Shown in pieces: positions 1 through 64,000 of a DNA stretch of 64,000 nucleotides. The notes beneath the pieces are model-generated. The model saw only the letters and a program-made list of their open reading frames with translations. It did not search any database and was not told the DNA's origin. Each line of letters begins with the position of its first letter. Position 1 is the stretch's first letter. Origin of the DNA: Amphirosellinia nigrospora (lineage: Eukaryota > Ascomycota > Sordariomycetes > Xylariales > Xylariaceae); contig SCHM01000003.1 in assembly GCA_004123355.1 (NCBI GenBank), positions 310,001-374,000 of the forward strand, written 5' to 3'. The position numbers and the translations under genes are program-made.

Positions 1-483
1 GAGGTATTACACTCTTGTGCACGTAACTATATAAAAATATCAAAGAACAATACTTAGCAGTTAGACCTCAACAATTTGAAGATAATGTTCGAAAATTCGT
101 TGAGGAATGTCGCGATGAGTCATAGTTCCACCATGTTCTTACCGAAATAGCGTTCTTAGAAATCCGAAAAGACGCCGATCCTATGGACCATGAGATAATC
201 CCCGTCGTCCTAACCGGAAACGATATAAGGCAATACTTAAATATCGTTCAAGTGTCCAACGTATTCCTAAAGTATCAAAATCAAAGCGCTCGGGAGTTAT
301 TCTTCAAACTAATAAAACGAATATATATAAGCAAGATTGACCACTCGACTATCAACAAAATCAAGGAATGCTACGAAAAGTTGGAGTTCAAGAGTAAAAT
401 ATCACTGCTTAACACGGAGACACATATACTCAACAGCATTGAAAAGATAAGAGATAATATAATTACTGCTGCCAGAGTACAAG
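1..483 (+). pseudogene. NLR N-terminal segment, domain not recognised
   Basis: Reading frame 3 is open on both sides of a stop at 108-110 and continues to 483, where the Gypsy element begins. The peptide is charged and probably helical (for example VRKFVEECRDES, then NDIRQYLNIVQVSNVFLKYQ). I cannot match it to HET, patatin-like, PNP_UDP, HeLo or other N-terminal effector domains from memory. It precedes the NACHT, where fungal NLRs carry their effector or signalling domain. The stop is a TAG that could be a mutated CAG. The true start is outside the window. Confidence 0.6.
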
Positions 484-841
484 TGTCACACGGACCTTGG
501 TTAGTGCGCAATACAGTGCCACACAGGGTCCCATACAGAGCTTGCGAAATATTGCCCTACGAGGCTATAGCAGTTATACGAAGTTATCGTAAATCTTAAA
601 AGCATATATCGAAGCTAAACTCGAACCCGATATATTCGCCTTACCGGCTATAAAGGTTTTATTTTCGGTCCTATAAAAAAAGAAAGGAAAAAAAAAGAAA
701 AAGAATTCTAAGCATAAATAAAGCTCGAATTTTCCCCTTAAAAAAAAAAAAAACTTAGATCAATATAGCCCCTTTAGTACTATAGTCATTTATTATTTAA
801 ATTAAACCTATTTTAAGCCTTTAAACAAAGCTTTTATAATA
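484..841 (+). repeat. 5' LTR of the Gypsy fossil
   Basis: The LTR aligns along its length with 7423-7781. Its first 150-200 bases keep a normal base composition while the inner part is AT-rich. It begins directly after the acaag target site. The open reading of the host NLR runs on into it by chance to 599. Confidence 0.9.
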
Positions 842-3800
842 GATAAACAACTTTTTATTAAAAGATTATTAATTCGATAAATATCTATTCTATTTATTTA
901 TTATATTACTTTTTTACCTTTTAACGCGTTATAGCAACTCAGCTAATTACTGCTTATACCGCTTAACGTGTTCGACTTTTTTTACCTTTCTTTGCGTTAG
1001 CTACCTACGTAGCAACTCTATATACGTTAACTGTTTACGCGCTAAGCTTTTATACGCTTATAACCCCGCAACTAAAACCTTAACTTTATCGCATAAATAA
1101 CTAGCTAATTATTTCTTATTTATACTTTAAACTCGCGAATCCTAGTCGCGATTAACAACTTTTAATTAAGTAATATCTTTTCCTTTTTTTATAACTAAGC
1201 AAAGCAGATCTTTTGCGGTTTTTATCGGAATTTATTTTTAAAACTTTATACTTTTTTAGGATTTTACACCTTTTTTGCAAGTTAACTTAGACGAAAAAAA
1301 TACTTCAGAAAAATCTAAAAAAAATACTTTTAAAAACAAATAAAACTAGGACTTAAACAAAGAACTAACTACCTAGCTATTTACTTATATTATAATTATT
1401 AATCCTTTATTTTTTATTCCGGAGATATTATATTAAATAATATTTTTTTATAAAAAACTTACTTAAAAGCTATTTTTTTAAAAGATTTTTCGGCCTTTTT
1501 TTTTTGCTTTTTTTTTTTACTTTTTTTTTAAAAAATGCTTTATTTTTAATAAAAAAAATTTAGAAATAAAAATTATATCTTAATATATTTATTCTTTTTA
1601 TTAAACCTAATTATTATAATATAAAAGCTTTATTAGAAATAAAAATATTATATTCGTTTTTTATAATTTTTAGGACTTTAAAATTACGCAATATTCCCGA
1701 TCTAGCTACTTTTAAAGTTATAATAAATAATTTTATTAACTAAATATTTTAATATATAAATAGCTTTATACTTTATATAACGTTATTTAAGATTTTTCCT
1801 AAAATATAAATTAGCAATATTATTAAAATTTAAGCAAATTATAAACGTAATATATATTATATAATAACTATTTAGCTATAATTTAGTTTTATATTATTTA
1901 AATTAAAATTTTAACTTAATAAATTGTTTGTTTTTAATAATAAATAGTTAAAGCTAGCTTTATTTTTTTTAATAAATTTAAAGAATTATTATTAAGTTTT
2001 TTTAAAACTTTAATAAATAAGTTTTAACTATTAATTAATTAAAAACTATAGCTTAATAATACTATAATATTTTTTTAACTTTAAAAAAAGATTTTTAATA
2101 TTAAAAGTTTTTTTAAACTAAAATAACTTAGTAAGCTAAAAAAAAAAAAAATAAATTAATAACTTTTTAGTATAAAATTATATTAATCTAGCTTAATTAA
2201 ATAATTATATATAGCGCTAGCTATAAAACTTATGGGCTTATATATAAGCCGCGTTATTAAAATTCTAAAATTAAGCAGTAATTAATAAAAACCTTAACGC
2301 CGATTTTATTATTAAAATTATTAGCTGTAAAACTGCTTTTTTTTATTTTTAGCTAAATATAAACTAGTATTTTGCGATAAATTTTTTTTAGTTCGTAGTT
2401 TTTAATTTTTGTTTAAAAGAATTATTATTTAATATTTTTTTTTAGCAATTTTAAATATAATATATTGCTAATAATATATATGTTTAATTTAATAAAGCTT
2501 ATACTAGCTTATTTATAACTAGTAGATTTAAAACATTATTAATAATAGAGGTACTAGTAGTAATAGCAGAGCTTTACCTCACAACTTTTTAAAATATCCT
2601 AGCTCGGATTTAGGAAATTTAAATAATAACTAAGGTACTTTGCGATTGTTATAAGTTGCTTTTTTGTAAGCCTTTTAATAACCGCCTTTTAGGATTTTTT
2701 AAAAGTACTAACAATTAGTTTTTTTATATTTTAAAAAAGCTAACTTTTATTTTAGCAATACGTTAATTAACCTAGTATATTTTAATAAACTTATTATGTT
2801 TAATAGTAAAAATCGCTTAAAGTTCTATGTATAATAACTTAAAATCGAATTTTATATAAAATTATACGCTAATAACTTTATATAAAACTACTAAAAAATT
2901 AACTAAATTAAATCGCTATTTATAAATAAAATATAAATTTAATATTAATAATATATAAAATAAATTAAAAATATTAGCTTAGCTAATAGTTAGGATATTT
3001 ATTTTATAGCTATAAAAAAATAATTTAAAGATTTTTCGGAAAAATATTATAATTCGAAAAAAATACTTAAGCTTAAATATAAAAGCAATACTATTTAATA
3101 TATTACTAAATTATTAAACTTTAACGAAAAAATTTAATAGTTTAATACTATTTTTTAAAACTATATTGTTTATATTTTTTTAATAAAATTATTAAATTAA
3201 TATATTTTAAAAAAATATATTTTTAAAAATAAATAAAGAATTTATTTTTATTATTTAAAAAATAGGACGAATTTACGAAAATATACTAATTAACCTTGGT
3301 TTTTTAAAACTTTAATAAAAAAAAGCGCGCTTATTTTAACCTTAAAGCTTTTAAAATTAAACTAATAGCAAAAAAAAATAGCTTTAATTTAGCTAAAATT
3401 AATCTTTAAAAAAAAAAACTTTAAAAAAATTTAAATAAAAAATTTAAATCGGATTTTAAAAAAAAACAATAATTTAATACTAAAAAATATTAAAAAATAT
3501 CGATTAAACTAATATTAATAAATAAAAAAATAAAAAAAAAATATATTAATGTTATAAAAAAAATAACTATTAAATTTTTATTTGCTACGCTAAAAAAATA
3601 TATAATAATAAAAAACTATTTATATTTTTAAAAAGATTTTATTTTTAAAATAAAAAAAAAAAAAAAACTCTTTAGCTTAATAAAGCTAAAAAAATAAAAA
3701 TTAACGCAATTATAATTTCGGCGTTATATTTTAAGCTAGAATTACTATAAGCAAAATATTTTATATTAGATTCTAAGTTAAATATAAACTTAAATCTAAC

Positions 3801-6800
3801 TTTTATACTAAAATTAATAAACTTTAAATTAGATTTTAATAAAGGTTTTTATAAAACAACGCATAAAAATTTTAACCTTTTTAGTTATAAAACTAGCGCT
3901 ATTAAGCAGTTACCTCTTAATAAACTAAAAAAATCTACTAATAAAAAATATTTAAAACTTTAAACTAGCTTATAATTTATTATTATTATAACTTTAATTT
4001 ATAACAATTAAAAATACTAAGTATAAATTCTATTAAATTATAAAAACATTATATTAATAATATTATTTTTAAAAGCTTAATAATAAAGTTATTTATATAT
4101 AAACGTATATATATACGTACTTTATAAGCTTTTAATTTAATGTTCGATAAATAAAATAGTAAATATTATATAAAACCTTTAGTTTTTTAATATTAAAAAA
4201 ACTATTTTACTTAATTTAATTTCGAACTAAATATTATAAAAAATTAAAATATTATTTTTTTTATTAATAGCTTTAATTATACTAGCTTATATATTTTTTA
4301 CAAATAACGTAAGCGAAATTATTTTTTTATCGGATTTTTATTTAAAATATTATACTAGTTTTAAAGTTACTTTTTTAATAAATTTTATATAGTTTAGCCT
4401 AAATATAATACTAGAACGTTTTTAAAAGTTTTTACTTATTATAATAAAATAAGCAATAAAACGTTTTCTTAATTATTAACCGTAAAATTATAAAATAGAT
4501 TTAAAAAAAAAACAACGCTTTTTTAAAGTTTTATATATTAATAATAAAAAACTAAAAGCACTTAAATTATAGCTTAATAAAATATTTAATACTAGTTATA
4601 TCTGTAAATTAATATTATTATACGGTATACTTTTTATATTTATCGATAAAAAAAACCTAGAAAATTTATTATAACTAATAATAAATTATTATAGCTTTAA
4701 TAAAATTACTATCTAAATTTAATATTTTATCTTTTTTATTACTAAACTATAAGCTTAGTTTAGATTGGCTAAATAGTTTATTAAAATTAATTTAAAATTA
4801 AAGTTCTATTTAATCCGAATTAAAAAAAGTTATAAATAAAAAATAGCTTTTAAATATAAATATAAGTTATTCGAATATACTATTATATTAATAAGTTTTA
4901 TTAATATACTATTTATTTTTTAAGCGCTAATAAATAATATTTTCCGCGATTTAATTAATATAAGTTTATTTATTTTTTAAACAATTTATTTATTTACGCA
5001 AATACTATAAAGAATAAATATATTAATATATAAATCTTTTAATAATTAATTTATTATAATTTTACAGTTATACTTTAAAAATACAAAAAACAATATAAAA
5101 TGTTAAGTTTTTAGGATATAATATTAATTTTTAAAGTATTATTATATTATAAAACAAAATAAACTGCGTTAAAATTAGCTATTTTTTAAAAATTTTAAAA
5201 AATATTAATAGTTTATTAGTTTTGCTAATTTTTATTATTATTTTATTTATTGGTTTTCCGCTATAGTTAAACTACTTATTAACGCTAATAAAATAAGCCG
5301 GTTAACCTAATAATAAACGCTAAAAATAACTAAGCGTATAAAACGCTAAAAATATAATTTATAACTATATTTATATTAGTATATTTTAACCCGAATTAAT
5401 TGCTTATATTAAAACAAACTTGTTGGATTTTATATTAAAAAAAATTTTTTTTTAAAAAAAAACCGATAAAAAATTATACTTAATCGCATTTTATTCTTAT
5501 AAATTAATGCTAGCAAAAATTAATTATAAAATTTATAATAAAAATTATTAATAATAATTAATTACTTTAATTAATAATATTATTACTTAAAAAAAACTAA
5601 ATACTACGTTAAAATTTATTCGGATTATTAAAATTTAGCATATTTTATTATAGCTAAGGTTTTAAACCATAAATAAACTAAATAATTATAATTATTAAAC
5701 TATTAGTTTATTATTAACTATAAATTAAAACGCTTAAACTAAAAAGCTAACGTTTTATCTAGATTGTTATAATATTATTCTAAAAAAAAAAGAATAAAAA
5801 CTAGCCGATAATTTTAGTTTTATAAAAAAAACATTTTTTTTACTTAAAAAAATATTATTTATAGAACAAAAAAAAATAATTTTCGCATTATTAGCGGCAA
5901 TACTAATAATATTAGTACTATTAACTAGTTTAATACCCTTTTAATAAACCTTTAACTTTATTAATAAAGTTAAGTTTATAAAAAAAAATAACCCGGAATA
6001 TTAAATATAATTAGCTAACCTAAGCAAAATATAAAAATATAAGATTAGTTTTATACTATAAAAAATAGTTATAAATATTTATTACGATCCGAAAAAAAAT
6101 CCTAGAATTAAAATATAATATTAAAATAACAATTATATAAAAATAAACAAAATATAAATTAATTACTCGAAACTTCTAATAGCTTAATTTATAAATAAAC
6201 GTACGTAGTTATATAACTAAATATTATAAATATTAAAAAAAAAAACCTACGCTACGCTTTATATAAACTATTATAGCTATTAAAGCTATATTATTTATTA
6301 TAATAATTTATAGCTATAGATTTTATTATAGATTTGCTGTTGTTTAATAATTATAACTTTATTTGGGCTATAATTAATTTTTTTATTAAAATAGCTTATT
6401 TTATACTATTTAAAATAAAAAAAAAAAAATAAAAATTTTATTAAAATTTTCGCGAAAGTTTACTAAAAAGTTTACGGAGTATTTTTAAACATTATATTTA
6501 ATAAATTCTAGGTTTATAGCGTATTTTTAAAAGGATTTTTTAAAACTTATTAGTATTTAAAACTAAATAAATATAGCTTTTTATTTATAAACGGATAAAC
6601 AAATAAAATAGCTTAATTAAATTTTTAAAATTTATTTATAAGTTTTTATTAATTATAAAATATTTAATTAAAAAATTTATTATTTATAGCCGAATTCGCT
6701 TATAATAATTTAATATTAATAACTATAAATATAATTTTTTTTATGCTAATTATAGCTATTACCTTATAATATATAACCTTTTAGTTATAACTATTTTACG

Positions 6801-7422
6801 TAATTTTAATAATTAGCTTTATGCTTATTAGATAATATAGGTTTATTTTAACGCGCAATAATACTTAGAAATTAATTACTAGCGAATAAAAAAATAAATA
6901 AACAAACAAAAAAAAAAGCTTTTATATATATTAAAAACTAGCTAATAATATTAAACGCTAAAAATATTAAAACTAAACGCCCCGCGAAAAAGCTAAATAA
7001 ATAATTATTAGAACTTTTTTAAATTTAAAAAATATTATTTTTTACTACTATTAAACTAATATTACTAAAGTCCTAATAAATTTATAACTTATTTTACGTT
7101 TTATTTATTAAACTTTTCTATTAAACTAATAATTAAAAACTTTTAATTTTATATAAATACTATAAAAAATAAAACTTATAAAAATAAAAACTATTAAATA
7201 AATATATTATAAATTTTTTAAAACCGAAAAATATATTAAATATTTAATTAAATAGTAAAGTTAGCTTGCTAAGAAATACTAAACTTAAGAACTTTATAAT
7301 TACTTTAATAACGAAAATATAAAAGCAAAAATAAAGCAATTTTATTAATATAACCCGGGCAAACCTATAAACTTACGCGCGCTTAAATAATTTAAAAGCA
7401 AATATTAAGAAAAAAAAGATAA

Positions 7423-7610
7423 TATTATATAGACCTTAGTTAGTACGTAATATAATACTATATAGGGTTTTATACGGAGCTCGCAAAATATTACCCTATA
7501 AAGCTATAATAGTTATATAAAGTTATTATAAGTTTTAAAAGCATATATTAAAGCTAAACTCGAACCCGATATACTTGCTTTACTAGCTACAAAAGTTTTA
7601 TTTTTCGGTC

Positions 7611-7644
<34 letters not shown>

Positions 7645-7781
7645 TTCTAAACATAAATAAAGCTTAAATTTTCCCCTCGAGGGAAAAAGGGGACTTAGAT
7701 CGATATAGCCCTTTTAGCACTATAGTCGTTTATTACTTAAATTGAACCTATTCTAAGCCCTTAAACAGAGCCCTTGTGACA
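7423..7781 (+). repeat. 3' LTR of the Gypsy fossil
   Basis: This is the mirror case of the 5' LTR. The inner, left part is strongly AT-rich and the last 100 or so bases are near normal. It ends GTGACA, followed by the acaag duplication at 7782-7786. A long A tract lies near 7616-7641. Confidence 0.9.
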
Positions 7782-7786
7782 ACAAG

Positions 7787-8906
7787 CACATAACTATAGT
7801 AATAAAGCGATCTAGTTTTGCCGACAAGTTAGATGCTTTATATGCTAATATATGTCAATAGAAGATTCCAATGCACAATCTTACCAATGCCTCATTAATC
7901 TGCGATTGACCGATCCCGAATTAGATAAGGAGCGTATCGAGTCCACAAAGGGTATGCTTCTAAAAGAATCATCCGCCTGGATTTTCCTAAACAAGGACTT
8001 TCGAAAATGGCGCGAAAACCAAGACGGGCGGCCACTCTGGCTCACGGGTGACGCTGGGAAGGGCAAAACTATGCTCCTCTGTCACATCGTTGACGAGTTG
8101 AGCAATCCACACACAAGAGACAGCTTGGTTTCCTATTTCTTCTGTCAGGCTACGGACGAAAAATTGAACAACGCCACGGCTGTACTTCGAGGTCTCATCT
8201 ACATGCTCATTAAGCAGGACAACACATTGTTAGAATGTGTCTACAGCGAGTATAAAACTCTGGCAAGAATCTTTTTACAGATATCAACGCTGAGGTATCG
8301 CTACTTCGGATTCTCGGGAGCCTACTGCAAAACCGCGGATCAAGCAAACTCGTGTTCATAATCGATGCACTTGATGAATGCTCGGAGGGTCTGGGCTCTT
8401 TCCTCAAATTCGTTGGCAAGCATTCTGGCACTAGCCAAGTCAAGTGGCTAGTCTCAAGTCGCAATTTACCGCACATTGAAGAGGCACTTGCCCAGTTCAA
8501 TCAACTGAGCCTCGAACTCAACCAGGGGTCTATATCTGCAGCTGTAGGCTTTTATATTCAACAGAAGGTCGATGACCTACAATACAAAAAACGATTCAAG
8601 AATGATGTACGGGAAAAGATCATATCTTCTCTAACCGAGAAAGCGGAAAATACTTTCTTATGGGTAGCTCTGGTTTCCAACGAGCTTGAGAATGCTCCTC
8701 GCCGAAACCTGCTAGCCCAGCTCGAACGATTCCCGGCGAGTCTGGACAGATTATACAAGACAATGATGGACACCATTAACGATTCTGCAGATCATGAATT
8801 ATTTCACACTATCCTTGCGATAATCTCCGTTGTATATCGACCGATAAGCCTACTAGAGCTGTATACGCTCCTTGGAGACTCGTAACGAAACTATATAGAT
8901 GTGGAC
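7787..8906 (+). pseudogene. NLR NACHT ATPase segment
   Basis: From 7852 the peptide shows the linker typical of fungal NACHT proteins (LRLTDPELDKERIESTKGML), then Walker A (WLTGDAGKGKTMLL near 8038-8080), a frame break near 8260-8290, Walker B (FIIDALDECSEG from 8355), a sensor-like WLVSSRN, and the winged-helix part ending YRPISLLELYTLLGDS. A TAA follows at 8883-8885, possibly a mutated CAA or CAG. The reading then stays open to the tggac target site at 8902-8906. Between 7787 and 7852 there are two in-frame stops. Nucleotide composition is normal, although the segment is sandwiched between two AT-rich elements. Confidence 0.88.
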
Positions 8907-9116
8907 TATCACGGATAAGTAGGTCTATGGTGAGCCCTAGGACTGGGGCTCGCCCTAACTATAGTCCGAGTGATCGTTTACTATATATAGGATTTTAATA
9001 TACTTATCTAAGTATATAAAACTTTTACTTAAATTATTTAAATATATTTTATTTAAGCTTTTTTAAAAAGTACACTAGTTTATTTTATACTAGATTATAT
9101 TTATAAATATATAATA
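8907..9116 (+). repeat. 5' LTR of the Copia fossil
   Basis: The LTR aligns with 16404-16617 through shared blocks such as AACTATAGTCCGA. The first 80-90 bases are of normal composition and the rest is AT-rich. The start is fixed by the tggac duplication immediately to its left. Confidence 0.88.
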
Positions 9117-12100
9117 ATTATAAGCTTAGTTCGCTAAAACTAATGCTTTATTTTTTTAAAACGAAAACTACTAAAGCAAACTTTTATAATTTTATTTTAT
9201 TTTTAAACTTTATTAAATTATAGCGCGATTACTTTAAATATTATTTAATTAATTAAAAATATTAACTAAAAAAACTATTATTAAAAACGCGCTTTTTTAA
9301 ATACTTATAAACTATTTTATAAATTATTAAGCTATAATTTTACGCTAAAATTTACGAAATATAAAAACTAATTAACCTAAATAAATTAAATTTAATTTAT
9401 TAGCTAAAATATATACTTAAATTCTTATAAAAAAACTATAATAATCGAACTTAATAAACAATAAAAAAAAAGCATTAAATAGTTTATAAAGCTTAATTAA
9501 ATATATTTTTTATAGCTAAAATATTTATTAAGCTAAAACTACTAGCTTTTACAAACGATATAAAAATTATTTATAAATATTAAAATTAGCTTAAAAATTT
9601 TTTATAGTTTTAGCTATATATCTAACTAAACTAATAAATATAACGTTTTATTTATATAAATATAAAAAACTATATTACTAAATATATTTAATTTAATAAT
9701 TATTTAGCTAATTATATATAAAATAATTAATTTATAAGCTTTTATAAAAGCTATTAAAAACTTTTTAGTATTTATAAAATTAGCTTATTAGTTCTATATA
9801 TAATAAACTTATAAAAAACGCTTAAATAAATTATTTTTAAAAAAATTAAGCTAAAAAAATATATACTAAATAATATAAAGTATATTTATAAGCACGAATG
9901 CTAAATTTGTTTAAATTATAAAATATTTATAATAAAAATTTCTTAAAAACTATTAAAATAAAAATAATTCTTAACTAAATACGCTAAAAGCTCGTAAAGC
10001 TTATAAAAAACAAATAGTTAAAAAACCTATAATAATTATAGAATAGTTTAATAAAGTTTTTTAAACTTTAGTTTACTAAAAATTATACGTAATAAATATA
10101 ATAATAGCAAGATTTTTATAATAAAAAAAAAATCTAATAATTAATTAAAGAACTTATAAAAAAGCCGAAATAAATTTATTAAAAAGTAAATTAAATAAAT
10201 ATTTTTACCTTTATATTTTAAATATTAATAATATTTATAAGTAGATTTATAAAAATATAAGCGTTTTTAAAAAGTAGTTATAAGCTTTACGAATTTTAAA
10301 ATTAAAATATTTTTATTTAATAAGATTTTTAAAATTAAAACTAAATAAAACTATAACGCTAAAAAAAACTACGCGCTAAAATCGAAAAAAAAAGCTAAAA
10401 AGTTTAAAATTATAAATACAAACGCTTTATTTATAAAAATTAAACAATAATAAATAGCTAAAGCTTAACCTAGCTTATATAATAATTAATAAAGCTTTTA
10501 TAAAAAACTCTTAATTAACTTAAAAATTTATATAATATTAAAATATATTTATTATATATTTTCCGAAAATATAATATTAAATAATTATAGCATTATATAT
10601 TTAATTAATAATAAAAATCTCTTAGTATAAAGTTTATTAGTGTTTTTTTAAAAAAAGATTTTATAAACGTAAATACTATATTTTTTTTATTTTTAGTAAA
10701 AGTAAAAAATTATTAAAAACGTATTTTTTAGCGCTAAAAAAAACAATATAAAAAATTTAACGCTTAAAAACGTAATATTAATAGAAAAGTTCTATATAAA
10801 TATAGTTTTAAAAGTTTAATTTAAAAACATAAAAATCTAATATTATAAATATAATTATTTTTTATTTTAAAAATATTTAATAAATATTATAATAAAATTT
10901 TTTATTAGAATATAACTTAGTTTTTTTTAAATATAGCCCTATTTTTATTTATTTAAATAAATTATTAATAATTAATAATATATTTAAAAAGATTATTATA
11001 AATGCTGCTAGAATAATCGCTACTATTTAAAACTTTTTTTAATACGTATTTTAAAAACTTTAATAAAACCCGTAAATATTAAAAAGTTATAGCACTTAAA
11101 ATTAAAGCATTTAAAACCAAAATTATTAAAAGTTTAGTCTATATAACTCGAAGTATTAAAATTAAAAAAACAAAAAAAATAAATTATAAAATATATACTA
11201 AGGCGTATATAAAAAGCGTTATTTATATAAACTATTAAATAGCGCGTAGCGCAGCTATTCTAAAAAATTAATTAAAATTTATTTGACTATTTTAAAAAGT
11301 ATAATAAAATATTCTAGCTATTTAAGATTAAAAATAAATATAGCAAAATAATTTATATTTTATTTTAGTATAAAAAACTAAAATAATAATATTTATTATA
11401 TTATGCTAGTTTAAGCGCTAAATAATATATTAGTATAAGTTTTTATATATAAAATATAATAATAAAAAACTACAATAATTATTAGCAAAAGTTTTATTAA
11501 TTTTTAGTACTAAAAAATTATAATATTAATATTAAAATATTTTTAAACTATATAAAAAAGCCCGTAAGTAAAAAAAAAAATAAGCTAGAAAATTATATTA
11601 AAAGCTTTAAAAATACTTTAAAAAATAGGACTATTTAAAAAGCTTTAATTAAAAACAGTTTATAAAGCTTTATAATTATATAATAAAAGCTTTTTAAAGT
11701 TTATAATTTTTTTTTTTATAAAAATTTTTTAACTAGTTTTAGTATTATTTCTAATAATATATACTAAAAATAATAATTAGCCGAATAATAAATCTACGGC
11801 TAAATTAAAGCATAATTTAAACATATAGCTATAAAAACATACTTAGTAAAAAAAAATAAGTTTATAAGCAAATAAGTATAATATAAAGTATAAATATATA
11901 TAGTTAATTTACGCGCTTATATTAAATATTTAATAAGTTAAATAACTTTTAATTTATTTAAATATAAATTTTTAATTAAATAAATAATTATTATATATAA
12001 CGTTATATTTAATAAAGAAATTTTCTATATATAAAAAATAAAAAAACTAGCTATTAAAATTAACTAAAAATTATTATAATAAATTATTATAAAAAAACTT

Positions 12101-12949
12101 ATATTAAAAAATTTATTAAATATAATTAATATATAAAAAATAACGTAACTAATATATTTTAAAAAAAACGCTAATATCTTTAGCGAAATTAAAAATAATT
12201 TTATAACTATAAACTTATTGCTTAAAAACTAACTAAAAAAATATAAATTAAAAATAAAATCGCTTAAATAGTTTAAAAAATAAATTAAAAAATATTTAAA
12301 AGCTTATAAAAATTAAACGCTAAAACTTTTAATTTTTTAATAAATATTAACCCAGAATAGCAACTTATTAAAGCAAAAAATAATTTAAATTAGCTAATAT
12401 ATTAAAAGTAATTTTATAAATATAAAAACGATTTTAAATATAATTAAACTAATAAATAATAATCTTTGATTTTTTTATAAAATATATTTAATAAATCTAA
12501 AAATAACCGAAAACGCGTAAAAAAACCTAGCTAAAGATTATATAGTAGTAAGCGGGTACCCAGCTTAAAACCTAAATATTAATAAAATTTTTATATAAAA
12601 AATAAGATTTAATTAAAAAATTAAAAAAAAGCTTTTTAATTATAAAGTTAGAAGTAAAAAAAAAAATTAATATAATTTTCTGCTTTTATTAAACAGATCT
12701 ATAAAAATTAAAAATTTATTATTCCCGATAATTATAATTAGTCTAACTTTTTATTAACTTTTATACTTAATTAACTAAAAACAATATATAAAAAAAACTA
12801 AAAGTATAAAATATTATATATAATAATCGTAACAATAATGCATTAAAATAAAACAAAATACTTTAAGGCTATACCTTAGCAGCCCAAAATTTATAAAAAC
12901 GATTTTTTTAAGCTATTTCTAAAAATATAAAAAGATTTAACTAAATATT

Positions 12950-13154
12950 AGTTACGGGTAGTGGCCAGCCAAGTGGCTGGTGCCACAGCACCCGCAATCC
13001 CTGTGGCTGTGGCCCCTGCGGGGCCACACCACAGTATTTAGCTCGGAACCTGCTGCGCAGGTTCCTCACATACACACTCCTTCCTTACTTGTAGATTCAG
13101 TACAAATAAACACTATTTTGGAGCCACGCCTTCTATTTTGTGTAAAGTGCAACA
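12950..13154 (-). mobile_element. Solo LTR nested in the Copia fossil
   Basis: A 205-base island of normal GC content lies inside very AT-rich sequence. It is flanked by the 5-base duplication atatt (12945-12949 and 13155-13159). Read on the minus strand it starts TGTTGCAC and ends CCCGTAACT. It holds two strong GC palindromes (around 12964-12985 and 13008-13032). The 5-base duplication, TG start and length fit a solo LTR that arrived after the host element was mutated, or that was too short to be hit. The ending in ACT rather than ACA is unusual. Confidence 0.7.
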
Positions 13155-14755
13155 ATATTTATTAAAAAATCGATTTAAAAACAATACTTCTAAAAAAATT
13201 ATAAACTTTTAATAGCTTAAAGTAATAAAACTTATACTACGCTATAAAGCTAAATACAACCTATTATTTTTAAAATAAATATTTATATATAAATTTAATA
13301 AAAAAAAGTATTTAAACGTATATAAAACTTATTTAATAGTTTAAAAAAATTTTTAATATAAAAATATGCTTTAATTAATATATATTACTATACTTATAGC
13401 TAAAACGTTTAAAATTATAATAGCTATAGCTATATAATTTAATTTAAAAATAAAATAGTTTAATATTATTAGCGCATTTTTAAACGTTTCTAAAAAAAAA
13501 AAAACGTTTATAGCGTATAAATTATTTAATAGCTTTAAACAAAAAAACATAGTAACGCTGCTTATAAAAGCGCTATATAGTTTAAAAAATTATTACTACT
13601 ATAATATAATAAATTCTTAAGCATTTTAAAAAACTTTAGCTTAATCTTATTACTAAAAAAACCTTATTTATTCTATTTAAAAATCGTAAAATATATAATA
13701 TTTTATATAAATAATTTTTAATATTATATTATAAAAAGCATAAAAAAAAAGCTAAAAAATAATTAATAAAATTAAAAAACATATAAATTTAAAAAATAAA
13801 AAAATATATTAGTTTTTAAAAATAAAAATAATTAAAAACTATAAAGCTAAAACGCTTATATTATTTTATAATTAATATATTAAAAAAATCGTATAGCGCT
13901 ACAAGCTAAATAATAATAGCTAGATCTTAATAATCCTTTTATTATTTAAAAAGTTAAAAAAATATTTAAAATAAACTATTAAAACTTAAATTAAAGCATT
14001 TTAAAAACACGTAAAGTTTATTTTATATATTATTATTATAATCTAGCTAAATATAACTTTCGCGGCTATTTAATTATTTAAATATTTTATTAATTTAAAT
14101 TTAAATTATTTAGCTATAACTAATTAAATAATTAAATATTTATACTATATAAATATTTAAATATTATTTATAAATAATATAAATAAAGCGCCTAAATATT
14201 TTTATAATAAAAATATTTTATTTAACAATAATAAAAAAATATAAAGATTATTTTACAAGTATATTATTTTTTATTTAACGGAATAATCGTTTAAAAAGCT
14301 ATTTAATAAAATATAATATTTATTTTAACTATTAAAGCCGAAATTAATATTATAAGCCTAATAAAATAAAAACTATAATATTAAAAAAGCTTTTTAAAAA
14401 TATATAACTAAAGCTTTATTAAAAATAAACAATTTATTCGGATAATATTTAAACGATCCGCTTAGTTATAAAAAAAAATAAACGAATTAATATTTAGCTA
14501 CGCTATATAAATATATAAAATATATAAATTAAACAAAAATATTATAAAAGTTTTTTTAAAATTATATATTTAACTATAAATTAAATACTAATTAATAAGC
14601 TTACTAAAAATTTACTATAAATATAGTTTAAGCATTTTTATACGTTTATTAATTTATAAATATATATTATTTAGTTTATAATAATTAAGCAAGCTAATTA
14701 ATATATAAAAATTATTTTATTGTTTAGCTAAAGCTTTAAAAAAAATTATATAATT

Positions 14756-14970
14756 TGTCACGATTGGTGTCCTTTACAGAGGCAAAGCTCCTAGTTGGGG
14801 TCCCATTTGTATATTGATCGAGAGATACTAAGCTAGATCTAGGATCTAGCGGCTAATTCTATCTATAGGGATTTTGTGTGTGTGCACGGTGGGGCTGATC
14901 ATGTGACTCTAGGTGGGTCCCTGCGGGACCCACTGTATCTGTATCCGTATCTGGTCAGCCACCCGTGACT
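14756..14970 (+). mobile_element. Second solo LTR nested in the Copia fossil
   Basis: This 215-base island of normal composition is flanked by taatt (14751-14755 and 14971-14975). It starts TGTCACG and ends CCCGTGACT, giving a terminal inverted match GTCACG/CGTGAC. It contains the palindrome GGTGGGTCCCTGCGGGACCC followed by ACTGTATCTGTATCCG. The ending resembles that of the island at 12950-13154, which suggests related families. The alternative is a small non-autonomous element. Confidence 0.7.
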
Positions 14971-16064
14971 TAATTTTAAAAATTATAAAGCTATATTTTA
15001 GCTAAATTTATATTCGTTTAACTAAACTATAATAAATTTATTAAACTTTAAATAATAGTTTAAATCTATTTTTAATTAATATTAAAAGCTAAAAAAGCTT
15101 GCGGGCCAGGGGTAAAAAAAGCTTATAAAGCAAGGGCGGAAATAATAATAACAATAGTAATAAAAGCAAATATACTAACAAACTTAGCAATAAAAATTAT
15201 TTAAATAACCTAAATAATAATATAAAAGCTATAAATATTTTTTCGCTAATAGTTTATATTAATATAAAAATATTAAACTAATATTTAATAAAGCTTAAAC
15301 TTATAATAACGTTATTATTTATTTATTTCGAAAATAATTATTAAACGTACTATTAATAGTATAATATATAGCTTATTATATTATAATTATATTAATATAT
15401 TTTAAAAATTTTTAGCAGTTTATATAAAAATTTATAAAGTAATAAATATACCTAGAAGTATATTTATAATATTTTATATTGCGCGCCGCGTTATAATAAA
15501 CGCTCGAAAAGCTGCCCGTAAAAGCTAAAATAAAATACGCTATATATAAAACAGTATAATAGCCGGCGCGATCGGAACAGCGGCAAGTAGCGCGCGCGTA
15601 ATATAGTATTGCTAGCTTACTAAAATCATTATTAGCAGGAGAAAAAATAGTAATAAATTATTATTATTAGTATTAATAGCGCGCTAAATAATAATAATAA
15701 TAGCGTTTATAATAGTAATATATTAAACGTAAATTAATAGCTTTTTTAATAGCTAAATAAAATAATAAAAATTATATAAATTGTTTAAAAATAAGCTTAA
15801 GCTAGCGTTAACATTAGTAATAACGGATATAATAATAATAATAATAATTAGTTTTATTTAAAATTAGTTTATAAAAATAACAATCGGTAATTTTTAACTA
15901 TTAACTTAAACGCTAAAATAACGCTATATTTTTAAAAAAAAATTTATTTATAAAAAAAAAATCTTATAATTATTTTTATACTAATATATAAATATATATT
16001 AATATATATTACTAAAAACGGTAAATTAGTCCTATTTTATTTATAAAAATAAAATAATTATAAG

Positions 16065-16098
<34 letters not shown>

Positions 16099-16403
16099 TA
16101 AAAATAATAAATAATATAAACTTACGCGCTTTTATACAAATATTAGCTTATAGCCTTATTACTTATTAAATAAACAAACAAATATAGCATCGTAACTTTT
16201 GCTAATACTTTAATAGCTAGCAAAACAAGTTAAAAAAATAAAATATTATAAAATATACGCTTTTAAAATATTTAAAATATTTACGCTAGCATTTATAACT
16301 AAAGCTTACGCTATAATAAATTAATAAAATATTATTAATATTTTTTTATTATATAGTTAACTTATAGCTTCGAAACTTTAAATAGCTTTAAAACTAAAAA
16401 ATA

Positions 16404-16617
16404 TATTACAAATAAATAAATTTATAATAAGCCTTAAAAACTAAAGCTTGCTTTAACTATAGTCCGAATAATCGTTTATATATATAAAATTTTAATATAC
16501 TTATCCTAAATATATAGAACTTCTACTTAAAATTATTTAAATATATTTTATTTAAGCCCCTCTAAAAAGTGCACTAGTTCACTTCTTATGCTAGATCGTA
16601 TCTATAAATACATGACA
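16404..16617 (+). repeat. 3' LTR of the Copia fossil
   Basis: The left part is AT-rich and the final 60 or so bases are near normal, ending ATGACA. It is followed at once by tggac (16618-16622) and the in-frame NLR coding sequence. Confidence 0.88.
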
Positions 16618-16916
16618 TGGACCATGTAAGTGATCTAAGGCATCTTGTCCATGAGTGTGGCTCCCTTCTGACAGTCCAAGGGGTCACTGTCTACTTTGTT
16701 CATCAGTCAGTGAAAGAGTATCTAACTAACAATGAGGCTCATACTATTTTCCCCGACTGTACGGGAACCACACATTTCTCAATCTATTCTAGATCGATAA
16801 AAGCCCTGTCTAATGGTCTTCGACGCGACATATATGATCTGAAGGACCCAGGTATCTCTATTGACGATATCCAAATACCCAGCCCTGATCCGCTAACTCG
16901 CCTGCGATATTCCTGT

Positions 16917-17061
16917 TGCCAGGAACAGGGATCAGAGACCAGTTAGACAAAGAGACTCCTCGTATATAGCCATATAGTCACGTAGAGCTCACGGAGATGA
17001 CTTCACTGGTCCTCTGTGCAACAACAGATGTTTACACCCTACCCTTGCGAGGATCGTGACA
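16917..17061. mobile_element. Short solo LTR inside the NLR coding sequence
   Basis: The protein reads RYSC up to 16916 and resumes as IH-x-TDHLEY from 17067, matching the uninterrupted motif of related NLRs. The 145 bases between start TG (tgccagg) and end CA (gtgaca), and are flanked by cctgt on both sides (16912-16916 and 17062-17066). These are the marks of an LTR-type insertion reduced to one LTR. Composition is near normal. Which family it belongs to is unknown. Confidence 0.7.
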
Positions 17062-17532
17062 CCTGTATACATTAGACTGATCATCTCGAATATGGGAGAC
17101 ACCAACGAACCTAAAGCCTGAAGGAGACTTACAAGATGGTGGGGCTGTACAGCAGTTTCTAGAAAAAACTATCTGCCTTGGTTAGAATCGCTGAGTCTCC
17201 TCAGAGATGTTCCAAAAGGAATTTCTTCCATGATTCAACTATCACGGCTACTTGACGTATGTACTGATACGATGCATACATATATACTAGGAACTAATAG
17301 ATAACAGGGCCACAACGAGTCGAAGGTGTTCGCTGAACTAGTATATGATGCCCTGAGATTTGTCCAATCTCACAATGCCGTGATTACGCAAAGTCCACTT
17401 CAGGTATACACCTCAGCGCTTATATTCAGCCCCAAATCCAGTATGATACGGTGCCTGTTCCAAAAAGAGGAGCCTGAATGGATAGCGCAAAAGCCAATTG
17501 TGGAAAATACATGGAACGCCTGTTTACAAACG

Positions 17533-19060
17533 CTCGAGGGCCACGAAGGCACAGTGAATTTAGTAATATTCTCCCCTGATAGCAAGATCGTCGCCTCCAG
17601 ATCAGATGATTCGGTACGTCTCTGGTCGGTCGAGACCGGCACGTTACTATTCAAGCTCAAATGCGATTCCCGTGACGATTTTATATCAATGACATTCTCA
17701 CCGGATAGCAAGGTTGTGACCACGATATCACACCCGTATATCATAGAGTATTGGTCAGCCGAAACAGGCGAGTTGCAAAGCTCACACAAGCCTCTTATTT
17801 GGGACTACATCCTCTCAGCGGCATGGTCGCTTGACGGCAGCATCGTTGCCTTCGGCTTAGCCGACCATACAATACGGCTTTGGTCAACCATCAAGACACA
17901 AGCGTTACTCCATGTACTTAATGGCCATAGTGATCAGATTAACTCAATGGCGTTTTCGCCTGACGGTAAGACTGTGGCGTCGGGCTCAGCGGACTCGACA
18001 ATGCGACTCTGGTCAACCGAGACGGGCGCGCTATCGTTCACGCTCAGACCCTATATGAACGACAAAGTTCGGTCGGTAGTATTCTCGCCCGATGGCAAGC
18101 TTGTGGGCATCTTATTATGGAATACGGTACGGATTTGGTCGTGCGAAATGGGAACGCTACAGAATACGTTTATACGTGACTTTGACAACTTATCCGTAGC
18201 GTTTTCACCGGATAGCAAGGTCATAGCGTCAGGCTCAGGGTTCCCTGGCACGGTCCAGCTTTGGTCGGCCGAAACAGGCGAATTATGGCAAAAACTCGAA
18301 GGTCATAGGGACACGGTCCAATCAATAGCATTCTCACCCGATGGCAAGGTCGTCGCCTTGGCAGCGAGCGATAATACAGTACGGCTTTGGTCAACCGAGA
18401 CAGGCTTACTACGACACGCGCTTAAGCCCAGCTTTGATTTTGCGCCCGACTTTATTATATTCTCGCCCAATAGCAAGCTCGTAGCCTCGACCTGCAACCA
18501 AGTAAAGATTTGGTCAGTTGAAGCGGGCAAACTACTATACACACTTGGACATGATAGTGTCTTTGACTCGGCGGCGTTTTCTCTTGATAGTACAGTTATA
18601 GCTGCGGTGTCAGAGGGCAAGTCAATCCAACTCTGGTCAACCGAAACGGGCTTATCACAACATAATATCATATTTCCAGAAGTTCCTTATCACGACCCCA
18701 AAAGATCGGTAATATTCTCATCCGACGGCAAGATTGTGGCTTCGATATCGTATGGGGTTGTACGGCTCTTGTTAACCGAAACGGGCGAGCCACGACACAC
18801 AATCGAAGTTGATAGTGGATTAGTTACCTCAATAGCTTCTCGCCCGATGGCAAGGTTATAGCGTTGGGCTTAGAATATAGAAGTACGGTACAGCTTTGGT
18901 CGGTGGAAACCGGGACGTTGAAGCAAACGCTCAACGGCGTCGGCTATTCATTCCTCTGCTGTTGCTGTAGCGTTCTCGCCCGACGGCAAGATTATAGCCT
19001 TGAGTTTGGACAACTGGACATTGCGGCTCCTGTCCACTGAAACGGGCCACTGTTTTCTAT
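17533..19060 (+). repeat. Tandem WD40 repeats in the NLR gene
   Basis: About 12 units of 40-43 residues follow each other. The core pattern is FSPDGKxVASGSxDxTxRLWSTETG, clear in units starting near 17533, 17920, 18298 and 18960. The encoded beta-propeller would be the ligand-recognition end of the NLR. Units have diverged from one another (some lack the GH dipeptide or the WD-type end), unlike the near-identical repeats of highly variable incompatibility genes, so recent unit shuffling is not evident. The last two units are split by frame breaks. Confidence 0.85.
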
Positions 19061-19477
19061 CAATTGACATTGGCATTATCTCTCGCAATATTTCCTTTTC
19101 ACGAGATAGCCAATGTCTGTTTATTGATACCGGTTGCATCTCTCTCAGCTATTCATGTCAACAGGCATTATCCGCCCCATCTACTGTCATCGATGCTACA
19201 CCCCCGTCGATTGCAATCAATATTCCCTCATCGGATATGGAATCAGCACAGGTCTTTCGTGGTAACTTTAAATGGAAAAGAATTGTTATGGTTACCAGCA
19301 GAATATCGACCCCGAGAATTTGGGGCTACGCGCTCTATAATAATTTCTGGCTCTACTATAGTATTTCCTTGCGCATCGGGAAGACTCGTTTTTTTGCGGT
19401 TTTCGCCACAAGGACCGCCTGGTATTGCAGTACACAAGGAGAAGGGAACCGAAAAAGGAAGAACCCTGGTGGAATGA

Positions 19478-22400
19478 AAGACGTGATGATGGGAATCTAA
19501 CATGAGCTTATAGTGGTTGCCAGTATGCTTGGATGGCTTCGCAAGATAATTGGGGTAAGTAGGGAAGGAATCTTCTCTTTTCGCTATTTGGGGAGTAGAG
19601 AGGGGTTGAATAATAACATGCCGCTTCTTAGACAATTCTCAATTGAATAGATTACCCGATCAGGATGAAATTGGCCATGTTCTAGAAAACTGTTCTGCTT
19701 GCCAGGCTCAGCAAGCAGTCAGAGAGTGTCTGCAAGAAGGCCGACTTCGACTTCGGCTCATTACCATGTTACATGGCAACGACACCAATTGAAACCTCGT
19801 TTTTAAGCCCTCGCTTGTAATTCGGATGTAGTAAAAATCATCTACGCCTTTTGTGATGAAACTATTCGCCGTGTCATACAAAAGCATCGTCGCTCATGAT
19901 GCCAGGACAGCTTAAGTGCACCTCGAAATCACCCTCCATGGGCTTTAATATTAACTATTGGAAGATGCAAGTCATAAATTTATAAGGCCAGCACATGAGT
20001 TGTAGCATATTGTCATGGCGGCTTGAAACTAGCATACCTATATGGTCTGGCCGCCCACCTGCGTGAGGCAGTCGGTTGGTGGTCCCTTCAACCGGACTTT
20101 AGAAACACCACGCGCCTACATGTTATATCGCCTCAGGCTAATAATGAACCTCTCTTAACTTTGAGTAGTGCTATTATGTATATTATAGCACACCAGCATA
20201 GCTCGTTATTGGGATGGATGGGACACCGGCAAGAGCCGTCCTAAGCTTACAATCGTCTCAACTTGCATGAGAGTTCTGTGGTGTTACAGCGAGGCCGGGA
20301 AGGTTAGGTGTAGATTGGTCTAGATCGCTAGCGAGAAAACAGAATCGCCAGGTCGCTGTAAAGTGTTTTGCATATGCGTAAGATTCCTTTCCATCTGTCA
20401 GGGGGCTGACGGCAATCTAGCCTAAGTTTCGGCGACATCGAAGCCGGTCCAAGGCCTGCCAGCAAGTTCGGAGAGCCCTTGTATTTTAATGCAGGTCTGC
20501 CGGATCATTGATGCAAAAGGTCAAGTCGGCTCGAAAGGGTTCATCAGGCGATGGAGAGTATGCTCAGCTGGCTTGGCGGTGATACAAACACCCTTCTCAT
20601 TATCGGAACCGGAGAAGTATTGCATGGGAATGGTGCTATATATAAACTCTCTGGAAATCGAGATGCACGCTAGCTACCTACCTAAATATAGTCGACGTAT
20701 GCAAGTAAACGGCAGGCTGTTGATTGAACAAGTCAGGCATCGCGGAAATTGAATATCGGTGGGGGAATCATATAGATCCAATATTTCGCACGAAAAGCAG
20801 TTGCTCAATTATAATTAGATTACAGAAGCGATGTATTTATAGCATTTGTTAACGTAAATGTACCTACCTTTTATCTACTATGTTTGGTTTACAAAAATCG
20901 TCGCTGACCGGTCGTTTAAGCATGAGCTAATTCATTGTGACGCGCAGTCCGAAAGATGAGGGGGAAAAGGGGGAAAGCCAATACACTGGAGACTGATTAA
21001 TTGTACTGCAGGCTGGACACAGCACTCGCGACTTCATTGGCGGATTCGCTACAAGGAGGGCTGCCATCTCTCTTGTATATATTGGTATATAGAGCATGGA
21101 CTTTATAATACTAGGTAATAATGGTGTACTATGGTGAATGTATTAAAACTCATGGTAAAGTTATGTACTTAGCTATAGGTATCCTATCGCCGTACTACAG
21201 CATGGAAAAGTGCCGCTAGTGCGAACACTTTAGTGAATTAGTAGACCCACGCAGCAAGCCGCAATCATCCATCTGCTTGACCCGGAGTGAGGGCATCACC
21301 ATCCATTAATCGAGATACGAGTCAGTAGGTAGGTACTGTATACTATCCTCATCCATTCACATCATTGTCACCGCTGCACTTCGCCAGGGCGTGTCGCATC
21401 GCGCACTCAGCTTACCTCGCAGCAGCCAATTTTATTCAGAAGTCTCGCCAAGCTGTAATAACCACTGCGACCGTTACATGCAGTCGGTATCGGGAGAAAC
21501 CTCGTGTGCCCGAGATAAATCGACTTCCTATCTCGTTGATCATGGGTCCCCGGTCGCTTGTTCAGGCCATTCGCGCAGAGCTCGTCCTGAACAGGCATCT
21601 CGAAAGGCGTGATAGGCTCAAGCTCATGTATATCGGGGGACTCTATCATCTCTATCAACTCTATCATCTTGCGGCTGCCCGAACCGATTGTATCGCAATA
21701 CCAGCCTAATCGAGTATTGTTAGAGGTGTGCGTATGTGTGTGAGTGTATGCCGACCACGTTGAGATACGCAACGGACGCGCGTGGTATTCGTCGTTGGAA
21801 TGCCCATCACCAACGGGACCCTTTCTCTCTACGCTTTCCCCCACCGTGTCACTTCGAGACTTGGCTTGGTAGTGTCCCTTCTTTTCCTGCATCGTGGCGT
21901 TTTTCTCGTGCGTCGGGCTTTTTGCTTTGCTCTACTTTATACTACTTTATACATAGCTGAGACTCCCCTATCCTCGACGGCCCACCCTTCGACACCACGT
22001 ATTGAAGCTTCTGGCCTGTGGCGGCGAGACCATCACCAAACCTGAAGGGGTTGGTTAAGTAGTAATCCATTCAATACAGATCTCAGAACGCCTCTCGCAC
22101 GGCATTCCAGCCAAAAAGAAAAACACGCCCCACTACACCCTGTATAGTGAGGTCGCAGATGATAAATATCGGTATTCTTCTGTTGAAACCTCGATGGCCT
22201 ATCGGACCTTCTCCCTTTTATTCACGACCATCGAAATCTCTCGGTCAAATTCCCGTTATCGTCTGTCAAGCCCTGCATCAGGGGGTGCATCTTCTCGGCG
22301 ACCCAGGTATTCTCGCCGTCAAGTATATACCACAGGGAGGCTACGTAGTTGCTAACACAAAAACCTACGCTTTTGGGATCAATCGACACTACCGTTTCAA

Positions 22401-22682
22401 GTGTGATCGCCGCGATATACTCATCGGTGTACATCGATACACGACGAATAGTCGCGGCCTGGCGGAACAAACTTTCTTTTCAAAGTCCACGGAAAGCTGG
22501 GTTATGGGAGCTATCGCATGACTTGAATTCGATTCCTCGTGTAGTAGCCAACTCGTAGCACACTTAACTAATGAGTGTGTGAAAAGTTAGGTCGCTACAG
22601 AGATAACTTACTACTCGAATTCCTAGTCGTTGTTAGATTGCTACCGTTTGAGATCATTTCTCCAGGAGAACCAGATTCAGCC
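19478..22682. other. Gene-poor stretch after the NLR gene
   Basis: I find no supported gene here. Composition is normal again. Short open readings (for example near 20023, 21365 and 22147) have no recognisable motifs or credible splice structure. A minus-strand reading at 22222-22470 contains a protein-like run (WYILDGENTWVAEK) and might be a lone relic exon. A small GTGTGT-type microsatellite lies near 21726-21748. The right end is likely the promoter of the gene starting at 22683. Confidence 0.5.
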
Positions 22683-25600
22683 ATGTCGGGACGTAGTGCA
22701 TACGTCAGGAAGAAGATAACCGAGCCCAAGACGGGGGAGAAGGGTGCACTAAGTGGACGCGTGCGATCGAAATCAGGCGGGGCTCAGAACACGGTGGATG
22801 ATGGCTCTGTCTACGATTATCCAATGCCACAAGGCACCGGATTCAGCACCACCAATGCACGGCTTCTCAAGTTCTCAGACCAGCGTACGAACCAGATTCT
22901 GGGCACTCCGTCCCGAGCTGACGAACCTTGGCAACAACAGTGGCGGCAGCCAGAGTGGCAGTAGTGAAAATGAGAGGCGAGAAGTTGGGTGGCAGACGCC
23001 GGGGCCGATGCCGGATTACGCATACGCAAGAGCACGAAAGCCGGTGCTGAAGACGGAGGATGTGTCGGGTATCGAGCGATCGGGTTTCCGTAGTGCCGTG
23101 GATAAGAAAAGTGACAACATTCGAAAGGGCTCACCAAAGCATTTACACTGGCCTCAAGAGGAAGAAGGACGTCCAGCTCCCAGACCGAGCCCCATCATCG
23201 GCCACTCTACGACCCAGTACGGTGATAATGACAACGATGATGCTAGCCAGATGCCCTCACTACCAACCCATAAATCATCGGGCGCGATACGGGATCCGGA
23301 TTACCAGGTAGCCATACCACCACCACCTCCTCCATCCACCAAACTTCCCCCCGTTCCTGCCTCCACAGCACCGCCGATCAAGCGATGGATTGGTGCTGGT
23401 CGGCAGTACAGAGGTGGAATAAACTGCGAAAAGATCCCGAGTTATGGGATCCAACGGCGACGTTCTAGTCTACTTCGGCCGAAAAGACCAGCCACAACGT
23501 CCAAACCCATCCTTTCGGCTCTCATCCCACATCATCGAGGCCACGGAATCCCGGTTTCTTGTCACCATGCTCCGCGAAGGATCTACAGAGGATGACTACT
23601 CTCATATCCACTTGCCGCCTTCTCCCCTCGGTGCACCGCCCATGCTACGGCAGAATAGTTATTCACACCTTGGCCGACGTCGCCGCCATCTCCGAAGAAA
23701 ACGCACATGCTGATATAGACGGCCAAATCTCGTACGAAATGTACTTCCCCACGCCCCTAAACTAACCAAGGTCGAGACGCATCGGCACGCCATCACCACG
23801 CGCAACGTTTTCGCGCTCTTATCCACGCCTCTCTAGTCGGCCTATCCTCTTCCAGGCCTTGCAAGATCTTCTCGAGCGGCTCGACGCGTACATGGAACCC
23901 GACGCAGACAACGTCGGCACGATGCTCAACTACCTCTCGGCGCGGGGTATCGACGACGCGCGGAACGACCCCGAGACGGCCGTGTCCATGCTCGCCTGGT
24001 CGGAGACGCCCGAGGTGCGGTGGGAGGAGGGCTGGCGCGAGGCCTTCCTCCACTGCGCCGGCATGTACGCCCGCTCGAAGACTGCATCGACTTCAGGCAC
24101 CTGACGCCCATCACGCGGGCGCTGCTCGAGCGCGCCTGTCTCGAGACGCAGCTCCGCGTACAGGCGGCCGAGGAGCGGCTCGTCGCCTTCGCGTTCCCGG
24201 ACGCCTGGGGACCGACGCCGAGCAATAACACGGCCAGGGTCGCGGCGGAGCGGCTGCAACAGTTCCTCGTCCGCCACTACGCGGCAACATGTGGGACGTG
24301 CCGCCGGCGGAGAGCGGTGCGCGCACGACCGAGGGCGAGGAGATGTGGTTGACGCGGACGGTGACCCAGATGCTGCAGAAAGACTTCGGCGCGCTATACG
24401 ACTATCTCGTGAACCGCGACGTAGTATGGGACGAGTCGGAGATGCGCAGCAGCCGCAAGTGGATGATGGTGTCGGAGAGCGGCAACAAGTCGTTCGAGGC
24501 AGACACCGGGACCTCCCGCTCACGGATCTGCTGATCGAATTCGATAACCGTATGCGCTTCCCGCATATCCCACACCCGTACCCCTTGTGCCGGACTCGAT
24601 CCCGCCCGCACCATCGCCTAGACCCGGCAGCTCCCGCGACAGATCTAAGAAAGACAAGGACAAGAACGCCAAGTCAGCCCCCGACGACCGGACGCTGGAG
24701 CGCCGCATCCAACTCGCGTACACCGAAGCAAGCAACATCTACAGCCTAGGCTCCGAGTTCGCGCAGTCGGACCTGATCGAGAGCTTTGTCAAGTTCGAGA
24801 AGACGGACATGGTCGGGACCGTAGACCCGTTCACGGCGCGGCGGGGACGCTGGTGCTGATCTACGCCATACTAGACGCTCGCGAGCGTATCGGTCGACTC
24901 GCCCAACGTGCGGTACAAGGACGGCGTATCCTACCACCTCTCGCCGCGGCTCAAGGCACGCGCACGCCGCGTGGAAGGGCGCCTCCTCGCAGGCCGTCGA
25001 AGCGAGCCACGAGCTCTCGCACTGCTGGACGTCCCCGCGCACGTGGACGACGGCGACCGACAGCGCCGAGTCGGACGTCTCGGTGGGCAGCAGCAGCAGC
25101 AGCAGCCGCGCCGATCCGGTGATGCGCATGATGCGCGGCCGCGCGTACAAGTTCCCGCGGCCGCCGCCGAGCCGCTCGAGCCACGCGGGCGGCTGGCAGA
25201 CGCCCTCGACGCGCTCGAGCGCGACGGCGACGCCGACCATGTGGGAGGGTCCTCGGCCGTGAGCGTGAGCAACTACTCGGACGACGCGGCGACCGGCCGG
25301 GCGGCGTGGGCGGCGCCGTACCACCACGACAACGGCAACCACGTGGCGGGTATGCGAACAAGAACCTCCCCGCGCGCCGCCGGGGCCGCGGAGCCGCAGC
25401 CGCAACGAGAGCGTGGCGCGCAGCGAGCGAAGCGCGGCAACGTTCGGGCCGTCGAATACGGGGTCGGATCTGCACGGCAGCGGCAACGGCCTCACGGCCC
25501 CGGTGTGGCCCGCGCGGACGCACTCCATGTATCGCACGCAGCCGCTCGCGCCGCTGGACCTGTCGATCGGCGTCACGGGGAAGGGTGACTTCTTCTCCGA

Positions 25601-25746
25601 CATGCCGTACACGCCGACCAGCAGCAAGGGCGGGGCGGACGGGCTGCAGCTGTCGCCTGGTTCCGAGGTGCTGGGGTCCCGTGATTCGCGATTTCGACGA
25701 GTTAGACTCCGTCGTGGAGGAGAGCGGGTTTGAGAATCGGATATGA
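22683..25746 (+). CDS. Large conserved fungal protein (possibly the DUF8004 family), with many frame breaks
   Basis: The start ATG gives MSGRSAYVRKK. Conserved blocks follow in changing frames: IKRWIGAGRQYRG, WNKLRKDPELWDP and DVLVYFGRKDQPQRPNPSFR (23390-23530); LTPLVGLSSS near 23830; DLLERLDAYMEPDADNVGTM (from 23861); ITRALLERACLETQL; LTRTVTQMLQKDFGALYDYL (from 24337); ERRIQLAYTEASNIYSLGSE; a Ser-rich tail; and a closing RDFDELDSVVEESGFENRI. This order matches a family of long Pezizomycotina proteins of unknown function that I recall as DUF8004. About nine or more single-base frame changes occur, densest in the GC-rich part 23760-25700. Given the same fault in nearby housekeeping genes, assembly error is likely, but a real pseudogene is not excluded. 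Confidence 0.6.
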
Positions 25747-26720
25747 TATTATTTGATATTGTCTGGGGTGGGTACGTGGGTATCAGTATGGCGATCTATA
25801 ACACTTGGTTTCATACCACGAAACACTGTCCCACATGTCACCCAGACATATATCCACTTATCGTAGCTAAAAGCGAAAGGAAGGGGACGGTTTTAGTGTA
25901 CATCAATGCTGGATTGGCGGAGGCGGTTTCGCGCATCGTTAAAAGTTAGGCTAGGAGTAGGAGACTACTCTATCCAGCGACGAGGAAAGCATCATCTTTC
26001 GCTGCCTCCCTAGGCAGAATCTTGTTTTTTTTTTTGCATTATATCGCTTATTCTCTCAAGCGAACGGATGGATGGATGGACTTCATATACATACCTCCGG
26101 GTAGTACCTTGCTATCAAACTCGGACGGTTCGGGTGTTAGGACTAGGCGCTTGGGCGTTCGTTAGGTTACGTGGGCTCCGTCTCTATCGTCCAGATACTC
26201 ATTGCTATAAAAATTATTCATATTAATACCCGCATACCTCTTGATTTTTTTTGGTCATTGTAGAAGAAGATAGTTATACGCAAACTAACGAGGAAGTCCT
26301 TGAAGCTTGTAAGATGTAGATCTTTGTCAAAATCGTATTGGACTTGGAAAGCAGCTTGGAAAGCGGCTTGCTATGGTATCATCGTATAGAATCCACCTCT
26401 GCCACAGGAAACGCATTGTGCGCTCTTGATTGATGTTTATCAGAGTAAGGACCAAGCCCCAAACACCCCAACCCAAAATCCAAGAAGGTGTATTCTTGTC
26501 TAATCAATAAAAGTACAACAACAAGGGTATTCTTCCTCTGTATATACACGTGTTTTCGAGTTACTGTTTGCTATTTGATGTTTGTCTCTAGCTCTACAGT
26601 TTTCATTAAAGTCGTTCCGGCCAAAAGGGGTTCCGGCCTCGTCTATCCTTCATCGTCGACCTTCTCATATCGCGTCATCTCAGTCCGGTGCAATAGGTCT
26701 CTCATAGGCAAGAAATTTCC
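25747..26720. other. Convergent intergenic stretch
   Basis: The stretch lies between the 3' ends of a plus-strand and a minus-strand gene. It contains a short T run near 26026 and a GGAT-type tandem near 26066-26080, and no supported coding sequence. It presumably holds both 3' untranslated regions. Confidence 0.5.
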
Positions 26721-27950
26721 CTACGATCTCTCGTTATCCTGTCTCCTCAACTCGTCGCGGAACGCATTTCCCGTAGCGGGGCTGTTCGCGGCACCAGGAC
26801 GACCGAGTTCCATCCGTCGATCTTCGTCGGGGTACCCGCCAAACTACCCAACGCGTCGCTATCGCGTCTAGGCCGGTCGGCTGGATCGGGGAGGTCGCGG
26901 TAGACCTCGCCGCCTTCGGCCTGGACCTCGCGCTCCATGAGCTGGATGCGCTCGCTGGCCTTGGCAGCCTTGCTTCGCTTGCCCAGTCTGAAGCGTGAGC
27001 GACCACTCTTGCTGACGTCGTAGTTGCGACCCATGACCTTTGGGAGATGAATACGGCGGTGATGACTGTTATAGTAACAGGTCCCTGCGACAACGAGGAT
27101 GACGAAACTTAATACAGTAGGCAATGCGATGGCCAGCGAGGCATCTTTTGGCAGTTTTCCCTTGGCGTCCGCGACCGGTCCGGGCCGCGTGGTGACGTGA
27201 ATCTGGGGTCCCATCTTTTCCTGCCTCTTGCCTCCAATGACGGCGATTAACGAGAGACTGATGTTCTGAGACCCTTGGTGCAAGAGAATATCGTCTGTCA
27301 TCTTGATACTCGCGTAGCCGAAACCAGCGGGTATAAAACTAGACATGAAAGCGGGCGACTCCGTTCTGACCTCACCGGTGGTCTGATTAATGTGATTTCC
27401 GACAACTTGAACGGTGGCATTGCGACCAGTCAGATTACGATTGGTGAAGTAGTCGGGATCCCAGGTAACTATCATAAGTCAGCTTCAAATATGGGCAAGG
27501 GTCCGGTCTCGTGGCGCGTGAGAGGCGTACAATAATAAGTAGTGCCGATATAGAGTGGCGTTTCACCGTCTGGCCTACACCAAGGCGCGAACTCGCCATC
27601 CATATTCTCGCAGACAGCGAAGGAGCCGGCGTTCTGGCCGGCAGCGGTGGGAGCAGGGGGGCGCCGGTGCTGGTAATGACCTTGCCATAGCTTGTATAGG
27701 TGAATACGGTGGCGGTAATGTCGTGAGGCGCGCCCGAGAGGACGGTCGGCGTTCCATCGACAGTGGTTAGAACCGGGGTGACGGTGGAGGCGTTGCCATC
27801 GGGGTCGACGGTGACCCATGGCTCCAAGGCGGTCGCTGTGGCGTCTGCGACATCTGGGGCATCTGTGGCTCGGGGCTGAAGGCGATTCGGGACGGCATGG
27901 ACGGCAGCCAGCAGCAGGCTAGCCGCGGCGACGGAAGCGAGGTTGCGCAT
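26721..27950 (-). CDS. Secreted-domain single-pass membrane protein of unknown function
   Basis: The ATG at 27950 gives a signal peptide (MRNLASVAAASLLLAAVHAV). A Ser/Thr/Val-rich stalk, a two-cysteine block (CENMDGEFAPWCRPDGE) and a WDPDYF beta-rich domain follow. One transmembrane helix (ASLAIALPTVLSFVILVVAG) is followed by a basic, cytoplasmic tail ending NAFRDELRRQDNERS. The intron is 27469-27530 (GTACGC, branch CTGAC, AG). The layout resembles a Pezizomycotina family of plasma-membrane surface proteins; no function is known to me. Frame changes near 27640 and near 26800 are needed and look like single-base errors. A longer start at 28025 is possible but would bury the signal peptide. Confidence 0.7.
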
Positions 27951-28658
27951 GTCGGCTGGCTCGCTCAATTCTTGGTGGGAGGATTTCAATGATGGACGGA
28001 TGGATGGGGAACAAGAAAGGGGCAAGAAGCACCGTTGTCCAACCCTGTGCCTAGCCTAGATAGAGATGCATAAGCAACTTGCTTGTTTGGACTAATTGAG
28101 GATGATGTCTCGGGAGGCTATACATACACAGACTATTACAGGCGAAAATTAGTTGGGCAGAGTGTCTCCTGCAAGTGAAATGTTGTGGAGGCGGACAAGA
28201 CAGCTCGAGGGAAAAGAAAATAAATAAATTAAAGCTGAGCTCCGAGTGCTAGGCACTGAAAATAGCGCGTCGTGAACTACAGGACCCGCTGTACGTACAG
28301 GACCAATCGTTCTAAACCAACCCCTGAATTTAGTGGATTGCCCACTATAATGTACTTATGCGCGATGTTACCCGCAGCGCCCACCCGATCAGGACCCGAT
28401 CCATCTCTTGGCTTCTCCGGATGAGCCGCAAGCCTTGCATTAGCGTGCGTCCGAAAGCCACGTTGTCGTTATCAATCCTCAACAACATCCATCATCCAAG
28501 ATAAGCATCATCATCATTCTCTTATCACACCCCATTCGAATATTCAAGTCGAGACCAACATCGCCCTCTTTTGCCTAGATATATAGCCTTGTTCTAGTAT
28601 ACACCTAGGTAGATGGCCAGGTGTTCTGTAGCCCGCCCTGGTTCTATACGGGGTATAC

Positions 28659-28690
<32 letters not shown>

Positions 28691-28975
28691 GTCATGCTCT
28701 TCGCTTCGGGGTATCACATTATTCGTTCAATCATAACGAACGACGCTGCATTCCAAGCCCACCGTTGGTTTGTTCGTCCGTCCGCTCATTCATCTTGCTC
28801 CGATATGCCCATATTCGTAGAACTGGTAGCTTGCTTCCAATCCATCATCACATTAATTGCGCCGAGTAGACCAATATCGACAGAAACGTCTCATGCAACC
28901 ATTCGCGCCAGAACTCCCATTCCCTCGGTGAGATGCTAACCAACATAGATCATCACTTCTTCGGCTTTGGTTTCT
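27951..28975. other. Intergenic stretch with an ATC microsatellite
   Basis: This is the promoter side of the minus-strand surface-protein gene and the 3' side of the next minus-strand gene. A perfect (ATC)10 tract lies at 28661-28690. Short open readings across it are low-complexity and not credible. Confidence 0.5.
28661..28690 (+). repeat. (ATC)10 microsatellite
   Basis: Ten perfect ATC units in intergenic DNA, followed by GTCATG. Confidence 0.95.
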
Positions 28976-29912
28976 CTAGATAGCCAGCGGCCAGAGGCTT
29001 CCCAAATATCGATGTGCCGTGACATCCGGGTCTGTCATATCGAATCCCCCAATCCGGCCCACCGGGTTCTGGTACGCAGGCAATCTCGTCTTCTTTCCCT
29101 GCGCGCTGAATTCTTGCAGGCTGATTTTAGCTTGCTGCGAGATGGCGTGTTGGCGCTCGACGACGACGGCTTGTACACGGCTCGCAAACCCGACGTCCTC
29201 GCATATTTGGTTATACCGTGGGAATGCCTCGGTAAGAAGACTTATCTGGGCGCCGGTGCTTGGACGGGCCGTTTGGGATCCTGGAGGGACTGGCCTATGC
29301 CCGGGTAGTTAGCCAGGGGTTCTTCACTGTGGTCACGTCTCGGTCGTGTCGTCATCATCGTCGTCGGCGGCGGCCTTATCGCCATGGTCGTCGACATCAT
29401 CTACCCAGCCCGTGGTATCGTCGTCTATCGTCGGCACAACTCTCTGGAAGGGGTTCCTAGCAGGGATGGGAACGGCTCTTGGCCTCGCCGGGTGCTCTCG
29501 GGCGGGAATGGGCTTCGAGGTCTTTGTCGTGGATCGCGGTGTTCTTGGCGATATCGATTTGTTCTAGCGGGCGTCTTTCCTCTCGCTCGGCGGCCTTCGT
29601 CATGCCATCCCTCTTCTGCGAACCGCACACTCGCAGCTCTCGGTATAGGGATGGGTTGCGTTCGTGGTGGCGACTCATAATGCGATACTTCGATCTTGGT
29701 CGTTTTGATTGGACGGTGTTAGTGCTCGGGGCATCCTGGCGCTGTTCTAGTTCCGGCATGTCCGGTTCATCTCGCACGTATGGTATGGACCGCTCCGGGA
29801 AATCCGGGGCGGCGGTGGTTCCGCCTGTCTGACCTAGACGTGGGAATCTCAGCTCCTTCGATTGCGGATTCATGTATCCGAATAGCGTCTTGGGCCGTAA
29901 CAATACCAGCAT
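28976..29912 (-). CDS. Unrecognised acidic protein
   Basis: The ATG at 29912 gives MLVLLRPKTLFGYMNPQSKE, followed by a charged, low-complexity middle (ERSIPYVRDEPDMPELEQR). After one frame change near 29465 come RNPFQRVVPTIDDDTTGWVD and an Asp run (AADDDDDDTTET). A 42-base intron is proposed at 29295-29336 (GTGACC, CTAAC, TAG); its phases agree. The C-terminal part looks globular: ISLLTEAFPRYNQICEDVGF, QQAKISLQEFSAQGKKT, MTDPDVTAHRYLGSLWPLAI. I do not recognise the family. The intron is short for this group, so the joint is uncertain, and a second frame offers an alternative C-terminus (GYLEKPKPKK, ending 28953). Confidence 0.55.
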
Positions 29913-32219
29913 CTTAGGCTAACGAGGTTAATTTATTTGAAGGTATCTGTTGAATGAATCGATAAGGGGCTCAAGGCTTCGTCGATAGCGATGCAACACT
30001 GGGGAGATTGAAGATGGAGTTGGGGAGAGGGAGGGGGATAAGGAGAGGGTGAGAAGGAGGGTGAGAGGGCGATAGAGGGAGAGGGAAAGAGGGAGAGGGT
30101 GAAGGTGACAGAGGGTGTGACGTGTTGACGTAGGTAGTTCAAGGCTGGGGCTGGAGCTGGAGCTGGTACTGGTACTGGTGCTGGTGCTGGTGCTGGTGGT
30201 GCTGGTGGTGCTGGTGATTACAGCGTTGAATGAATGTTTGCTGGGAGTTACTACCTACCTCAGATAGTCCGGGGCCTTGGTCGGGCAATTACTTACGCCT
30301 CAGCCGTTCGTTCCCCAATTCTCACGCTCGATGTATGTAGGACAGGTCCAACATACCTGCCTACCTAAGACTTCGACATCGGCAGATTATATAGCACCGA
30401 CTTTAGGTTTACCTCAGCTACTTAACCTATCTCTTACACGCAAGCCTACCTCCTAGGCACTTGGAAGGAATATCTACCTACCTAGTAGTATTGGGGATAA
30501 GTGCAGGTAGGCACAGAGTGCGTGCACGGCCTTGTATAGTTTATCCAAGTACGCACATATGTAGGTTAGGTAGATAGGAACTTGATCGGCCATTTAATTT
30601 CTTAATGTGCTACCAGGTACTACCTAGGTACGTGAGGCAATCGTTGCACCATTTCCTACACCGGGTTCATAGATCCACGCTTGACCAAGGCCTTGGAAAC
30701 AGAGCTCGAGAACAGGCAAGCACGCACCAAACACACTAAGGGTTTGATTTCCTATACATCGGTACAAAGTACCTATACCCGAGTGTTGTTCTTTCTTCCA
30801 ATGTTGTCTTTGTGAATCCCATTTATCACCGGGCATCTTCCAAGCTATAATCAACATTCTGGCTTTTAGATCAGGGTAGTCTAAATCTACTCAGGTATAA
30901 GTTTTTGCACGGGAAGAATTTCATTCAAAATAGTAAAGTTTGTCATCACTGCGTTACCTAGGTATTCTTAGTACGCAAAGCATCATACGTCTACCTTCCC
31001 AGTCCTGTCTAGAACTTCAGTTCGGCGGGCGCGTGTTTACATAAACATCCATACTTAGAGGTCCAGCAGGTATTGCTGACCCTCGACATGCTGACGTTAT
31101 GAAACTATTTACCTTGAGCCGTGAAAGACTGAAGCCAGCATGCTTCTAGGTTGTTTCTGGTCACATTTATATCGGATGTTCTTGTTGAGGGTTGAGTCCC
31201 GAATCCCAGCCTAGACAGGACCTTCGCCCCAGAATAGCCATCCTTAGGGAATTCAGACTCTCACAGATTATGAGACGGTATATGGCTATCTCGGAAGGGA
31301 TTTCAACCCTTGGGGGGCGCCTCACAGTGGTAGGGTTGTGGAGTGGACGCCCAAATGTGGCGTTATAGAAAGAAATGTTGGATTGAAAAAGGTAGGTACA
31401 ACAAGGCAGGGAATCCTTGCATATTAGATGATAATGTTTGTGAGAAAGTAGGTATAGGTGAAAATGGATGTCTGCCGAAACTCCAACCCTTGTGCCTTCA
31501 TCTCGACATAAACCAGAAATAATGGAAGAAAATGTGGGAATAAGAGTAGTATAATGAACATATAAAGCTCAGGTTAAACTTACCGACGTTCAAGACTGGA
31601 TACTCTTTAATTAGTGGAGGCAGGATAACGTTTTCACTAAACTGAAAAATTATTTTACTTGATTTACAGTCCAGGGTGTCTGTCCATCTAGGTGGGTACG
31701 CGCTCATTACTAGATATGCTCCGAACAAGCCACGTCGACAGAACCATTCGTCATCTATCCTATTGGGGAACTAAGCAGTTGGTATATCAAGTGGCAAGAT
31801 TTCCTTCATTTATAGGGCAATTCAAATGAGCCGAGTGCTGAAGTTGCAGAAGAAGTGGATCAGGTAAGTCGAAGCATGGTCTTACCAAACCTCACACGTA
31901 TTAGAAGGCAAACGGTAGAAACGTCATATCACAAGGGAAACACCAAATCTTCCTACTCGAAACAAAACAAACATGTCATAGTCGTTCATGTCCGAGAATA
32001 CACGATCAATTCATGTTCTCAATCGTCGCTAGGTAGGCGTACCGTAGTATGCGAGTCCTCCGACTCCATACTCCATGTCATATCTTTGACTCCCTCGACT
32101 GTGATCACCACTCCTCACTCCAGCCGAAAAATAGCTTGGTGCGTCTTCTCATAGCAGATCCCTAAGGGCTGAATTAGAGAGAAGGCGAGCAGCGCCGATG
32201 TCCACATAGGTATTTACAA
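29913..32219. other. Long intergenic stretch with simple repeats and TACCTA motifs
   Basis: No supported gene is seen in 2.3 kb. It holds a GA-rich tract (about 30003-30115), a GGTGCT/GGAGCT tandem (30144-30216) and many copies of TACCTA/TAGGTA between about 30240 and 30640. Short open readings (30624-30857 minus, 31498-31728 minus, 31855-32154 plus) show no family motif. Confidence 0.5.
30144..30216 (+). repeat. Imperfect GCTGGT/GCTGGA tandem repeat
   Basis: About twelve hexamer-like units drift from GCTGGA through GGTACT to GGTGCT. The tract is intergenic and is preceded by a purine-rich GAGAGGG tract. Confidence 0.85.
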
Positions 32220-32773
32220 TCACTTCTTTCCCGATGAGCCCGAAGACGACGAGCCGTTTCCGGACGAGGGCGTGTACGTCGAGCTTCCCTGGCCATTGTT
32301 GTAGTACGAGCTACCGTTGGGGTTGGAGTAGTAGTACGATCCATTGCTGCGGAGTGGTTAGTTGAGCGGGACCGGTCAGAGTCAATTCTTGCGTCATGTC
32401 AAGATCACATGTTATTGCTTAGGTGTGTTTTCTACCACCCACATGGTTGGGATCTCACGGCAACAGATGTGATGTTCTGCGATACTACTTGGGAGGTGCA
32501 ATGACTTACGTGTTGGAGTAGTGGTAAGAGTTGGAGTTCGAGGCGCTGCTGCCGGTCGCGGGCGCAGTAGTGGTTGCCCTGCTGCTGTTAGCGGGTGTAT
32601 TTGATGACAGAACAACACAAAGTGGTTGGGTAAAGAAGATTGCATGTGTTTGATTGCGTCGGAGGTTTGGGAACCTTGATTTGCTGAAGAGATCCAAGTC
32701 GGGACGAGATTCGTTTGCTTACCTGGCTGTTGGTGCCGTGGCCCTTGTACGAGTAACCCTGATTGTTAGGCAT
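32220..32773 (-). CDS. Small Tyr/Asn/Ser/Gly-rich protein, copy 1 of a tandem pair
   Basis: There are three exons: 32723-32773 (MPNNQGYSYKGHGTNSQ), 32510-32578 (GNHYCARD, then a frame change, then SNSNSYHYSNT) and 32220-32346 (NGSYYYSNPNGSSYYNNGQG, closing with a Ser/Gly tail and KK). Introns start GTAAGC and GTAAGT and end AG. The product is about 80 residues and has no signal peptide. Similar small proteins occur across Pezizomycotina without known function. Exon 2 is not a multiple that keeps frame and implies a lost or extra base. The neighbour at 33334-33797 is a clear paralogue with the same exon plan. Confidence 0.72.
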
Positions 32774-33333
32774 CTTGATTAATGGAATGAAGAAGCTGGT
32801 TGAGGTGCAGTCGAGCTCTGAACTGTGTTGATTGTGGGTGGACGTAACGAGAGTGTGGTGGGTTGAGGTTGCGATGCGTGGTGAGGTAAGACGAAGGAGA
32901 AGAGAGACAAGCTTAAATAGAAAAGCGGAGAGAGAAGATGGTACGATAAGTTGCCTGGGACACCAAGACACCGCCTATGTTTAAAATGACGTTCGTGTCT
33001 TAATTAAATCTACCAAAGTGACGAGTCGTTCGGTACCTACCCATTAGCGCCAACCCGTCCGTGCTTAGCGATAAGAGAATTCCTACAGCAACGAGCCAAC
33101 GGTATCCATACTCTAGTGACGAAGACGTATATCATATCATCCATTCAATTACATACACAGAGACCCGATCGTGTTCTAACAATTTATGTAACTTGAAATC
33201 GTCTCCTGGGAACATGCTTTATGCGAACAATCATGTCTCTTGCTCGGTTGTTTGTCTCTTCCAAACAACAGTTCATAGCAAGTCAATCGATGAGCATGGG
33301 TTGTTTGGTAGACCCCTACACTACTGCCCGCCA
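32774..33333. other. Spacer between the tandem paralogues
   Basis: This 560-base spacer is probably the promoter of copy 1 together with the 3' region of copy 2. Short open readings here are shadows; I see no further gene. Confidence 0.5.
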
Positions 33334-33797
33334 TCATTTCTGCTCGCGTACCCAGCAAGAGCCGTTAGTGGCATGGTACTTGACGCCATCGGGTGTCGTG
33401 AATGTCTCGTTACCGCGGCTATCGTTGTAATACCAACTACCGTTAAGGTTACTATAGTAATAGCCCCCATCGCTGTAGTAGGATATCAGTTCTATGTCCC
33501 TCGTCTAGCCAGCTGGTATGTGGTACTTGACTGAGACACAGAGGTGACGGGATGGCGCAGAGGAAAAGAACAAAGCTTCCGACATACGTGTTGGAGTAAT
33601 GGTAGGCATTCTGATTGGGGCATCCGGACCATAATCGCGGGCGCAGTAGTGGTTTCCCTGTGTGAATAGTCAGTTAGTTAAGCCATGAAAAGACCAGCTT
33701 CGTAAGATAGCGATTAGTAATGGATAGGTCGGTGTCAGATGTGTACCTGGTTGTTGATGCCGTGGCTCTTATACTCGAAGCCGCCATTGGTGGACAT
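33334..33797 (-). CDS. Small Tyr/Asn/Ser/Gly-rich protein, copy 2 of a tandem pair
   Basis: Exons are 33747-33797 (MSTNGGFEYKSHGINNQ), 33588-33657 (GNHYCARDYGPDAP, then AYHYSNT after a frame change in a CCCC run) and 33334-33472 (DGGYYYSNLNGSWYYNDSRG, ending TNGSCWVREQK). Splice positions match copy 1 exactly: one after the NNQ/NSQ codon and one inside the Thr codon of SNT. Copy 2 lacks the Ser/Gly tail and has its own Cys near the end. The function is unknown; a tandem duplication is the plain reading. Confidence 0.7.
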
Positions 33798-34320
33798 ACT
33801 GATAACAGTCGACCTCGTCTGATCTGATTCAGGGGTGTTAGAGTTGATGTTGTTGGGCTAAAAAGCCGTGCTTCCGGTCCAGATCTCGCTTTATCCGCCA
33901 ACTATTGATAGGCGGTGCGAGTGATGTTCTTGATGTTGCAGAGGAAATAAATCTGAATTGGGGTATTCATTGCGAGGGGTTTTTATAGGCATATTGCCCG
34001 CCGCAGCTTCCTGTGAAGACTTGGGAAAAGGGGCGTTTTGGGTACCAATGCAGAAAGAGAACCCTAGAGTCATGCACGGGTGCGTCACTTCAGGCAATAA
34101 GTTGGGAAAGGATGCAACGACAAGCTTCCCGGGTACGCTTTCGGCAAGAGGCTTTGGGATTATGTGCGGATAGCCGTGGCCATGCATGTCCTGGTATCTA
34201 AGGTATCTATATATGAGGTAAACCAAATGCTGTCTACAGTGTCAGCAAAAACGGCTGGCAGCACAGATCTATCGGATAACATGTGATGGCAATACTATGG
34301 TATGGTATGCACAGAGAAAT
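33798..34320. other. Intergenic stretch upstream of the tandem pair
   Basis: It holds the 5' side of copy 2 and the 3' side of TRR1, with no supported coding sequence. Confidence 0.5.
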
Positions 34321-36612
<2,292 letters not shown>

Positions 36613-37786
36613 ATGGCACCTCAGGAAGATATCCCCGTCGCAGCCAATGTCTTGGGTGTAAGTGGCAGCACGACTCGAGATCCGACTATATCCAACGTCA
36701 GGGCTGATGTGAAGGTCTCTAGACTATCGGGACAGTGCTATGGTCCGTTCAACTAATCCCTCAGGCATGGATGAACTGGCGGACCAAGACCACCGAAGGG
36801 TTTCCCGCCATTATGATGTTCTTATGGGCCATAAGTTCGCACCGCCGACTGCATGTCGAATCTTGACATTCCTGCTGATCCCATACTAGGTGGAGTTCCT
36901 TTTGGTATATATGCCATCGTCCAGAACTTCAATATCCCCATCCAAGTGCAGCCACAGATTTTCATGTTCCTGTGCTTGGTAAATTGGGGTCAGATCCTAC
37001 TGTATTCTCAGTAAGTCGGCCGTAGTATATAGAGCAATGCAGTGTCACGCGACAAAAGCTGATGTCGGGTAACAACAGTAAGTGGCCGCTTTGGAAAGTT
37101 CTCGTGGCCACGACCGGCACCGCCACAATTTTTGCCGGTGTCGAGGCTGCCTTAATTCTCACATTACGCGTAAGTCCCAATTCCATCTCAACAAGGCTTT
37201 CTCTAATAAAGGGTCAGCCCGTTTATACAGGTGGAGATGAGACTCCGATCATCGTGATCGGCGTCGTTGCCGCTATACTTCTCGCTGCGGGCCTGCTACC
37301 CCCTACGGTGAAGCCTGGAAGCGCAGAGGACGAATCATCGGGATCAACTTCGTCTTCCTGACTATGGACTCCCTGGGTGCCTTCTTTTCCCTGTTGTCAC
37401 TTGTCGCTCAACGTACCTTTGACGTCCTCGGTGGCATTATGTACATCGTCTGGTAGGCAACAATAGAAGTTCCTTATCCCTATGCTCCCGAATCAACATG
37501 ATAACAGACGACTGACATCTTTTATAGTATACTCCTAGAAATAGGCATTTTTGCATCTCATTTGATCTGGTTATTCCGGACACGTCAAATAAGGAATACC
37601 GCCAAACGAGACGGGAAGACTTTCGATGATGTCATGAAGGGACATGACCAACAGGGGCTTCCGTTCAAGTTTGCTGAGCGAAAATCAACTTGGCAGTGGA
37701 AGAAAACAAGACACGATGAAGAGATGGGGAGCGGCAATGATAATGAACCCCCGGTTTCGCCCCGATATCGCCAAGAAGGGGGATAA
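36613..37786 (+). CDS. PQ-loop repeat membrane protein
   Basis: There are six exons: 36613-36657, 36723-36834, 36890-37010, 37079-37169, 37212-37452 and 37528-37786, all with GT-AG introns that agree in phase. The first PQ-loop reads WSVQLIPQAWMNWRTKTTEG, followed by helices AIMMFLWAIS, VPFGIYAIV and FMFLCLVNWGQILLYSH. Later helices include VLVATTGTATIFAGVEAALI, PIIVIGVVAAILLAAGLLPP and the second-half segment INFVFLTMDSLGAFFSLLSL. About seven helices fit the PQ-loop (lysosomal/vacuolar amino-acid or cystinosin-like) superfamily. The substrate is unknown. In exon 5 a CCCCC run at about 37305 lacks one C, which breaks the frame before the conserved KRRGRIIGINF. Confidence 0.85.
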
Positions 37787-38090
37787 TAGAGATGAGAAAT
37801 GTAGGAATGGGAGCGGCCCAGACACAGGCGCTACTGATGCTGGCTTGGGTAGAATAAACGTATAACCTCGAGAACCAGAATATCCGCATCGGGAGCATAA
37901 TCATGATTCACGGCGCTGCGCAATTCGAGGTCTTTAATAATAAACCTCGATTAATCAAGGCTTAAGTTAAATCCAATATCAATTATTAATACTAATACTA
38001 CTCTAAAGCAAGCTAAGAACACATTCACTAGCCATCCTTCTTGTGACATGTTTCAACAGATATCTCAATCTGTAGGGTATAAACGTCCGT
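37787..38090. other. Short convergent intergenic stretch
   Basis: About 300 bases lie between the 3' ends of the PQ-loop gene and SFH5. The stretch is AT-rich, probably both 3' untranslated regions; no gene is seen. Confidence 0.5.
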
Positions 38091-39284
38091 CTACGCTACC
38101 GATGGCTCAGTCCCCTGCGTCTTCAGATCGGCGCCCTTACCGCCGTACTCGGGCGGCAGCATCTGGCCCAGGGGCACCTTGCTACCACCGAAGTCTTCCT
38201 TGGCGAGGTTGGCGCCGTTGGACATGGGGTGGAACTTTTTCTATCGTAACTGGTCAATGACTAGACTATTTGAGACTCACCATAGGCTTAGGAGAGGCAC
38301 TTACGATAGTTCGCGCGGCGACGACCAATTTGATGAACCCATACATGAAGCCCATGATGGCCGGCACGTTGACGAAGAACTTCTCAGGAGCTCCGGGTAC
38401 GCGGTGGCGAAGACGCGGATGGTCTCGGTGCTCGCCGTCTTAACCTGCGGTGCCTGGCGCAGGAACGACACGCCCTTGTAGTCGTGCACCTGGAAGATCT
38501 TGTACGGGTCTGCGTCCGGGTCGGATGTGATGGGCGTCGTGGCCGTGGAGAGTGAGAGCTCTTGTACGGCTTGCTCCATGAGAGCCACGCGCCAGTTGAT
38601 GAACCTGGGGCGTGTCAGTGATGATTACGACTATGCCGAGAAAATGATAGACGGGAACGAGTGCACGAAATGGAAGATGACCTTACTCATCGAGTTGACC
38701 GAAAGTCACTTCGATCGACTTCACATTGCCATACACATTCCAGGTGAAGATCTCCCGAGCCTTCTCCTTCTCGTCCCCCTCGGTCGAGTGCACGGTGACA
38801 TATCCCAAGCCCCCGAACTTCTCCTTGGAAAAGGTATGCTTGATGAGCTCGAGAGGCTGCGTCTTCTTCCGCCAGTCAAGCGTCTTGGTCAGCTGATCCC
38901 TCGCCTTGACGATATCCCGTCGTTGGCGTTTAGGTACTTCTGCAACACGATCTGTGAGGGGATGTGTGTGGATGGGTCTGCTAAGGTCACGCCCCAGATC
39001 TCGGGGTGTTCGTGTGCCTTGGCCGTGGCCCAGAGCTCTCTAAGTGGTGTGGACGGCTCATCTGGTAGTGGTGTCTTGGATATCTCCTGAGCTGCTTGGG
39101 GTTGTAGTTGTGCCTCTACCTCTGCGGATGCCTCTGCGGATGCCTTTGGCTCAGCTTGTGCTTGTGGGGCCGGAGTAGACTCGGAGGTTGTTGGTGCGGG
39201 TGCGGGTGCGGGTGCTGGTGGCGCCAACGCTGCCTCTGGCGCTGGCGCTGGCGGGGCGGTTAATGTTGGTTGTTCTTCACTCAT
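38091..39284 (-). CDS. sfh5: Phosphatidylinositol transfer protein Sfh5 (Sec14/CRAL-TRIO family)
   Basis: Sfh5 proteins move phosphatidylinositol between membranes. Exons are 38697-39284, 38305-38604 and 38091-38240. A Pro/Ala-rich low-complexity N-terminus (PPAPAPAPAPTTSESTPAPQ) precedes the conserved LRELWATAKAHEHPEIWGVT, QIVLQKYLNANDG, IFTWNVYGNVKSI, FINWRVALMEQAVQEL, the CRAL-TRIO core (FQVHDYKGVSFLR) and the C-terminus FHPMSNGANLAKEDFGG, ending GGKGADLKTQGTEPSVA. Two frame changes interrupt it: a GGG run near 38918 that appears to lack one G, and one near 38385 after YPELL. Both lie in conserved blocks, so base-calling error is the best reading. Confidence 0.92.
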
Positions 39285-39868
39285 GATGGATATGTGGATG
39301 GATGGCTATTGGAATCGAATCTATGAGTCTCTATACTGGGATGTGAAGGCCGTGATTGGAATTGAGATGCATCTAAGTACTTTTGTGTCCTCACGAGGCA
39401 TGGAAGTGGCGGATGTTGTTATAGAAACTCAAACGATGATGGTACAACGCTCTGACTTTAAATACCAAGCTCCGGTGCGGTTCGGGGGCTGGTTCAGGGG
39501 TACAGTGGGAGATTATAGCGTCTTGTTTAATATTGTTGGGAGGGAATTATCCGATTTATTAACCGTATGCGTCTTAGATAGTCTTAGGTAGATTACTGCG
39601 TACCACCAAACACCAGAACACACTCACTTGGCGTAACGTTCATGAACCGCTCATCAGATCTTGCTTGTTGAGATAGTGAGCTCTTACATGATCAGCAAAA
39701 TGAATCTTGTGTAAAGGATCATACCTTATCATTTCCAATAAGCCACTTTTTTACACAGCATCAGAATGAAATGCTGATTACGCAGAGGCTGCACATCGCC
39801 ATGTGGCTTCTCATACAACAACATACCTTAGATTGAAGATCCCAGCACTGCGGTAAATGGTAAATAAG
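39285..39868. other. Divergent promoter region between SFH5 and NPR2
   Basis: About 580 bases separate the two start codons. Short open readings here lack motifs. No regulatory site was identified with confidence. Confidence 0.5.
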
Positions 39869-41759
39869 ATGATCCAAGGCATCTTTTACGCGAGGTTCCT
39901 TCCACAGGAAGGTAAGTGAGTCCATCTCCCGGGCTCAAAATCACGAGTCTCGTCATCATCATACCAGCGTCGTCCTTTATCGCCAGCTCATGTCTTATAC
40001 ATATGTATATACAAATTCTTATCGTATGCTAACTAGAAGATAGTACCAAGGTCGTGGCACAGTCACCACCGGCTGCATCGTGGCCACCGACTTCACACCT
40101 CACCTGAAGTCACCACTTGTGGACTTTGATATCGTGCAGGAATACATCATACCGCGCAAGGCCTTCTTCAACCGCTTCGTGACGGTGAATTCACCAGACG
40201 GGAAGCACAGCATCTTAGGATTCCCCGTCTCCATCCCGCACGAGCGGTACCACCGGAATGAGTTCATCTTCAATTTCGGGCTCGTCATCGAGTCCGACAT
40301 CGACCACACCCCTACGAGCGCCTCGTGCGCCGTCTCGCCGTCACCTTTGCCGAGATGGAGCGTCAGAATGGCTACCTAAGCAGCGAGGGCCTGGTCGACG
40401 ACGGACGACGACCTATAGGGAGTCTGTTGGAGATCGTAAAGGAGGACCTGAATAATTATGGGGAGTGCATGATTCCGATCGGTGAGTGAGCACTTAATCC
40501 CCGACTCTCGATGGCCTGATGTACATGTACCAACCCGTGCACAGACGAAGCCAACACCATCAACATGAAACTATTCCCGTATCATGCACCACCGCCTGCG
40601 GTGCGCGGGTGGCACGTTCCCGTGCCCAAGACCAAGCTCGCCGAGATCGTCGACTCCACCTGGGACCTGACGCTGCAGCGCATCATCCCGCACGTCGACG
40701 GCGTCAACGACGTGCGGCGCATCGCGTGGCTCGCCGACGTCTCGCTACCCCTCACCCAGTGCGCCCTGCAGCACCTGCTCTACTACGACACCATCCTCCT
40801 CCTCGACATGTTCTTCTTCGGCTCCTGCTACGCCCTGCGCCCAGGTGTCCACGACTTCGTGTCCAACCGTGCTAACATCCTCGACGAGTGCGCCGCCTAC
40901 GTGTGCATATCCCCCGATCATGCCGGGCGGCACGAGCAGCAGCGGGGGCGCCGACACCATGACGAGCAGCACCGCCAGTCTGAATATGAGCATCCCCAGG
41001 ACTTCCTCCTCCTCTCACTTCCTCGACCCGTCGCTAGCGACAGAGACGACCACGAGCCGTCCCACGACGTCGTCCACCATCTCTGGCGCCGCGTACGCGC
41101 GCGTCTCGCACTACCAACTAATTAAACTCATGACGACGTTCTGCGTCGGCCGCAGCGTCATGGAGTGGGTGCGTCTGCACCAGGAGGCCGGCTTCGACGT
41201 GCTCCGCCACGTCGACGCGCGACGGCTCGTCCAGTTCGGCGTCGTTAAGGGCCTGCTGTACCGCGTACACAAATACGCTGTCTCCAAGTCCTATCTCTCG
41301 CTCCTGGCGACGGGGAAGCGGACTGCCATTGTCGAGCTAGGTGGAAATGGGAAGAAAGTTCGGGACTTCAAAGGGAAGGGAAAGATTAAGGAGAAGGAGA
41401 AGAACCTCGATGATGAGGGGTTGGAGATGAAGATGAGTCGGAGAAAGATAAGTAGGTTGAGAATTCAAGAAGAGGAAGAAGAAGAGGGGGAGGAGGAGGA
41501 GAATAACGGTGGCGAAGAGGAGAAGGGCGAGGAGAGTGCCGATAAGGATGAGGAGCGAGACGGGGATACGGAGGTCGAGGTGGAGGCTGAGCAAGAGGAA
41601 GAGGAAGACGAGGCCAAGACGCGCAGGAAAATGCAGCGCTACGTCGACGGACGGCATCCCTTTGACCAGATCATCACCGAGCAGAACATCACCGACGCCG
41701 AGATTCTGCGAAAGCTCAAGTGTTTTGGCGCCGGTGATGTGGCGGTTTTGTATCGCTAG
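39869..41759 (+). CDS. npr2: Nitrogen permease regulator 2 homologue (SEACIT/GATOR1 subunit)
   Basis: Npr2 works with Npr3 and Iml1 as the GTPase-activating complex that restrains TORC1 at the vacuole when amino acids are scarce. Exons are 39869-39911 (MIQGIFYARFLPQE), 40040-40481 and 40545-41759; the exon 2 start has two possible AGs three bases apart. Conserved blocks are ATDFTPHLKSPLVDFDIVQE, IIPRKAFFNRFVTV, YERLVRRLAVTFAEMERQ, the MKLFPYHAPPPAVRGWHVP segment, LADVSLPLTQCALQHLLYYD and the end RHPFDQIITEQNITDAEIL. An acidic low-complexity insert (Glu/Lys-rich, 41390-41620) lies before the C-terminus. Three frame changes (near 40077, 40305 and 40915) resemble missing C/G bases. Confidence 0.93.
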
Positions 41760-42872
41760 CCGGAATCGCCGTCGTTCATTTGCCCTTCCTAGATTCATGT
41801 ATAGTAGGTGTCATACAATACAACGAGTGAGTCGTCGAACCTAGGCAGACTATGAGATCGATAGATACTTTATCATGAAGATGAATTTTGACTACTTTTC
41901 TGTACAACTTGTTATATTCATGTTCCTCCGGTTAGGGCTCGTGTAGGTGTCCTTGTATTTTTAGTAGCATGCAAACTCACCCGTGAAGCTGTGACAACTG
42001 GCAAGCCCGTATACTCCGTACCGTAAAGCATTTTCATTTTTAAATGCAACACTTCATAGAATCAGTGTAAGCTAAATGAACATTCGCTTCGCTCGTACAA
42101 GACCCATCTACGTCTCGGAGTCAGAACAGAGACATGAATCGGATCATTCTACTCTAATTTAAGAATTGGGGTTACGGTTGACTGAAGGAATTCCGGCAAA
42201 AATGTGTAGACATTCATGCCACGTCTACTCAAATCACAATAAACAGGTCGCTGCATACAAGCATTCTCTTGAGAAACAGCGGAGCAAGCCTGATACAAAC
42301 AAGTTACAATCCAGCACCTATTTGTGCCCCTATAGAGAAAGCAGTATAATTCAGATATGGCTATCACACGGCTCTTTTGCTGTCCTATGTGGCCAAATAG
42401 CCTCCGACCGCCCTCTCGTACTCTAAGACGTACAGAGGGAGATCGAAGGTAGGTCGTGTAATACTGCCAGACTCCTATCGAGTAGTCTAACCTAGGCCTT
42501 TGAATTCGTCTGCAAATAGACAAGGTGACTACGGAGCGAAGTTGTATGATGATAAATAAGAAATGGGGATCATCCGCTACATAGAACCCTACATTTCAAG
42601 CACTCGAGCACAAACCCCTTTTTATAGTTGCTTAAATAGATAAATCTATCGTGTCATGGCAACGCCCGATTTCATCACGAGGTCCGTATCGACTGTTCCC
42701 CTCCCACTGCAGTCATTCGCAAACCCTAGGAACGAAACCGAATGGCCATGCCATGGAACAAAACCGCACCACTACGCCACGACACTGCCAAGAGTAGAAG
42801 GTAATCAAGTCGGGTGCTTGATCCGTCTGCAGCCATCATGCACGTGCGTGCAGAGTAACCGATAATTCAACT
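41760..42872. other. Convergent intergenic stretch
   Basis: About 1.1 kb lies between the 3' ends of NPR2 and the MYND-finger gene. Open readings at 42149-42523 (minus) and 42656-42865 (plus) carry no motif. I see nothing supportable here. Confidence 0.5.
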
Positions 42873-44382
42873 CTATTTCGTGGGCAAGGGGTAAACGACT
42901 TCCTCTGTCTCGTCGTAGGCCTCCTCCTCCTCCTCCAACGCCAGGCTGAGCTCCACTTCGTCGGCGTCGTCATAAGGCGATGGATAAAGCAGCGCCACCG
43001 TTCCGCCATTTTCCTCGCGCCAGTGCGCCTCGAAGTCCTTCCTCGTGAAAATGCGATCTATCTCGGCTGTGTGGATCAAGGCCCGGCCGACACTCCTCCT
43101 GTGATTTATAAATGATATGAGTGCCGGCGTCTTGAAGTCGCGAAGTGACGAAGTGGGAAAAGGACACGGCGTATGCGGCGTACATGTCGCGGCCGTCCTT
43201 GCGCATGACGAGGAGGGAGCCGAAGTACTTGGCCGGTAGGTGGGCTGGGAGGACCAGCCCTCGGGATTGTCGAGACGCCAGGGTTGGAAGCGGTTCTTCG
43301 TCGGTGGTGCGTAGGCGGGGCCGCATTCGTTGTTCAGGAGACTGACTTCGTGGCCCCGGTCTGTGACGGGGTCGAAGGTATCGTGGCATGGTTGGACAAC
43401 CCACGGGAGTCCAGCCTTGACGGCGAGCTCGACCTCGGTGCGACACTGGAAAAAGTCTACGGATAATACCTGGACAGGTTGTATGATGCCGATCTCTTCT
43501 CCAGAAAGCTGAGACAAGCGATCTATATCCACCTTGCAGTTGATCTTGACGGCTGGCCAGAGACGGACCTCCTCTCCCGGATACCCGTAGGCCTCAATGG
43601 GCAGACGGTGGCGCTCGGACACGAAAGGGTTCCGGGACGGGTATAATACCACTCGATAATCATGCGCAGATCGCGAGGGGAGGCATCCTCGTAGTAGATC
43701 TTCGTGTCGCCGTTGGACTGAGAAGTGCGGAAGCCGAAGAAGAGGGCGGAGCCGAAGTATGTCTTCAGACTTCCCGGATCAGCCAAGGCAAAGATGGACT
43801 TGTTGATATTGTGGCCCTCGGGGCTCTCGAAACGCGCCTTCGGGGCCGTGAACTGTCGGATGCCGTGGCCGATCTCACGGTGTCTAAGGCTCTTGTTGAT
43901 ATCTTTGATGGCGAGTTGATTCACATCTTTCTTGAGGGGCTTTGGCATGGTGATGCCGAGAGCTCTGATAATGGACATATCCAGCGTTCTAAGATTAATC
44001 CAAACCCAACTTGGTTTCTTCGCATCCATGGGAAATAGGATGGCTCGCACGTTATTGAGGGGGCCTTATCGCCGTTGAATTCGTCCTTTAGGGACTTACA
44101 AAGGGTTTTGTGATGAACCCAATCTTTCCGAAGGCATTCCTGGTTGCAATACCACTACAAGCGAGGTTAGATTTTGTGGTGAGTTTCATGGAGACAGAAG
44201 GCAATGTATATACTCACAGTTCCACAAAGAGGACATCGCATCCCGGCCTTGGTGTCGCAGATGGTGCAGCTTTCGAGGGCTCTGCGATCTCTGACGCCAT
44301 CGGTAAGATCGAAACCATGAGCAGCGCGTCCCTCGGTTGCATTGCCGCACGGGAGGCCAGTCTGGCTACTTTGGATTGTCAT
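42873..44382 (-). CDS. MYND zinc-finger protein of unknown function
   Basis: Exon 1 is 44218-44382 and exon 2 is 42873-44154, with a 63-base GTGAGT..TAG intron that splits the finger exactly between CPLCGT and WYCNQECLRKDW. The finger reads CTICDTKAGMRCPLCGT, then WYCNQEC, then HHKTLCK, giving the MYND Cys/His spacing. Beyond it the protein is a fungus-type body (LGITMPKPLKKDVNQLAIKD, SLKTYFGSALFFGF, IDRIFTRKDFEAHWREENGG) with an acidic tail ending VVYPLPTK. MYND fingers usually bind proline-rich partners. At least four single-base frame changes are needed, one in a CCCCC run near 44066 and one near 43640. The function is unknown. Confidence 0.75.
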
Positions 44383-44977
44383 TATGCGACGGCCGAGTAT
44401 TTCTAGATGTAAGGAAAAAGAAGCAATATTAAATTCGCCAGTCTAAATATGGCGGAGGCCAAGATAGCAGGAGTAAGTAGAGAGGCAGGAGCTCAAGGCA
44501 GAGGAGGTTTGGAAGGAGGATGCAAATGAGCAATGCGTTGGCAACGTAGTGTAACTTGGTACTTTCCAACTCTGTGACCTTATAAAACTACTGGCTACGG
44601 TTAGGTTGGTGATAACTCGGTTGCTTCACGTTTGCTACTTACCTACTCAACTCCAGTTTGAACATGTTTGTTTTAGTGATCAGTTAATTATTCCGACGTT
44701 TCTCTTCGGTACAATAAAGTATGCCTGTTTCCGTTTGCTGTGCATACCTCAAACTTCTGCTCCTGCACCAATTAAATTTACTCTGTGCAGGTAGACTTGA
44801 GGTACATAAATAAATACTCCTTTATATCCTACATAGCATATCATTAAATTCGAGTACAATGATCAACCACTCAAAGAATCAGTTTTATTCCTCTCTTTCT
44901 AATTTTAACCTTTTTTATTCCATTCAATTTTCTCATTTAATAAGTTACATCTACGAACAAGGTAAGCTACTAGCAAC
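44383..44977. other. Intergenic stretch
   Basis: This is the upstream side of the MYND-finger gene and the 3' side of the next minus-strand gene. The right half is AT-rich (44800-44950). No gene is seen. Confidence 0.5.
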
Positions 44978-45439
44978 CTACTTTTTGAAAGGCCGCCACC
45001 GGAGTTGGCGATTTTCAATCTCACACAAGGCTTCTGTGCGGCGGTAAGCGTCCCAAAACAATTGGTCCAGTCGCCTGATATTCCCTACATGTCCAAGGGC
45101 TTCGACGATCATCTTCTGCGCTTCCATGATTGCTATGTTCGCGCTGAACCTCACGCCCCAGGAATAAGGTGTGTAGAAGTAGTTGTATCGCAACTGCCTC
45201 ATCCAGAAGCCTTTCTCCATCTCAACGGCTCTCTCGACCGTGGCTAGGACGGTTTTGGCCACCGTCCCGGCGTTCCTGGGCGTGAGGATATCGGCGCCTT
45301 TGACGTCGGTCACGATGCCGCGGGGATAGTGGATGGCGACGGCTCGACAGATGAGCTCGTCTACTGATGGAACTCTGGGGACGTCACTGATAAAGACATC
45401 CCAGAATTCCTCGTTCTTGTTTTTTGGGTCGTTGCTCAT
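44978..45439 (-). CDS. Hypothetical protein, 153 residues
   Basis: This is an uninterrupted single-exon reading from MSNDPKNKNEEFWDVFISDV to the basic end RQLRWRPFKK. It has no signal peptide, but shows amphipathic and helical stretches (FSANIAIMEAQKMIVEALGH) and a W/Y-rich middle (RQLRYNYFYTPYSWGVRF). Codon use and composition match the neighbours. I do not recognise the family. It is unusual here for being free of frame breaks. Confidence 0.6.
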   Translation of the reverse strand: MSNDPKNKNEEFWDVFISDVPRVPSVDELICRAVAIHYPRGIVTDVKGADILTPRNAGTVAKTVLATVERAVEMEKGFWMRQLRYNYFYTPYSWGVRFSANIAIMEAQKMIVEALGHVGNIRRLDQLFWDAYRRTEALCEIENRQLRWRPFKK

Positions 45440-46881
45440 TTTGTGATATTGTTTTCAGAGGTTGTGGTAAGTTAGTGGTAAGTTAGTGGGGTTAGGCAGG
45501 GACTTAATCATGTTCCTCAAGGAATATTCTGTGATTATTCGGGGCTATATATATTCGTGTGTTTTTCATGATGAGAAGCCTTCTCTTTCAATATGAGGCT
45601 CTTGTCTCTGTACGATGTCTTTGTTTGTTGCACATTATGTTATGTTATTCCACAATCAATCATGTTCGAGCTTCTTTGATATGGTCCTAAAGTAAGGCGC
45701 TTTCAAGTTTCACTTACAATGCAGATGTAGGAACATGTATTGCATCAATCCGAAGTCAAGCGGGACGCTGGTCTGGCACGCACTGATCACGAAGACTTTG
45801 GTGGCCAGCCACTCACATTACATGGATTAAGCTGAGCTCTTCCAATTGTAGTAAGGGTATCTTGACAACGCCAACCCCGCTCATTTTTGGGTAGCTAAAC
45901 CCCTCCCTAGACTCTTCTATTAGGTACTTACCTACCCAGGTAGCTTTAGCGTTTTTTGGTGGAAAGTGATAGTTGGACTCACTTACATATCAATTCATTC
46001 AATCCAATCCAATTCAGTTTACTTGATAGAGGGTTGTTAGTGGTTATCTCCTGATTCAGATATAGAGTTCCGCTAGTCAGGCACGAGTTGCAGCCTTAAT
46101 TCTAACTCGTCTTTACAGGGGAACTACTGCACCAAGGGACCTCCGCCGTTCCCATCTGCCACGTCAGTTCTGGGTGGGTTGCGAACCCACCGTATCGGTA
46201 TCCTAAACTGCTGATCGCCCTTCACAACGTCATATCGCACACCTTGTCGCGCAAGGAAACAATAAAACCTGTCGGCTATAACCATTGTTCAGATCCCCAA
46301 TTTATTATTGCCTTCATTTAATATGCATTATGAAGATATAAGACCTGAGTGCTGGTGTAGAGAAAGTCGTTTCGCATAGCTAGCACCAGGCCTAGAGTGC
46401 TGAAGCTGAACCAGGCCAGGCCATCCCTGTTCTCATTTACCGCCTACTGCAGCCCTGTTTCGTTAGTGCTGTTACAGATCGCGACCACATCATCATTCAC
46501 CCCCAGCCTTCTTATTATCAAAGTATTATATCTAGTTGCCGTCAACGATCACATCGAGAGCTGTCTTTGAACTCAGTTTCTCCTTCGTCTTCTCACTCGG
46601 TCGATTCGCCAAATATAAAAGAACCAAGTTGGGCGCATCCTGCGGTGAGACAGATCTCACTCCCTTTAGTCGGCTCTCAGCTCCCATCGCATTGCGCCGC
46701 GACTTCAGCAGGATTTCTCACCTCACTTCATCTCACCTTGCATAATCAGTCACCCCGCCTTTTCCGAGCGACGTCTCCAACTTCACAGCCATCTATATAG
46801 CAACAGACCCGTCTTCAATCCCGCGACAGCGAGAAGTCAGAGCGCATATCGTGTGCCAATCGCAAGGGGCGAGCAAGAAAA
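45440..46881. other. Intergenic stretch with a possible LTR relic
   Basis: About 1.4 kb of divergent upstream DNA carries no supported gene. Around 46165-46205 the palindrome GGTGGGTTGCGAACCCACC followed by CGTATCGGTATCC resembles the core of the solo LTR at 14756-14970 and may be an old relic of the same LTR family. The right end should hold the promoter and 5' untranslated region of the gene starting at 46882. Confidence 0.45.
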
Positions 46882-47597
46882 ATGTTGTTCGCCATTTTCT
46901 TCGCCTTTTGGCGATTCCTACAGATCATCACCCTGGTAAGCCCGCCCGTCTCGTCTCGCACCTCTGTCATTACGAGCGCAATCTCCCCACGATGAACCCG
47001 AAGGGCTGGAGAGCTAACCGCGCCCCGACCCATTCGTAGATCCCCACGATAGGCCTCCTAGCCTACTTCGTCGACGGCTACAACAAGCTCAACGCGCTCA
47101 CGCCAACCTACATCCTCGTGCTCTTCATCGTCTCCGTCCTAGCCGGCGCCTGGGCCATCTTCACCCTCTTCTCGTACCACCGGTCCTCAACAAACGCGAC
47201 CTTTGTCGCCGTCATCGACCTCCTGTTCGTGGGCGCCTTCATCGGCGCCGTGTACGAGCTGCGCTTCATCACGGATGCCGACTGCACGCACGTGGCGCGG
47301 GGCTCCGGCGTCGACGTCAGCCTTGGCATCTTCGGCAGCGCGTCCCTGAACGGCGCCGACGTGTCGGTCGACAAGTCGTGCGCCATGCTCAAGGCGAGCT
47401 TCGCCTTCGGCATCCTGAACGCCATCTTCTTCTTCTTCACCTCCGTCCTGGCCTGGCTGCACGGCGATCGCATGAGCGCCCGCGACGATAAGACGTATAT
47501 CCGCGAGACGCATGGCCATCGCCACAGCCATCGCTCCAGCCAGGCGCCGCACTCGAGACATAGCTCGCACCACTCGCATCGGCGCGTCTATGTGTAG
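46882..47597 (+). CDS. MARVEL-like four-helix membrane protein
   Basis: Exon 1 is 46882-46935 (MLFAIFFAFWRFLQIITL) and exon 2 is 47040-47597, with a GTAAGC..TAG intron in phase, giving 203 residues. Four hydrophobic helices are seen: the N-terminal one, TYILVLFIVSVLAGAWAIFT, FVAVIDLLFVGAFIGAVYEL and FAFGILNAIFFFFTSVLAWL. The fourth is followed by a His/Ser-rich cytosolic tail (HGHRHSHRSSQAPHSRHSSH). The topology and the acidic Asp in TM3 fit fungal MARVEL-domain proteins of the plasma membrane; no precise function is known. A conserved pair of extracellular cysteines (DADC and KSC) flanks the loop before TM4. No frame breaks. Confidence 0.78.
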
Positions 47598-48693
47598 GGC
47601 GGATGAGTGTTTGTTTATTTCTTTGATGGCTACCCCGGACCGCTTGCTGGCTTGTGTCTATAAGCTTGGTTCCAAGTTGTACAGAAGCTGGCGAGTGTAA
47701 TGGGAAAGTTTTCTTTATTCATGTTTGCAATGTGTATATGGGGGGTAATTATCGGATTATGAATGTATAGAACCTGGAAGGAGGGATATGTGAAAACCCC
47801 GTACGGCATGGAGAGTCGGAAATATAAAGAGAAGACGCAATACGTGCGCGAATGAACCCGCCTCTGCAAATAGGATGGATGGATGGATGGAATGACACCT
47901 GTGACGGCTGGAGTTGGGGACGGATACCGGCGGAATTTTTTCTTGGGATGGGAGGAAAGCAAAATGCTTGCGTAACACGATAACGATTTTAATGCTCTAT
48001 GACTACTACTATTTATATCATAGCAACCCATTGGCTTTCTGCCATGGCGGTATATCCTACACTGCGCTTGTGCTTGTGCCTGTGATCTGTGGCAGATTAA
48101 TACTGTTCAGAATGTCTCTAACTGGCCGAAGAATGAAGAATACCTAAGTACTCATTGAAACAAGATTGGTCGGGTTAGATCTCATTCAAGATTGTGTTGT
48201 AGTTCTTTAGCAATCTTGACCAAGATACTTCCCAACCGCACCATCCTAGATGGATTCAGCTCATGGGACTATGACAGGTTTTATACCTGTTAGTTCGTGG
48301 ATCAAGGTGGATACTCTCAGAGTAAAACACGGGATGGGAGGGCCATGGTATATCATGGCCTGCGCCTGAATTCCCCTCGCGCCTTTGATTTCCTGTTGTC
48401 ATAACGGTCATAATCCGCTGTGCATAGGAAACGCACTGAAAGCCATGTGAAGGACGGCGATAGAGTGGTAAGAATACACCGCGATAGCCCTGGCCAGCTG
48501 TGCACACTGGCGTGAACACATTCCCCGCCTGTTGTCCACCCGTCTCTCATCTCGTTGATATCTCACCGGTACGCGTTGCAGAATACCTGACATAGGAGGT
48601 TGAGAAGCTCCTGCTTCGTGTCTAGATGGCATGAATCCTTTTGGCCGCCGACCTAGTCAATTTCACCCACTGTTTGCCGTGTCGTGGTTTATT
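47598..48693. other. Convergent intergenic stretch
   Basis: It lies between the 3' ends of the MARVEL-like gene and DPH2. Overlapping minus-strand readings at 48256-48632 show no motif. A GGAT tandem lies near 47875-47890. I see no gene. Confidence 0.5.
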
Positions 48694-50408
48694 TCAGCTT
48701 TTCGTCTGCTCTTCCCCGACCGTATAGCCCCTCGCCACACCGCTTCGGCCCTCTTCTACTGTGGTGCTTGTCTCATCTTCGCCCGGGTTGAAATCGCTAC
48801 CTAGGCCCTGCCACGTTCGTTTCGATCGTAAGAACTCGGCGCCCGGGCTCGCCACGCCATTCACGAGAGCTATCTCCCCGGTACCCCTCTTTACCAGGGC
48901 AGAGTCATCTGCTCGCGTCGTGGTAGTATTGCCGTTAGACCGCGTACCATTCGTGGTCGCAGAGGCGCTTCGAATAGCGACTCGCATCGGACGCGAGTTG
49001 CTGACGAGCTTGCCGGTCCGTAGATCAAAGACCGGGGGTTCCGATTCTTCTTCATCGATAGGCCCCTCGACATCTTCGGGGATTTCTTCCTCGACCCCTT
49101 TTCGCGATTCTGCGGATTGCGTATCGGGAACCTCGTTTTCCACACCCTCAATGCCGCCCCACCACTCCCCGGTCCAAATTCTTTTCTCATCACTTTGTAG
49201 CGCCAGCTCCAACTCAAAAGGGGTAATGACAGGCTTGAACAGCCCGTCTTGGTCCACTAGTCCGCTCTCCAGCATCCCACAACCACCCAGCCGTCAATCT
49301 CGGCAAAGTTGGCCAGCTTGGCGGCGTTCAATTTGCCCACAACAATAGTGTAGCTCTTCTTGCCGGCAGCAGCGATTTTTTCCCGTAACGTGCTAATCGT
49401 AGACATATAATTCTTGACCGAGAGAGTATTCACTAATATTCCAATAATAGAGGCTGTCGCAAGCCGGAGTACGAGAGCGTACCTCCGGCGGAGCATCGAC
49501 GGCGTGGCACTCGGGTCGGGCGACGAGGTTGTTGTGGTCGTGTAGGGAGAGGACGGCGTAGGATAGATACGGAGCGATGCGAGACGAGAGGAGAGCGTAA
49601 GAAGTAGCGAGGTCGGCGGTGTCGAGATATGGAAGAGGTGGTAGCCGTTAAGCTCGTAGTCGTGCTTCCCCACTGACACGGGATCTAGAGATAGCACGCT
49701 ACGATTTGGTATTGTACTCGAAGGATCGTGTATGATGCCTGTGGCGACAACATGAGAATACCCTTGGCCCTCGAGCAAGCCACAGACGGTCGCGACATGG
49801 TCTTGAAACATGACGTCGGCCATGATAATGACCTTGGTTTCTTTTTCGCCAAACTCTTGCGCGAAAGACTTAGCGACAGCATCGTCGTCTAACTTCTGAC
49901 TTGTGAAAACATGCAGGACGGGCAACCTCGCCGTCGGACTCAAGCAAGCTCGGCCATAGTGCACAATAGCATCTGCGTCAGCATGCTCTGCGGCGATCTC
50001 ATCGACACAGCATGCGCTATACGATGTGTCGGCTAGTATATAAAGCCGTTTGCTTTGCCTCTGTTTTTGTTGCGCATCGCCCGACGATCCTATGTTTGCG
50101 CTGGGTTGGATGTCCTCGACTATCAAGCTGCCCCTGGAGTTTTCGAGCTTTCCAAGTTCCCTGTCGAGGGTCTCTACCACCCAAGGTGCGTCGGCCAACA
50201 TAGCATCTGGGAACTGTAGCGCTACTCGGATCCAGTTACGGCTCTGGATCTCGGCCGCCGTGCGGGCGATCTCATATACTGCAAAGAGTTCATCGTAGGA
50301 CCTGCCTGGGCGGTTTTCCTTGCTCAGGGTAGGCGGCGGGGCTAGGCCTTCGTAGATGTGCTCGGCAGGCGTTGAAAGAACTGGTGGTGCCTGGAGATCC
50401 GTGGACAT
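48694..50408 (-). CDS. dph2: Diphthamide biosynthesis protein 2
   Basis: Dph2 pairs with Dph1 in the first step of diphthamide synthesis on elongation factor 2, a radical transfer from S-adenosylmethionine by an unusual iron-sulfur protein. A single exon starts [20 protein letters not shown]. Family blocks are [89 protein letters not shown] and [19 protein letters not shown]. The Cys in HYGRACLS is the expected cluster ligand. A single frame change near 49262 follows WVVVGC, where a GGG run looks shortened. The acidic, low-complexity tail ends [19 protein letters not shown]. Confidence 0.93.
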
Positions 50409-50845
50409 GGTGAGAGTTATATGGGCGAAAACCCTCCCTCTTATCTAATCTTAAACTGCACAAGACAGGATAGGATGGTGAGGGCAGTAAATTTTGGAGG
50501 GGCAGGGCAGGGACGTTGAATTTCATAGTGGGGCGGGGTACTTATGTAACTACAGGTGGGTAGGTAGATAGGTAGGTATACATGAAGCTAAACCCCTTTC
50601 GGAGGTACTTAAAGCCCTCCGAGAGCACTGTGCAATTATTACGACCGGTAGGTAAATGAACATTTGTCTCATATTAGGGGTACCTACTTGACGTAAGCAA
50701 TTAAATCTAGTGTAGGTAAGGACACCAGGTAACCAGCTCTGTCCCTCCTGTGCCTTGTATTTACATCCATAATCAAAGCAGGCATCGTGTATGGGGCCAA
50801 GCTATAAACAAGAACATCAATAACAGCGGAAATTACACTGAACCA
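50409..50845. other. Short intergenic stretch with TAGGTA motifs
   Basis: It is the upstream side of DPH2 and the 3' side of FAT1. It contains GTAGGTAGATAGGTAGGTA near 50561-50579 and no gene. Confidence 0.55.
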
Positions 50846-52802
50846 CTATAACTTGACTTGACCGGCGTTCATCCGCTCCCAGTCTTCCTTGCCGAATCGG
50901 ACATAGGTATCGTCCTTTAGCCAGTACAGCTCGTCATCTCCGACCTTGGCGGGGTCGACGCCTCTACCCTGAGGCTGTGTTTCTGCTGTTTGTTGGTGCC
51001 GGTGATGGCCGCAGACAGACCCTTGCCGAGTCGTAGGAAGATAGGCACGGCGTATTTGGGCAGCTTAGCCCTGCTATGCTCCGCCAACGATCGTAGAAGC
51101 GCCTCGTCGGGCGCCGTCTTGAGCGCAACCGCGGCACACCCGGCCGTCCGTCGTGATGAGGGAGTTGCACGCCGTACACGTTGGCCTCCTCGACCGCTGG
51201 ATGTAGGCTACCGTAGCGCTGACCTCGGTCGTCGCCACGTTCTCGCTCTTCCATCGGAACGTGTCGCCGATCCGGTCGTGGAAGTACATCCGCCCCTCCG
51301 CGTCCCAGCTGACGAGGTCTCCCGATCGGAAGTACGCGTCTCCCTTCTTGAAAACGTCCCGGATAATCTTGCCGTTGGTGGCTTTCGGGTTGTTGTAGTA
51401 CCCTTGGAAATTCTTCGTTGTATCCTCCGGCAGTTTAAAGAGCAGCTCGCCCACCTCGCCGCGAGGCACGGCGGCGCAGAACCCCGTCTTTGCATCCCTG
51501 TAAGGCTCATCTGTTTCGTGGTCGCGCTCTACGATGGCCTGCTTGGTCATCATGAAGAGACCGTAGAGCCACCCGTTTCGTCCAATGGCACCCCGTGAAT
51601 ACTCATTACGCGAGTAATTCCACGTCCCGCCAGCACCTTCGGTAGCGGCATAAAACTCGCCAATACTCTCCACACGAAGCGCTCTTGGAATTTGGCCCAC
51701 ACGTCCGGGCGCAACCCGTTGCCGAGGGCCAGACGGACGTTGTGCTTCTTGTCGAGATTCTCCCCGGTTGTTGGATCAATCTCAGGCTTGGCTGCCATGA
51801 GATACCGACACGTCTCGCCGACATATTGGATAATAGTAGCGTTGTGTTTGCGCACATCTTTCCAAAATGTCTTCGTGGAGAACTTATGACCAACGGCAAA
51901 GGTAGCCTCTGACTCGAGACATTGGAAGAATCCTAGAATCAAGGCGGATGAGTGATACAGGGGCATAGGCTGCATGTTCAAGTCAGTCAATGGTCTCTGG
52001 GCCGAGATATCGTCAATAGGGATGGATTGCATTATACCGTATATAGTATGTCGGAAGATTTGGTGCCTAGCCACCCGCCCACGAAAATCGGCGCCACGAT
52101 GAGTTTTGACCAGGATATGACGGCCGCCTTGGGAAGCCCTGTTGTACCGGAGGTAAAGATGAGGGCTGCCATGTCGCGACCTTCATGGCCAGCGCGGGCC
52201 TCGTTGGGCGGTCGCACTGGATCCATGGCCATGACGGCCGAGATGAATTCTTCGGTCAACAACTCAATCCGCAAGTCTCCAAGCTTCTCTTGGACGCTCT
52301 CGTCCACGTTGGATTTGACGTCTGGATCAACTAGAAGGAGCGCCGAGTTTGCCGACTTGACACAATGACACAATGCGTCGCTGGTCAAGTTATAATTGAT
52401 CAAGGCCGGCCGCACTCCGATCGACCATAGACCGAAGCAGACCAGCAGGAAATGATCGGAATTCATGAGGTCCAAAGCGACAATGTCTTTAGGCTTGAGA
52501 TCGAATTTGGACTTGAGATAATTTCCGTATTTGAGGGCAGCCTCATACATCTCGGCATATGTCCACGACCGGTCCTCGAACAGGATGCCGACACAGTTCG
52601 CCGACTTGCCAGTAGCGATTTCTTCTAGGCGATAGAAGGGGTTGATGCGGTCTGCCTTCTCGCGCCTGTTGTACCGCCAGGCCGCCTTTGCTGTGCCCCT
52701 AATGCTGGCCGCATCATACGAAAATGAAGTCTTCGCGTTAAGGTACGCCAGCCCGGCAGCGACAGCTGGTACCGCCACAGCCAGAGGTACTTTATTTAGC
52801 AA
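50846..52802 (-). CDS. fat1: Very-long-chain acyl-CoA synthetase / fatty acid transporter, Fat1 type
   Basis: Fat1-type enzymes take up and activate long and very-long-chain fatty acids as CoA esters at ER, lipid-droplet or peroxisome membranes. Exon 1 is 52038-52802 and exon 2 is 50846-51969 (GTATAA, branch CTGAC, CAG). Exon 1 has an N-terminal membrane segment (VPLAVAVPAVAAGLAYLNA) and the AMP-binding motif FTSGTTGLPKAAV. Exon 2 has MPLYHSSALILGFF, ESIGEFYAATEGAGGTWNYS, the FATP/ACS signature YFRSGDLVSWDAEGRMYF, DRIGDTFRWKSENVATTEV and the ending DWERMNAGQVKL. Three or more frame changes occur (near 51672 in FQERF-GVESIGEF, near 51200 and near 51130), the first a shortened G run. They are judged assembly errors. 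Confidence 0.92.
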
Positions 52803-53998
52803 GTCGATGTTAGTCTCTACTCGAGGAGATGAATGGTGTGATGTTCGATTTTCACTTACAAGGCATTATGTGACTTGGAGTGTGCAAACAGTATGTTGGG
52901 TTCTGCCGTTACTTGTTAGGAACTATGAATGCAATGCACTTCATGATGGTTAGTAAAGCTGTGTACAAGGCACGTCTGGAAGTTAGAATGCGGTGTGACA
53001 AACAATAATTAAGGCAAAGTCGGCCCTGCGGAAGCTGTTCGAAGTATTCTTCTGCACGGGAGAGGGATTGTACTACAAGATGGACGTGTTTGTTGAAACA
53101 CCACCAACTTGGTAGGTAGAGCTTGTTCTATGTGCACACGGAGTAGATTAAGATGTGTCCATGCCAATCAGCTCATTCGTGATCCTAGGTTGTTTGTGCC
53201 TCGGCATATTCCCCTTTGACACTAATGAGAGGACTAGTGTTCGGTGTTAGGGGAGGGGCCGGCCCATTGTATCGGATCGGCTTTGACGGGTTCTATAGAT
53301 GGGGCCCCGTCTTAAGTGCTACAGTACATGGCGGACAAAGTTGTACATATACGAACACTATGCATGATTATTCTCGCTTTGACACCTTCTTCGCGTCCTG
53401 GGCCATCCACCATCCACCATAGGCGAATATCGGTTGGCAGGATAAGTGGCGTTGCCTGTTGCTTTAGGTAGATGGCTAAGGTATCGACTCTTGGCGCACC
53501 CCGGGTCCATGCCGGGGGGTTAAGACGCGAGTAGCCTACTATAAGAGGGTTAGTTCTGTGTAATGCAAGATGTTACCTAGGTAATGTACCTGGATCTATT
53601 TGGCTGTGGCACACGCGTTGTGGCTAGGGGTGCTCTATGTATCTAGGTACCTAGTAGGTACCTTAGGTACCTAGGTAGGCAGCTATCTGTGCTAATTGCA
53701 TTGACATTAGTCAACTGTTAAGGTTAATACAACTACCGAGAAGACCCTGATGGATCCATCCATCATGGATGACCACTGCCTGACAAGTTGGCATCATCGC
53801 ATCACTCCTACATATGATGAGCACAAGATATTTCCAACCCTCGAATTTGAAGCGGCAAACTGGCATTCACCCTCCTGATGGGCTCATGCGCATAATTCAA
53901 TGACACTCGCTCTCACGCCAGGCCACGGAAGTGACTTGTTTTATGGAGCATGGTGCTACGAAGCGAAAGCTAGACCATAGTAGTTCCATATAAGTGCC
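52803..53998. other. Divergent promoter region between FAT1 and GPI17
   Basis: About 1.2 kb without a supported gene. A dense cluster of palindromic CTAGGTACCTAGG-type motifs occupies about 53635-53690, and a GGATCCATCCATCATGG imperfect palindrome lies near 53751-53767. Confidence 0.55.
53640..53688. repeat. Cluster of TACCTAGGTA-type palindromes
   Basis: Within about 50 bases the sequence repeats CTAGGTACCTAG, GTAGGTACCTTAGGTACC and TAGGTAGGC. Similar clusters occur near 36150-36250, 30240-30640, 50560 and 56098, always between genes. Confidence 0.75.
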
Positions 53999-55804
53999 AT
54001 GTCTTCCTCGACGCTTCGGAGCCGCAAAGACGGATCGACTCCTTCTGAAGCCGAAGCCGAAGCGACCATAGCGCCAGCCACGCTTGAACGAGACAATGAA
54101 GGCAACACAACGAACACAGTCACAGACCCGGTCACGGAGCTTGACGGACCTGGCTCGACGACGACGACGACGACAACCACTACTACCACTACCACAACAG
54201 CGATGAAGCCGAAGCCGAAGCTCAAGCCACCACCCCCGAACAACCATCACATATTTTTAGACGTTCACATCATCGCATCCTTTTGGCTAGTTGTGCTATG
54301 CTTGGGCATTCCGATATGGTGGAGAACGACATCCATCTACCGGGCGAGCTTGCCCCTGAACCAGATGATGAACTGGGCCGAAGGGAAGGTGAGCACCTGA
54401 TAAAAGTTCTGACACTCCCACCCCTTGCTAAGATGGTGAGTGTATAGGCATGTAGCCCCGTGTTCCCTATTCGAATCGCTGTCGAGGCTCCCGATCTGAG
54501 CGAGCAGGAAGCTCGGAGCTTAATCTCCATCACCCAACATGCCCTTGATACGATGCCCGATTTCCCTGGTCACCGGCTGCGACTCAAAGCAGCCTCTCCG
54601 ACCCCTTCAGAAGGAACCACGGCGTTCGACGGCCATGACAATGACGCGCTCGTCGTACGGCTGACCCCGGGCGATGCTGCTACATCTACACCCGCGACCT
54701 CTCCACTCGCATATACCCATTCTCGAGATTACCTATCCACCCCACGCAGCACCTGCTCCCGAGACCAAATCCTCTGGACTCGCGACATACATCGCTGCTC
54801 AGCTCCGCGACACCTTTGCTGAAGAGCAAGCCATCATGTCTTACTTCCTCTCGACCTCGACCCTATCCCCCGACCAACATCAACCACAGGGCTCACGCCC
54901 GGGAACCGATGAGTCCCTCGCGAAGCGCATGACGCGGTCGATGAAATACTCGGGCACATACCATCTCACTTTCTCACTCTTCACAAGCGGTTCTACGCCT
55001 AGCAGCTGGGATATTGACTCGGCTATTGACCAGTACATGCGGCCTGTGTTGGACATGCTCCAGCCCATCCATAACTTTACCATCGATACCCAAGTGCAGC
55101 TATACGCGGTACCCGGTGTACAATCGCAGATTTTAACAAAGGAGGATCTGTCATCTTTTATTAATGCTGCCGAATGGCCCTTGTCGCCATCGATAGGAGG
55201 AGCGCCGACGCTCAACTTTGTCGTGTTCATCGGTGATCAGACCATCGGCTTGGATTCGGGAGAAGAGAGATCGCGGTCGTGGCTTGCACCTCAATGGGGC
55301 TCCGTGTACCTCCTCTCGCCTCCCACGTCAGGCCATGTGCCGGCGGAATTCCTAAAACAGCCCGTCCTGACATTTGCATCGCATCTCCTCTCACTCCTCG
55401 GAACCCCACAATCGGGCTCTCTGCCCATGCGTCTATCGACACTAACCCGTGTCAGGTCTGTGGACATGCTCTTACGCGCATCGTCGTCTCTCGGTTCACT
55501 GGCCCGACTCTCCTTGGCTCTGCCTAGTATCTCAATTCCTTCGAGCGTCGCGGACGGTGTGGCCAAATCGATCCACCACCTCGAACTGGCGTGCTCCAAA
55601 CTGGGAGGCACCGAGAGTCTCGAGCACGCGCGTATTGCCGAGACAGAGGCCGAACGGGCATTCTTCGAGAAGAGCATGGTTGGCCAGCTTTACTTTCCTG
55701 ATGAGCATAAAGTGGCCGTCTACTTGCCTCTGCTGGGCCCCGTGGGAGTTCCCCTTATCATGGGCTTGATCACTGAGTTTAAGGCTTGGAAGAAACGGAA
55801 ATAA
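53999..55804 (+). CDS. gpi17: GPI transamidase component PIG-S / Gpi17
   Basis: Gpi17 is a subunit of the ER complex that attaches GPI anchors to proteins. Exon 1 is 53999-54388 and exon 2 is 54448-55804 (GTGAGC..TAG, phase 0). After an acidic N-terminus with a 14-residue Thr run (about 54152-54200) comes the first membrane helix (IIASFWLVVLCLGIPIWWRT), then a long lumenal domain (PVFPIRIAVEAPDLSE, HIPILEITYPPHAAP, GTYHLTFSLFTSG, LNFVVFIGDQTIGLDSG, WGSVYLLSP). The C-terminal helix (LPLLGPVGVPLIMGLITEF) is followed by AWKKRK, an ER-type basic tail. One frame change near 54680 separates LTPGDAAT from LHPRPLHSHIPILEI. Confidence 0.92.
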
Positions 55805-56985
55805 CTCAAGGCCAAAGTGCCGTGAAGGTACTTTTTTGGTTATTTTCGTAGATATGCGGCAGATCACAATAGATAATAAACAGCTTGCACCAACTTTAGC
55901 AGCGACAATTTTTATTGCCTGTTCGCTACGTGTCCTATTCTTGATCTATTGCTATTGTCGGTAATGATGAACCTTGGACTAAGTGACGATACTCTGAAAA
56001 GTCAAGCATGGGTGTATAAGCCAAACCGAAGAAGCTGATACACTACAGTGACAGTAATTGAGCAGGCACCTAACCTTCTGCTTTCACGTGCATGTAAGGT
56101 AGGTAGGTAGTTTTAACAGCGTTGCAGTCGGTGAAGCTGAGCCAGTTGACCTTCTGGCTTGGGTCCAGTACATCTACCTACACATCACCTAATGTAGACA
56201 TTCTTGCTGACGACTATAACAATTATGTTAACCACCTAGAGTAGAGACCCAAGACAAGGAAGGTATTTAGTGCACTTGAAGATGCGTGCCTTATTGTTGC
56301 ATTGCAGGGCCCTCAGAGCCCGAGGTAAGGCTTGCTCAGTAGCCTATGGGGGTCATATAATCCTGGCAAGCGGTCAGCAAGAGGATGACGTCGTTACTTC
56401 TCATTGGTAGGGTAATCGAGTATGCTGATCATATGTTCAATTCCTATACACCATCAAATAACATATAGCACCGGGGCTATAAAAGAAAAGAAGGTGTTGT
56501 GTAGTGTAGTGTACAGTAGCGATTGAACTCATATAGGAGGTCGCTCTGATAGCTAACCTACTTCTTATCTACTTAGGTACGTTTATTGGACACCAACCGC
56601 TAAGCCTCCTTTGTACGAGTTTATTTAGTAGGTCATTGGAAGGTATCTTGGCTCGTGAAATAAAACAGAATATCGATGAATTGACAACCCACGAAAGTAG
56701 AATTACACTATATATACACGGTACTAAGTAAGATGTACCAAGACAGCTAGTGGTGAGGATAAGCAAGGGTGGCCCCATCTGCGCCGGGCTCGAGCGGCAA
56801 CTTGCTGATAGAGCAGTAACCTACATTGTAGACACCTTATTTTGAACTACAAAAGCAAAGCTGTTGTCTCACCCACCGGCAAGTGGAATGCTATATTTAA
56901 CCCAACGACCTTGCTGCCAATCCCCAAGCACTGAAGTGAGAGGGAGAGAGAGGGATGTTCCACCCCACGCTCGTCGGACGACAAG
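55805..56985. other. Intergenic stretch
   Basis: About 1.2 kb between two plus-strand genes. It holds the 3' region of GPI17 and the promoter of the MpaB-like gene, with GGTAGGTAGGTAG near 56098-56110 and GAGAGAGA near 56940. No gene is seen. Confidence 0.5.
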
Positions 56986-58567
56986 ATGAATATCACTAGC
57001 TCCAGCATGTTGTCGGACGTGGCACCCTTCCCGACGCTGCTCTCGCCGCTTTCATCATGGAGGGAGTGTGTCGTGCCAGCCGTGCTTGGGTACGTGGTGC
57101 TGTGCCGCGCGCTGCGCTATCGCGGGGAGAAGAAGCTGCGTCGCCGCATGGGCTTCCCGGAGGGTGGCGGACGTGAGGCGCTCTCGCGTATGACGAACGA
57201 CCAGGCGCAACAGATCATCAAATACCTAAGCTCTTATGAGTTTCCCGAGTTTCATCTGTTGTCGTTGCAATTTGGGTTGTTCAAGGTAAGTTCTCTCATT
57301 ATATGGAATCAAGAGAGATGAGAAGTATAGGACACGAGTACAATGTGAACGTCTTTCCAAGATGGCCGCGATACTAATCACAGCCAATAGACATATGGCG
57401 TCGAATCTATTAGTCGGCTGTTACTGGCTACCCGGAACTTGACAGATCCCGTCAAGAGTCTGAAGAGGTGAGCCTGGTATCTCATCCGCCCTCGTAAGAG
57501 AGACACGCACGACTTCATCTCAAATTGAGACCGCGCCCGTATCGCATGTGAGTGCTCAGACACACTAACACCAGATACCAGATACGAAGACACGGGTCTC
57601 CTCATAGGCGAACTCATCAACCCCCCAAACTCGGAGCGAGTAATCAATGCCCTGGCACGCATCAACTTCCTCCACAGCAGGTACCGGCAGGAAGGCACCA
57701 TCTCCAACGAAGATCTTCTCTACACGCTCTCGGTATTCGTGCTGGAGCCGCCGCGTTTCATGCGCCTCTATGAATGGCGCGCCATGAACGACATGGAGTA
57801 CTGCGCGTACGGCGTCTTCTGGAAGGCCATCGGCGACGGCATGGGCATCGAGTACAAGGGCCTGCTGGCGCACGACACCTGGCGCGACGGCATCGAGTGG
57901 GCCGACGACCTGGCGGCTTGGGCGAAGCGCTACGAGGCCGACGCCATGAAGCCTAGCCCCATCGCGCATAAGCCCGCCGTCGCCCTCATGCCCATGATCA
58001 CATACTGGCTGCCGTGGTTCGCGAAGCCTTTTGCTCAACAGGCTATCTGTGTTCTGATGGGTGATCGCGTGCGAGAGGCGTTCATGTGAGTTCCCCTCCC
58101 CTAAACATGTTCTACTACCCTCGTACTACCATCTACCATCTCAAAAGTCGGTGTAATAGCTAAGTATCCCCAGGCTTCCGGAACCGGGTATCATGGCGGC
58201 CGCAACAGTATTCCCCCTACTCGTACTACGTCGCTTCTATCTCCGCTATTTGGCACTACCACGCTTTTTCGCGGTGGAACGTCACGGCGACATCGATCCC
58301 AAGACGGGACGCATGAACATGCGTATGCCGTATGGGAATCATCCGTTCTACGTCAAGCCCACGGTCTGGAACCGCTGGGGGCCCAAGGCCTGGGTGATCT
58401 GGTTGTATGGCGGCAAGATACCTGGCGATAACCCCGACCAGTACATGCCGCAGGGCTATCTATGGACGGATCTAGGACCTCTGAACCGCATGGGATTGGG
58501 TGTTGAGGAGATGGGGATTGACATGGAGAAGCTGAAATCTACTGATAGAAGAGGCTGCCCCTTCTGA
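56986..58567 (+). CDS. MpaB/DUF2236-type ER-bound oxygenase
   Basis: Exons are 56986-57285, 57391-57467, 57582-58085 and 58174-58567. All phases agree and the total is 424 residues with no frame break. A hydrophobic N-terminus (CVVPAVLGYVVLCRALRYRG) suggests ER anchoring. The body shows the haem-type MpaB-prime/rubber-oxygenase pattern: FPEFHLLSLQFGLFKTYGVE, LARINFLHSRYRQEGTISNE, LLYTLSVFVLEPPRFMRLYE and MNDMEYCAYGVFWKAIGDGM. MpaB in mycophenolic acid synthesis cleaves a terpene side chain oxidatively. Stand-alone homologues like this are common in fungi and their substrates are unknown. No biosynthetic core enzyme lies nearby. Confidence 0.85.
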
Positions 58568-61316
58568 AAGAAGAATTGATAATTGATAAATTGTACGAAC
58601 AATCGTTATGGCCTTCTTTTTAAATAGCTATGGTATATCAGAATGATTAGGAGAGTAGATGATTAGTTATGCATACCCGACGGAAACAAATCATAACAGG
58701 GAAGTCATATTTTAATAAACCTACAAACCGGTAGGACTCGCCCAGGCCATCGACATGTGAAATAACAGCTGCTCGACGGCGAAGCTTTGAAGGATCATTG
58801 CCAAGCCCAGTCTCGACAATTACTCGCATCACAAGTAGCAATCATTTCAATGGAGGGTACAACAGGAGCCTCGGATAGAGGTCACATCGCCAACTTATAT
58901 GTTCACTCTGTTGAAAGAAGGGGTATTGATCTCTAATTAAGAGGGCCCATAGGAGCCCGATTCTTTCATACGCAGAGATGAATAGTGTGTTAGGATTACG
59001 GGACAAGACTGTTTCTACTTGTGTATATATACCGCGTTACTTTTCTTTTCTTTTTTTTTTGGAGTACCCAGATACGTACATACGTACTTCGTATCCGTCA
59101 CATTATGAATTGATCAATGCATTCCCCTTCTTACATTCGCTCATTTGTTTGTTTTTGTAGTTATGTTGTTTTGAGTAGCCTTCGCTACTGAGGACCTCTG
59201 GCTCCATTTCAATAGATGTAAGGAAATAAAGAATTTTAGAAGAGAAAATATCTAAAGTCACCTCTTTCGATTACCCCACAGCAAAGCCAAAGTTTACACA
59301 GCTGATGAGACTTCCTGCATGCATAGCCGGATTGTCGTTTTGCATCAACGCTACCGCTCATAACGTCAATCAGTTAGCAAACCAGAATTGAATTGTCAGT
59401 TCCTCGTTGTGCCAATCCTAAAAAGCGCCCAAGCAAGCCCATACAATACTAGCGAAGCCACACTGAATTGGGTTTCACCCCGGCGGCAAGAAATAGGTAT
59501 TGTTCATAGCAGATGACTTGGCCATTCACGACACATCAGCCAGCCCTGGACGCACAAAAAAAGATAATGCTTCAGATTTGCTTCGACACCTAGCCATTTA
59601 AATTAAACCAATGCGCCTAGTATACCGACATCGCCTCCCTCATTCCTTCGGTCTATATGTAAGGTATACGGCATATCTTTCAGTCACACTCCACGCTGCT
59701 CATAAGCGCTTCTTAATATCACTGGCTCACTAACCTCGCCTCCGCACTTAAACACAACTACTGTACATCGTGGGGGCCGGTCGTGCTACTGAGAGCCCGC
59801 AACAAGCGGGGACATCACGGAGCACAGGATGGACATCAGGATCCGCTTTGTCCACCGTCCACTGGGAGAGCGGGGATATTGGGGATATTGGAGGTGAGGT
59901 GTTGGCCGATTTTGGTTGGCTGTCTCGAGCTGAGATGTTACTTTTGCCCACATCGGCGTAACCTTCTGATGAACAAAATTTCATTGTACACCGCATGCTC
60001 ATTAGAACAGTTTCATATATATGCGATGCGGTAGTCTATAGAGGGAAAGGGCGATCAATTTATGACGATTGTGCATTGCGCTATGGGTTCACGATCGTAA
60101 GATTTGCAAGGGTGTGTCTTTCTTCTTCTTCTTCTTTTCGTCGCCCTCTCCGATTTGGTGTGACGAGACAGAGGCTCGGACCGAGGCCGCGAGTCACAGT
60201 AACCCTGGTCACGCATCACATTATTGATCAGTCGTCTGAACTAGTCTTGACAGACGTCAGTGAGACTAAACTGCCCAAGTGAGAGTGAGACACCTAAATA
60301 GGCTGAGATGGGTCAAACCGGCTAGTTGCTGGTTGAGCGACAGTTGACAGACGCCCAGGGTTATTGCGCCCACCACGTTATCGCTCACTGCGATCGCTGA
60401 GTAACCCTGTCAACAAGGATAATGCCGTGACGGCAACGTGGGCATATCTAGAGAACCAAGGTGTTGCAGTGCAGCGTAGTAGTAGACCGATCGGACCCAT
60501 TTAATGGTTAGCAATCTCGAGTGTTTTCTTCTTACTTAAGCAGTGTAAAGTATCGTCTACATTGAGTTTCACCACCCAAAGACTCAAAGGGGCGGTATGT
60601 AGAAAATTCGCCGCCGTGATATCAAGTAAGCTAGGGCTACGAGCCTACGAGCCTGTGATAGGTCACCCTTTTTTAGTTCAATCCAGTGGCGCATCGATGA
60701 CCATGCGTGGAGAACGGGAGGATGGTTCAAAATAGTTGACTTATCCAAGTACTATATATATACTATGCTGTATATGGTGTAGCGAGTCTGGCCTAGATCT
60801 AGAATAGTTCACGCTCTCCTCCTCCCGCCCCAAAAACGAGTAGAAGGGAGAAAAGGGAGGCTTGCAACGAATTATGAAGAGCTAGTACTCACAGCTAGTG
60901 TAAAAGGTACAAGTAGATGGAAAGAAAAGAAAAGCATTGTCCAGGCAGCTTATTCTACACCCCTGATTCCATCTTCCCTTCATCATGGAAGATGAATATC
61001 GTTTTTAGTTTTTGGTCCATATAAGTAGCCTGGCGTGCTGGTGGCCTGCCTGTACGTATGACAACACAACACAACACAGATCCCTGCAGCTCCACAAGGA
61101 CATAATAAGTACACATTTGTGGTTCCCTCCAAGTCCTCTACGCCCAATTCTGGCCTTTCCCGATTTTCTTTTCTACTCACCAACGGGAGGACTGTCGTGA
61201 ACGGTCTTGAATTCAGTAGATATCGCATAGTGATTCGGGGAGGGACGAGTTCCATCACTACATCCCATATCTAGGGGCCTATCGCATCAACACAGAGAGA
61301 ACAGACAGCAAACGAT
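58568..61316. other. Long intergenic stretch
   Basis: About 2.7 kb contains no supported gene. Short readings near 58647 (minus), 59748 (minus), 59995 and 60983 (minus) carry no motifs. A 54-base segment bounded by CAGGGTTA and TAACCCTG lies at 60356-60409, and another TAACCCTG copy lies near 60200. The last few hundred bases are presumably the promoter of the methyltransferase gene. Confidence 0.5.
60356..60409. repeat. Short inverted repeat ended by CAGGGTTA/TAACCCTG
   Basis: The outer 8 bases are perfectly inverted, with weaker matching inward, and no clear target duplication is seen. It could be a hairpin or a relic of a small transposon; the evidence is slight. Confidence 0.35.
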
Positions 61317-63098
61317 ATGGCGTCAACACCCGGTCAGCCGTCCACTAGCGGTCCACGGCAAACCACGCCTGCGCCAGCTACCACAACTGCTGCTGCTAGT
61401 GGTGACTCGCGGGCTGGCGGTACCACCACCGCCCAGCCAACAACTGATGTATCGGTAACGTCAACACCGGCTCTCGAGCCTGCAGCGACGGCAACAACAA
61501 GAACAGCAACAACACCACAGTCACTCGCGGCACCGTCGACGAGCGCCGCAGCGATTATTGCGCCGCCAGAGACGGCCCCAGGCGAGGTCTTCCCCGCGTC
61601 GCATTGGGCTCAAGTACCGGTGAGATTAAAAATAACACGTCCCTTTTCTCGGTCGAGGAGAACGTAGCTGATTGGGTTTCGGCTCCAAGCATGTGGAAGA
61701 AGAGGATGAGTTCGATGACAATGACTCGGCGTATGGTGACGATAACGCGAGTTCGACGGCGTCGCTGTCAGCCAGTATCCTTGAGTATCGAACCGTGCAT
61801 GGCCGCACATACCATAGTGAAAGAGGCAACGCTCAGTCATGGTACGACTCAGCCCTGAAAATGAGAGTGCATTCAAGTTATTGGTGAAACTAATGTATCT
61901 TCTACTCTCTAGGAATCCCAACGACGCCCAGCATGACGAATCGATGGATATTCTGTATGTTTAAATTCCCGTCAACTTGTGGATGATATGTGTCTCTATG
62001 GGTAGATTGCTAATCTATTGGAAGACATCATGTCTCAACGCTGATGCAGGACGGAAGACTTACCATGGCTCATATTGATCACAATGTGCAGGTAAGGACA
62101 TTTCACGCCAGAGATTTGCGAGCTCAAGGTATTAACTCAGAGGTACAGAAAGTATTGGATGTAGGGTGTGGTACTGGTATGTTCACGGATTCGTCTCACC
62201 TAAATCCTACAAACCGAACCATGTGCATCTTGGACTAACTCAAGCTTGACAGGGATATGGGCAATGTGACTAATCCCATCAACACATTATGCGGAAGACT
62301 AAAGAGCTGATTGGATGTTGCAGTGATTTTGCCGATCAGTATCCGCACGCTGAAGTCACCGGAGTAGACATCTCACCATCACAACCGCAATGGATTCCAC
62401 CGAACCTGAAATTCGAAATTGACGATATAACACAACCTTGGACCTATGCGCCCAATAGCTTTGACTATATCCACATGAGGTGGCTGATTGGTGCGATTCC
62501 AAATTGGTATACAGTATTCCGGGAAATATTTCAAACCCTGAAACCTGGTGGCATTTTCGAATCAAAGGAATCCTCGGCTATCATCCAGAGCGACGACGGT
62601 ACAGTTCCATACGGATCTGCCATGGACCAATGGGGCCGCGTATTCGGGGAAGCTGGAAGGAAGTTCGGTCGCACGTTTGCACCCGTGGAGGATAATATAC
62701 AAGTAAAGGCCATGGAAGCCGCAGGATTTGTTGACATTAAAGTGTACAACATGAAGGTAGGTGGCGGATTCACAGCTTATCATAGAGGGGTCGTCTAATA
62801 CTTCCGATTGCAGACAACTCTCGGGCCTTGGGCTGCAGATGCCAAATATAAAGAGATCGGTCAATACGCCCGACTTGCACTAGAACAAGATATAGAGGGT
62901 ACGTTGATCCGGAAAAGTCTCAACAAAAAAATGGAGCTAATAAGATGTCTAGGGTTCATAATGTATATGTGGACGACGGTTTTAGGTTGGACAAGGGAAG
63001 AAATAGCTGTATATGCCGCTCACCTGAGGCGTGAGCTTCGCTCTCCGCATATTCATGCTTATTACCCTCAACGTGTCGTTGTCGGGCGTAAGCCATGA
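61317..63098 (+). CDS. LaeA-like SAM-dependent methyltransferase
   Basis: Eight exons are proposed: 61317-61619, 61690-61841, 61913-61954, 62025-62091, 62149-62176, 62253-62265, 62324-62757 and 62815-63098. They give 440 residues with consistent phases. A Thr/Ala/Ser-rich N-terminus and an acidic stretch ([19 protein letters not shown]) precede the methyltransferase fold: motif [72 protein letters not shown] and, near the end, [20 protein letters not shown]. This matches the large fungal family related to LaeA and Llm1-type regulators of secondary metabolism. A 13-base exon encodes part of motif I. The substrate is unknown. Confidence 0.85.
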
Positions 63099-63530
63099 GG
63101 AACTATTTCGAATACCCGCTATACAGAAGAACAATCTTGGAGTACGTTATTTCAGGTATTCGACAATTACATGTTTGTGAAACGTGATGTTGTCTTAGGG
63201 TAGGCCGCGTAATGTTGGACAACATATCGCAAATGTCACTGAGCATACTTGGCGGCTTTGTAATAAGGGTATAATGAACAATTGACACAAGACACAGAAC
63301 ACAAGTACCATGACACCGCATCCATTGTGTCCCACCACCCGTGTAGCCAAGTATTTCTGAATTCATTGACCGTAACCCGTTCCTAGGCTTAAAATCGCGA
63401 AAGGCTTCAGGACTGGTTCACAAGTTCAGTTACGTTCAGTGCTCGGAATCATCACGCCCTTAATGCACATCCTCGCTTCGATGTGAGCTAGCCAGCCTGC
63501 GCAGACTAGAGTCCACGATCAATGGGTCAT
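63099..63530. other. Convergent intergenic stretch
   Basis: It lies between the 3' ends of the LaeA-like gene and the PhiA-like gene. No gene or repeat was found. Confidence 0.5.
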
Positions 63531-64000
63531 CTACAGCCAAAGGCCATTACACATCTGCAGTCGAACCCCCATAAGAATGTATCTTTTCAGAGTCAGCCCA
63601 CGCATTTAGAATGACACGTCTATGAGCAAGGAACTTACCGTCTGATCTGCACAACCCGAGGGCGTATCATATGCATAGGCTCCAGTGTTGATATACAGTT
63701 GGCCATCACTGCCGCATACTAGCCACGCCGCCGGGTTGGGCCGTGAAATGTCCGCCACGGTCCAGGTGAGGGTATCACCTTGGAATGCAAACGTGCCATA
63801 CTGCAATACTCAAAGTCAGCCATGGCCATATTGTGCGTGACTTGTGAGGCTTTCGGAAGCTTTCAGACACCCTCCCGACCGAGAAAACGAAATTCGGGTT
63901 CTGGTGGTTTCCAAATGAAAATGACTCCAAGAATGACATACCGGGTTCTTGGTCGTATCAAACCATGTCTCTAGAGTGCGCTGGGTCTTGTTTGTTGGGT
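63531..64000 (-). CDS. PhiA-like secreted cell-wall protein, 3' part only
   Basis: The gene continues past the right end. Visible exons are 63942-64000 (TQRTLETWFDTTKNP) and 63639-63800 (YGTFAFQGDTLTWTV, then AWLVCGSDGQLYINTGAYAY, then DTPSGCADQT), joined by a GTATGT..CAG intron in phase. A last small exon ending at about 63531 is uncertain. The two-cysteine ending with LYINTGAY resembles PhiA and related fungal wall or galactomannoprotein-like antigens that coat hyphae and phialides. The signal peptide and most of the protein lie outside the window. Confidence 0.55.

What the first reader, a model, noticed from the sequence alone, without database searches (positions are those of the whole stretch)
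1..19477. One fungal NLR gene taken apart by three separate LTR insertions
The host coding sequence can be followed through a Gypsy element (acaag duplication), a Copia element (tggac) and a 145-base solo LTR (cctgt). In each case the host sequence resumes next to the 5-base duplication, and at the two sites within conserved blocks the protein motif resumes exactly. NACHT-WD40 genes are known allorecognition and defence loci; such repeated hits in one gene suggest a relaxed or disfavoured allele, or a locus in a transposon-prone region.
Basis: partly seen in the sequence, partly recalled or inferred. Interest (0 to 1): 0.7.

Follow-up and report, generated by a model that had tools for sequence, protein, structure and literature searches.

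The report
Dead fungal immune gene with transposons
A fungal immune-receptor gene has been broken by three jumping-gene insertions, two of which were later heavily mutated in the way fungi mutate repeats, leaving a fossil of a well-known kind rather than a new system.

Summary
Three LTR insertions split a NACHT-WD40 (NLR) gene: 484-7781 (duplication ACAAG), 8907-16617 (TGGAC) and a 145-bp solo LTR, 16917-17061 (CCTGT), all duplications exact. Codon phase is kept at the second and third sites, where a paralogue in the same genome is uninterrupted. The gene also has stops and frame changes beyond the inserts: a dead pseudogene. Not established: that the N-terminal piece (1-483) belongs to this gene (no relative found in the genome), and the names Gypsy and Copia (no RT match in the window). 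None of 20 other NLR-like loci, about 3.3 kb each, has RIP-like composition. RIP-killed NLR genes and a transposon-interrupted heterokaryon-incompatibility gene are in print (PMC1805685, PMC5915480, passages seen). Ordinary genome decay, low interest. An LTR-only family met on the way may deserve a look.

The parts
1..483 (+). Host piece 1, perhaps the end of an N-terminal domain that starts upstream of the window (in L009). Has in-frame stops. Membership in the gene is inferred.
   Evidence: Frames; no Pfam domain over its cut-off; no other match in the genome
484..7781 (.).
   Evidence: LTR alignment; TSD ACAAG (479-483 and 7782-7786); RIP gradient; internal GC 0.154, CA/TA 0.05
7787..8906 (+). 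Host piece 2: NPHP3_N/NACHT ATPase domain, frame change near 8260, in-frame stop 8883-8885; 8902-8906 is the left TSD of the next insertion
   Evidence: NPHP3_N 2.6e-22 and 3.1e-7, NACHT 3e-8; frames
8907..16617 (.).
   Evidence: LTR alignment; TSD TGGAC; LTR spacing minus nested inserts 7068 bp against 7061, 7035 and 7031 bp in three other pairs
12950..13154 (.). Nested solo LTR A, 205 bp, GC 0.53, TSD ATATT (ends placed with the help of the TSD)
   Evidence: 22 genome matches, fragments included; two same-strand pairs 6.5-6.6 kb apart and one 13.8 kb apart
14756..14970 (.). Nested solo LTR B, 215 bp, GC 0.49, TSD TAATT (ends placed with the help of the TSD)
   Evidence: 41 genome matches; four same-strand pairs 6.6-6.9 kb apart, three others at 2.5, 13.8 and 14.2 kb
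16618..16916 (+). Host piece 3: region after NACHT (weak winged-helix matches, below cut-off), in phase with piece 2
   Evidence: 48% identity to paralogue residues 61-152; phase; weak matches
16917..17061 (.). 145-bp solo LTR, TSD CCTGT (16912-16916 and 17062-17066)
   Evidence: 123 genome places match its core; 29 of 31 examined copies with exact TSD
17067..17304 (+). Host piece 4a: linker to the WD40 repeats, with an in-frame stop at 17073-17075 just after the insertion; probable intron at its end (by eye)
   Evidence: frames; 17122-17304 frame 39% identical to the paralogue over 38 residues
17305..19477 (+). WD40 repeats (518-codon open frame, 7 WD40 matches) and probable C-terminal tail; frame changes near 18840 and between 18922 and 19040, and by eye between 19150 and 19260; end at 19477 by eye
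   Evidence: WD40 2.2e-52; frames; the tail gave no BLAST match to the paralogue

Best explanation
This is a dead NACHT-WD40 (fungal NLR) gene. Shown: two full-length LTR elements and one 145-bp solo LTR lie in it, each flanked by an exact 5-bp duplication, and two more solo LTRs lie inside the second element. Shown: the long elements carry the C-to-T/G-to-A signature of repeat-induced point mutation (RIP) - tested by composition for both and base by base for the first, where it fades towards the host junctions - while host pieces 2-4 and the solo LTRs keep ordinary GC. Inferred: solo LTRs escape because they are shorter than the repeat length RIP needs, and host pieces because they are single copy. 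Inferred: the copy decayed as a non-functional NLR. Whether an insertion killed it or it was already dead is not known, nor the order of the three host insertions; only the nesting inside the second element is ordered.
For: Exact TSDs at the three host insertions and the two nested ones. LTR pairs. Relatives of every LTR elsewhere. Three other pairs of the second family have spacings 7031, 7035 and 7061 bp; the window pair has 7068 bp once nested inserts and their duplications are subtracted. Paralogue uninterrupted at sites 2 and 3, codon phase kept. RIP: CA/TA 0.05-0.07 inside the elements against 0.69-1.11 in host pieces; against an unmutated LTR of the first family, 61 forward and 4 reverse transitions with 7 transversions in the 5' LTR, and 84, 4 and 12 in the 3' LTR (sums). 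Stops and frame changes in host pieces.
Against: Piece 1 has no homologue that ties it to the NACHT part and is more AT-rich (GC 0.37, TG/TA 0.40), so mild RIP leakage or another origin is possible there. RT-domain searches matched neither long element. The nearest paralogue has frame breaks itself. The short nested LTRs give uneven RIP indices (A: TA/AT 1.57; B: CA/TA 0.53). One other pair of second-family LTRs is 16.2 kb apart. Some frame changes could be introns or assembly errors.
Confidence: 0.92

Rival explanations
1. The interrupted copy is a null allele of a live allorecognition or immunity locus: intact alleles segregate in the species, and loss in this strain is tolerated or favoured.
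For: The WD40 frame is still open for 518 codons and host pieces 2-4 are not RIP-like, so death may be recent. Pyrenophora teres has TE-interrupted genes, a heterokaryon-incompatibility gene among them, with intact forms reported (PMC5915480, passages). One Podospora NWD pseudogene is intact in some strains (PMC12222747, passages).
Against: Several lesions besides the inserts. No population data. The closest paralogue is also broken, as general turnover would give.
Confidence: 0.15
2. The locus, or NLR genes in general, is an insertion hotspot.
For: Three insertions in about 4.3 kb of host sequence, plus two in the second element. Under a uniform rate with 636 first-look LTR candidates, 0.44 five-kilobase bins with three or more hits are expected genome-wide; with 204 copies 0.015 (rough).
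Against: With 1908 copies the same estimate gives 10.8 such bins. 20 of 20 other NLR-like loci show no RIP-like composition. First-family LTR matches lie in 3 of those 20 loci and in 4 of 29 loci around other 145-bp copies. Dead DNA collects insertions without any hotspot.
Confidence: 0.1
3. Piece 1 is a separate gene or relic, and the first element lies between two genes rather than inside one.
For: No Pfam domain over cut-off and no other match of piece 1 in the genome. No similar frame was seen before the NACHT part of the paralogue (by eye).
Against: Same strand, directly beside the LTR, exact duplication. Fungal NLRs vary greatly in domain organisation (abstract of PMC12258605).
Confidence: 0.3

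Closest known systems
NWD pseudogenes NWDp1, NWDp2 and NWDp3 of Podospora anserina (PMC1805685, passages seen)
   Same: NACHT-WD40 genes disabled: NWDp1 and NWDp2 by RIP; NWDp3 lies beside a transposon relic.
   Different: There RIP hit the NLR gene itself, sparing the WD repeats; here RIP is seen in the inserted elements, and the gene is cut by LTR insertions.
Transposon-interrupted genes of Pyrenophora teres, a heterokaryon-incompatibility gene among nine (PMC5915480, passages seen)
   Same: Allorecognition-type gene split by transposon insertion (169-6514 bp) in a RIP-affected genome.
   Different: There intact forms are reported for comparison; here no second strain could be tested, and there are three insertions plus two nested.
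RIP-mutated transposons as AT-rich blocks, e.g. Aspergillus flavus (PMC9910759, passages seen)
   Same: LTR elements turned AT-rich by C-to-T change.
   Different: No difference in kind seen.

Membership tests
Fungal NLR of the NACHT-WD40 (NWD) type | NACHT/NPHP3_N STAND ATPase domain | tested here: met
   NPHP3_N 2.6e-22 and NACHT 3e-8, both over the curated cut-off
Fungal NLR of the NACHT-WD40 (NWD) type | C-terminal WD40 repeats | tested here: met
   WD40 2.2e-52, 7 stretches
Fungal NLR of the NACHT-WD40 (NWD) type | NACHT and WD40 parts collinear in one stretch of DNA in a relative | tested here: met
   Pieces 2, 3, 17122-17304 and the start of the WD40 frame match L012 in order, though in several frames of a broken paralogue
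HNWD (HET-E/HET-D) subfamily | N-terminal HET domain | tested here: not met
   No HET match in the N-terminal pieces searched
HNWD (HET-E/HET-D) subfamily | Nearly identical WD repeats | tested here: not met
   Four copies of an 89-nt unit are 63-71% identical to the reference copy (family D1)
LTR retrotransposon | Paired LTRs flanked by a short target duplication | tested here: met
   for the two long elements
LTR retrotransposon | Reverse transcriptase and integrase domains (needed for the names Gypsy or Copia) | tested here: inconclusive
   No RVT_1 or RVT_2 match inside the window; the elements are RIP-saturated; integrase was not searched
Repeat-induced point mutation | Directional C-to-T/G-to-A change with CpA/TpG depletion in repeats | tested here: met
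   Composition of both elements; direction tested on the first element's LTRs
Repeat-induced point mutation | Active RIP in a sexual cross of this species | not testable with these tools
   Species unnamed; needs an experiment

The most novel reading that the evidence does not exclude
The third insertion belongs to a 145-bp LTR-like family with 123 places matching its core and no full-length element seen among the copies examined. It could be an LTR-only unit, moved in trans or formed by very fast LTR-LTR recombination, that stays below the length RIP can detect and so spreads unmutated through a RIP-scarred genome.
Probability: 0.1. Interest if true: 0.5.

Novelty: new member of a known kind. 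Interest (0 to 1): 0.15.

Why it matters
It is a clear example, partly ordered by nesting, of how a fungal NLR gene decays: insertions, RIP in the long repeats, short solo LTRs and single-copy host pieces largely unmutated. It adds a case rather than a principle. Its main use is as a marker: the empty sites can be looked for in other strains to ask whether the receptor is still alive in the species.

Tried and rejected
RNA families in the window: none at gathering thresholds. RVT_1 and RVT_2 over the genome to confirm Gypsy and Copia: no match inside the window. Solved-structure searches of NACHT and N-terminal pieces: no match or weak ones only. PADLOC on N-terminal pieces: one 48-residue piece matched PDC-S35 weakly (15.4 bits, E 0.0022, and a second PDC-S35 model at 0.021), not pursued. 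The idea that same-strand neighbours of the 145-bp family are LTR pairs of a 2-kb element was rejected for the two neighbour pairs read: each of the four copies in L083 and L084 has its own duplication. The idea that NLR loci in general are hit was not supported. LTR divergence was not used for dating because RIP distorts it.

The control sets are loci already held: 20 NLR-like loci (best matches to NACHT or to the window pieces, hence biased to recognisable ones, one of them the paralogue) and 29 loci around other 145-bp copies. One search was run with a query shifted by 5 bases (16922-17066); the borders were corrected afterwards. first gave a wrong right border for the second element (duplication not matching); one search corrected it by six bases. 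The spacing 7019 printed and the uncorrected spacings are replaced by those.
Full report
The finding covers its first 19.5 kb.

Insertions. Three LTR insertions lie in host sequence, with exact 5-bp duplications: 484-7781 (ACAAG), 8907-16617 (TGGAC) and 16917-17061 (CCTGT). Three of three exact duplications have a chance of about 1e-9; I do not add the nested two to that figure because their ends were placed with the help of the duplications. The paired LTRs of the two long elements align with each other. Relatives recur in the genome: 40 scored matches of 267 first-look candidates for the 145-bp LTR, 40 of 54 for the second element's LTR, 41 matches (315 candidates) for an unmutated relative of the first element's LTR taken from L009, 41 and 22 matches, fragments included, for the nested ones. 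These lists are capped. In the second family four other same-strand pairs are listed. With LTR starts corrected, three have spacings of 7061, 7035 and 7031 bp and one 16,203 bp; the window pair has 7498 bp, or 7068 after subtracting the two nested inserts and their duplications. This independently supports both the element and the nesting.

Host gene. Pieces match NPHP3_N/NACHT and WD40 repeats above the curated cut-offs; the region between has only weak, below-cut-off winged-helix matches. The nearest paralogue (C8:1,290,016 on; 53% and 46% identical in the two searches) has one open frame through the places of sites 2 and 3. BLAST puts piece 2 at residues 1-48 of that frame (33% identity) and piece 3 at residues 61-152 (48%), ending at the last residue before the third insertion. 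The twelve residues between, and the 19 residues directly after site 3, were not aligned by BLAST; the resumption after site 3 was matched by eye. The next host frame (17122 on) matches again (39%). Codon phase is kept across both sites. At site 1 no such test is possible: the piece before it has no Pfam domain over cut-off and no other match in the genome. So NACHT to WD40 is shown, and the N-terminal piece is inferred.

Death. Besides the inserts there are in-frame stops (8883-8885, 17073-17075, and in the N-terminal piece) and frame changes near 8260, near 18840 and between 18922 and 19040; another between 19150 and 19260, and the gene end at 19477, were judged by eye. The tail gave no BLAST match to the paralogue. 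An intron just before 17305 is likely, by eye, and other breaks could be introns. The paralogue shows frame breaks too.

RIP. Internal parts of the two elements have GC 0.13-0.18 and CA/TA 0.05-0.07. Host pieces have GC 0.37-0.47 and CA/TA 0.69-1.11, piece 1 being the lowest (GC 0.37, TG/TA 0.40). The 145-bp and nested solo LTRs have GC 0.49-0.53, with uneven indices because they are short (nested A TA/AT 1.57, nested B CA/TA 0.53). Against an unmutated solo LTR of the first family in L009, which has its own duplication CTTAC, the window LTRs show 61 forward against 4 reverse transitions (7 transversions) and 84 against 4 (12 transversions). Forward changes fall to 4 and 3 in the bins (60 and 53 bases) at the two host-facing ends, against 8-20 per 60 bases elsewhere. 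That is the RIP pattern; direction was tested on the first element only. PMC1805685 (passages) states that RIP acts on linked repeats over 400 bp or unlinked ones over 1 kb; that this explains the spared solo LTRs here is inference.

Context. Of 20 other NLR-like loci held (about 3.3 kb each), none has RIP-like composition (GC 0.44-0.49, CA/TA 0.88-1.46). First-family LTR matches lie in 3 of these 20 and in 4 of 29 loci around other 145-bp copies. A uniform-rate estimate gives 0.015, 0.44 or 10.8 five-kilobase bins with three or more hits for 204, 636 or 1908 copies, so three hits in one dead gene may be uncommon but need no special cause. The estimate ignores clustering.

Literature (passages unless stated). 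RIP-killed NWD pseudogenes, and one beside a transposon relic, in Podospora anserina (PMC1805685). A heterokaryon-incompatibility gene among nine genes interrupted by transposons in Pyrenophora teres (PMC5915480). In Sordariales, NLR number correlates only weakly with RIP and repeats (PMC12258605). One NWD pseudogene proved intact in some strains (PMC12222747), which keeps the segregating-allele rival open. Searches were made; no listing or passage I saw describes this locus, but with the species unnamed it could not have been recognised by name.

Side observation. The core of the 145-bp family (28 bases, up to two mismatches) matches 123 places, the reversed control none. Of 35 copies examined, 33 have an exact 5-bp duplication and 2 differ by one base (29 of 31; 4 of 4 in L083 and L084). 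A copy with its own duplication on both sides is solo. Among the 100 places listed of 123, four same-strand pairs lie 1-16.5 kb apart, at 1.5-3.9 kb; where duplications were read (both C4 copies and one of the three C1 copies, L047) each copy has its own. The second-element and nested families do show pairs at 6.5-7.1 kb, besides a few at 2.5 or 13.8-16.2 kb; the first family was not tested for pairs. The 145-bp family may simply have lost its full-length parents, or these may be RIP-mutated beyond the search.

Verdict.

Noticed in passing
G000-wide; L031-L060, L009:114-257, L083, L084: A 145-bp TG..CA unit whose core matches 123 places; 33 of 35 examined copies have an exact 5-bp duplication and 2 differ by one base; no full-length parent was seen.
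   Followed up: partly
L009:900-6630 (C5:300.9-306.6 kb), just upstream of the window: Biotin-synthesis genes side by side: bioB-like, bioF-like (minus strand), bioD- and bioA-like, all fragments below the curated cut-offs, spread over several frames: introns or decay, not resolved.
   Followed up: partly
G000 contig C9 (1.33 Mb): 20 of 41 listed RVT_1 matches fall on this contig, under 3% of the assembly; 13 of the 20 have no stop inside, some are neighbouring fragments. It may be a repeat-rich or accessory chromosome with less RIP.
   Followed up: no
G000 contigs C1 and C4: Five RVT_1 matches with identical scores (99.2 bits) and open frames of 757-1075 codons suggest a recently active family not mutated by RIP, in a genome with RIP-saturated elements.
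   Followed up: no
L012 and L082 (C8:1.290-1.295 Mb): The nearest NLR paralogue has frame breaks itself, and a split copy of the same 145-bp LTR lies about 0.3 kb beyond its last frame.
   Followed up: partly
L009:9701-10000 and window 27-482: The possible N-terminal domain upstream of the first insertion has no Pfam match over cut-off; one 48-residue part matches a candidate bacterial defence family weakly (PDC-S35, 15.4 bits).
   Followed up: partly
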